Translations under genes and position numbers: made by a program
From: Runella sp.
GTDB lineage: Bacteria > Bacteroidota > Bacteroidia > Cytophagales > Spirosomataceae
Reading direction: 5' to 3'
Assembly (NCBI GenBank): GCA_023254175.1
Contig: JALQYJ010000066.1
Location: forward strand, 1-45,522
Length of the DNA stretch: 45,522 bases
Notes under the pieces: model-generated
The model's input: only the letters and a program-made list of their open reading frames with translations
The model's database searches: none
What the model was told of the DNA's origin: nothing
Part shown: one piece after another, positions 1 to 45,522 of the stretch
How the letters are laid out: every line of letters begins with the position of its first letter
Numbering within the stretch: the stretch's first letter is position 1

Positions 1-2459
1 GTAGTAAAGCCTCCCATTGGACCCCAATCGAAGTTTTTAAGGTACGAAACCCGTGTCCCGTTGGCTAGCGTAGGGCCGAGTACTACACCGCGCTTACCTT
101 TGCCAGCAGCCGTACCGATTTGGTTTCCAGAATAAAAATCAAAGGATTCTACCCAGCGAAGTGACAAGTTAAGGAAGGCTTTGCCATTGGCCAAATTAGT
201 AAAGCTAAGTGAGGTAGAAAAACGATTTTTAGCCGCATTCAAACTCCGTTCTTCCAACGAAACGTAACCATCGCGGTTGGCGTCATTTTTGATGTTGTCT
301 TTGGTGATGTCCGAATTAAAGAATGAGTATTTGGCTCCCCACACAATGTTCGGCGTAAAAAAGTAATTCAACCCAAAGTCGGCACCCCATGAGGCCACTT
401 CGCCGTAGTTGAAGTATGTGCTAAAGGCGGCTCCGCTTAATACGCCTGATGCGTTGGCAGTACCGCCCAATAATAAGTTTTGGCTAGGAATTTGAATATC
501 ACCCACACTCAATGCCCGCCCGCCTACAGTAATGGCAGGGCTCAAGAAATTTTTCGACTGATTGTAGTAGGCATTCATGTCGAAGTATAACTTTTTGCCA
601 ATCAGTCCTTTGTAGCCAAATTCCCAGGTGCCGATTTCTTCGGGAGAGAGTTTTTGGGTAACCTGACGCGCTGCTACGTCGTTGACATTGGAACCATTCG
701 GGATGTACGTAACCCCGTTTCCGTTTCCGAATACCAGCCCAAATACGTTGGCGTATTGGAACAAAATAATGGGAGCTGCATACGCGCGACCGTACGTAAG
801 GCGGAGGTTTCCGCCTGGAACCGATTTTACAATTCCCAATTTAGGCGCAAACAAATTGCCAAATACGCTGTGGTTGTCAAGTCGAGCACCACCTACGAGT
901 TTGAGTCCTGCAAGAAGTTTTTTCTCCAATTGCAAGGCTCCACCCAATTGCGTGATTTTGATGAGGTTTGTTCCTTTTTCGCCAGGTTTATCGCTGTCGG
1001 CCAACGACGTTCCAAAGGTATTTGGATAATCTTGTTGGAACGACAAAGAAGCGACTAAATTCAAGCCAATGTTTTCCCAAGAATCGTTGTACTGTACTTC
1101 TCCATTCAAACGACCAGAGGCTTCTTTGAATTTGTTTCCATAACGTTTGGCAAAAGCTTCGGCGTCGGTGTCAGAAAGGCGGCCAAAATTAGCTCCTAAC
1201 AATGAATAAAAAGGGCTGTCTTTGGTGATAATGCTGTTGGTACGGTTGGTAAAATCGCGGGTGTAAGGAGTGATACCGTACGAATTGCCAACGTTGGTCC
1301 AGGTGTAATAAACGGTTCCGTATACTTTAGGAGATACAAACCGCGCTTGTAAGTACGAAAACTTCCAACCGTCGATTTGGTTTCTACCTACGTTATTGAC
1401 GGCCAAGAAATCGTTTATACTTCCGCCGTAAGCCAACACTAAATCAGTTCCTTTTTTAAGACTGTAATATAAGGCTGCTTCTCCGCGTAAGTGCTTGAAA
1501 TCGAAAGTTTTGACTTTTTCAGGAATGGGGCGAACGGCACCGTATAAATTGCCAATTCCCGCCACAAACGTCCCGCCTACATACACACTGTCCTGAAAAG
1601 CAAAATCTTTACCTGTGGTATATTCTCCTGTTACTTTAAACGCAAACTTGTCGTTGAGGACCTGGGCGTGGCGCAAACGAGCCGAAAGCACATTCTGATT
1701 GCCGCCGCTGAGGGCAAAAGTGGTGCCTTGGTAGCGACGAGGGTCTTTGGTAATGGTGTTGACGATACCGTTGTGGGCGTTAGGGCCGTACAAGGCTGAG
1801 TTGGGGCCTAACACTACTTCTACGCGCTCGATGTCTTCTTTGACAATGGTGTTCATAATTCCCGCAGGTAAACCGCTTCCCCCTGCCATCATGGAGTTAC
1901 GGCCGTCGGTCATGGCTAAAATTTTGGCATTGAAGGCATTATTAAATCCGCGAGCATTGATACCTACGCCGTTTACCCCCGTTCTGACAAACTCAACGCC
2001 TTGCAATTTTGCGGCCAATTCGCCTGGGTTAAAACCCGCGCTCATATCCAAATCACGGGCGCTAATGACGCTGATGGTCGCGGGGGCTTCGGTGAGTTTT
2101 TCGGGCCTACGAGAAGCCGTTACGACCACGTCTTCGGTGGTTAAACCTGATTCTTCTAACGTGAAATCGACCGAAATACGGCCTCCAGCTGGAACTTCAA
2201 CGGTTTTTGAGACGGTACTAAAACCGATAAAAGAAGCTACTAAAGTGCTTTTTCCTGAGGGAACGTTAGTCAATGAAAACTCGCCGTTTGCATTGGTGGT
2301 TGTGCCTAGGGGAGAACCACTTAATCGGAGAGTAGCTCCTGCTAAGTAACCTGTTTTCCCTGCACCAGAGACACGTCCTGTGATGCTTCCCGATTGAGCA
2401 AATGCGCCCACCGAAAATATCAAAAAGCTTAAAAAAATAGATAGAGCTTTGGTTTTCAT
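1..2459 (-). CDS. TonB-dependent outer-membrane receptor, C-terminus cut by window start
   Basis: Reading the minus strand from the ATG at 2459 gives an open frame of about 819 codons that runs off the window. It starts with a signal peptide (MKTKALSIFLSF, then a hydrophobic stretch ending GAFAQ). Next comes a carboxypeptidase-regulatory-like beta-sandwich (roughly residues 23-105, with GATLRL, TNANGEFSL and IGF motifs). A TonB plug follows (about 110-235, with VVVTASRR, INARGFN and VEVVLGPNSALYG), then a beta-barrel rich in aromatic residues. The family moves ligands too large for porins across the outer membrane using TonB energy; the ligand cannot be told from sequence. It lies 27 bases downstream of the hydrolase gene and is probably the last gene of a symporter-hydrolase-receptor operon. 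No SusD partner is seen upstream. The family is clear, the substrate unknown. Confidence 0.93.
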   Translation of the reverse strand, partial: MKTKALSIFLSFLIFSVGAFAQSGSITGRVSGAGKTGYLAGATLRLSGSPLGTTTNANGEFSLTNVPSGKSTLVASFIGFSTVSKTVEVPAGGRISVDFTLEESGLTTEDVVVTASRRPEKLTEAPATISVISARDLDMSAGFNPGELAAKLQGVEFVRTGVNGVGINARGFNNAFNAKILAMTDGRNSMMAGGSGLPAGIMNTIVKEDIERVEVVLGPNSALYGPNAHNGIVNTITKDPRRYQGTTFALSGGNQNVLSARLRHAQVLNDKFAFKVTGEYTTGKDFAFQDSVYVGGTFVAGIGNLYGAVRPIPEKVKTFDFKHLRGEAALYYSLKKGTDLVLAYGGSINDFLAVNNVGRNQIDGWKFSYLQARFVSPKVYGTVYYTWTNVGNSYGITPYTRDFTNRTNSIITKDSPFYSLLGANFGRLSDTDAEAFAKRYGNKFKEASGRLNGEVQYNDSWENIGLNLVASLSFQQDYPNTFGTSLADSDKPGEKGTNLIKITQLGGALQLEKKLLAGLKLVGGARLDNHSVFGNLFAPKLGIVKSVPGGNLRLTYGRAYAAPIILFQYANVFGLVFGNGNGVTYIPNGSNVNDVAARQVTQKLSPEEIGTWEFGYKGLIGKKLYFDMNAYYNQSKNFLSPAITVGGRALSVGDIQIPSQNLLLGGTANASGVLSGAAFSTYFNYGEVASWGADFGLNYFFTPNIVWGAKYSFFNSDITKDNIKNDANRDGYVSLEERSLNAAKNRFSTSLSFTNLANGKAFLNLSLRWVESFDFYSGNQIGTAAGKGKRGVVLGPTLANGTRVSYLKNFDWGPMGGFT

Positions 2460-2486
2460 AGTTTTACAAAAAGGTTAAAGATGATT

Positions 2487-3410
2487 TTACTTTAAAAATT
2501 GGGTAATCAGTTTGTTGAATTGTGAAGGTTTTTCAAACATGACAAGGTGCCCTGCTTGGGGAATAAACGCCAATTGGGCATGAGGAATTTGTGTTTTGCC
2601 TATTTCGGCAACTTTTGCTGTTGTCAATTCTTTGTGTAGTATTCGATTAGGAATTAGTTTGTCGTCTTCTCCAAAAATGAGCAATGTAGGCAAGGAAATG
2701 TTGGTAAGTTGGGCTTGAACAGGCTCTGAAAGCATTCCATTTACTCCTTGGCTAACGACCCGACAGTAATTCTCGAAGCCTTCGCACGAACGCAAGGCTA
2801 GGCGATCTTGAATGAGGGTTTCGGCGGTGGAAGGCATCGACGTAAAATTGCTCGCAAACGCCGCTCGAATGGCGGGTTCTGCCTGTGATTTGTAAAAGGT
2901 AGGAGTGGCAAACTGACGTAATAGGTTAGCCTCGGTTTCACTGAACGTTTCGAGTCCTGCGGGGGCAACCAAAATGAGTTTTTTGATGGAAGGGGATTGT
3001 TTCAGTGCCGTGATAATAGCTGCTTGGCCGCCCATGGAGTGACCTACCAAAACAACGTTTGTAAGGTGCTTTTTCTCAATAAATGAAAGAAGAATAGTGG
3101 CATAAAAGCTCAAAGTCGACGCCGAATAAGCGCGTTGGGTGGATAACCCATACCCAGGTAAATCAACGGCAATGCAGCGGTAACTTTTGGACAATTCATC
3201 CATGTTTTGTGACCAATGTGAAGAATTGCCCCCTAATCCGTGAATAAATAGTAACGTCGTTATGCCTCGACCCTTTTCAGTGTAAGCAACAGACACAGAG
3301 TCGTTTAGCTGAATTCGAGAAACGGTATTTGTGTACGATAATGGACAGCTTTGTGCCATTACTTGGAGTTTTCCTAAAATGAGGAGAATACATAAAACGA
3401 AGAGTTTCAC
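2487..3410 (-). CDS. Secreted alpha/beta-fold hydrolase
   Basis: A 307-residue protein with an N-terminal signal peptide ending near VMAQ (residue 20), so it is periplasmic or exported. The fold is a complete alpha/beta hydrolase: oxyanion motif HGLGG at about 57-61, nucleophile elbow GHSMGG with Ser125, acid in GEDDKLIP (Asp250) and His288 in QAGHLVMF. The sequence resembles the broad class of small ester, lactone and C-C bond hydrolases (MhpC/BioH-like), and no substrate can be assigned. It starts 4 bases after the symporter stop codon and is followed 27 bases later by the TonB receptor, so the three are very likely co-transcribed. By inference it could cleave a compound that the receptor imports before the symporter takes the product into the cytoplasm. 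Confidence 0.9.
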   Translation of the reverse strand: MKLFVLCILLILGKLQVMAQSCPLSYTNTVSRIQLNDSVSVAYTEKGRGITTLLFIHGLGGNSSHWSQNMDELSKSYRCIAVDLPGYGLSTQRAYSASTLSFYATILLSFIEKKHLTNVVLVGHSMGGQAAIITALKQSPSIKKLILVAPAGLETFSETEANLLRQFATPTFYKSQAEPAIRAAFASNFTSMPSTAETLIQDRLALRSCEGFENYCRVVSQGVNGMLSEPVQAQLTNISLPTLLIFGEDDKLIPNRILHKELTTAKVAEIGKTQIPHAQLAFIPQAGHLVMFEKPSQFNKLITQFLK

Positions 3411-3414
3411 TAGC

Positions 3415-4899
3415 TTACTTTTTTGATTGTTGAGAAGAAGATGAACTTAAAATCAACTGCAGTATACCCCCTACACCCACTGCGGCGATAATGGCCAGCG
3501 CTGCGGCAATGCCAGGGTTGCGCGTACCCGTTGCCATGTAAGGTGTAAGTCTACCATAATAAACACTAAAATGAACCATTAAACCAATGATGGCGCTCAC
3601 AGTGGGCACAATGGCAGGAACATTTTTAAGAAAAGTGCCAAAGAGAATGGGTACAAACATGGCAGCAAAATAGGCATAGACACCATTTTGGGCAAAAATG
3701 CCAACGCTCAAGTCAGGATGGGTGATTTGTTTGTAGGAAATAAAAATTGCGACAATACCCAAAAATACAATGACCAAACGATTCATGATAATTTCGGACA
3801 AAGGGAGTTTTCCGCCCAATAGAGGTTTGATAAGGTCGGAGGTGATGGTAATTGAGAGCGATTGGATTAACCCTTCGAGCGTAGCAAGTCCTGCAGAAAG
3901 TAACCCCAACATCATCAACAAGCCTGTGATGGGTGAAAATTGCGTAGCAATGTAGGTAGACATCGTGGCGTCGAGCCGCAACGCTTTGCCATTTACTTGC
4001 AAATCGGGAAAAGCAAGACGGGCATAAAGCCCCGTAAAGACGACAAAGAAAAACAGTGTTAAAACTACAATGGCAAATGTGAGGTACCGATTGACGTCGC
4101 TGTCTTTTTTTAACATCAAAGAACGAGTAATGATGTGAGGTTGACAGACCACCGCCACTCCTACAATCAGTTGACAGATAACTACTTCAAAAAAATCGCG
4201 AAAAAGGGGACTTTCGGGGTTATAAGCTGAGGTTAGGTTGGGGTCAATTGCATTGAGCCGAGCCAAAAAATCGGCCCAACCGCCTGCAAAATATGTATAC
4301 CCCGAACCTAACAACAGAAAAGCAACCACCACCTTAAGAAGGGCTTGTAGGAAGTTGGTGTATACCATCGAATTGGCTCCACCAAACATCATATAGCCAA
4401 AAGTAAAAATCACTATCGCAATGAGCGTGTACAGCGGGTCGGTTTGTAATGTAATTGATAATACTTGCGTAAGTCCAACACAAATCAGGACAATAAACGT
4501 GATAAGTAGAAGAGATAGTACCGCGAAAAGAAACGCCATTCCTTTGCTTTCGTACCGAGCACCTACCCATTGAGCCAAGGTGTAGGCTTTTACTGTGTTG
4601 CCAATTTTTCGAAATCCTTTTGACAACATAATGAGAGAAAAAAACGAGCCTAGAGGCAAAAATACAGCCATTGAAAGTACACCGCTCAGGCCATAATAAG
4701 CCACAAAACCCGGGTTGATGATAAATGTAGCAGCACTGGTCATGGCCGCTGCCAGCGACAAACCCACAACCGCTGGAGAAAATTGAAAATTACCCACAGC
4801 ATAAGAAGCCATGTCCTTAGTTCGGCGCGCTGCCCCAATGACTACGTATAGAATAAAACTGATGTACAGCGCGACGCTTATCCAGCCTGCAAAAACCAT
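3415..4899 (-). CDS. Sodium:solute symporter (SSS family)
   Basis: A 494-residue, very hydrophobic protein with about 13 predicted membrane helices. It has the layout of the SSS family, including the early MTSAATFIINPG segment, the AQWVGARY loop and the central GLLSAGLATLEG stretch. The members it most resembles by eye are pantothenate/acetate-type symporters, but the solute cannot be fixed. It uses the inner-membrane sodium gradient to import a small molecule. First gene of a tight minus-strand operon with the hydrolase and the TonB receptor. The 255-base upstream gap (4900-5154) to the LytTR regulator should hold the promoter; a TTG with a 17-base spacer to TATAACCT was seen there, but its -7 box is poor, so no promoter is called. 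Confidence 0.92.
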   Translation of the reverse strand: MVFAGWISVALYISFILYVVIGAARRTKDMASYAVGNFQFSPAVVGLSLAAAMTSAATFIINPGFVAYYGLSGVLSMAVFLPLGSFFSLIMLSKGFRKIGNTVKAYTLAQWVGARYESKGMAFLFAVLSLLLITFIVLICVGLTQVLSITLQTDPLYTLIAIVIFTFGYMMFGGANSMVYTNFLQALLKVVVAFLLLGSGYTYFAGGWADFLARLNAIDPNLTSAYNPESPLFRDFFEVVICQLIVGVAVVCQPHIITRSLMLKKDSDVNRYLTFAIVVLTLFFFVVFTGLYARLAFPDLQVNGKALRLDATMSTYIATQFSPITGLLMMLGLLSAGLATLEGLIQSLSITITSDLIKPLLGGKLPLSEIIMNRLVIVFLGIVAIFISYKQITHPDLSVGIFAQNGVYAYFAAMFVPILFGTFLKNVPAIVPTVSAIIGLMVHFSVYYGRLTPYMATGTRNPGIAAALAIIAAVGVGGILQLILSSSSSQQSKK

Positions 4900-5154
4900 T
4901 GTTTGTTTCTGTTTTTGTAAAATTTCTGGATAAAACTATACAAAAGAGAGGTTATAGAAGGTTTTAAACTTGCCAACGGTGCTCTGGCACTAAGTGAAAG
5001 GCGCATTTTCTTGGGTGAAAGGGAAAATAACGTTAAAATAAGGCCATTCCTTTGCGCTGAGTAAATTTATATGATAAGCAGAGGTGTAAAGATGCGAAAT
5101 TCAGATAATTAACACAGTTTTGACAGTATATATGGCCATTTGCTTTGGCGGGTT

Positions 5155-5892
5155 TTATAAAAATTGAAGCCGTTTCATTAAGCCTTCACGGTAGGTTTTT
5201 CCAATAGGAATGGCCTGATTTTCAACAATAAGTGAGTCTTCTTCTAACGCTTGAATTTTATCTATCTGTACAATGTAGGAGCGGTGAACTCGCCAAAATT
5301 GCTCCATTGGAAAGCGTTCTTCTACGTTTTTCATACTTTGGCTTAGTAAGTAGCGATTTTTTTCCGTAACAACCGTTACGTAAATGTCACTTGCTTCAAC
5401 CCATAGAATATCGGTGAGTCGGATTTTTTCGAGTCGCTTTTTTGAGCGAACAAAAATACTATCGGTGATTTTAAGACCCGATTTCAGTGAAGGAGCAACA
5501 GTAGTGGCAGTAGTCCGACGTGAGGCATTGTACAAACTGATTTCGATGGCCGAAAACAATTCTTCTTTACGGACGGGCTTTACCAAGTAGGCATAAGGTT
5601 CGGTTAACTTGGCCTGGTTGAGGGTTTGCACGTCGGATAATGCGGTTAAAAATAGAAACGGAACATTGTATTTCTTTCGAATGGCTTCTGCCGTTTGGAT
5701 GCCTGTGAGTTGTCCTGCCAAATGAATATCGAGTAAGATAAGATCGGGTTTTTCGGTCGATAGTCGTTCTAAAATTTTTTCACCTGAATCCAAGACTTCC
5801 AATACCCCGAACCCCAACCCTTCCAGAATTAGAGTTAGTTCTTTGGCAATGATGTAGTCATCTTCGGCTACTAAAATACGAACGTCGGACAT
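5155..5892 (-). CDS. LytTR-family response regulator
   Basis: 245 residues. Residues 1-120 form a receiver domain with the acidic pair near residues 10-12, phospho-acceptor Asp55 (LILLDIHL), Thr83 and Lys105 in the LVKPVRKEE motif. Residues 145-245 form a LytTR DNA-binding domain (DILWVEASDIYVTV, then FWRVHRSYIVQ). Proteins of this design bind direct repeats upstream of target genes after phosphorylation. It is transcribed away from the 7TM-DISM histidine kinase with 57 bases between starts, so the two probably form a cognate pair. LytTR regulators are more often paired with LytS-type kinases, whereas this kinase has a classical HisKA domain. The targets are unknown; the adjacent symporter operon is a plausible one. 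Confidence 0.94.
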   Translation of the reverse strand: MSDVRILVAEDDYIIAKELTLILEGLGFGVLEVLDSGEKILERLSTEKPDLILLDIHLAGQLTGIQTAEAIRKKYNVPFLFLTALSDVQTLNQAKLTEPYAYLVKPVRKEELFSAIEISLYNASRRTTATTVAPSLKSGLKITDSIFVRSKKRLEKIRLTDILWVEASDIYVTVVTEKNRYLLSQSMKNVEERFPMEQFWRVHRSYIVQIDKIQALEEDSLIVENQAIPIGKTYREGLMKRLQFL

Positions 5893-5897
5893 GTTTT

Positions 5898-5932
5898 TTT
5901 GAATGTTCTATGGTCGAAAAATACTATTTTTG
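5898..5932 (+). promoter_or_regulatory. Putative Bacteroidota promoter for the 7TM-DISM kinase
   Basis: The 57-base divergent gap holds TTTG at 5898-5901 and TATTTTTG at 5925-5932, which matches the TAnnTTTG -7 consensus exactly. The 23-base spacer is at the long end of what is accepted. The start codon is only 17 bases past the -7 box, so the leader would be about 10 bases. On the other strand a TTG at 5944-5946 and a one-mismatch -7 box overlap this site, which suggests overlapping divergent promoters. Confidence 0.4.
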
Positions 5933-5949
5933 GCTGAATCTAACAAGAA

Positions 5950-7794
5950 ATGAGCACTCCAAAGGTAGAATTTAGACGTATTGGTAAACTAGTAATGATG
6001 TTATTTTTAGGGTCATTTTATGGCTTTGGTCAAGAAATTGTTCTTGAAGATAAAGCTGTGCGAAAGCCCATTGACGTGAAGTCCGACGATACGTTACAGC
6101 TAACGATTAAGAATCGGAGCGACAAGCAGGAGTTTGTATTATCGTTGCCGCGTTGGGAAAGGGTGGCACTTCAAATCAACAATAAAACCTGGAAAGTTTC
6201 GGGTATATCGCAGCCTTTGGAACAACGAGATATGGTGTACTATCAGCCATCTTTTCGTTTATCGGTGGCGGCTTCTTCAACGGCAAAATTGAAATTAGTT
6301 TTCGATAGCCAATTACAATTTATGGCACCTTCTACCAATATTTTGGAAGTAAAACCCCTAGAATTATTTTACCAAAATGACCAACAACGACTTTTGGCTC
6401 AAGGGCTTTTTTTAGGAGTAATTATTGTAATGGCGCTCTATAACTTGCTTATTTTCTGGGCAGTAAAAGACATTAGCTTTTTATGGTTTGTGGTGTCATT
6501 GGTGGGGATTGGTGCGTACTTTTCCTTTTATTACGGTTTTGGGATAGAATATCTGTGGCCAGCAGCGCCCCGTTGGGAAATGTATTGTTTTGCCATGATT
6601 GTTCCTGCGACTAATTTGTCTCGATTGTTTTTTACCCAAAGCTACCTACACACTAAAGAACTTTTGCCTAACTGGAATCGTTGGTTGAGCCGACTTATGA
6701 TGGTAGAGTTTGGGGTGTTTTTGATGGGTTTTTTATCCTACCTTTTTCAATGGGATACTTTGCACTGGTTGGTGGATTGTGTTGGGGTTTTTGGGGTCAT
6801 TACGTTAGCAATCATGTTGTCAGTAGGTGTTTCGGCCAATCAAAAAGGGTTTCGACCTGCGCGTTTTTTTGTACTGGCCAATGTCCTTTTTGTCTTGGGG
6901 GGAATTTTGTTTATTCTGCGAGAAATGAACCTGCTACCCGAAAGCTTTCTTACGCGTTATGCGGTTCAATTTGGGCTAATTGCTCAAGTTGTTTTGTTTT
7001 CGTTGGGGTTGGGAAACCGCCTGAATCGTACTCAAGTGGAATTGACGGAACAAAAATTGGAGAAAGAAAAAATAGAGCAGCAAAAAGCTCAGCAAGCAGA
7101 GCTTAATCGTCTGAAAGATAAGCTTTTGTCGGTTATTTCACACGATTTGCGAAGTCCCTTGGTTTCTTTTGAAGCATTCTTTAATTTATTGACCAATCAC
7201 TTTGACCAACTCGATAAGAACGAAATTCTGAAACTGACACAGTCGGCTCGAAATAACTTGGAACAGCAAAAACAACTGCTTAACAACCTGTTAGAATGGG
7301 CAAAGTCACAGTGGGAGGGGAGTAGTTTTCGGCCTGAAAAGCTGGACTTGAGTAAAATAGTAAATCGAAATGTGAGTTTGTTGCAATCGACCGCCGATAT
7401 AAAACAGCTTACTATTGAGATAGATTTGCTGAAAGACGCAACTATTTATGCTGATAGGGAAATGATTGAGTTCGTGGTAAGAAATGTTTTACACAATGCC
7501 ATTAAATTCAGTCGCACGCTAAGTAAAATAGGTATAAAAGTAGAAAAAATAAACGAAGCTATCGTGTTGATTATCAGAGATGAAGGAGTGGGTATGTCCG
7601 CAGAAGTATTAAAATCGTTGACCTATCAAGAATTGGGGGTGAGTACGAAGGGAACGGCCAATGAAAAGGGTACGGGGTTGGGGTTGGTGATTTGTCGTGA
7701 ATTTATTACAAGAAACAACGGACATCTCAGTATTGAAAGTGTGTTAAATCAGGGGACAACCGTTTCGATAAAGTTTCCAGTATCGTTAGATTAA
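5950..7794 (+). CDS. Membrane histidine kinase, 7TM-DISM sensor
   Basis: 614 residues. After a signal-like hydrophobic stretch (residues 13-28) comes a periplasmic beta-rich DISMED2-like domain (about 30-140). Seven membrane helices of the 7TM-DISM type follow (about 148-355, beginning GLFLGVIIVMALYNLL). A short charged coiled coil (360-392) leads to a HisKA domain with phospho-acceptor His398 in SVISHDLRSP. The HATPase domain carries the N box (NVLHNAIKF), DEGVGM and GTGLGL. These sensors are thought to read carbohydrate-like ligands through the periplasmic domain. Divergent from the LytTR regulator, its likely partner. An internal ATG at 5995 would still leave a signal peptide, so the start is uncertain by 15 codons. 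Confidence 0.93.
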   Translation: MSTPKVEFRRIGKLVMMLFLGSFYGFGQEIVLEDKAVRKPIDVKSDDTLQLTIKNRSDKQEFVLSLPRWERVALQINNKTWKVSGISQPLEQRDMVYYQPSFRLSVAASSTAKLKLVFDSQLQFMAPSTNILEVKPLELFYQNDQQRLLAQGLFLGVIIVMALYNLLIFWAVKDISFLWFVVSLVGIGAYFSFYYGFGIEYLWPAAPRWEMYCFAMIVPATNLSRLFFTQSYLHTKELLPNWNRWLSRLMMVEFGVFLMGFLSYLFQWDTLHWLVDCVGVFGVITLAIMLSVGVSANQKGFRPARFFVLANVLFVLGGILFILREMNLLPESFLTRYAVQFGLIAQVVLFSLGLGNRLNRTQVELTEQKLEKEKIEQQKAQQAELNRLKDKLLSVISHDLRSPLVSFEAFFNLLTNHFDQLDKNEILKLTQSARNNLEQQKQLLNNLLEWAKSQWEGSSFRPEKLDLSKIVNRNVSLLQSTADIKQLTIEIDLLKDATIYADREMIEFVVRNVLHNAIKFSRTLSKIGIKVEKINEAIVLIIRDEGVGMSAEVLKSLTYQELGVSTKGTANEKGTGLGLVICREFITRNNGHLSIESVLNQGTTVSIKFPVSLD

Positions 7795-7801
7795 TTTCCA
7801 A

Positions 7802-7876
7802 TTATGACAATACTTCAACAATTTCTTTTTCCAATGCAAGGTATTCTTCGATACTAAAACGCTGTTGAGATTCAGG
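7802..7876 (-). pseudogene. Fossil of a Uma2-family (DUF820) gene start
   Basis: In the gap between two convergent genes the minus strand reads a stop, then PESQQRFSIEEYLALEKE and soon another stop. The run RFSxEEYLALE is the usual N-terminal signature of Uma2/DUF820 restriction-endonuclease-fold proteins. No start codon is usable, because a stop follows MG at 7877-7885, and nothing further downstream resembles the rest of the fold. This is probably a short remnant of a deleted copy. The evidence is one short motif. Confidence 0.4.
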
Positions 7877-7920
7877 TTATCCCATATTGATTCAATGAAA
7901 ATTGAAAGTAAAGATACACA

Positions 7921-7979
7921 AAAGCGGCTCACCTTCAACAAAAACTCGTTAGGGATAAGCCGCTTTGGGTTATTTTTTG
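7921..7979. terminator. Bidirectional terminator between convergent genes
   Basis: AAAGCGGCT (7921-7929) pairs perfectly with AGCCGCTTT (7958-7966). On the plus strand it is followed by GGGTTATTTTTTG, so it fits best as the terminator of the histidine kinase gene. It also lies just past the end of the S9 peptidase gene (stop at 7988) and could serve both. Confidence 0.6.
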
Positions 7980-7987
7980 TAGCTATT

Positions 7988-10180
7988 TTATTTTGCTCCT
8001 GTGGGGCAGTGTTCTTTCAAGTACTTGGTAAATAGTGTATTCAAGTGCTTCGATGTGCCTTCACCTTCGTATATTCCGTGCGAGCGGTTAGGGTAAGGCA
8101 TAAACTGGAACTGTTTGTTGTGTTTAATAAACTCGTTGACCAATCGCTCGGCATTTTGGTAATGAACGTTATCGTCGCCCGTACCGTGGATGTACAACAA
8201 GTTTTGAGTCGATTGTAGTTTGTGGGCGTGTGTGATGGGCGAACCCGCTACAAAGTCCTCGCGATTTTCTTGCGGAATCCCCATGTAGCGTTCTTGGTAA
8301 ATATTATCGTAGGTCAGTTGGTCGGCCACGGCAGCTACGGCAATGCCGGTTTTGAACAAAGCAGGGTATTGGAACAACAAGTTGAGGGTAGACGAACCCC
8401 CGCCGCTCCATCCGTGTACTGCTACGCGGCTAGTGTCAATAAACGAATTTTTCTCAAACATCGCTTTTGCACCCATGGCCATGTCACGGATATTGATGAC
8501 GCCAATTTTACGATAAATGGCTTTTCTCCAAGCCCTTCCGCGTGGCGAAGGTGTGCCACGATTGTCAACTGACGCGTAGATGTAGCCATCTTTGGCCATA
8601 TCACCAGCGTACAAGCCATTTCTGCCAGTCCCCCAACTATCGCGGACAGTCGCACTGGCAGGTTCACCGTACACAGTAAATACGATAGGATATTTTTTCG
8701 TGGGGTCAAAGTTGGTAGGTTTTACCATCCAAGCATCCAGTTCGATGCCATCCTCCGTTTTTACTTTAAAAAACTCTACTCGCTTGGGGGCATCTGCTTT
8801 GGCTGCCAATTTTTTAGAAATATCGTCGGCATCTTTCAGGGCCTTGTGTTCTGGCAAGCGAATCCATTCGTTCATGGGCGATGTGTTAGCATTTGAAAAC
8901 GAATGTGATGCCCATGTGGCGTTAGGGGAGAGGTCGTAGCGGTGCGAACCCGACTGGTCGGCAGGAGAAATGCGCTCTGCTTGTTTGCTGCCGTCAAGCG
9001 GGGTACGGTACAAATAGCTTTGAGTGGCATTTTCGGGAGATGCCATAAAGTACAACTGGTTGTTTTTTTCATCGACTAACACCACCGAAATGATGTCATA
9101 GTTACCAGTAGTGATGCACTTTTCGCTTTTTCCATCGCGCGCTACGCGGTACATATGGCGCCAGCCGTCTTTTTCGCTCATCCACAAAAATTCTTTTCCG
9201 CCATTAATCCAATCCCAGCCTTCAGGAGTTTCGCTCCACGAGTAGCTGCTTTTGGTTTCAACCCATGCGTCGTCGCGGTCGGTATAAAACTCGGTTGTTT
9301 TTCCCGTTTTAATATCAGCCGCTAAGATTTTTGATTCATTTTGTTTTCGGTTTAGCTGCTGCATGATGAGTTCATTGGCACTTCCCCACTCCATGCGAGG
9401 TATGTACGTATTTCCTGGATCATCAGGGGTGCTCATCCATTTGGTAGCTCCGCCGTTGGCACTTACTACCCCGATTTTATACGGTGAAGGACGCTCGCCC
9501 ACTTTTGGGTATTCCACAGGGACGTTGAAGGCATAAATTGAGTCGGTGTTATTAATCATCAAGAAATTACGGATTTTGGTAGCATCAATTTGCCAATACG
9601 CAATATTCTTGCTGTCGGGGCTCCAGCGGAAACCATCGCGGCAGTCAAATTCTTCCTCGTACACCCAGTCAAACGTACCGTTGATGAGTCGGGTGGTGCC
9701 GTCTTTGGTGAGGGCGGTAATTTTACCCGAGGTAAGGTCTTCTGAGTACACATTGCGCTCACTCACATAAGCTACCTTTCTGCTATCAGGAGAAAATTTG
9801 GCAAACATTAGGGATGAAACAGGACGCCCTTTACCGAGTTGGGTGAGGATGTTTTTATCTAAATCTAGTACCCAGTAATCACCACGCGTATCGTAACGCC
9901 AAACGCGCTGAGTGTTGGTGTAAATAAGTACTTTACGAAAATCATTCGAATACGTGTAACTACGTACGTTCAAAGGCTCGGTTTTGCCTGCGGGAGTGAG
10001 CTGTGCTGCAGTTACTACAACCTTTTTTTGTAATTCGGGCAAAGTGTATTGGACAATTTCTTTGTTTTCTACCCGATAATAAGCGTTGCCATCCTTGGTC
10101 CACTGAAGGCCACGGTTAAATTGGGCCAATAAAGTACTGCTGACGAAGAGAAGTGTAAGGAAAAACGAGGTATGTTTCAT
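7988..10180 (-). CDS. Secreted dipeptidyl-peptidase IV-like serine peptidase (S9B)
   Basis: 730 residues with a signal peptide (MKHTSFFLTLLFVSSTLLAQ). Residues about 80-440 are a DPP-IV N-terminal beta-propeller (FSPDSRKVAYVSERN, FDWVYEEEF with the Glu-Glu pair that binds the substrate amino end, FRWSPDSKNIAYW). Residues about 490-730 are the S9 catalytic domain with Ser592 in GWSGGG, Asp669 in GTGDDNVHY and His701 in SHGIYEG. The family removes X-Pro or X-Ala dipeptides from peptide N-termini in the periplasm. Its ATG overlaps the stop of the M48 protease gene upstream (ATGA overlap), so the two are translationally coupled. The function is confident; the natural peptides are unknown. Confidence 0.95.
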   Translation of the reverse strand: MKHTSFFLTLLFVSSTLLAQFNRGLQWTKDGNAYYRVENKEIVQYTLPELQKKVVVTAAQLTPAGKTEPLNVRSYTYSNDFRKVLIYTNTQRVWRYDTRGDYWVLDLDKNILTQLGKGRPVSSLMFAKFSPDSRKVAYVSERNVYSEDLTSGKITALTKDGTTRLINGTFDWVYEEEFDCRDGFRWSPDSKNIAYWQIDATKIRNFLMINNTDSIYAFNVPVEYPKVGERPSPYKIGVVSANGGATKWMSTPDDPGNTYIPRMEWGSANELIMQQLNRKQNESKILAADIKTGKTTEFYTDRDDAWVETKSSYSWSETPEGWDWINGGKEFLWMSEKDGWRHMYRVARDGKSEKCITTGNYDIISVVLVDEKNNQLYFMASPENATQSYLYRTPLDGSKQAERISPADQSGSHRYDLSPNATWASHSFSNANTSPMNEWIRLPEHKALKDADDISKKLAAKADAPKRVEFFKVKTEDGIELDAWMVKPTNFDPTKKYPIVFTVYGEPASATVRDSWGTGRNGLYAGDMAKDGYIYASVDNRGTPSPRGRAWRKAIYRKIGVINIRDMAMGAKAMFEKNSFIDTSRVAVHGWSGGGSSTLNLLFQYPALFKTGIAVAAVADQLTYDNIYQERYMGIPQENREDFVAGSPITHAHKLQSTQNLLYIHGTGDDNVHYQNAERLVNEFIKHNKQFQFMPYPNRSHGIYEGEGTSKHLNTLFTKYLKEHCPTGAK

Positions 10181-10989
10181 TGGTTGCGGTATTTAGCCAT
10201 TGCTTCTTTTATTTTAACGATTCGATTTTCAGGATTGGGGTGGGTACTTTGAAACTCCGCTGGGCGATTGGGGCCGCCTGCCTCTGCCAAAATTTCCATA
10301 ACCTGCACCATGGCCTCAGGGTCACGACCCGTTTGTACCATGTATTTTACTCCAAAATCATCAGCTTCTAACTCATCGTCGCGGCCATATTTGAGGTTCA
10401 TAAGATTAGCAACGTACTGAGCAATATAGGCTCCACTGCTAGGTGAATTGGAATCGGTCAGGACGGTGGAGGCAGCTCCTGCCAGTCCTCCAATAAGTTC
10501 TTGTTGGGCCATTTGTTGGGCTGAGTGACGGCCAATAACGTGACCGATTTCGTGCCCCAGTACCCCTGCCAACTGGTCTTCAGTTTTGAGTCGTTTGAGT
10601 AAACCCATGGTAATAAAAATTTGACCACCTGGGACGGCAAACGCGTTAATGGTTTCGGGGTCGGCCAAAACGTGGAAGTCAAACTGGTAAGGTGAATCTT
10701 TTGCTTCGGTACTTTGAACGATTCCTTGTCCCACTTTTTTGACCAAAAACTGCACTTTTTCGTCACGATAAAGTCCACCATATTCGGCAGCCATTTGTGG
10801 AGCGCTTTGAAGTCCAATGGCCACTTCTTCTTGTGGAGTGAGGCTAACCTGTTGTTTTTTACCCGTTACGGGATTGACTTGGGTTTTACTGAAGTACCCA
10901 AAAAGTGCAACGACAGCCATGATAATCCCAATCAATAGCCGTCCACCAATTCGCGAACGCTGCATAGATTTCTTAGGGTTAAAATTCAA
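10177..10989 (-). CDS. M48-family zinc metallopeptidase (LoiP/YggG-like)
   Basis: 270 residues. An N-terminal membrane segment (about 15-32, GGRLLIGIIMAVVALFGYF) anchors a soluble protease domain. The zinc motif HEIGH lies in VLGHEIGHVIGRHSAQQ, and the third ligand Glu in ELEADDFGVKYM, as in M48C proteins. Such proteases act in the periplasm or membrane on damaged or misfolded proteins. The usual lipobox of the family was not found, so anchoring is through the helix. The gene is 39 bases downstream of the nucleoside transporter and overlaps the DPP-IV-like gene by 4 bases. Confidence 0.93.
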   Translation of the reverse strand: MNFNPKKSMQRSRIGGRLLIGIIMAVVALFGYFSKTQVNPVTGKKQQVSLTPQEEVAIGLQSAPQMAAEYGGLYRDEKVQFLVKKVGQGIVQSTEAKDSPYQFDFHVLADPETINAFAVPGGQIFITMGLLKRLKTEDQLAGVLGHEIGHVIGRHSAQQMAQQELIGGLAGAASTVLTDSNSPSSGAYIAQYVANLMNLKYGRDDELEADDFGVKYMVQTGRDPEAMVQVMEILAEAGGPNRPAEFQSTHPNPENRIVKIKEAMAKYRNQ

Positions 10990-11028
10990 CTTCCCGAAAG
11001 TTGAGCTAGGAGGTGAAGGTATAAAATA

Positions 11029-12267
11029 TTAAAGTAGAAGTCCTGCAAGTGTAGCCGACATATACGAAGCCAACGTGCCACAAACCAGCGCTTTAAAGCC
11101 CAATCGTGCCAAATCAGAGCGGCGACTTGGAGCCAATTCGCTAATACCACCTACTTGGATAGCAATAGAACTAAAGTTCGCAAACCCACAAAGCGCAAAA
11201 CTGGCAATGGCTATCGTTTTAGGGTCTAAGGTGTCTTTAATTTTAACCAAGTCGAGGTAGGCTACAAACTCGTTGATAACCATTTTAGTACCCATCAATG
11301 AGCCCGCTACTTCAACATCCTTAGAGGGAACCCCCATGGCCCACGCAAATACTGAGAAGACTTTGCCCAAAAGATAATTGAGACTCAACTCAGGAAACGC
11401 AAATAAGCCCCCTGCTTTACCGAGGCAAAAATCAAGCAAGCCAATCAAGGCTATAAAACCAATCAACATCGCTATTACGTTGAACCCTACTTTGAGTCCT
11501 TCACTAGCACCTGCTGCAATGGCATCGAGTAGATTGGCGTGTGATTTTTTAATTTCAAGCTTTACCACCCCTTTGGTTTCGGAGGTTTCGGTTTCGGGGA
11601 AAACAATTTTGGCAATGACCAAAGCCCCCGGAGCCGCCATCAAACTTGCAGCAATCAAATACGGAGCAGGAACACCCAATTTGATATACGTTGCCATAAC
11701 TCCACCCGCAATACAGGCAAAACTACCCGTCATTGAAGCTAAAAGCTCAGAATTAGTCATTCCTTTTAGATAGGGCTTAATCATGATTTGAGCTTCCACT
11801 TGTCCTACAAAAGCCGAGGCAACGTTTGACAAGGCTTCGGCACCACTAACGCCCATGAGCCATTTCATCAGTCGAGCCAACACCGCCACAATGCGCTGCA
11901 TGAGCCCAATGTGATAAAGCATATTTACCAATACCGCCACAAAAATGATGGTGGGAATGATGCTAAAGAAGAAAATAAAGCTGTTTCCTTCTCCAAAAGC
12001 TTTACTTAAAATAGAAGGTTTTACCAATGGACTAAAAACAAACTCAGCCCCTTTGTCAGAAAAGCTGAGCGTCTTTTGGACTGCACGCCCTAACCAATCG
12101 AAAATAGATTGACCAACTGAAGTTTTTAGAATAAAAACAGCCAATCCAAATTGCAATCCCAAACCAACGCCCACCGTGCGAAAGTTGATTGCTTTGCGAT
12201 TGTTTGACATCGCATAAGCAATGCCCAAAATTAAGACGACTCCAATAATTCCGGTAAAACGTTCCAT
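11029..12267 (-). CDS. nupC: Concentrative nucleoside transporter (NupC/CNT family)
   Basis: 412 residues, largely hydrophobic, with the CNT order of segments: an N-terminal three-helix bundle, FIFFFSIIPTIIFVAVLVNMLY, the GVSGAEALSNVASAF motif, GQVEAQIMIKPYL, and near the end NEFVAYLDL and ALCGFANFSSIAIQVGG. These motifs form the nucleoside and cation sites in the family. It imports nucleosides with protons or sodium across the inner membrane. It may lead an operon with the M48 and S9 genes (39-base gap). It is transcribed away from the aconitase gene with 219 bases between starts; no good -7 box was found for this strand. Confidence 0.93.
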   Translation of the reverse strand: MERFTGIIGVVLILGIAYAMSNNRKAINFRTVGVGLGLQFGLAVFILKTSVGQSIFDWLGRAVQKTLSFSDKGAEFVFSPLVKPSILSKAFGEGNSFIFFFSIIPTIIFVAVLVNMLYHIGLMQRIVAVLARLMKWLMGVSGAEALSNVASAFVGQVEAQIMIKPYLKGMTNSELLASMTGSFACIAGGVMATYIKLGVPAPYLIAASLMAAPGALVIAKIVFPETETSETKGVVKLEIKKSHANLLDAIAAGASEGLKVGFNVIAMLIGFIALIGLLDFCLGKAGGLFAFPELSLNYLLGKVFSVFAWAMGVPSKDVEVAGSLMGTKMVINEFVAYLDLVKIKDTLDPKTIAIASFALCGFANFSSIAIQVGGISELAPSRRSDLARLGFKALVCGTLASYMSATLAGLLL

Positions 12268-12486
12268 GAAGTGTGTAATGAAGACTTATAGTTAGGTTTA
12301 ATAGTTGATTGAATCAAGCGAGTAAAGATAGGAAGGTGATCAAAGAATAAAAAATATATTCTACCTGAAAACCGATATTGATGGTCAACTAGCGACTTTC
12401 TACAACTATTTAGCAAGAAATTTAGGGTATTTTGCTTTACAGTTTGTAGTTTTATGGCCTGAAAGTTAACTCATCTATTTAATACC

Positions 12487-14760
12487 ATGGCGTTATTCGA
12501 TTTAGATATGATGCAGGGCCTCTATGCCAAACTCGGCGGGAGAGTAGAAGCTGCACGTAAAGTAGTAGGACGTCCTTTAACCTACACAGAGAAAATTTTG
12601 TACGCGCACCTTACGCAAGGTGATGCCACTACTGTTTACGAGCGAGGTAAATCATACGTCGACTTTGGCCCAGACCGCGTAGCGATGCAAGATGCAACTG
12701 CCCAAATGGCATTGTTGCAATTTATGCAGGCAGGTCGCCCAAAAGTAGCCGTTCCTTCCACTGTTCACTGCGACCACTTGATTACAGCGCAAGTCGGCTC
12801 TTCTCAAGATTTGAGCAAAGCTGTGGTTGAAAACCAAGAAGTGTATGATTTCTTGTCTTCTGTATCCAATAAATATGGCATTGGTTTCTGGAAAGCAGGC
12901 GCGGGTATCATTCACCAAGTAGTGATTGAAAACTACGCCTTCCCAGGAGGAATGATGATCGGGACCGACTCACACACTGTAAACGCGGGTGGTTTGGGAA
13001 TGATTGCAATTGGGGTAGGTGGGGCTGATGCGTGCGACGTAATGGCGGGCCTTCCTTGGGAGCTTAAATTTCCTAAATTGATTGGGGTTAAGTTAACAGG
13101 TAAATTGAATGGCTGGGCTTCTCCAAAAGACGTTATTTTGAAAGTAGCTGGTATCCTCACTGTAAAAGGAGGAACGGGGGCTATTGTTGAGTACTTTGGT
13201 GAAGGTGCCACTTCAATGTCTTGTACTGGTAAAGGTACTATCTGTAACATGGGTGCCGAAATCGGTGCAACGACTTCTACTTTTGCGTACGATGAGTCGA
13301 TGGAGCGCTATTTGCGTTCTACAGGCCGTGATGCCGTAGCTGACCTTGCTAACTCGGTGAAAGAACACCTTACTGCTGATGCAGGGGTTTACGAAGAACC
13401 AGAAAAATATTTTGACCAAGTAATTGAAATCAATCTTTCGGAGCTTGAGCCACACTTGAACGGACCTTTCACTCCAGATTTAGCGACGCCAATTTCTAAA
13501 ATGAAAGAAACTGCTGCTGCAAATGGCTGGCCAACTAAAGTAGAAGTAGGTTTGATTGGTTCTTGTACTAACTCTTCGTACGAAGATATCGCTCGTGCGG
13601 CTTCGTTGGCAAAACAAGTGGCTTCGAAAAACCTTAAAACAAAGGCAGAGTTTACGATTACTCCAGGCTCTGAGCAAGTTCGCTATACAATCGAGCGCGA
13701 TGGTTTCTTGGATACATTCGATGAAATCGGAGCGAAAGTATTTGCAAACGCTTGCGGCCCTTGTATTGGTATGTGGGCGCGTGTAGGGGCTGAAAAACAA
13801 GAGCGTAATACTATCGTTCATTCGTTCAACCGTAACTTCGCAAAACGTGCCGATGGTAACCCAAATACCTTGGCGTTTGTGGCGTCTCCTGAATTGGTGA
13901 CAGCGTTGGCCATTGCGGGTGACTTGACGTTTAACCCTATCACAGATACACTTACCAACGAAAACGGTGAGCAAGTAAAATTGGATCCTCCAACGGGCGA
14001 CGAATTGCCGCCACGTGGTTTCGATGTTGAGGATGCAGGTTATCAAGCTCCAGCCGAAGATGGAAGCGAGGTTCAAGTAGCGGTTTCGCCAACGTCTAAC
14101 CGCCTCCAATTGCTCGACCCATTTGCTGCTTGGGAAGGTACAGACATCAAAGGCTTGAAATTATTGATTAAAGCCAAAGGTAAGTGTACTACTGACCATA
14201 TTTCAATGGCGGGCCCATGGTTGAAGTACCGTGGTCACTTGGATAATATCTCTAACAACTTGTTGATTGGTGCCGTTAACTTTTTCAACGAGAAGACTGA
14301 TAACGTGAAGAACCAATTGACAGGTGAATACGGTCCTGTACCAGCGACCCAGCGTGCTTACAAAGCAGCGGGTATTGGTTCAATCGTGGTGGGAGATGAA
14401 AACTACGGTGAAGGTTCATCACGCGAGCACGCGGCGATGGAGCCACGACACTTGGGAGTTCGTGCGGTATTGGTAAAATCTTTTGCTCGTATCCACGAAA
14501 CTAATTTGAAGAAACAAGGTATGTTGGCCTTGACGTTTGCTGATAAAGCAGATTACGATAAAATCCAAGAAAACGATTCAATCGACATCGTTGGATTGAC
14601 AGAGTTTGCTCCAGGAAAACCACTTACCATTGTATTGAATCACGAAGATGGCTCGAAAGATGAAATCGTTGTGAATCACACTTATAATGAACAACAAATT
14701 GAGTGGTTTAAAGCAGGTGCTGCCCTCAATATCATCCGTGCTCAAGTAGCAGGGAATTAA
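12487..14760 (+). CDS. acn: Aconitate hydratase, mitochondrial type
   Basis: 757 residues, the usual length for the mitochondrial-type aconitases of Bacteroidota. The three 4Fe-4S cluster cysteines are Cys360 (IGSCTNSS), Cys423 and Cys426 ([10 protein letters not shown]). Other family motifs are present: TVHCDHLI at about 92-99, [11 protein letters not shown] at about 159-169, and the swivel-domain [15 protein letters not shown] near 640. It interconverts citrate and isocitrate in the TCA cycle. The codon usage, rich in GGT/GCT/CGT, suggests high expression. Two hairpins follow the stop codon. It is monocistronic and divergent from nupC. Confidence 0.97.
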
Positions 14761-14761
14761 T

Positions 14762-14804
14762 ATCAATTAGACTTTCTTAGTGTAACTTGGAAAGTCTAAT
14801 TGAT
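14762..14804 (+). repeat. Perfect 15-bp inverted repeat after aconitase
   Basis: ATCAATTAGACTTTC (14762-14776) is an exact reverse complement of 14790-14804, with a 13-base loop. It begins one base after the aconitase stop. There is no T-run after it, so it may stabilise the mRNA 3' end or act with the next hairpin. Its right arm, AACTTGGAAAGTCT, resembles the arms of two other hairpins in this window. Confidence 0.7.
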
Positions 14805-14812
14805 GCTTACTG

Positions 14813-14861
14813 ACCTTCCAATGTTTAGCCACTCTTTTGGGCAAAACTTGGAAGGTTTTTT
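14813..14861 (+). terminator. Rho-independent terminator of aconitase gene
   Basis: ACCTTCCAATGTTTAGCC (14813 onward) pairs imperfectly with GGGCAAAACTTGGAAGGT (ending 14856), followed at once by a run of T. It sits 53 bases past the aconitase stop and right after the perfect repeat at 14762-14804. Confidence 0.75.
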
Positions 14862-14877
14862 ATTGTACAAACCTTGT

Positions 14878-15036
14878 TTATAAGAGCGAAATACTCAATT
14901 GCCGCTTTTCTTTGGTCGCTTTTTGATCCATTTTACGATTGATGAATGCTCCACAACCCAGTCCAATGGGTAACTCAAGACGTAATCATCTCATGTTATT
15001 GGCGGCACTGCCAATAGCCATTCCAATGGCTGACAT
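14878..15036 (-). pseudogene. Decayed small glycine-zipper-like membrane protein gene
   Basis: The 304-base gap between aconitase and the M14 gene holds this on the minus strand. From the ATG at 15036 the frame reads MSAIGMAIGSAANNMR, then an in-frame TGA. The same frame continues LRLELPIGLGCGAFINRKM and a charged tail to a stop at 14878. The GxAIGxA and LGxGxGAxINxK pattern is that of small Bacteroidota proteins with two glycine-rich helices and a Lys-rich end. One stop codon and a missing N-terminal part suggest decay. A sequencing error at the TGA would be the alternative. Confidence 0.42.
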
Positions 15037-15064
15037 TCCAAGGCTTAGCCAACATTTCTAAAAG

Positions 15065-16972
15065 TTACTGTCCAATGACAATTTCTTTTTCCTGATACCC
15101 TCCTCGCGTTGAAAGGAGTTTTACTTTTGCTTTAATGCTTCCTAATTGGTTAAGTTTTACGCGGAAAACGCCTTCTTTTGTCTCGTTAGGGGTCGTATAA
15201 CCCGCGTAAATGGTTTTGTCAAATAAGGTGGGTTGCGTAATTACCACCTTTGCCTCTTCAAAACCTTTCAACAAATTTTTGTCAATGTCGAGAATTAAGC
15301 GGTCTTCTTGAACGATTTTGACGCGTTTAGCTTGCTCAAGGGCAACGGGAAGTTTACCCGTATTGCTCCATTTAACGCGAATTTCGTATTCTTTGTTTGG
15401 AAGTGCTTTGACCGAAACATCTTTAAACTCCACTTGTGGAAGTTCCATCGCCATGCCTAAGTTGAAAAGAGATTGTTTAGAAATCCAGGTTTCCAAATTC
15501 CAAGCGGGGCCGTTTTGGGCAAAAAACTTGGGGTGGAAACCGCCAATTTCTACTTCTCCCAAAATGGGGTGAGTGAGTTTAGTCCAAGGTTTAAAGCCAT
15601 TCTTCTTGTTGGCTTCATCGTCCCACATAAGACCGTCGTATTCGTCGTATTGACCATCTTTGTCGTAATCTTTCATGGCGCCGCCGTTCCATAATTCATC
15701 GCCATACCATACTGAGCCGTAATAAAAATACCCAAAATCAGGGCCGTGGCCAAACAAAGGTTGAGGTTTAGAAGGGTCGCCCGTGACGCGGTCGGTTTTG
15801 CTGCGCGTTGCATAGGTGTAATAGACATCACCCGCCCATGGATAGTTAGTGTGCGAAAGCCCAAGGCTGTCCATGTGTTTATAAATAGCCAAGTCAGTGG
15901 GAAACATACTTTCTTCGCTTTTCGACGTTGACGGCGGGCGCAAGTGCATGGGCACTCGCGTATCCATCGAGTTGACGACCGAAATATTGGGGTGTTGAAG
16001 CAACCACAATACCGTCGAACGCGTTTCAATTTCGCTTAACGGATAATCACCAGCTCCACCTTGGGTATAGCCTCGTCCTGTGAAATCTCCGCCTTGGTCG
16101 GGGCGCCAGTTTTCGGGGTAGTTGCGGTGGTTGTCGAGTCCCCCAATTCCGTCTTCGTTGTATTTGCCATCGCCATCGTTATCAATGCCCTCGGTATAAA
16201 CGAGCCATTCTCCTTTGCCTTCTTGCACGCGTTTCATCAAGCGAGAGTCGCGGGGGTCTAATACAAAGTCAGCCTTTTCTTTTTCGACTTTGGTCACTGC
16301 TTTTTTACGAATCTGATAAATGACTCCGTCACCGTCGAGGTCTTCTTCAGGGTCTTCGTCGAGCAAACCATCACGGTCATCATCTTTGGGGTGTACGGTA
16401 CTGCGATTTCGCTGGGCCGAAAACAAATACATAGTTGAGCCATCTGGGTTATTTTCGGGGCGTAAGTAAATGGTTTTTGTATCAATCAACTTGGTGATAG
16501 CAGCGTCTTTTCCGTAGTTATCAAGTAGGTGTTTGGTAAGCCACAAAACGGCCTCGCTGCTTGTTACTTCACCACTATGACGACCTGCTTCAAAGTAGGC
16601 AGCAGGCTTGTCGGTATGCTTGCCCGTTTTTTTGTTGGTGAGGGTCATTTGAAGAATAGGTCGGCCCTCGTAGCTTTTGGCAACTTCGTATAAATCAACG
16701 AGATTGGGGTATTGCTCTGCCCATTTACGGTACCAATGATACATCACATCGGGTGAGTGATAGACATCAAAAGAAAGCTTTTCGGAAGGGGTGTATTGAA
16801 CGTCTTTGAAATAATGTTTTTTGAAAAAACTTACCCCATGACGTTCTCCTTTGACGGTGTAGAATTTGTTAGCGGTGTCTTGTTCGGGCCATTTTGGTTC
16901 GGGGTAATAAGGTTTTTGTGCCCAAATACTGACAGAAATCAGTATGAGCGAAAGAGTAGAAAGGGTTTTCAT
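15065..16972 (-). CDS. Secreted M14-family zinc carboxypeptidase with calcium-like acidic insertions
   Basis: 635 residues with a signal peptide (MKTLSTLSLILISVSIWAQ). The M14 domain starts near residue 70. Zinc ligands are His132 and Glu135 (GRHSGE) and probably His343 (PMHLRP). NNPDG (about 174-178) and HRNYPENW with Asn283? and Arg284 around the substrate-carboxylate site are also seen. Between these motifs lie three Asp-rich stretches, DDDRDGLLDED (about 197-207), DLDGDG (211-216) and DNDGDGKYNEDG (264-275), and a fourth later (DYDKDGQYDEYDG). They look like calcium-binding DxDxDG loops. The C-terminal part (from about 530) is a beta-rich domain. It probably trims peptides outside the cytoplasm. 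The exact numbering of the Arg/Asn pair is approximate. Confidence 0.92.
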   Translation of the reverse strand: MKTLSTLSLILISVSIWAQKPYYPEPKWPEQDTANKFYTVKGERHGVSFFKKHYFKDVQYTPSEKLSFDVYHSPDVMYHWYRKWAEQYPNLVDLYEVAKSYEGRPILQMTLTNKKTGKHTDKPAAYFEAGRHSGEVTSSEAVLWLTKHLLDNYGKDAAITKLIDTKTIYLRPENNPDGSTMYLFSAQRNRSTVHPKDDDRDGLLDEDPEEDLDGDGVIYQIRKKAVTKVEKEKADFVLDPRDSRLMKRVQEGKGEWLVYTEGIDNDGDGKYNEDGIGGLDNHRNYPENWRPDQGGDFTGRGYTQGGAGDYPLSEIETRSTVLWLLQHPNISVVNSMDTRVPMHLRPPSTSKSEESMFPTDLAIYKHMDSLGLSHTNYPWAGDVYYTYATRSKTDRVTGDPSKPQPLFGHGPDFGYFYYGSVWYGDELWNGGAMKDYDKDGQYDEYDGLMWDDEANKKNGFKPWTKLTHPILGEVEIGGFHPKFFAQNGPAWNLETWISKQSLFNLGMAMELPQVEFKDVSVKALPNKEYEIRVKWSNTGKLPVALEQAKRVKIVQEDRLILDIDKNLLKGFEEAKVVITQPTLFDKTIYAGYTTPNETKEGVFRVKLNQLGSIKAKVKLLSTRGGYQEKEIVIGQ

Positions 16973-16988
16973 TGGAATTTAGAGAGTG

Positions 16989-17017
16989 TTGTTGAATGGG
17001 CAAATTAACTATTTTTG
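16989..17017 (+). promoter_or_regulatory. Putative promoter upstream of the TMEM220-like gene
   Basis: TTG at 16989-16991, an 18-base spacer and TATTTTTG at 17010-17017 (exact TAnnTTTG). Transcription would start near 17023, leaving a leader of about 190 bases before the ATG at 17211. The -7 box lies in a perfect palindrome, ATTTTTGGCCAAAAAT (17011-17026), in the divergent region shared with the M14 gene. Confidence 0.5.
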
Positions 17018-17210
17018 GCCAAAAATCTGTTATATGAATGTTTTTCATCAATTAGAATCGACGCCCGAATGAGAGATGTAGCTACTATATCTTCCAATGT
17101 TTCGCATCAAGTTCGCGCACTAACCGATGTGCGCGTGATGGACGTGCTTGCTCCCGTTCGGGAAGATTATCGGTAAAAAATGTGTAAAATTTAATCTAAC
17201 TAATAGAACT

Positions 17211-17555
17211 ATGAATCTGAAAAAAGTGGTTTCGCTGATATTAGCGATTTTGTTTACCTACTTTGTCGTGGTGCAGTATAACGACCCTGACCCAGAACTA
17301 TGGATGCCGATTTATGGGATTGCAGTAGCAGCGAGTTTGAGTATATTTTTTGGGAAAGCCCCCAACCGCTATGTGTTTTTTATTTTGGCAGGAGCGTATT
17401 TTTTAGCCGCTTTTCAACAGTGGCCTCCTAAGTACGAAGGGGTATTTTGGGGAGAAATGGCGATGCGTTCCATCAATATTGAGCTCGCCCGTGAATCATT
17501 GGGCTTGGCCATTAGTGCTATTGGAGTGATTATTTTGGGCTTTTTGCGGGCTTAA
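17211..17555 (+). CDS. Small TMEM220-like membrane protein
   Basis: 114 residues from the ATG at 17211; a longer frame from 17148 adds a charged, non-conserved tail and is less likely. Four hydrophobic helices are visible (about 5-22, 31-46, 53-70, 95-113). The motif VQYNDPDPELWMPIYG after helix 1 and the NIELARESLGL stretch before helix 4 are hallmarks of the TMEM220 family, whose function is unknown. It stands alone and is followed by a hairpin shared with the convergent Smr gene. Confidence 0.8.
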   Translation: MNLKKVVSLILAILFTYFVVVQYNDPDPELWMPIYGIAVAASLSIFFGKAPNRYVFFILAGAYFLAAFQQWPPKYEGVFWGEMAMRSINIELARESLGLAISAIGVIILGFLRA

Positions 17556-17560
17556 TGGAA

Positions 17561-17594
17561 ACCTTCCTGAAAATTTTTGAACTTTCAGGAAGGT
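17561..17594. terminator. Bidirectional terminator hairpin
   Basis: ACCTTCCTGAAA (17561-17572) and TTTCAGGAAGGT (17583-17594) form a perfect 12-bp stem with a 10-base loop, 6 bases after one stop codon and 6 bases before the end of the convergent Smr gene. A T-rich stretch follows on the plus strand. Confidence 0.65.
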
Positions 17595-17599
17595 ACATT

Positions 17600-18571
17600 T
17601 TATTTGATTTTTACTTTGGTAGCTCCATAACCAAACTTCTCCTTTTGAGCGTCTTCGTAAAACTTTACATTTTTGTGCTTGCTCATTCGGCGGTGGAGTT
17701 CGGTGCGTAATACGCCGTTTCCTACGCCGTGAATAAACGTAATTTCGTCCATTCCGCTTGCGATGGCCTTTTCGAGTTGTTGCTCAAAGGTCTTTAATTG
17801 AATTGTAATCATTTCGTTGTTGCTCAATGCCAAAAAATCCCGCGTTAGTTTTTCGATATGTAAGTCGATGACCGCAGAAGGGCGCTCAATAGGCCGAGAT
17901 GCAGCGGGTTCTGGCTCGTTTTTCTCCATCATTTTTTCTTTCAATACCTGTACATTGAGCGGTTGGTCTAGTTTTTCGTCGGCATCGAGTTGAAAGATAT
18001 AGGCGTCTTTTTCGATAAGTGGCGCTTTGCGTTTATTCTTGAAAAAAGTATTTGCTCTAAATTTAATTCGCTTGGTCAATGGGGCTCTTTCTGGCGAAAA
18101 CCCAATGGTAAAATAAAGGCAATGAAACACAAACGTCCCCCAATTGTCAAAGTCTTTAACGAGTAATTCGTGGACTTTGATGGCACTTTTGGCTTTCAGA
18201 TAACCACCCGAAATGCCTCTTTGGTGACGTTCGGTGGGAGTTGTGAGTGAATATGGTAAATCCCAGTCGGTGTTATTGACGAGATGAAGGACAATTTCGC
18301 GGTCGTTGAGCGGAACAAATGCCATAAAAATCCCCTTTTCAGCACGGATGCCCGTTGGGCGATTTTCGGTGGCTTTTTCGGGAGTAGGTTGGGGTTTTAT
18401 AGCACGAAATACCTGCGCTTCTACGGCAGATACAACGGCCAATTCACGCTTCAAAACGGGCAAACGAAAACCGTCTTCGATTTCGATTTCGATGACGTTG
18501 TTGGGTAAAACTCGGGTAACGATACCCTCTTCTTTGGAATGGATTAATCGAACTTTGTCTCCTATGTTCAT
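17600..18571 (-). CDS. DUF2027 / Smr-domain protein
   Basis: 323 residues. The N-terminal 50 residues are a KOW/Tudor-like beta barrel (GDKVRLIHSKEEGIVTRV). The centre (about 85-220) is the DUF2027 region typical of Bacteroidota. The C-terminus is a Smr domain, with DLHIEKLT near 235, FIHGVGNGVLRTEL near 280 and GYGATKVKI at the end. Smr domains are found in MutS2 and act as DNA or RNA endonucleases or structure-binding modules, and HGxGxG is their conserved loop. There is no MutS ATPase part. It lies 37 bases downstream of recQ on the same strand, so they are probably co-transcribed. A role in nucleic-acid metabolism is inferred. Confidence 0.88.
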   Translation of the reverse strand: MNIGDKVRLIHSKEEGIVTRVLPNNVIEIEIEDGFRLPVLKRELAVVSAVEAQVFRAIKPQPTPEKATENRPTGIRAEKGIFMAFVPLNDREIVLHLVNNTDWDLPYSLTTPTERHQRGISGGYLKAKSAIKVHELLVKDFDNWGTFVFHCLYFTIGFSPERAPLTKRIKFRANTFFKNKRKAPLIEKDAYIFQLDADEKLDQPLNVQVLKEKMMEKNEPEPAASRPIERPSAVIDLHIEKLTRDFLALSNNEMITIQLKTFEQQLEKAIASGMDEITFIHGVGNGVLRTELHRRMSKHKNVKFYEDAQKEKFGYGATKVKIK

Positions 18572-18608
18572 TGTGCTAATGTTCGTTGTTTTATTGTTTT
18601 TTGAAGCT

Positions 18609-20516
18609 TCATGACGCTTTTAGTCGTATTCTTCCTTCACTTTCATACAAAACGACTTCGTCCTCCAATAGTTCCCGCAGTGTTGCGATAGCGGCTTGTT
18701 CGTTTTTTAAGCCAAAGGCAGCTACTAGTTGCTGAGGAGTAAGCGGACTTAGTTGTAGAAGGCGGAGCATTTCGGCACGAATAGGGGTAGGTTCGGCAGG
18801 AGAAGATGCTTTTTTCTTTTTAGCCAAACAATTATCACAAATCCCACAGTCCAAATCACTTGGTTCGCCAAAGTACTTTTGGAGTAATTGCGTCCGACAA
18901 CGGCTCTTTTGTTGAACGTAACTCACTACAGCCGCGATACGTTGTAAATCTGTCTTATGCTTTTCTTCAATAGCTAAAGCATCAATGGGCATTTGAGAAG
19001 CATCAAAACGTGGGGTCGCAAAGCCAAATTGGGGCTTAACTCGTTGTTTTTCATACACAATCATGCCGAGGTCGTGAAGCCCTTGCAGTAGCTTGATTAC
19101 ATCGGTTTCCATTGCGTAATGTTTTTGACCAAGGGCGGTTTCTGAAATGGGTACAAACTGGCTAAATAACTCGCCTCCGTACATACGCAACAAAAGTTTG
19201 ATAAAACTGTCGTACTGAGGATATTTGAGTTGGAGTTCGTATAAGGAACGGTTATCGACGGTAATATGAATTTTAGAAACGCTATTGTAGGCTTCACTCA
19301 GTTGCACAAATCCCTCTTCCTCAAGGAGTTTAATGGCAAAGTGGGTTTCGGAAAGGGGTAAGCCAAATGTGCCTGTAAAGTCTTGTAGGTCAAAGTCGAA
19401 GGTTTCAAATTCGCCTCCTCCTACGGGGACTTGATAGTAGTTGGAAAGTGCTTGGTAGACGCGCCGAAGAAAATCAATAGGAGGGTATTTTTGGTCAACA
19501 TTTCTGGCTAATTCGTCCAAGTCGCGTTGAGCATATAAAGCCACTGCATACGCTCGTTGTCCATCCCGCCCCGCTCTTCCCGCTTCTTGGTAGTAGGCTT
19601 CGAGGGTGTCGGGTAAATCAATGTGAATCACCGAACGAACATCGGGTTTATCGATACCCATTCCAAAAGCATTAGTAGCGACCATCACCCGCGAACGGTT
19701 ACGAATCCAAGCTTCTTGCTTTTCGCTACGTTGTTTGTTAGGAACGCCAGCATGGTAAAAATCAGCCCGAATGCCGTTTCGATTAAGCCAATCTGCGACC
19801 TCTTTGGTACGACGACGATTACGGACATAAATGAGGGAGCTTCCTTGTACGTTTTGTAAAATCCGAAGTAATCGTGCGTCTTTGTTTTCTTCAAAAAACG
19901 CGGAATACGACAAATTGGCTCGCGCAAAGGTTGATTGGAAAATAGCAGGTTCGCGCATTTCCAATTTCTCACAAATGTCTTTTTTTACGGGGTCGGTGGC
20001 GGAAGCCGTCAAGGCAATTAGGGATACCGTGGGAATTAACTGACGGAACGCCGCGATTTGTAAATAGGCAGGTCGAAAATCATATCCCCACTGCGAAATA
20101 CAGTGGGCTTCGTCGATGGCTAAAAGCGAAATTTTCATTTGCTTGACACGTGCCAAAAAAATATCGGTTCGGAGGCGTTCGGGTGAAACGTACAAAAATT
20201 TGGTTGTTCCGTGAATGCAGTTATCAAGTACGATGTCGATTTCGTGCCAATTCATCCCCGAATAAATCGCTGCCGCCATAATGCGCCGCCGTTTGAGTTG
20301 CTCTACTTGGTCTTTCATGAGGGCAATTAACGGTGTAACCACGATACAAACGCCCTCTTTGGCCAATGCAGGAACTTGAAAACACACCGACTTTCCTCCG
20401 CCAGTAGGGAGTAATGCGAGCGTATCTTGTCCCGATAAAATACTCTGAATAATATCTTCTTGCAGCGGACGAAACGAATCGTAATTCCAGTACTGTTTTA
20501 AAATATCGTGAATCAT
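18609..20516 (-). CDS. recQ: ATP-dependent DNA helicase RecQ, short form
   Basis: 635 residues. Helicase motifs are complete: Walker A LPTGGGKS (near 37-44), DEAH in AIDEAHCISQWG, TASA, GMGIDKPDVR, and QEAGRAGRDGQ. A zinc-binding segment follows (CRTQLLQKYFG, then CGICDNC) and a winged-helix end (LTPQQLVAAFG). There is no HRDC domain, which makes it shorter than some RecQ proteins. RecQ unwinds recombination and replication intermediates in the cytoplasm. The leader is short, with a TACCTTTG box 25-32 bases upstream of the start. Confidence 0.95.
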   Translation of the reverse strand: MIHDILKQYWNYDSFRPLQEDIIQSILSGQDTLALLPTGGGKSVCFQVPALAKEGVCIVVTPLIALMKDQVEQLKRRRIMAAAIYSGMNWHEIDIVLDNCIHGTTKFLYVSPERLRTDIFLARVKQMKISLLAIDEAHCISQWGYDFRPAYLQIAAFRQLIPTVSLIALTASATDPVKKDICEKLEMREPAIFQSTFARANLSYSAFFEENKDARLLRILQNVQGSSLIYVRNRRRTKEVADWLNRNGIRADFYHAGVPNKQRSEKQEAWIRNRSRVMVATNAFGMGIDKPDVRSVIHIDLPDTLEAYYQEAGRAGRDGQRAYAVALYAQRDLDELARNVDQKYPPIDFLRRVYQALSNYYQVPVGGGEFETFDFDLQDFTGTFGLPLSETHFAIKLLEEEGFVQLSEAYNSVSKIHITVDNRSLYELQLKYPQYDSFIKLLLRMYGGELFSQFVPISETALGQKHYAMETDVIKLLQGLHDLGMIVYEKQRVKPQFGFATPRFDASQMPIDALAIEEKHKTDLQRIAAVVSYVQQKSRCRTQLLQKYFGEPSDLDCGICDNCLAKKKKASSPAEPTPIRAEMLRLLQLSPLTPQQLVAAFGLKNEQAAIATLRELLEDEVVLYESEGRIRLKAS

Positions 20517-20540
20517 ACTTCCCTAACTCCAATCGAGACG

Positions 20541-20548
20541 CAAAGGTA
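20541..20548 (-). promoter_or_regulatory. Putative -7 box of recQ
   Basis: On the minus strand, TACCTTTG matches TAnnTTTG exactly, 25-32 bases upstream of the recQ ATG. A T-rich stretch lies upstream, but no clean TTG sits at the right distance. Confidence 0.4.
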
Positions 20549-20579
20549 ACAGTTGGGGTGGAAAAACGTGGGATTATTC

Positions 20580-20611
20580 AAAAAACAAGGCGCGTCAATT
20601 GACGCGCCTTG
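20580..20611 (-). terminator. Rho-independent terminator of sucC
   Basis: CAAGGCGCGTCAA at 20586-20598 and its exact reverse complement at 20599-20611 form a 26-bp perfect palindrome, GC-rich. On the minus strand it is followed by a run of six T. It starts 27 bases after the sucC stop. Confidence 0.85.
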
Positions 20612-20637
20612 CCATGAGAATACAATATAAGGTTTGC

Positions 20638-21861
20638 TTATAGACCCAACGATTTCAACACTTCAGTCACTTTTGCAGCTGCTTCTTTGAACTCGATGGC
20701 CGAGAAAACTTGCAAACCTGATTCGTTGATGATGCGAGCACCTTCTTCGGCGTTGGTACCTTGCAAACGAACGATGATAGGTACTGGAATGTTTCCAATC
20801 GCTTTGTAAGCTTCAACAACCCCTGTTGCCACACGGTCGCAACGAACGATACCACCAAAGATGTTAATCAAGATAGCTTTTACGTTCGGGTCTTTCAAGA
20901 TGATACGGAAACCAGCTTCAACGGTTTTGGCGTTTGCGCCACCACCTACGTCCAAGAAGTTGGCAGGTTCACCACCTGACAATTTGATAAGATCCATGGT
21001 AGCCATTGCCAAACCAGCACCGTTTACCATACAGCCCACATTTCCGTCAAGTTTTACGTAGTTAAGGTTACTTTCACCAGCTTCTACTTCCAAAGGGTCT
21101 TCTTCGTTGGTGTCGCGCATATCGGCAAGGTCAGCGTGGCGGAAGAGGGCGTTGTCATCAAGGTTTACTTTCGCGTCAACGGCCAAGATTTTATCGTCTG
21201 AAGTTTTCAACACAGGGTTGATTTCAAACATGGCAGCATCAGACTCAATGTACGCACTATAAAGAGCCGAGACAAACTTCACCATTTCTTTGAAGGCATT
21301 GCCAGTAAGACCAAACGCAAAAGCGATTTTGCGAGCTTGGAAACCCTGCAAACCTACGCGTGGGTCAACCCACTCTTTGATGATTTTTTCAGGAGTGTGT
21401 TCAGCCACCTCTTCGATATCCATACCGCCTTCAGTACTTGCCATGATAACAGGACAGCCTTTGGCACGGTCAAGAAGAATAGACATGTAAAATTCTTTTG
21501 GCTCAGAAGTTCCTGGATAGTAAGCATCCTCTGCCAAGAAAATCTTGTTTACTTTTTTTCCTTCAGGGCCTGTTTGGTGTGTCACCAACACGTGTCCGAG
21601 GAGGTTCGTAGCCGTTTCATGAGCTTGGTCAGGCGATTTTACCACTTGTACCCCGCGTTGTTCGCTACCTACAATTTTACCCTTTCCGCGTCCACCCGCG
21701 TGGATTTGCGACTTCACTACGACAAATTTAGAACCTGTACGTTCTGCGATAGTGTGGTATGCCTCAATAGCACGCTCAGGGGTATCAACCACGATGCCAT
21801 CTTGGACTCTGACACCGTATTTTTTGAGTATTTCTTTTCCTTGGTACTCGTGGATGTTCAT
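20638..21861 (-). CDS. sucC: Succinyl-CoA ligase, beta subunit
   Basis: 407 residues. Begins [17 protein letters not shown], the typical SucC start, followed by an ATP-grasp fold ([24 protein letters not shown]). The C-terminal ligase domain carries [18 protein letters not shown], the GGGANA loop, and [11 protein letters not shown] with the conserved GIVRCD. It forms succinyl-CoA synthetase with SucD in the TCA cycle, making ATP (or GTP) from succinyl-CoA. sucD is not next to it, a split that is common in this phylum. It ends in a strong terminator, so it is monocistronic. Confidence 0.97.
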
Positions 21862-21965
21862 ACTATTTTTAGGTGAGTGATTGTAAATTTTTAGTTTGGC
21901 CGTGCCAAATTACGCAAAAGTTTTAACTTGATTATTGAATTTCAGCATATAATTCAACGTTATTT

Positions 21966-22706
21966 GTGAAACTAACCCAAAGTCACTTGCTAAAACGTCT
22001 CCTTTATAAATGCTGGAAATACCGCTTTATGGTGTCTGAGCCCCCAATTATTACCATGCAAGGGCTTTATCCACTCCTTTTACTCTTGCTAATGAGTATG
22101 GTGGCTCTGACTTACCACATGGTAAGGACACAATTCATTGAAGCCGTAAATTTTTCGCTAGATTGGAATTTGTTTTTGAGTTGGATTCCCCTTATTGTGT
22201 CTTTTATTGTTGACATCACAGTGAAGCGATTTGATAAATGGTATGTATGGGTCGGGGTATGGAGTATGGTTTGGGTTTTGTTCTTTCCCAATGCCCCTTA
22301 CATGATAACAGACCTTGTGCATTTATCAGTCGATATGGGGAGTGATGTTACTTGGCACGATATGATAATGCTATTTTTCTATGCAGAAGTGAGCTTGTTT
22401 AATGGTCTTGTGTCTGTCTATTGGATGCATCGTAGTTGGCAAAAGACCTATTCCAAAACCATTGGAAATCTTTTGCTGCTTGTAAGCTTTCCTTTGGCGG
22501 GTTTTGGGATTTATCTAGGAAGAGTGCGCCGATGGAATAGTTGGGACATTCTTCATAACCCACAGGAACTTTTTAGTGCCATTTGGCAAAGCCTAACCGA
22601 CCGAACTGCGTTGATATTGAGTTTAGAGTTTGGAGTCCTTCTTGGAATGCTTTATTTGGTTCTTTGGGCATTACTACGATTTAGAATTAGACACATCAAT
22701 GACTAA
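21966..22706 (+). CDS. DUF1361 integral membrane protein
   Basis: 246 residues with about six hydrophobic helices. The motif LFFPNAPYMITDLVHL in the middle is the DUF1361 signature. WNSWDI near residue 195 is also typical of the family. Function unknown; it is presumed to sit in the inner membrane. It stands alone between two minus-strand genes. An internal ATG at 22029 (after RFMVS) is possible, but the longer form keeps the basic N-terminus. Confidence 0.85.
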   Translation: MKLTQSHLLKRLLYKCWKYRFMVSEPPIITMQGLYPLLLLLLMSMVALTYHMVRTQFIEAVNFSLDWNLFLSWIPLIVSFIVDITVKRFDKWYVWVGVWSMVWVLFFPNAPYMITDLVHLSVDMGSDVTWHDMIMLFFYAEVSLFNGLVSVYWMHRSWQKTYSKTIGNLLLLVSFPLAGFGIYLGRVRRWNSWDILHNPQELFSAIWQSLTDRTALILSLEFGVLLGMLYLVLWALLRFRIRHIND

Positions 22707-22765
22707 AAAAAGCGCTCGAATATTGTGGAACTTTGGGGTGGTCATGCAGAGCCGTAAAAAACAGT

Positions 22766-23611
22766 CTATTGACGCTCTTGATGGTAAAGTGTTAAGCCCG
22801 CGATTGGGGTTTCCATGATATGCCCAATGGTCATACCTTTGTCGGCAGCAGCGCGTCGAAGGATGTCGTTGTAATAAAAAGCCACAGAGCCTACAAAGTG
22901 AATTTTGTACTGGCTGAAATTGGGTAATTTGGCGACGTACTTGTCCAAAAACTCGCCGAAGGCATCATAGACCAATTGATAAGCAAAGGGGTGGTTTCGA
23001 TTGTCAAAAAGAAATTTGGAATAACTGGCAAAATAGCGATTGGGGAAAGGTTTTTTGTAGGCGTTTTCCAGTACTATTTCCCTCGTAAGTCCATATCGTT
23101 TGCTGAACTTTTCGGCCAAGTCGGTAGGCATTTCTTTGTGTAAAAAGGCTAGCACAATTTTTTTTCCTAAATGGCCCCCGCTGCCTTCATCGCCCAACCA
23201 AAACCCGAATGAAGGGATTTTGTCAGCGATGTTTTTGCCGTCGTATAAGCAATTGTTGGAACCCGTTCCCAATATACAAGCAATGTCCGCTTGGTGTCCA
23301 CAAAGGCCACGGGCAGCCCCGAGCATATCACTATCTACTTCAATGTGATGTGCGGTTGGAAAAACGGCTTGTAAACCCCGACGAACAATGGCACATGGCT
23401 CTTCGCCCGCGCAACCTGTTCCGTAAAAATAGATTTCAGTAACTTTGCCAACGATTGAAGGCAGGAGATTTTGGCGAAGTTCGTTGGCAATGGAATCTGA
23501 ATCTTGAAAATAAGGGTTAAGGCCAATGGTCTTTGCCCGTTGAACGTTATTTTCTTTGTCGATAATTCGCCAGTCGGTTTTCGTCGAGCCGCTGTCTGCA
23601 ATTAGAATCAT
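22766..23611 (-). CDS. BadF/BadG-type ATPase, N-acetylglucosamine kinase-like
   Basis: 281 residues of the ASKHA fold: phosphate-1 motif LIADSGSTKTDW (3-14), phosphate-2 LGTGSN (near 116-121), FWLGDEGSGGHLGKK (near 137-151) and FVGSVA (near 239). This matches the Bacteroidota members usually called N-acetylglucosamine kinases, which phosphorylate amino sugars from peptidoglycan or chitin. It lacks the CxxC-type residues of the dehydratase activators, so a sugar kinase is preferred. Convergent with the DUF1361 gene, divergent from lipB. Confidence 0.87.
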   Translation of the reverse strand: MILIADSGSTKTDWRIIDKENNVQRAKTIGLNPYFQDSDSIANELRQNLLPSIVGKVTEIYFYGTGCAGEEPCAIVRRGLQAVFPTAHHIEVDSDMLGAARGLCGHQADIACILGTGSNNCLYDGKNIADKIPSFGFWLGDEGSGGHLGKKIVLAFLHKEMPTDLAEKFSKRYGLTREIVLENAYKKPFPNRYFASYSKFLFDNRNHPFAYQLVYDAFGEFLDKYVAKLPNFSQYKIHFVGSVAFYYNDILRRAAADKGMTIGHIMETPIAGLTLYHQERQ

Positions 23612-23766
23612 TTGATGTTATGTTAGAGTTGAAATGGAGGCCTCAATCATTGGGGTAAAGTTGTTTATTTCGTCATCATGAACCAACTCTTTTAAAAAAA
23701 AGTTATAGATTAATACCTTCGTAACGATAAAGACCTATAAGGGTTGGGAAACGAAAGTTATATATT

Positions 23767-24480
23767 ATGAATACTGTTCAAAATAAAAAAGTGCGTTTTG
23801 AAGATTTAGGCACGATTAATTACCAAGAGGCTTGGGATTACCAAGAACGCTTGTTGGCCGAAGCGGTAGCCATTAAAACTCAAAACCGAAAATATTCTGC
23901 TGAGGAACAACAGCCTACCCCTAATCACTTGTTGTTTTGTCAACACCCCCACGTTTATACCCTAGGGAAAAGTGGTCATCAAGAAAACTTATTGATGAAT
24001 GAAGAACAACTAAACGAAGTCGGAGCGCAATTTTATAAGATAAACAGGGGAGGGGACATCACGTATCACGGGCCTGGGCAACTGGTAGGGTATCCTATTT
24101 TGGACTTGGAGAATTTCTTTACCGACATTCACCAATACATGCGGATATTGGAAGAAGCCATCATTTTAACCTGTGCCGATTATGGACTTTCGGCAGGGAG
24201 AATAGATGGCTTGACGGGGGTTTGGTTGGGGTACAAAGATGGACAAAATCCTCGTAAAATCTGTGCTATGGGAGTCAAGTGTAGCCGCTGGGTGACAATG
24301 CATGGATTTGCTTTTAATGTGAATACCGATTTGAACTTTTTTGGAAACATTATCCCCTGTGGTATAAGCGATAAGGCTGTTACCTCTTTGCAGCAAGAAC
24401 TTGGTAAAGAGCTATCTATGGGGGAAGTTGCCGAGAAATTAAAAGGGCATTTAGTAACATTGTTTGAGATAGAATTGTGA
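23767..24480 (+). CDS. lipB: Octanoyltransferase LipB
   Basis: 237 residues. Family motifs: HPHVYTLGKSG (60-70), RGGDITYHGPGQLVGYP (94-110), the Lys164 region KICAMGVK, HGFAFNVNTDL (179-189) and the catalytic Cys198 in NIIPCGI. It moves octanoyl groups from acyl carrier protein to lipoyl domains of enzymes such as pyruvate dehydrogenase. An insertion around residues 38-52 makes it longer than the E. coli protein, as is usual in Bacteroidota. No lipA beside it. The leader region (23612-23766) has only a weak TACCTTCG box. Confidence 0.95.
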   Translation: MNTVQNKKVRFEDLGTINYQEAWDYQERLLAEAVAIKTQNRKYSAEEQQPTPNHLLFCQHPHVYTLGKSGHQENLLMNEEQLNEVGAQFYKINRGGDITYHGPGQLVGYPILDLENFFTDIHQYMRILEEAIILTCADYGLSAGRIDGLTGVWLGYKDGQNPRKICAMGVKCSRWVTMHGFAFNVNTDLNFFGNIIPCGISDKAVTSLQQELGKELSMGEVAEKLKGHLVTLFEIEL

Positions 24481-24765
24481 CTTACTGAGATCTGATTCCG
24501 AGAACTCTACTTAATTCCGAAAAAGCCTTTACCTGGGCATAACCATGGTGATTTTAACGATGTCTCGAAAAAAATTTAATCGAAAGGTATTACCATAGGT
24601 CGAAAAGCCACTTCTGATGAATGAAAGTGGGTCTTTAGCAAACTGTGCTAAGCGCTAATTATTGGACACATAAATAATAGAAAGTTAGAGACTATAATGG
24701 TCCCGAAAAACTGGATAGGTACGATAACTTGATTAATTTGTTTCTTATCTACAAAATGTCCAACA

Positions 24766-24888
24766 ATGCCAAAATCAACCCGTCGCATCCACGATGCCTC
24801 ATTCAAGGCCAAAGTGGTGCTCGAAGCTCTCAAAGGAGCAAAAACACTCGCTCAACTCAGCAGCGAATTTGGTATTCATGCCCAGCGT
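24766..24888 (+). pseudogene. IS3-family transposase orfA remnant
   Basis: The 558-base gap after lipB holds a start at 24766 with about 40 residues (MPKSTRRIHDASFKAKVVLE, then ALKGAKTLAQLSSEFGIHAQ). This is the helix-turn-helix beginning of an IS3-type OrfA. Homology stops at about 24888, and the frame then runs into unrelated sequence. No OrfB is present. Upstream, around 24686-24720, is the kind of short leader seen at IS3 ends, but a matching inverted repeat on the other side was not found. It is a 5' fragment left by deletion. The rest of the gap shows nothing else coding. Confidence 0.75.
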
Positions 24889-24990
24889 AAGGTAAGGCAC
24901 TCAGTTTCTGTCAATGCAATGTGTTTTTCTTTTCGGCTCATGCCTCTAATATAATTAATCTATGCTAATTTTGCACAATTATTTAAACTA

Positions 24991-25035
24991 GACCTTCCAA
25001 GTTCTGGAAACCGGGACGCCCAGTCTTGGGAAGTC
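24991..25035 (-). terminator. Terminator-like hairpin after the DUF1593 operon
   Basis: GACCTTCCAAGTTCTGG pairs with CCCAGTCTTGGGAAGTC across a short loop, giving a stem of about 17 pairs with one or two mismatches. It lies 4 bases after the stop of the last DUF1593 gene. The T-run is weak (TAGTTTAAAT), so termination is inferred from position. Confidence 0.55.
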
Positions 25036-25038
25036 AAA

Positions 25039-26535
25039 TCAATTTACTTTCAAAACCACACGCTGATACCTCGTTAATGCTGGCGAGCCGTTATCTTCGA
25101 CTTCAACGATGATGTGAATAGTATCTCCAATTTGAGCGGATGCTGGAATGGTAATTTCAGCAATGTTCCCTTTTTGAGCGATTAAGACTTCATCTTTACA
25201 AGTACCTACTTCTTTGTATTGCCAAAATTTCGACGAAACTGTATTTCCATCGGGGTCAGAAATGGATGGTTTTAAGGTGATTTTTTGCCCTTGTTTCACG
25301 GCTAACAGCTTACTAACTACCGAAACCTTCGGCGGATGATTCGCATTTTTAAAGTCTTTAATACACCAATCAGCACGAGCAGCAAAGTCGTTTTGGATGG
25401 CTGGAATCCAGCGAGTTTGGGCAAAAGCATCATCCATTTTTTTGGTATAAGGATTAAAATCTACAGCTGCTTTACCATCTTCCCAACGGCTCGGTGTAGT
25501 TGTTGACTGCACCAACCGCCCGCCCCAACCGCCATCTTGTGGATTTTCGAGGTTGTTTAAACCCACATCTACCAAGTGTAAAAACGCGGGAGAATCCCCT
25601 TCCGAAATAAAATCATACTGGCCAAAACTTCCCCATTGGTTCTTTTTGGCTTTTTCCATGCGGCTGTAAATATCTTCTAGTTCACCTTTGGGAGGGTTTC
25701 CATCCCCGTAGCTGTAGTACATTTTCAGGAGCGGCCCGTGGTTATTGATAATTTCGCCCATAAACTTTCCCTGCAAGTAAGAGTGAAGCTCCTCAGGCAC
25801 AGCTCTTTTCCAAAAGTAGGCAAAACTCCAAAACTGCTTGGAATTGTAATACACTTTGAGCTCTTTCCAATTGGGTTCGATGTATTTTTTGTACGTGGCA
25901 TCTTGGTCAAGAATCGCGTAAAGAATGGCTTTTTGGCAAACTTTGCTATAAATTTTATCCCATTGTGGGGTATTTTTATAGGTATCTTCAATGCTTTTCA
26001 ACGCTCGAGCGATGGTGTTCGTCCCGCCCCACACTTGTAAGTAAAGCGGTGTCATGTCATCATCCAATAGCTTAGCTTTGATAAAATCCGACCCTTCCGT
26101 GTCTTTGGCCATTTCTCCTTCAAAATCAATATTCCCAATACGTATTCTATCTCTCAAATATTTGTGAGAAGGAAAGTCCTTTGAATGTTTGATAAGGTTT
26201 GGGTACACTTTTCCGTAGGCGTCCACCAAATCATATATCCATTGCTCTCCTGGCCAACGGAGCTCGGTACGTTCACCGTACAGTTTTTTGGTCATTTCCA
26301 TTTCCGACGTAAATTTTGTACCCTTACCGTCGCCTTTATAATGCCATTGTGAACTGCTCACAATCAGTCCCTCCACCTTGTATTCATTGGTATAAAGTAA
26401 CATTCGAATAAATGAATCCACATCATCCAATTCTCCGTCGGTAGTGATGATGGTACGAGGCTTGGAATCTTGGGTAAAACCTATGTTAGCTTCCCCAATA
26501 ATGAGGGCACACAAGAGCAAAATGCTTTTTTTCAT
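25039..26535 (-). CDS. Secreted DUF1593/Sde182-like protein (copy A)
   Basis: 498 residues with a signal peptide ending near NIGFTQ. Residues about 26-370 are a nucleoside-hydrolase-like domain of the Sde182/DUF1593 family. The metal-site motif of nucleoside hydrolases appears as TTDGELDDVDS with Asp33, Asp37 and Asp38, and SEGDSPAFL lies further on. Residues about 395-498 form an Ig-like C-terminal domain (NHPPKVSV, SDPDGNTV, DNGSPALTRYQRVVL). The family was named after a Saccharophagus protein reported to bind cellulose; its true reaction is not settled. By fold it could hydrolyse N- or O-glycosides. Last gene of the operon, 33 bases after copy B. Confidence 0.88.
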   Translation of the reverse strand: MKKSILLLCALIIGEANIGFTQDSKPRTIITTDGELDDVDSFIRMLLYTNEYKVEGLIVSSSQWHYKGDGKGTKFTSEMEMTKKLYGERTELRWPGEQWIYDLVDAYGKVYPNLIKHSKDFPSHKYLRDRIRIGNIDFEGEMAKDTEGSDFIKAKLLDDDMTPLYLQVWGGTNTIARALKSIEDTYKNTPQWDKIYSKVCQKAILYAILDQDATYKKYIEPNWKELKVYYNSKQFWSFAYFWKRAVPEELHSYLQGKFMGEIINNHGPLLKMYYSYGDGNPPKGELEDIYSRMEKAKKNQWGSFGQYDFISEGDSPAFLHLVDVGLNNLENPQDGGWGGRLVQSTTTPSRWEDGKAAVDFNPYTKKMDDAFAQTRWIPAIQNDFAARADWCIKDFKNANHPPKVSVVSKLLAVKQGQKITLKPSISDPDGNTVSSKFWQYKEVGTCKDEVLIAQKGNIAEITIPASAQIGDTIHIIVEVEDNGSPALTRYQRVVLKVN

Positions 26536-26568
26536 TGACTTTGGTTTTTATATCGTTAGGCTAAAAAA

Positions 26569-28137
26569 CTACTTTCCTCTCACTTCGATAATCACTCGTT
26601 GATATTTGGTTAGTGCAGGAGTTCCATCATCCGTTGCTTCTATAACAATATGAATCGTTTGACCCGCAGTAGCATCTTTTGGTACAATAATTTCAGTTTG
26701 CAATGACTCCGAATGATTGATTTCAACCTGATTCGGGTAGCTTCCTGCGGGTAATTGTAGCCACTTCACCGACACTTTGTTGCCATCTGGGTCAGAAACA
26801 ATGCCATTTATTTTTACTTTTTGACCCGTATTTGCCATAATTTTAAGCGGCCCTTGAATACCCACGTTCGGCTCGTGGTTAGCATCTGAAAACTTAGCAG
26901 TCACCGCCCATTTCATACGAGCTGCAAAACTATTTTGTGCCTTCGCGAAAAAGTCAGGAAACGGAATCGCATCGGTTGAGCTGGTTTTCTCCAAGTTGCT
27001 TAGCTGTTGCGCCATTTGGTCGGCGCTACCTTCACCCGAAAACGAAAACATCGGACCAGTATCTGTTTTTGATCTACCACCCCAACCACCGTAACTGCCT
27101 CTTTCATACGCACGTAGGCCATTACCTAACATATTCATAAACGTATGGTTATCGCCTTCTCCGAGCCACGAGCCTTTTTCTTGGGGCGGCATCCAAACAA
27201 AATACCCCATTTTTTTCAATTCTTCACTAGTATAGCCCGAGAGCCCAAAATAATCTACCATATCCCCCTTCACCATCTGTTTTCCATCGCCCCAAACTCT
27301 GTATAGATGCCCCAATGCCCCACGCGAAATAACGTTTTGGCTCATCCAAGCAGGCGTAAGCAAAAGTTTATTAGTTTCGTTGGCTCTGATTTGCGCTCCG
27401 TAACCATAATTGGGGCTATTACTAAACTGACGGTATTCTATCTCAGGCCAATTAGGTTTGATATAATTGGCGTAAGTATCGTCTTGGTCGCCTGAAGGAA
27501 GCAATACTACTTTTCTAGCAATTTTGCTTTTGATAGTAACCCAATCGGTGGTAAACTGGTATTGGTCTTGAATGGATTTCAAGGCCCTTGCTATGGTACT
27601 AGCACCACCCCAATTGGTAATATAAAGCTGGCCTGGTTTGTCATCTAAAATAGCTGATTTTATCAAATCCGACCCTGGGGTATCTTTGGAATAATCACCG
27701 TCAAATTCAATGTTACCGTAACGAATCTTTGACTTTAAATAATCAGGGGCTGGATAGTCTTTGTGATGTACCTTAAGATTGGGGTATGACTTGGTGTAAG
27801 CATCAACAATATCATGAATAAATCGCTCGTCTTTTGCCCATCTCCACGACTCGCACGGACAGGCATTCATGCCAAAGCGGTCGTATTCTCTTCCTGGCAC
27901 GTACCATTTTGTTCCTTTGCCATCGCCTTTCCAGTGAAACATACTGCTGGCATACACCAGTCCTTCGATTTGAACATCAGTGCTGTATAAAATAAATCGA
28001 ATCAATGAATTATTATCATCCAACTCTGGGTCGGCTGTGATGATGATTCTAGGTTTGGCTTCTACCTGCGCAACTAATTGATTATTAGAAAAAAGTAACA
28101 AGCAATAGGCACAAAATATTTTATAAAATTTACTCAT
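26569..28137 (-). CDS. Secreted DUF1593/Sde182-like protein (copy B)
   Basis: 522 residues with a signal peptide ending near LVAQ. Same two-domain design as copy A: metal-type motif TADPELDDNNS (Asp36, Asp40, Asp41) and a C-terminal Ig-like domain (SDPDGNKVSV, DDGTPALTKYQRVI). The two copies share many short blocks, such as NIEFDGDYSKDTPGSD against NIDFEGEMAKDTEGSD, so they arose by duplication. Where copy A has EGDSPAF, this one has EGDNHTF, a change in a block the family usually conserves, which may mean a different substrate. It lies 56 bases after the esterase gene. It probably works outside the cytoplasm on saccharides; this is inference. Confidence 0.88.
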   Translation of the reverse strand: MSKFYKIFCAYCLLLFSNNQLVAQVEAKPRIIITADPELDDNNSLIRFILYSTDVQIEGLVYASSMFHWKGDGKGTKWYVPGREYDRFGMNACPCESWRWAKDERFIHDIVDAYTKSYPNLKVHHKDYPAPDYLKSKIRYGNIEFDGDYSKDTPGSDLIKSAILDDKPGQLYITNWGGASTIARALKSIQDQYQFTTDWVTIKSKIARKVVLLPSGDQDDTYANYIKPNWPEIEYRQFSNSPNYGYGAQIRANETNKLLLTPAWMSQNVISRGALGHLYRVWGDGKQMVKGDMVDYFGLSGYTSEELKKMGYFVWMPPQEKGSWLGEGDNHTFMNMLGNGLRAYERGSYGGWGGRSKTDTGPMFSFSGEGSADQMAQQLSNLEKTSSTDAIPFPDFFAKAQNSFAARMKWAVTAKFSDANHEPNVGIQGPLKIMANTGQKVKINGIVSDPDGNKVSVKWLQLPAGSYPNQVEINHSESLQTEIIVPKDATAGQTIHIVIEATDDGTPALTKYQRVIIEVRGK

Positions 28138-28193
28138 TCTTAGTTTGAGGGTTTATTGATACATGGATGGATGTTCAATGCGCCATTTTTCAA

Positions 28194-29381
<1,188 letters not shown>

Positions 29382-29518
29382 TTATACCAATCTGTATTAT
29401 TCAAAGAAATTATTTGATTTATTTTTTATTGCACAAATAAAAGCAAATTTTTTATTACGTTTAATTTTACTTTTATTTTTTTTATTTTCTTTTTGAGTTT
29501 TTGTATTTATTTTTTTCC

Positions 29519-30808
29519 TTATTTTAACCAAGCCCAACGCTTTGCCCAATCCGTCAGATACACCTCACGGTATTTAGAAATGGTTCGAGCTCCTTGTTGT
29601 TCTCCTAAAAACAAAGTAGGGTTGGGTAAATCGCTGTACCAATTTTTACCAAGTGCATAGTCATTTTTATTGGGTTTTCCTGGCCAAGGTACTGTACTGA
29701 CATACGCCCCCTTTTGCCCATCCAATTCCTTGATTATACTGTGAAGTACGTAATTTCCAATTTCAGGTTTTTTTGAGGAATAACGTACTGAATACACGCC
29801 ATTCCCTAAATAATACCCAGGCCATTGTTGATTTTGCGCTTCCAACGTAAAACAGGTTGAGTCTTTGGAAATAGATAACACAGGCCCTTTGAATCGCCAT
29901 TCTATAATTCCGTAGGCTGGAATAGAGTCGGCAGTGGTGGTATTTCGTTCAAAAATAGTTCTTGAACTTCGGTGAATGGGAGCAAATTGACCTCCCCAAC
30001 TTTCGCCTTTAGGATTCGACGGATTTCCAACCATCAAATAGGCCAACGATGGCGTATCGCCCATTTTGATATGCCCTTTGTAATAATTAACAAAATCTGC
30101 CCCCATGGCTCCGTGGCCGCTCACAAAGTTCTCATAATAAGCCCCTCCACTCATATTTTTAGGCGCATTTTCGTCTTCCATAAACCAGCCTCTGTAGGTA
30201 GCATTCGCCTCAATCATCCACAGATTTGGGTGGTGTTCCACAAGGTATGAATAGGCATTGACGCTCCATTTTTTGTTAGGGCCTCCAATCCAATACACCT
30301 TTATGTTCTTCTCAATTTCGGGCGCATCATGCAGCGCCTGCGCAAGGTCTTCTAAACCACCCCATACCAGTACCCAAAGCGGCTGTTTATTTTTCTTTTT
30401 GGCACATTTTACAATCCATTCAGACCCTTCTGTAGGATTTGAATACCCTTTGTAAGGTGCTTCCAGAATGGCTCCCTGCTTGCAAACTTGGCGTAGTTGA
30501 ACTGGGTGTGTTAAATTTTTATTGCTGACTACCAATTGTGGATAGTCTTTTTGGTAAAGGTCAATCATATTTAATAAATCGTTCTTTCGTCCTTTGCCAA
30601 ATGGCGACGAAATCAACCCTTCGATATCAAACAAATCAGAATACATCATCAGGTGTATCATAGATTGGTTATCGTCAGGGTCGGTTCCCCCAATGTCAGT
30701 GCTGACAATAATGCGAGGCTTCTCGTTAGGTTGTGTCCATATGGAGTAGGTAATTCCATTTGAAAGAAGAAGCAATGCCATTACAAATTTAACAGTGCGG
30801 AGAAGCAT
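29519..30808 (-). CDS. Secreted DUF1593/Sde182-like protein (divergent copy C)
   Basis: 429 residues from the ATG at 30808. A start at 30886 would put 26 extra residues before the signal peptide and is rejected. The hydrophobic start (MLLRTVKFVMALLLL) is followed by PRIIVSTDIGGTDPDDNQS with Asp38, Asp43, Asp45 and Asp46, which is closer to classical nucleoside hydrolases than copies A and B. GDTPSLAYLMVG is kept. The final ~100 residues differ from the Ig-like domain of the other copies. It is the first gene of the operon, 140 AT-rich bases before the esterase gene. Substrate unknown. Confidence 0.85.
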   Translation of the reverse strand: MLLRTVKFVMALLLLSNGITYSIWTQPNEKPRIIVSTDIGGTDPDDNQSMIHLMMYSDLFDIEGLISSPFGKGRKNDLLNMIDLYQKDYPQLVVSNKNLTHPVQLRQVCKQGAILEAPYKGYSNPTEGSEWIVKCAKKKNKQPLWVLVWGGLEDLAQALHDAPEIEKNIKVYWIGGPNKKWSVNAYSYLVEHHPNLWMIEANATYRGWFMEDENAPKNMSGGAYYENFVSGHGAMGADFVNYYKGHIKMGDTPSLAYLMVGNPSNPKGESWGGQFAPIHRSSRTIFERNTTTADSIPAYGIIEWRFKGPVLSISKDSTCFTLEAQNQQWPGYYLGNGVYSVRYSSKKPEIGNYVLHSIIKELDGQKGAYVSTVPWPGKPNKNDYALGKNWYSDLPNPTLFLGEQQGARTISKYREVYLTDWAKRWAWLK

Positions 30809-30825
30809 ATTATTATTTTTTACGA

Positions 30826-30847
30826 TTTTGCTGATTAAACAGCAAAA
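30826..30847 (-). promoter_or_regulatory. Inverted repeat in the leader of the DUF1593 operon
   Basis: TTTTGCTG (30826-30833) and CAGCAAAA (30840-30847) are exact reverse complements with a 6-base spacer, 18 bases upstream of the ATG of the first gene. It could be an operator half-site pair or an mRNA hairpin near the ribosome site. Confidence 0.4.
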
Positions 30848-30903
30848 AATTATCTTTTTGTTGTATTTATTTGAAATAATTCGCAATTATAAAAGATAAA
30901 AAA

Positions 30904-30936
30904 GAAAATTATCGAAAATAAACCTAACTTTTCAAA
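30904..30936 (-). promoter_or_regulatory. Putative promoter of the DUF1593-esterase operon
   Basis: On the minus strand TTTG (30933-30936), a 21-base spacer and TAATTTTC (30904-30911, one mismatch to TAnnTTTG). The leader would be about 90 bases and hold the inverted repeat at 30826-30847. The 377-base gap between this operon and the plus-strand gene at 31186 is AT-rich. Besides promoters it holds only a 33-codon minus-strand stretch of protein-like sequence (30946-31044). Confidence 0.4.
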
Positions 30937-31074
30937 GTTTATTCATTTTCTCACTTGTTCCTTTTCGACTACAGCAGCAACGAGGCCAAAAAAGGCAGGT
31001 ATGTTTACCAAAAACAACTTGGTCAATTTCAGTGGCTCATCTACTTATGACTCCTCAAAGGAAAAGTATAATTT

Positions 31075-31109
31075 TTTGATTTAGAGTTTATTTTATCCAA
31101 TATTTTTTG
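31075..31109 (+). promoter_or_regulatory. Possible promoter of the DUF2126 gene cluster
   Basis: TTTG at 31075-31078 and TATTTTTTG at 31101-31109 resemble the -33 and -7 elements. The -7 box has one extra base and the spacer is 22, so support is modest. It lies about 77 bases before the start codon. Confidence 0.3.
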
Positions 31110-31185
31110 CTTTTTTTACATAAGAGCGTCTTCAGAGCTTTTTTAGTCAACCCACTGTTCACATCTTAACTTTTCGCCACTCCTT

Positions 31186-34100
31186 ATGTCGATTAAAGTT
31201 GCTATTTCCCACAAAACAAAATACCTCTTCGACCGTAGCGTATCTCTTTCCCCGCACGTGTTTCGTTTACGGCCTGCACCTCACTCAAGGACGCCTATCG
31301 AAGGGTACTCATTTAAAATTTCGCCCAAAAATCATTTTATCAATTGGCAACAAGACCCCTTTGGTAATTACCAAGCAAGGGTTGTTTTTCCCGAAAAAAC
31401 AACCGAATTAAGCATCGAAGTGGAAGTTATTGCCCGATTACAGGTTATCAATCCTTTTGATTTTTTTGTGGAAGAATATGCCGCAAAGTTTCCCTTTAAG
31501 TATGACGAAATGCTCAGTAAAGAGCTTATTCCGTATCTGGAAGCGCGCGAAGTGGGGCCTTTGCTTGTGGATTGGATTGCCAAAAATAAAATTTCGACCG
31601 ACATCAACACCGTTGATTACTTAGTTCATCTCAATCAACGCATTTTTAGCGACTTATTTTACAATGTACGTATGGAGCCTGGCGTACAAACGTGTGAAGA
31701 AACCCTGACCAAATTGAGCGGTTCGTGCCGCGATTCGGCTTGGTTATTTGTACAAGTGCTTCGTCATTTGGGGATTGCGGCTCGCTTTGTTTCGGGCTAT
31801 TTGGTTCAATTAACCCCTGATGTTAAGTCGCTAGATGGCCCCTCTGGCCCTGAAAAAGATTTTACCGATTTACACGCTTGGGTGGAAGCGTATATCCCAG
31901 GTGCTGGCTGGATAGGTTTAGACCCTACTTCGGGACTCTTTGCCAGCGAAGGCCACATTCCGCTTTGTTGTACTCCCGACTACGCAAGTGCGGCTCCCGT
32001 TACAGGCGCTACTGATGTTTGTGAAGTGGCTTTTGAATTTGACAACCAAGTGTTTCGAATTCACGAAGACCCACGGGTAACACGACCTTACAGCGAGTCG
32101 CAGTGGGAGGCCATCATGCAAGTGGGCAATACCGTCGAAAAAGACCTACAAGAAGGCGATGTACGCCTCACCATGGGTGGCGAACCTACCTTTGTATCGA
32201 TTGACGATTACGAATCTCCCGAATGGAACTCTTCTGCCGATGGGCCACTTAAACGCAAACTGGCGTATGATTTGGCCTTACGACTTAAAAACCGATTTGC
32301 CCACGGTGGATTACTCCATTTTGGACAAGGTAAATGGTATCCTGGAGAGCTTTTCCCACGTTGGCAATACGCACTTTACTGGAGAAAAGATGGCCAATCT
32401 ATGTGGAAAAATGATGTACTAATTGCGAAAGAAGAAGGACAAAAATACTCGTTCAAAGATGCCGAACGTTTTGCCATTGAATTAACAAAATACCTCGGCC
32501 TTCCTACCAACAACTTAATCCCTGTTTACGAAGACCCTATTTATTGGATTCTAGAAGAGGGTCGTTTACCTGTCAACGTTGACCCATTAAAAACCAACCT
32601 CAAAGACTCGGTACAGCGCCAAACGCTGGCAAACGTATTGGAAGAAGGGCTTAATAATCCTGCGGGTTTTGTATTGCCTGTCCAGTGGAGTTGGTGGACA
32701 CAAAACTGGGTGAGTTGTACGTGGGAATTTCGTCGCAAAAACTGCTTTCTTATTCCAGGCAATTCGCCCATTGGACTCCGTCTACCACTCGAATCCCTTC
32801 CTGTGGTTGCCAAAAATCGTCGAGAAAGCCCCGTTGACCGTAGCCCATTTGAAGACGTAGAGCCGTTGGATGATTATCACGAAATAGCCTTCAAACGCTA
32901 TGGTAACGAAGCTCCCCCTTACCAAGCCCCTGTCCCATCACATCCGTCGGAAGAAGACGAAACCGCAACAAAACAAGGCAATGGGTTGCTGTTTGAAGTC
33001 GATACGTTTAAAACGGCGCTTTCAGTAGAAGAACGTGACGGTATCATTTATGTGTTTCTTCCTCCTACCGACTACCTTGAACATTACCTCGATTTGGTGG
33101 CGTCGATTGAAAATACGGCCGAGCGGCTTCAACTTCCAGTTCGGATTGAAGGATACACACCTCCCTCAGACCATCGTTTACAAAAACTCATCGTTTCGCC
33201 AGATCCAGGGGTAATTGAGGTCAATATCCACCCGTCTCGGACTTGGCAAGAACTCGTCGACAATATGAGTTCGCTCTATGAAGAAGCATTTTTGGCACGG
33301 CTTGGTACCGATAAATTTATGGTAGATGGCCGCCATACAGGTACAGGCGGAGGCAACCACGTAACCATTGGTGGTGCCAAACCCTCAGACAGCCCTGTTC
33401 TTCGACGCCCCGATTTGCTACGAAGTTTGGTTACGTATTGGCAGCATCACCCTGCGTTGAGTTACTTGTTTGCAGGGCCTTTTATCGGTCCAACAAGTCA
33501 AGCTCCTCGCATTGATGAAGGTCGAGATGAGCGGTTGTACGAAGTTGAAATTGCCTTTGATCAAATTCCAGACGGAGGCAATGTTCCTTTCTGGATTGTA
33601 GATAGAGTCTTCAGAAACTTGTTGGTAGACATTACTGGCAATACCCACCGAACTGAATTTTGTATCGACAAACTGTACTCACCCGATTCTTCTACGGGGC
33701 GTTTAGGAATCTTAGAATTTAGAGCGTTTGATATGCCACCTCATAAGCACATGAACTTGGTACAGAGCTTGTTGGTGCGGGCATTGATTGCCAAATTCTG
33801 GAAACAACCTTACAAGAAAAAGCTGATTCGATGGGGAACCGAGCTACACGACCGCTTTTTGTTACCCCACTTTGTGTACCTTGATATGGTAGACATCGTT
33901 AACGACCTAAAAGCAGCAGGTTATGCGTTTGATATTTCGTGGTTTGACGCCTTTTTTGAATTCCGTTTTCCTCATTATGGAACAATCACCGTCGATAATA
34001 TCCAATTAGAACTTCGGCTTGGCATTGAACCTTGGCACGTGCTAGGCGAAGAATTATCTAATTCAGGTACGGCCCGATTTGTAGATTCGTCGCTTGAGCG

Positions 34101-34599
34101 CGTTCAGGTCAAAGTCAGTGGTTTTGTGGAAGATAGACACATCTTGGTTTGTAATGGCTGCCGTGTGCCATTGCGCGCAACTGGTGTTAAGGGAGAATAT
34201 GTAGCAGGTATTCGCTACAAAGCATGGAATCCGCCGTCGGCTTTGCACCCAACGATTGGGGCAGATGCACCGTTGGTATTTGATATAGTTGATACCTGGA
34301 ACAACCGAGTCGTAGGTGGCTGTACCTATTTTGTTTCCCATCCAGGGGGGCGCAGTTTTGATACGTATCCTGTTAACAGTTACGAGGCAGAATCTCGTCG
34401 TATTAGCCGCTTTTGGGATTTTGGGCATACCCCATCAGCCACGAGTCAAACGGTGGAATTCATCCCAACCCCCACAGCTTCCGTATCGAGATTTATGGCA
34501 GAAAATAAAAAAGACCTCAAAGTCAATACACCTGTTGAGCTCATCAACCCTGAATACCCAAACACGCTAGATTTAAGGCGTTTTTGGCGGGCACGCTAG
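31186..34599 (+). CDS. Transglutaminase-like / DUF2126 fusion protein
   Basis: 1137 residues, no signal peptide, so cytoplasmic. Residues 1-85 are the bacterial transglutaminase N-terminal domain, and 100-260 a transglutaminase-like thiol fold with Cys181 (GSCRDSAW), His230 (DLHAWVEAY) and Asp246 (GLDPTSG). Residues about 300-1130 are DUF2126, with RLTMGGEPTFVS, GGLLHFGQGKWYPGE, GGGNHVTIGG and HRTEFCIDKL. DUF2126 has been linked to glutamine-synthetase-like carboxylate-amine ligases (from memory, not checked here). The next two genes encode an ATP-grasp/Alpha-E protein and a second transglutaminase, a combination conserved in many bacteria and proposed to ligate and trim peptides. The product is unknown. 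Confidence 0.9.
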   Translation: MSIKVAISHKTKYLFDRSVSLSPHVFRLRPAPHSRTPIEGYSFKISPKNHFINWQQDPFGNYQARVVFPEKTTELSIEVEVIARLQVINPFDFFVEEYAAKFPFKYDEMLSKELIPYLEAREVGPLLVDWIAKNKISTDINTVDYLVHLNQRIFSDLFYNVRMEPGVQTCEETLTKLSGSCRDSAWLFVQVLRHLGIAARFVSGYLVQLTPDVKSLDGPSGPEKDFTDLHAWVEAYIPGAGWIGLDPTSGLFASEGHIPLCCTPDYASAAPVTGATDVCEVAFEFDNQVFRIHEDPRVTRPYSESQWEAIMQVGNTVEKDLQEGDVRLTMGGEPTFVSIDDYESPEWNSSADGPLKRKLAYDLALRLKNRFAHGGLLHFGQGKWYPGELFPRWQYALYWRKDGQSMWKNDVLIAKEEGQKYSFKDAERFAIELTKYLGLPTNNLIPVYEDPIYWILEEGRLPVNVDPLKTNLKDSVQRQTLANVLEEGLNNPAGFVLPVQWSWWTQNWVSCTWEFRRKNCFLIPGNSPIGLRLPLESLPVVAKNRRESPVDRSPFEDVEPLDDYHEIAFKRYGNEAPPYQAPVPSHPSEEDETATKQGNGLLFEVDTFKTALSVEERDGIIYVFLPPTDYLEHYLDLVASIENTAERLQLPVRIEGYTPPSDHRLQKLIVSPDPGVIEVNIHPSRTWQELVDNMSSLYEEAFLARLGTDKFMVDGRHTGTGGGNHVTIGGAKPSDSPVLRRPDLLRSLVTYWQHHPALSYLFAGPFIGPTSQAPRIDEGRDERLYEVEIAFDQIPDGGNVPFWIVDRVFRNLLVDITGNTHRTEFCIDKLYSPDSSTGRLGILEFRAFDMPPHKHMNLVQSLLVRALIAKFWKQPYKKKLIRWGTELHDRFLLPHFVYLDMVDIVNDLKAAGYAFDISWFDAFFEFRFPHYGTITVDNIQLELRLGIEPWHVLGEELSNSGTARFVDSSLERVQVKVSGFVEDRHILVCNGCRVPLRATGVKGEYVAGIRYKAWNPPSALHPTIGADAPLVFDIVDTWNNRVVGGCTYFVSHPGGRSFDTYPVNSYEAESRRISRFWDFGHTPSATSQTVEFIPTPTASVSRFMAENKKDLKVNTPVELINPEYPNTLDLRRFWRAR

Positions 34600-34621
34600 G
34601 TGGGAACGGTTCTTCTTTACG

Positions 34622-34696
34622 GGCAGTAGGGCAGTAAGTGGTAGATAAATTAGTAAAATTTAGACAAATCTTGCTTATTTACCACTTACTACTGCC
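34622..34696 (+). repeat. Large stem-loop between DUF2126 and ATP-grasp genes
   Basis: AGTAAGTGGTA (34633-34643) pairs exactly with TACCACTTACT (34680-34690). The outer GGCAGT (34622-34627) pairs with ACTGCC (34691-34696) across a 5-base bulge, and inner ATA adds more pairs after one mismatch. It lies in the 137-base gap inside the operon and could be an attenuator, an mRNA processing site or a small mobile repeat. Confidence 0.55.
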
Positions 34697-34736
34697 ATTC
34701 GTTTTCAACAAACTCATTCTCAATTACCCGAATTTG

Positions 34737-37304
34737 ATGCTTACTGATACCCAAACAAGTTTACTCCAATCCTACAAACGCGACATCAACTCCTACGATG
34801 AAGTCATTGGAACCGATGGCCTTGTAAAACCTCATTGGCAAAAACTGTTTGATTCACTCCAAAAATTGGGGCTAAAAGAGCTCGATTTTCGGAACCAAGA
34901 AATCATCAACCGACTACGCGAAAACGGAGTTACTTACAATGTTTATGAAAGTACGGATGGCCTCAATCATCCCTGGCAACTCGACCCCATTCCTTTTTTG
35001 ATTGAAGAAAAAGAATGGCAGCAAATTTCAACAGGGCTTAAGCAAAGAGTTCAGGTGCTTGACCTAATCTTTAGGGATATTTATGGGCCACAACGATTGG
35101 TACGTGACGGGATTCTTCCCCCTGAACTTATTTTTGACAATACTGGATTTTTGCGGCCTTGTTTTGACGTAAAACTCCCATCAGAAAATCAACTTTTGTT
35201 GTACGGAGCTGATTTAGCGCGTGGCCCCGACGGAAGAATGTGGCTGATGGACAACCGAACCCAAGCTCCGTCAGGTTCGGGGTATGCACTCGAAAATCGA
35301 CGCATTATGAGTAAGTTATTGCCCGAACTTACCGACGGGATGTTTGTTGAACGACTTTTCCCTTTTTTCAACACGTTTCACCAACGAGTAGTGAGTATTG
35401 CTCCACATACCAAAGAAAACCCTAATGTAGTTTATTTGACTCCAGGCTCTAATAACGAAACTTACTTTGAACACGCCTACCTAGCCTCTTACTTGGGATA
35501 TACACTTGCCCAAGGTGACGATTTGGTCGTTAGAAATGGATATGTATGGCTCAAATCGTTGGAAGGACTTGAAAAAATCGACGTCATTATTCGCCGCGTT
35601 GATGACGAATGGTCAGACCCGCTCGAACTTCGCGAAGATTCTCGTTTGGGGGTACCGGGTTTGCTTCATTCCATTCGTTCGGGTAAAGTCGCAGTCATCA
35701 ATCCTCCTGGAGTGAGTGTCCTCGAAAATAGCGCCCTGCTTGCATTTATGCAGTCATGTTCAAAATACTTTTTACAACAAGATTTGCTCATGCCTTCTAT
35801 TGCTACATGGTGGTGTGGACAAAAAAAAGAACTCACTTTTGTACTTGAAAACCTCCCTCGCCTCATTGTAAAAAAAGCCAATCGTAAACAAAAAATGCGG
35901 TCGGTATACGGGCGAACCCTTTCTAAAGAGGAACTTGAAAAACTTCGGCAAGAAATTAGTAAGGCTCCTCACGAATATGTTGCTCAGGAGGAAGTAAGTT
36001 TATCAACGACCCCCTCGTTGGTAAATGGCAAAATAGAGCCTAGACTAGCCTCCCTCAGGGCCTTTATGGTTTCGAATGGTAACGATTATTACATGATGCA
36101 GGGTGGCCTTACACGTAGCTCGGCAGAAAAAGATCGTTACGTTATTTCCAACCAATATGGAGGGATTTCAAAAGATACTTGGATTGTTTCTGATACTGTT
36201 CCAGTAGCCTCCGGTCGGATGCTTTCGACGGTTCGAAATACTTCCCCATCTCATAATACCCTTCCAAGCCGAAGCGCCGAAAATTTATTTTGGGCTGGAA
36301 GATATGGTGAACGAGCCATGTCGTTGACCAAATTTTTGCGCATTGTTATTAGCGCCATCAACGAAAACGTCGATTTTAGAGGGTCATTTAAGTTGGAATA
36401 CATTGATATTTTGCTCAAATCGACCACACACCTTACCCTTACCTATCCTGGGTTTACTGACGAAAAAAACGAACAAATTCGCGAGAATCCGTACATAGAA
36501 CTGGGGAATTTGGTCAAAAACACACAAAAATTGGGCACAGTAGCCTCCAATGTGCAGTCTTTTTTAAATAGTGTTTTAGCCGTAAGTGACCGTTGGAACC
36601 AAGATACCCGACGCGTACTAACGTTGCTTGAAAATAGTCTCAAAAAGACCAATAGCCTCGATATTCATAACCACAACACTGTTCAAAAACTCTTGGACAA
36701 ACTTCACGGGCGGTTTTTCACTTTTTTTGGAACACTTTCTGAAACCATGCCCCGTGACCACGCCTATCATCTTTTTGAAGCAGGGAAGTTGGTGGAGCGT
36801 ATTTTAGCAAAAATCAGTGTATTGCGTTCTTGTTTCAGTTTCAAGAATGACGAAAATACGGAAAATGAATTGATGGAAGCAGTCCTGACTAACCATTATT
36901 TATTGGTACATTATCGTCACCTTTACAAAAGCAGTTTTAATCTTGAAACAATGCTTGATATGGTGCTTTTGGACGAAAAACTGCCCTATTCTTTAGCTCA
37001 CCAACTTGACACACTTAGTCGGTGTTTGGCTCAACTTCCAAAAGTAGCCCCCAATCAACGACTCAATCTAGCAGAAAAAGCCGTACTCGATGCATCTACT
37101 CAGTTGAGATTATCCGATTTGAACAAACTCACTACTTGTTCGTCCAGTAAAGCGTATCGAAAAGAATTAGAGCAGCTTCTTTCTCGAATCTCTAGTCTCG
37201 TTTCTTCTGTCACCATTAGTCTTACCGACACCTATTTTGCCCATACCGTTATTCAGTCTGTGTTGGTAGAAAAATCTGAAAACGACACCACCCATGAGGT
37301 ATAA
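34737..37304 (+). CDS. Circularly permuted ATP-grasp fused to Alpha-E domain
   Basis: 855 residues from the ATG at 34737; the frame stays open to 34638, but that stretch overlaps the stem-loop and encodes hydrophobic sequence not seen in the family. Residues about 60-520 are the circularly permuted type-2 ATP-grasp (DUF404/DUF407): DLIFRDIYGPQRLV, GADLARGPDGRMWLMDNRTQAPSG, and IDVIIRRVDDEWSDP with the acidic metal-binding residues. Residues about 540-850 are the all-helical Alpha-E domain (DUF403; SRSAENLFWAGRYGERA). ATP-grasp enzymes of this kind join a carboxylate to an amine through an acyl phosphate. The two domains are often separate genes elsewhere. It overlaps the downstream transglutaminase by 11 bases. 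Confidence 0.92.
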   Translation: MLTDTQTSLLQSYKRDINSYDEVIGTDGLVKPHWQKLFDSLQKLGLKELDFRNQEIINRLRENGVTYNVYESTDGLNHPWQLDPIPFLIEEKEWQQISTGLKQRVQVLDLIFRDIYGPQRLVRDGILPPELIFDNTGFLRPCFDVKLPSENQLLLYGADLARGPDGRMWLMDNRTQAPSGSGYALENRRIMSKLLPELTDGMFVERLFPFFNTFHQRVVSIAPHTKENPNVVYLTPGSNNETYFEHAYLASYLGYTLAQGDDLVVRNGYVWLKSLEGLEKIDVIIRRVDDEWSDPLELREDSRLGVPGLLHSIRSGKVAVINPPGVSVLENSALLAFMQSCSKYFLQQDLLMPSIATWWCGQKKELTFVLENLPRLIVKKANRKQKMRSVYGRTLSKEELEKLRQEISKAPHEYVAQEEVSLSTTPSLVNGKIEPRLASLRAFMVSNGNDYYMMQGGLTRSSAEKDRYVISNQYGGISKDTWIVSDTVPVASGRMLSTVRNTSPSHNTLPSRSAENLFWAGRYGERAMSLTKFLRIVISAINENVDFRGSFKLEYIDILLKSTTHLTLTYPGFTDEKNEQIRENPYIELGNLVKNTQKLGTVASNVQSFLNSVLAVSDRWNQDTRRVLTLLENSLKKTNSLDIHNHNTVQKLLDKLHGRFFTFFGTLSETMPRDHAYHLFEAGKLVERILAKISVLRSCFSFKNDENTENELMEAVLTNHYLLVHYRHLYKSSFNLETMLDMVLLDEKLPYSLAHQLDTLSRCLAQLPKVAPNQRLNLAEKAVLDASTQLRLSDLNKLTTCSSSKAYRKELEQLLSRISSLVSSVTISLTDTYFAHTVIQSVLVEKSENDTTHEV

Positions 37305-38169
37305 ACTCACCCACCGCACCAAATACAACTACCAAGGAAGCGTCAATACCTATCACAGTGTGGTGTGCTTGCAACCTCGCCAACTGGAATCTCAAATATG
37401 CCGAAATTTCGCTTTGCAGATTTTACCTACCCCCGCTGAAGTGGTCTCGAGGATTGATTTTTTTGGGAATACGGTACATTATTTTTCGATTGATGTTTCG
37501 CACAAAGAATTGGTCGTGGTTGCTGAAAGTGATGTAGAGAGCTTTGCCAAACCACCCCTCGATGAAAGCAAATCGATGACATACCAAAACGCCAAAAATC
37601 ACATTTGGCAAACTCGTTCGGTAAAAGTTGAACTACTACAATATTTGTTAACAAGCCCTTTTATCAGTTGGGACGAAGCAATTACCCAATTCGCTCAACG
37701 TTTTTTTTTGCCTGACTTACCGCTTTACAGTTGTGTAAAAGCTCTTTGTCAAGCCATTTTTAATGAGTTTAAGTTTGACTCCAATTTCACAACGGTGCAT
37801 ACTCCGCTCCAAACCGTATTAAAAGAAAGAAGGGGGGTTTGTCAAGACTTTTCGCATTTGGCTATTGCAAGCCTCCGTAGCATGGGCATACCTGCACGCT
37901 ACGTGAGTGGCTACCTTGAAACCTTGCCTCCTCCTGGCAAAAAAAAATTGCAAGGCTCCGATGCCTCTCATGCGTGGGTGTCTGCCTTTATCCCACCTTT
38001 TGGGTGGTGTGAGTTTGACCCTACTAACGACATCATTCCACAGGAAAGGCACATCGTTACTGCCTATGGTCGTGATTATAGCGATATAGCCCCTTTAAAA
38101 GGCATTATTTTCAGTTCGGGTAAGCATACGTTATCGGTAGCAGTCGACGTAATTCCTAAGGGTGGGTAA
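37294..38169 (+). CDS. Stand-alone transglutaminase-like protein
   Basis: 291 residues, cytoplasmic. Residues 1-80 form the bacterial transglutaminase N-terminal beta domain (MRYKLTHRTKYNYQGSV). Residues about 140-250 form the catalytic core with Cys183 (GVCQDFSHLA), His226 (SHAWVSAF) and Asp242 (EFDPTND). Such folds act as peptidases or amide-transferring enzymes. It is the third gene of the DUF2126 - ATP-grasp/Alpha-E - transglutaminase set and overlaps the gene before it by 11 bases, which points to translational coupling. It probably trims or transfers the product of the ligase. Confidence 0.92.
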   Translation: MRYKLTHRTKYNYQGSVNTYHSVVCLQPRQLESQICRNFALQILPTPAEVVSRIDFFGNTVHYFSIDVSHKELVVVAESDVESFAKPPLDESKSMTYQNAKNHIWQTRSVKVELLQYLLTSPFISWDEAITQFAQRFFLPDLPLYSCVKALCQAIFNEFKFDSNFTTVHTPLQTVLKERRGVCQDFSHLAIASLRSMGIPARYVSGYLETLPPPGKKKLQGSDASHAWVSAFIPPFGWCEFDPTNDIIPQERHIVTAYGRDYSDIAPLKGIIFSSGKHTLSVAVDVIPKGG

Positions 38170-38188
38170 TAATTGGACTACATCATTT

Positions 38189-38217
38189 TTTGATTTATCC
38201 CAATAACCCTATCTTTG
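38189..38217 (+). promoter_or_regulatory. Promoter of the PBP1A gene
   Basis: TTTG (38189-38192), a 17-base spacer and TATCTTTG (38210-38217) match the Bacteroidota -33/-7 consensus well. The start codon is 28 bases downstream. It separates the PBP1A gene from the transglutaminase cluster as a transcription unit. Confidence 0.6.
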
Positions 38218-38245
38218 ACCCCAAAACTCATTCAGAATATCAGAT

Positions 38246-40855
38246 ATGCAGGATCTTTTGGAGAAACTAGGTGTACTTTGGCAGAAAATCATCGCTCCTA
38301 TTCAAAAAGTTGGAAGGTGGCTACTAGCTTTATTGTACCAACTACTCGCCAAAATCGTTGGGCAGGAGCGTCTCAACGAATGGGAAGGCCAATATCAACA
38401 ATTGACCACACGCCTTTGGGACAAATATTACGAATACGTCGACGTTAAATCTCCTTATTATCAGCCTATTGTTAAGGTCTGGAAAACGTTATTTTATGGT
38501 TTTGTCGCTTTTGCTTTTTATATTTTTTGCGTTGAAACCAATTTCCTATGGTTGTGCGGAAGTATGCCTAGCGTAGAGGAATTACAAAATCCAAAAGTAG
38601 CGCAAGCGTCCGAAATTTACTCTGCCGACGGAAAGTTAATTGGTAAGTTATATACTGAAAATCGTACCCCCGTTGATTTCGACAGCTTATCTCCCTACCT
38701 TATCAAAGCCCTCATTGCCACGGAGGATGCCCGCTTTTATGAGCACTCTGGTATCGACTCGCGCGCGCTTTTCGGGGTAGCCGTCGGAATTTTAAAAGGA
38801 GGTGAACGCGGCGGAGGAAGTACAATCACTCAGCAGTTGGCCAAAAAACTGTTTCGCACGCGTCGTAAATCAGCCCGTGGTTTATTGGGGTATATTCCTT
38901 TGGTAAGAACGATTGTCATCAAGACAAAAGAGTGGCTAACTGCTATTCGTCTCGAACGAAATTTCTCAAAAGAGGAGATTTTGACCATGTATTTTAATAC
39001 CGTCGATTATGCCAATAATACGTACGGGATTAAAACGGCTGCACGGTTTTACTTTGATAAATCAACGTACGACCTCAATATTCAGGAGGCTGCCGTTCTG
39101 GTTGGGTTACAAAAAGGAACGACCCTCTACAATCCCGTTAAAAACTATGAACGCTCATTGACTCGTCGAAATACGGTAATGAATCAAATGGTGAAATATG
39201 GCTATTTGAAACAGTCAACGGTGGATTCTTTGTCAAAAACTCCGATTGAATTAAAACTCACCCCAGAACGATTCAATGATGAGAACGACGAATACGCGAT
39301 TTACCAGTATTTTAACGGTAGTGTCGAGGAGTTTATGGAAAAATGGGGCGAAGAAAACGATTATGACCCCTATAAAGACGGTTTGAAAATCTACACTTCG
39401 ATTGATTCAAGAATGCAAAAATATGCCGTGGAAGCAACGTATGAGCGGATGAAAATTCTCCAAAAAATGTTTGAAGACCACTGGCCTAATCATCAAAATC
39501 CTTGGCGTGATGAAAAAGGGGAAGAAATTCCTAACTTTTTGACCGATGTAGCCAAGCGGACCGACCGTTACAAGTCTTTATCGAAGCGTTTTGCAAAACT
39601 TGACTCAGCCGTTCGGCAAGACTCGATATGGTATTACATGAACAAAAAAGATACCATGACCGTCTACGATTGGAAGACAGGACGCGAGAAAAAGGTCATA
39701 ATGAGTTCGATTGACTCACTTAATTACTATAAACGTATCCTTAGAGCTGGTATGATGGCCATGGACCCTTATACAGGGCAAATAAAAGCATGGGTAGGTG
39801 GTTTGAATTATAAATTCTTCAAATACGACGCCGTCCAACAAGGCAAACGCCAGCCAGGGTCTACCTTCAAGCCTTTCGTGTATTGCGCTGCCATTGATAG
39901 TTCTACGTTCAACCTTTCGCCCTGTGACAAGATGGTAGACGAGCCTTTTGAAATTAAAGTTCGTGAAAAAGTCAGAGGAAAAGATACCACCCGCGTTTGG
40001 CGCCCCAAAAACTCCACAGGAGGGTTTACATACCAAGAACTTACATTACGTAGAGCTTTGTCCCGCTCGATTAACTCCGTCACGGCGCACCTTACCAGTC
40101 GAATCGGCGCGCAATCGGTCGTAAACTATGCCCGTAAGTTGGGCATTACCTCAGCCCTAAAACCCGTGGCCTCCATCGGCCTTGGGCCTTTTGACGTGTC
40201 GCTTTTTGACATGGTAACGGCTTACAGTGTATTCCCTAACCACGGCAAACACACCGACCCCATCCTTGTGACGCGTATTGAGGATGCCAACGGAAGTGTA
40301 ATCACCAGTTTTGTCCCCAAAAGTAAGCAGGTGATTAGCGAAGAGTCGGCCTTTTTGATGGTTCACATGCTCAAAGGAGGAATTGAAGAACCAGGAGGTA
40401 CGTCCCAAAACCTGTGGACGTTTGGGAGTTTATTCAAAAAAGGATTTGAGGTAGGCGGTAAAACAGGTACCACCTCCAACAACTCAGACGGCTGGTTTAT
40501 GGGCATTACCAAAGACCTTGTAGTGGGTGCTTGGGTAGGCGGCGACGACCGTAGTATTCACTTCCGAAGTACTAGTTTGGGCGAAGGAGCCAAAACCGCT
40601 CTTCCACTCGTTGGGCGTTTCCTGGAAAAGGTGTACGACCATACCAACCTTGGCTATACCCGTGGGCCTTTCCCGAAACCAACCATCGCCACTTTGAAAA
40701 TAAAAAGCTCCCTCAATTGTGCCCCTTCGTCACCGATTGAAAACATCCCAGATTCGACTAGTACCCTCAATGACACGTTGAGGATGTTGCCTCCTTCTTT
40801 TGATGAAAGTAGCCAAGAACCCGACGTGCCCGCAGACACAACCAATTCCAGATAA
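38246..40855 (+). CDS. Class A penicillin-binding protein (PBP1A-like)
   Basis: 869 residues. A cytoplasmic N-terminal stretch of about 80 residues precedes one membrane helix (around 85-105). The glycosyltransferase domain (about 120-320) has Glu160 in TEDARFYEHSG and GGSTITQQLAKKLF. The transpeptidase domain has Ser539-x-x-Lys542 (PGSTFKPF), Ser608-x-Asn610 (SRSINS) and Lys739-Thr-Gly (GGKTGTTSNNSDGW). It polymerises and cross-links peptidoglycan in the periplasm. The end is a low-complexity Pro/Ser/Asp tail. It has its own promoter and a terminator, so it is monocistronic. Confidence 0.96.
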   Translation: MQDLLEKLGVLWQKIIAPIQKVGRWLLALLYQLLAKIVGQERLNEWEGQYQQLTTRLWDKYYEYVDVKSPYYQPIVKVWKTLFYGFVAFAFYIFCVETNFLWLCGSMPSVEELQNPKVAQASEIYSADGKLIGKLYTENRTPVDFDSLSPYLIKALIATEDARFYEHSGIDSRALFGVAVGILKGGERGGGSTITQQLAKKLFRTRRKSARGLLGYIPLVRTIVIKTKEWLTAIRLERNFSKEEILTMYFNTVDYANNTYGIKTAARFYFDKSTYDLNIQEAAVLVGLQKGTTLYNPVKNYERSLTRRNTVMNQMVKYGYLKQSTVDSLSKTPIELKLTPERFNDENDEYAIYQYFNGSVEEFMEKWGEENDYDPYKDGLKIYTSIDSRMQKYAVEATYERMKILQKMFEDHWPNHQNPWRDEKGEEIPNFLTDVAKRTDRYKSLSKRFAKLDSAVRQDSIWYYMNKKDTMTVYDWKTGREKKVIMSSIDSLNYYKRILRAGMMAMDPYTGQIKAWVGGLNYKFFKYDAVQQGKRQPGSTFKPFVYCAAIDSSTFNLSPCDKMVDEPFEIKVREKVRGKDTTRVWRPKNSTGGFTYQELTLRRALSRSINSVTAHLTSRIGAQSVVNYARKLGITSALKPVASIGLGPFDVSLFDMVTAYSVFPNHGKHTDPILVTRIEDANGSVITSFVPKSKQVISEESAFLMVHMLKGGIEEPGGTSQNLWTFGSLFKKGFEVGGKTGTTSNNSDGWFMGITKDLVVGAWVGGDDRSIHFRSTSLGEGAKTALPLVGRFLEKVYDHTNLGYTRGPFPKPTIATLKIKSSLNCAPSSPIENIPDSTSTLNDTLRMLPPSFDESSQEPDVPADTTNSR

Positions 40856-40876
40856 ATTTCGACTTACTTTAATAAA

Positions 40877-40907
40877 CTCCCTGTTGCTATGGTAGCAGGG
40901 AGCTTTT
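40877..40907. terminator. Terminator after the PBP1A gene
   Basis: CTCCCTG (40877-40883) pairs with CAGGGAG (40896-40902), followed by CTTTTG on the plus strand. It lies 21 bases past the stop, before the convergent MocA-like gene. Confidence 0.65.
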
Positions 40908-41005
40908 GTGCCAGTATTTTGCTTCTGACTCTTTTCAAAGTTTTGACATATACTCACGCTTAGAATATAAAAAAGGGTTACTTTGGGTGGAGTAAGTTGT
41001 CTGGT

Positions 41006-41602
41006 TTAGCGATGGTTATCCAGAAATCTTTTGTATTCTTCGGGGGTATCAAGATCAATGTTCCCCGCTTCGAAAGTAAGAAGATGAGTTTCATCTAGAT
41101 GGTTCATCAACACTGGTTTGGCCCCTTTATCGCCTTTAAGGTTAAGTAATTCATCAAAAAGCGAGCGGTCAAATAACGCAGGAACTCCAATTTGGTCACC
41201 ATAACGACAAGCAACAATTCGAGGACTTTTGGTTTGGTAAATTTTTATCATTCGCTCCAGTAACGAAACCGAAATATAAGGCTGATCACAGACTAGCATA
41301 ATGACGGCCTCTATGTTTTTAAAAGTCATGTATATGCCTGCAAGCCCCATTTTGACCGAAGAGGCCATCCCTTCGTGCCACATCGGGTTGTCTATGACGG
41401 TCAACGGTAAATCAATAATTTCAGGAGCAATTTGTGCCTTATTGGCACCAATAACCAGCACAATCGGGTAACAGTCGGTGGCAAGGGCAATTTCGGCTGT
41501 GTGATGGATAAGGCTTTTTCCTTCAACTTCTAAAAGTTGTTTGGGGGAACCCATCCGTTTTGATTCCCCCGCTGCGAGTATAATAATTCCTATTTTTTTC
41601 AA
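41006..41602 (-). CDS. MocA/MobA-like nucleotidyltransferase
   Basis: 198 residues with a GT-A type fold. The nucleotide-binding loop is LAAGESKRMGSPKQLL (about 10-25). MLVCDQPY carries the metal-binding Asp, and VIDNPMWHEGMASSVKMGL is typical of MocA-type cytidylyltransferases for molybdenum cofactor. No other molybdopterin genes are nearby, so the acceptor is uncertain; a sugar- or cofactor-related role is possible. It starts 12 bases after truA on the same strand, so the two are co-transcribed. Confidence 0.85.
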   Translation of the reverse strand: MKKIGIIILAAGESKRMGSPKQLLEVEGKSLIHHTAEIALATDCYPIVLVIGANKAQIAPEIIDLPLTVIDNPMWHEGMASSVKMGLAGIYMTFKNIEAVIMLVCDQPYISVSLLERMIKIYQTKSPRIVACRYGDQIGVPALFDRSLFDELLNLKGDKGAKPVLMNHLDETHLLTFEAGNIDLDTPEEYKRFLDNHR

Positions 41603-41614
41603 TGGTTTGTATGA

Positions 41615-42364
41615 TTAGATTAGAATTTCGTTCCAGTTATAACCTACTTCAGTTAAGAAAAGACCACAAGCAGGGGCTTGAGCTGCCGCGTTTTTGCGGT
41701 TTTTGGAGATAATAATGGCTTCAAACTCATTCAATTCGAGTTTCCCACGCCCAACCTCCAAGAGTGTTCCTACAATAGCGCGAACCATTCCTCTCAAGAA
41801 ACGATTAGCTTTTATATGAAACGTAATGCCCGACGGGGTCTGTTCCCAATAGGCGTACTCGATTTGGCAAATGAACGTTTTTACGTCGGTATGAATCTTG
41901 CTAAAACATTCGAAATCTTCGTATTTGAGAAGAAGTGCAGCAGCTTCATTCATTTTCTTAACCTCTAATATGGGGCGACAAACGTGGGCTAAGTCCATTA
42001 AAAACGGGTTTCTCTGGAATATAATACGGTATTGATAACACCGATGTATAGCCACAAAGCGAGAGTGTACGTTGGTCTTAACAGGAATGAGTCGCCTGAC
42101 CAAAATAGCATTGGGTAAAACACTATTGATGCTATGAACAATTCGTTCAGGTTGAGCTAAGGGAGTTTCCAAGTCAAAATGGGCAAATTGCTGTTCGGAG
42201 TGGACGCCAGCATCGGTGCGGCTACTTCCAATAATTTCGACAGGGTGACGAAGAATCACCCCAAATGCCCGTTCAAGTTCTTCTTGAATTGTGGTGGCGT
42301 TGGGCTGTTTTTGCCATCCGTGGTAGTCAGTGCCTCGGTACGAAAGTTCCAAAAAATAACGCAT
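41615..42364 (-). CDS. truA: tRNA pseudouridine(38-40) synthase TruA
   Basis: 249 residues from the ATG at 42364. An upstream ATG at 42388 would lie inside the promoter and adds eight unconserved residues. Motifs: YRGTDYHGWQKQ (9-20), catalytic Asp51 in GSSRTDAGVHS, and FLRGMVRAIVGTLLEVGRG near 195. It isomerises uridines 38-40 in the anticodon arm of tRNAs. The promoter places the transcription start at or next to the ATG, so the mRNA is probably leaderless. Followed by the MocA-like gene. Confidence 0.95.
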   Translation of the reverse strand: MRYFLELSYRGTDYHGWQKQPNATTIQEELERAFGVILRHPVEIIGSSRTDAGVHSEQQFAHFDLETPLAQPERIVHSINSVLPNAILVRRLIPVKTNVHSRFVAIHRCYQYRIIFQRNPFLMDLAHVCRPILEVKKMNEAAALLLKYEDFECFSKIHTDVKTFICQIEYAYWEQTPSGITFHIKANRFLRGMVRAIVGTLLEVGRGKLELNEFEAIIISKNRKNAAAQAPACGLFLTEVGYNWNEILI

Positions 42365-42368
42365 GGTG

Positions 42369-42396
42369 CAAAGATAAATTGAATTCAAATAAGCAA
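42369..42396 (-). promoter_or_regulatory. truA promoter directly abutting the start codon
   Basis: On the minus strand TTG (42394-42396), a 17-base spacer and TATCTTTG (42369-42376), then CACC and ATG. The -33, spacing and -7 all fit the consensus. Transcription would begin at or within a base or two of the ATG. Confidence 0.6.
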
Positions 42397-42423
42397 GTGA
42401 GGTATTCTCAAAACGATTCTGTC

Positions 42424-42454
42424 TTTAAACTTTCGGAAAGTTGGTTTAACTTTG
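42424..42454 (+). promoter_or_regulatory. Possible promoter of the foldase operon
   Basis: TTT at 42424-42426, a 20-base spacer and TAACTTTG (42447-42454), an exact TAnnTTTG match. The leader to the ATG at 42612 would be about 150 bases of AT-rich sequence. Confidence 0.35.
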
Positions 42455-42611
42455 CAACCTTCACAATAAATAAAGCCTGATTGGTGTTTAATAATCAACC
42501 AAAGACAATTCTACCGACGGCTTGTTGACCTTGAAGTATTGTTATTATTCTAATTATATTTCCATTTTGTATAGTAACTTATTTTGTATCCTGACTCAAA
42601 AAGAAGTTCAA

Positions 42612-44912
42612 ATGAAGTATTATTCATACGTCGTCGCTGCATTAGTGAGTGGTATCACGGCCTGCACTACCTCCAAACCAGTACCACCGTCATCTCCATC
42701 TCCATCAGAACCAACCCTTCTGATCATCGGAGGAAAAAAAATTACCACCGACGAATTTTTTCAGTCTTTTACCAAAAATCAATTTTCTGACGATACGACC
42801 AAACCTACAAGCATTAGCGAATACTTACAGCTTTACACTAATCTCAAGTTAAAAGTACTGGCGGCTCAAAGTGAAGGTCGTGATACGACTGCGAGTTTTA
42901 AGGAAGAAATGACTTCGTACCGTCAACAACTTGCTCAGCCGTACTTGACGGACAAAGTGCTGGTAGATAACTTGGTAGCCGAGGCGTATGAGCGAATGAA
43001 GCAAGAAGTACGAATTTCGCATATTCTGATTCCCGTTTCTTTGGAAGCATCACCCGCCGATACCTTAGCAGCTTTTCGAGCTATTAGTGAGCTTCGAGGA
43101 CGAATTATTCAGAAAGAAATAGATTTTGAGAGTGCAGCCAAAGAATTTTCAAAAGATCCAGTTTCGGGGCCTAGGGGTGGCGATTTGGGAAGCTATTTCA
43201 CTGTTTTTAAAACGGTTTATTCTTTTGAAACTGCGGCCTATTCACTCCCTATTGGGCAAGTTTCAGACCCAGTTCGTACCCGTGCGGGTTATCACCTTAT
43301 TAAAGTAACAAGCAGACGCCCTGCAAGAGGGAAAATTCAAGTCGCGCATATCTTGGTAAGTGTCACTCCCAGTGCTACTGAGGAGGGTAAAGTGGCTGCA
43401 AAAACAAAAATCGACAAAGTAGCTGCCTTGTTGCAGCAAGAGGCATGGGAGATTGTATGTCGTGATTACTCAGATGATGTAACTACCAAAAATGAAGGAG
43501 GGGTACTCCGTGAATTTGGCGTCAGCGAAATGGTGCCTGAATTTGAGGATATGGCACATTCGTTGAAATCGCCAGGCGATATTTCGGCTCCTTTCAAAAC
43601 CAATTATGGATGGCACATCGTTAAGCTGATTTCTAAAAAACCGCTTGAAACATTTGTGGAAGCTTCACCCCAATTACGTCAAAAAGTAACCACTGATTCG
43701 CGAAGTGAAATTATTCAACAGGCCCTTATCAAGAAATTGAAAGCCTCGTACAAAATTGTAGAAACGGAGGCTGTTCGGGAAGCAGCGCTGGCTAAGTTTG
43801 ATTCCTCCATTTTGTACGGTCAGTGGAAATACATCGAACCTCTAAGTGCTACTTTAGATAAAAAAGTGCTGTTTAAAATTGATGAACAGCCTTACTTAAC
43901 CAACCAGTTTTTTGAGTACGTGCGTGATTTTCAGCGTCCAGCTGCGTTAAATTCGTCTCCAACCATGGTTGCGCAACGTTATTATCGTACTTATCTAGAA
44001 AAGAAATTGGTAGAAAATGAAGAAAAAAACTTGGACAAAAAATACCCTGAGTTTAGAGCGTTAGTGACGGAGATGAACGATGGCCTGTTGTTCTCACAGG
44101 CAATGGAGGACAATGTTTGGCAACCATCATTAGCCGATACCCTTGGGCAACGTAAATTGTGGGAACAAACCAAACAAAAATACCAGTACCCTGAACGCGC
44201 ATTGGCTACTATTGCCATATCAGATAGCGATACCCTCTTAAAGCGTGCCCAAGAAACGTTGAAATCTGCCCCATACCAACTTCGTAAAAAAGGTACTGAT
44301 TTGATTTTTAACTCAAAATCGACTGTGTTGGATGAAAAACATCGGGAAGCATTGGTTGAGGTAGCAATGACGATGATGAATAATGAGAACTATATTGTTG
44401 AGGTATCGTCGTTTGCAGGTTCAGAGGAGGTTGACTCTATTTCGGCGGTGCGTTTGAAAAATGTTATCAAAACCCTCACCAATGATGGAGTTGCTTTGAA
44501 TCGAATTATTGAAAAAGATAACGGTAAATACAAACCTGTAGTAGTAGAGGCTCGTAATCGTCGTGTCAGTTTTCAATACTTCAGTGATTCGAAAAAAGAT
44601 TTAGAAAAAGTATTGAATAATCTTAAAATTGGAAGAATTACTATTTCAGAGGGTAGCTTTGCAAAAGGAGCCAATGCTTATTTGGGAGCGGCTCGATGGG
44701 AAGTGGGAACTCAGGTAGTCAATGTAAGCGGGAAAAAAGCCATTGTAAAAATAGACAAAATTGAGCCCGCACGCATGAAGACCTTTAACGAGGCCCGTGG
44801 TGCAGTTATTAATGATTACCAAAAACAATTGGAAACCAAGTGGCTAAATCAACTTCGCCAGAAGTTTGGAGTACAAATAAACGAAGAAGAATTACGTAAA
44901 CTGTCAAAATAA
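42612..44912 (+). CDS. Lipoprotein foldase with two parvulin domains and an OmpA-like region
   Basis: 766 residues from the ATG at 42612. This start gives a lipoprotein signal (MKYYSYVVAALVSGITAC, Cys18), while the longer frame from 42522 does not. After a SurA-type helical N-domain come two PpiC/parvulin domains (about 130-230 and 238-345, each with the ISHIL/VAHIL start, GGDLGSY or EGGVLREFG, and GYHLIKV or GWHIVKL). A second helical region follows, then about residues 558-655 resemble an OmpA-type peptidoglycan-binding fold (LIFNSKSTVL, SFAGSEEVDSIS, NRRVSF). It likely helps outer-membrane proteins fold in the periplasm. The next gene, 19 bases on, is a second foldase. Confidence 0.87.
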   Translation: MKYYSYVVAALVSGITACTTSKPVPPSSPSPSEPTLLIIGGKKITTDEFFQSFTKNQFSDDTTKPTSISEYLQLYTNLKLKVLAAQSEGRDTTASFKEEMTSYRQQLAQPYLTDKVLVDNLVAEAYERMKQEVRISHILIPVSLEASPADTLAAFRAISELRGRIIQKEIDFESAAKEFSKDPVSGPRGGDLGSYFTVFKTVYSFETAAYSLPIGQVSDPVRTRAGYHLIKVTSRRPARGKIQVAHILVSVTPSATEEGKVAAKTKIDKVAALLQQEAWEIVCRDYSDDVTTKNEGGVLREFGVSEMVPEFEDMAHSLKSPGDISAPFKTNYGWHIVKLISKKPLETFVEASPQLRQKVTTDSRSEIIQQALIKKLKASYKIVETEAVREAALAKFDSSILYGQWKYIEPLSATLDKKVLFKIDEQPYLTNQFFEYVRDFQRPAALNSSPTMVAQRYYRTYLEKKLVENEEKNLDKKYPEFRALVTEMNDGLLFSQAMEDNVWQPSLADTLGQRKLWEQTKQKYQYPERALATIAISDSDTLLKRAQETLKSAPYQLRKKGTDLIFNSKSTVLDEKHREALVEVAMTMMNNENYIVEVSSFAGSEEVDSISAVRLKNVIKTLTNDGVALNRIIEKDNGKYKPVVVEARNRRVSFQYFSDSKKDLEKVLNNLKIGRITISEGSFAKGANAYLGAARWEVGTQVVNVSGKKAIVKIDKIEPARMKTFNEARGAVINDYQKQLETKWLNQLRQKFGVQINEEELRKLSK

Positions 44913-44931
44913 GCAGTCACTTATAGTATTT

Positions 44932-45522
44932 ATGAAAAATACCCTCATTCAACGCGTTAGTAGCCTTACTCTTGTTGTGGCCTTAATTAGTTGCCTCACA
45001 GGCTGGTCGCAAGGGAAAAGTATCAGTGTCAATAAAGTCATTGGGAAAGTAGATAACTATTATATTCTACGTTCCGATTTAGAAAACCTGATTCTTCAAT
45101 ATCAGCAGCAAAATCAACCTGCTCCCAACCAATGCCAAGCATTGGAAAGCCTCATTATTCGTAAAATGCTTCTTGCAAAAGCAGAAATCGACTCAGTAGA
45201 GGTGGAAGACAAACAAATTGACAATCAAATTTCGGGTCGTATGGACTACATGGCTAAACGATTTGGATCCGAAAAAAACATTGTAGAAGCATACGGTAAA
45301 AGTATCGAAACCCTAAAAGCCGAATTGCGTAGTGAAATTAATTTGATAAAAAAAATTGCAAATTTTTCAAGAATAATTGAAATGTCTGCAGTAAATTTTG
45401 AACCACATCGAATAGCGTTTTATTTACAAGAACTAAGTTCCGAATTTCATGGTCTTTGGAATAAAGGTTTAGAAAATAAAAATCTTAAATTTATTTTAAA
45501 AGATAATATAGAATTAACTGAG
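44932..45522 (+). CDS. SurA-like foldase N-terminus joined to foreign ArgS C-terminus (chimeric end)
   Basis: From the ATG at 44932 the first ~133 residues are a secreted SurA-type foldase: signal peptide ending SWSQ-like (LTGWSQ), then VNKVIGKVDNYYILRSDLE and the helical SurA N-domain with SLIIRKML. At about 45,330-45,345, after SIETLKAELRSEI, the frame continues without a stop, but composition drops sharply in GC. The residues become IKKIANFSRIIEMSA, then FEPHRIAFYLQELSSEFHGLW. That is the DALR anticodon-binding end of arginyl-tRNA synthetase in the style of Alphaproteobacteria. No parvulin domain follows. This is read as an assembly join between two genomes, not a natural gene. The frame stays open to the window end. 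Confidence 0.85.
   Translation, partial: MKNTLIQRVSSLTLVVALISCLTGWSQGKSISVNKVIGKVDNYYILRSDLENLILQYQQQNQPAPNQCQALESLIIRKMLLAKAEIDSVEVEDKQIDNQISGRMDYMAKRFGSEKNIVEAYGKSIETLKAELRSEINLIKKIANFSRIIEMSAVNFEPHRIAFYLQELSSEFHGLWNKGLENKNLKFILKDNIELTE

Follow-up and report, generated by a model that had tools for sequence, protein, structure and literature searches.

Introduction

Metagenome assembly is known to produce contigs that combine sequence from different organisms. A review (PMC7299287) describes how k-mers in common, or nothing more than sequencing errors, can link the graphs of separate species and give such chimeras. The locus described here resembles the chimeric inter-species contigs of short-read metagenome assemblies in that one contig holds sequence of two organisms, with the join near its end, and the native continuation is found on a separate contig. 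It differs in that the two parts belong to unrelated genes sharing at most 11–14 bases, and not to a conserved region. The present assembly is presumed to be a metagenome assembly as well.

A second related phenomenon is the chimeric read that forms through microhomology during library preparation, which PMC8674242 reports for formalin-fixed human samples. The likeness lies in a join at a short stretch common to two molecules that are otherwise unrelated, which at this locus would apply to an unseen donor; unlike that study of fixed human material, the present one draws on contig sequence alone. The two proteins concerned are a SurA-type peptidyl-prolyl isomerase, whose native half and remainder are both present in the assembly but which is cut off in the window by an artefact, and the DALR anticodon-binding domain of arginyl-tRNA synthetase (ArgS) of Rickettsiales-like Alphaproteobacteria, to which the foreign bases correspond, although as a fragment only.

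The window is the whole stretch of DNA that was analysed, 45,522 bases, and comprises all of contig C24 (C24:1-45522). The assembly to which this contig belongs has 199 contigs and totals 4,850,967 bases.

Results and Discussion

The reading frame that begins at 44932 meets no stop codon before the window finishes at 45522 and encodes 197 residues. Pfam places a DALR_1 domain (PF05746) at residues 129–178 with an E-value of 1.1e-10 and 42.1 bits, which passes the cut-off of 22.3. The original prediction that a foldase frame runs into the DALR domain of ArgS is therefore borne out. The match to SurA_N (PF09312, residues 33–138, E-value 5.4e-06) scores 27 bits and is below its cut-off of 30.8, as are all SurA N-domain matches in the window with respect to their curated cut-offs. 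The features of the region are collected in Table 1.

Table 1. Features surrounding the SurA–ArgS join, in window coordinates.
Feature	Position	Strand	Basis
Parvulin-type peptidyl-prolyl isomerase gene, native, upstream	42522..44912	+	Pfam Rotamase and Rotamase_3
5' portion of surA, native; roughly residues 1–136/137	44932..45341	+	Protein and DNA matches to relatives
14 bases common to the C161 terminus (reverse complement), the real surA continuation	45328..45341	+	Overlap in G010 coordinates
Putative microhomology AGTGAAATTAA, Ser-Glu-Ile in surA and alphaproteobacterial argS	45331..45341	+	Exact in L054
Chimeric tail: foreign 181-base alphaproteobacterial (Rickettsiales-like) argS fragment, DALR	45342..45522	+	PF05746; at most 77% protein identity; GC 0.232

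The join of the surA and argS parts falls at 45341/45342, which is 181 bases from the contig end. The original prediction had correctly recognized an ArgS end; however, its estimate of about 45,335 lies slightly to the left of the join given by the alignments described below. Across the join, the GC content falls from 0.388 (44932–45341) to 0.232 (45342–45522). AT-richness was considered as proof of a foreign tail and set aside, since 135 of the 45,160 windows of 181 bases that precede the join are equally AT-rich, making GC alone weak evidence, and one other sampled contig end shows a larger drop.

The native continuation of surA

A search of the window's own genome with residues 139–455 of the SurA protein of the relative G010 gave a match at C161:32913–33863 with 93% identity. 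Contig C161 is 33,881 bases long and the match stops 18 bases short of its end. The reverse complement of C161 opens with CGTAGTGAAATTAA, which is identical to the window at 45328–45341, and proceeds with GGAAGAG in the SurA frame so that the reading at the join is RSEIKEEML, the same as in G010. DNA alignments produced the same geometry. With blastn, the alignment of the window to G010 stops at 45341, which corresponds to position 1910 in the stretch of G010 used, whereas that of C161 opens with its terminal base at position 1897. In G010 coordinates, C24 and C161 thus overlap by 14 bases, exactly as they do in the sequence itself. A DNA alignment to G004 again gave a window limit of 45341 and a 14-base overlap. 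From the join onward, C161 aligns with G010 across 5,414 columns; the window from 43434 to 45341 is 76.3% identical to G010 in alignment. Because the G010 alignments of the window and of C161 meet at 45341, the foreign part is assigned to 45342–45522. Judged by these alignments, C24 and C161 are neighbouring contigs and the last 181 bases of the window are foreign to the gap. As expected of a chimeric contig end, the native continuation lies elsewhere in the assembly and abuts the join, and the foreign part is situated at the end of the contig.

surA in related genomes

The query protein was matched in all 59 genomes searched, including its own, and in the 58 others the matches reside in open frames of 438–551 residues. 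The nearest are G010, G004, and G001, with 93% protein identity over residues 1–138 only. In G010, surA encodes 455 residues and reads ELRSEIKEEML where the window has ELRSEINLIKK; the gene that follows encodes an ATPase, which we take to be of the MoxR type. In both G010 and G004, surA is intact across the position of the join. A tblastn search for the tail (E-values up to 1) detected it in none of 29 surA loci from the 58 relatives, and the same search recovered all five ArgS control loci. The same fusion was accordingly not found in an independent genome among these 29 loci of the 58 relatives searched. Some relatives match the query slightly beyond the join, reaching residue 170 of 197 at most (G048), and the tail search covered such relatives where their locus was among the 29.

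Origin of the ArgS tail

Genome contigs yielded 178 pattern-matching stretches; 83 encode a relative of the tail and 80 of these were kept. The nearest relatives, at most 77% identical in protein, are ArgS sequences whose records bear the titles Alphaproteobacteria or Rickettsiales or else carry species names that look doubtful. When the order of one near relative was surveyed, 231 of 262 genomes had a match to the tail, again with a best identity of 77%. Neither the 80 loci nor the 262 genomes of that order contained a near-identical donor. At the weak end, the 80 loci include non-alphaproteobacterial sequences, for example from Desulfobacterales (53% over 43 residues) and Chloroflexi (43–45% over 42 residues). 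These comparisons uphold the alphaproteobacterial, Rickettsiales-like part of the original assignment; its other suggestion, Pelagibacterales, fares poorly, with a Pelagibacteraceae record only 47% identical to the tail. The foreign part therefore differs in taxonomic origin from the rest of the contig, and its source was most likely an alphaproteobacterium in the same sample.

A tree was calculated from 62 columns and 44 rows, of which one is the tail and the other 43 were taken from the 80 loci. Of the 28 nearest loci, 26 share a half of the tree with the tail. Support for this split is 19/87, so it is not firm, and the same half includes a long-branched Chloroflexota row. With only 62 columns, the tree does not fix the position of the tail securely.

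Other sources were considered. Relatives of the tail were sought in phages and in plasmids and gave no match, and 14 pattern-matching stretches from viral contigs included none that encodes a relative; a phage, plasmid, or viral origin was rejected since these searches recovered no relative. The ArgS of the window's own genome, on C17, was also rejected because its similarity to the tail is not significant (best E-value 2.6). The genome has one match to the catalytic domain (PF00750) and one full DALR match, both on C17; the window has the DALR part only and hence no functional arginyl-tRNA synthetase.

Several database records were noted in passing. Five loci titled 'Rickettsia typhi' (L034, L043, L045, L049, L055) are ArgS fragments that fall outside the Rickettsia group of the tree, which is formed by L063, L068, and L075 with support of 99/96. 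Two loci titled 'Rhizobium sp. Q54' (L040, L044) are placed among Rickettsiales-like rows. The species titles of these records look wrong. In G059, the genome from which L034 derives, two ArgS sequences on separate contigs match the tail, one with 76% and the other with 62% identity; either the bin is mixed or the organism has two ArgS genes.

Putative microhomology and the in-frame join

The 11 bases AGTGAAATTAA at 45331–45341 encode Ser-Glu-Ile and occur in the same frame and at the same place in one of the 80 ArgS loci (L054). Over the 14 aligned bases, the longest exact run shared with surA ranges from 2 to 11 bases in the 28 of the 80 loci that were compared. Two of these 28, L034 and L054, have no second offset at which an equally long run occurs; for others, L051 among them, the aligned run does not exceed chance expectation. 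At this point, ESEI or a similar motif precedes a LIKK-like stretch in many ArgS relatives, and SurA reads RSEIKEE. Since the Ser-Glu-Ile codons are shared in one frame, a join made through them preserves the frame automatically. This stretch would explain why the join is in frame, as reasoned from ArgS relatives for a donor that was not itself seen. An intact argS donor would be expected to have AGTGAAATTAAT, or a near-identical sequence, at the join. The original prediction was right about an AT-rich tail, but its picture of a join within AT-rich sequence may need revision: the join may have formed at AGTGAAATTAA instead of at random. A short stretch of common codons can thus make a spurious in-frame fusion look convincing.

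Weighing the explanations

The SurA–ArgS join is almost certainly a chimeric contig end, an ordinary artefact of sequencing or assembly and not a gene fusion. The alignments demonstrate that surA is broken at this point and followed by the wrong neighbour, and the predicted SurA–ArgS fusion protein does not exist. The native, Bacteroidota-type surA runs past 45341 into the sequence at the end of C161, in place of which C24 carries 181 bases of argS. The join itself would have formed at a stretch of at most 11 bases common to both genes in the same frame. Some observations count against this account: C24 and C161 overlap by 14 bases compared to the longer overlaps described below, the 11-base common stretch is exact in just one of 80 loci, and the true donor is absent from the search results, in which the nearest relative of the tail is 77% identical.

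A natural SurA–DALR fusion protein fixed in the species would account for the in-frame reading frame, which is the sole point in its favor. However, the shared Ser-Glu-Ile codons can account for the same observation, and the intact remainder of surA on C161 fits base for base. With that continuation in hand and the tail missing from 29 of 29 surA loci of relatives, a natural fusion was rejected and is scarcely conceivable, in agreement with the preference for a chimeric contig end in the original prediction. It is slightly less far-fetched, but still very improbable, that a fragment of argS was truly inserted or transferred into surA in a minority of cells, joined via the Ser-Glu-Ile codons, with C161 derived from cells in which the gene is intact. 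In favor of this, no stop codon interrupts the frame at the join, and a mixed population would also leave an intact continuation in the assembly. However, the foreign part reaches the contig end without a return to native sequence, the tail is missing from those same 29 loci, and C161 stops exactly at the join as would two broken neighbours. Moreover, a partial DALR domain on a truncated foldase would presumably serve no evident function.

For the chimeric contig end, the import is one of data quality only. The appropriate response is to trim bases 45342–45522 and to keep the predicted fusion protein out of databases; C24 and C161 may be annotated as adjacent contigs. The foreign sequence that the original prediction would place in this genome is limited to 181 bases at a contig end.

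Assembly ends and formation of the chimera

End overlaps were sampled from 61 of the 199 contigs (122 ends), with four ends that read N dropped. Nine end pairs overlap exactly by at least 14 bases. In three of them the overlap is 141 bases, and in the remaining six it is 130, 117, 105, 102, 76, and 16. Judging from the overlaps of exactly 141 bases, the assembler would be of the de Bruijn kind and its largest k 141, which we take to be the value used by MEGAHIT; it was presumably MEGAHIT-like. The smallest k in such assemblers is about 21. As the 14-base overlap of C24 and C161 is shorter than this, the two contigs probably meet at a point of thin coverage. An overlap of 14 bases rather than 141, as seen in three of the nine pairs, also implies that a simple fork at the maximum k does not account for the break. 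Among the ends sampled, the largest drop in GC was found at the right end of contig C33 of G000 (L232), with 0.267 in the terminal 180 bases and 0.460 inward.

Two routes to the chimera may be envisaged. Mis-annealing or template switching in the library could have created a chimeric molecule, which at a meeting point of thin coverage could lead the contig into a foreign gene; alternatively, the assembler could have taken a false path where coverage was thin. An origin in the assembler graph is possible but doubtful. The exact 141-base overlaps fit a de Bruijn assembler, and linkage of species graphs can give chimeric contigs according to PMC7299287. However, the shared stretch of at most 14 bases is below the smallest k, so the k-mers of the junction probably came from real chimeric reads, and microhomology-driven reads of this kind, made in library preparation, are described in another setting in PMC8674242.

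Elsewhere in the window

A gene that runs off the left contig end (3–2459) encodes a protein whose N-terminal part has a TonB plug domain and a carboxypeptidase-regulatory-like domain. Compared with four genomes of the same genus, the closest matches of this gene reach only about 30–33% identity. Further along, 31186–34599 encodes a 1137-residue protein that combines a transglutaminase-like domain with DUF2126, a putative amidoligase.
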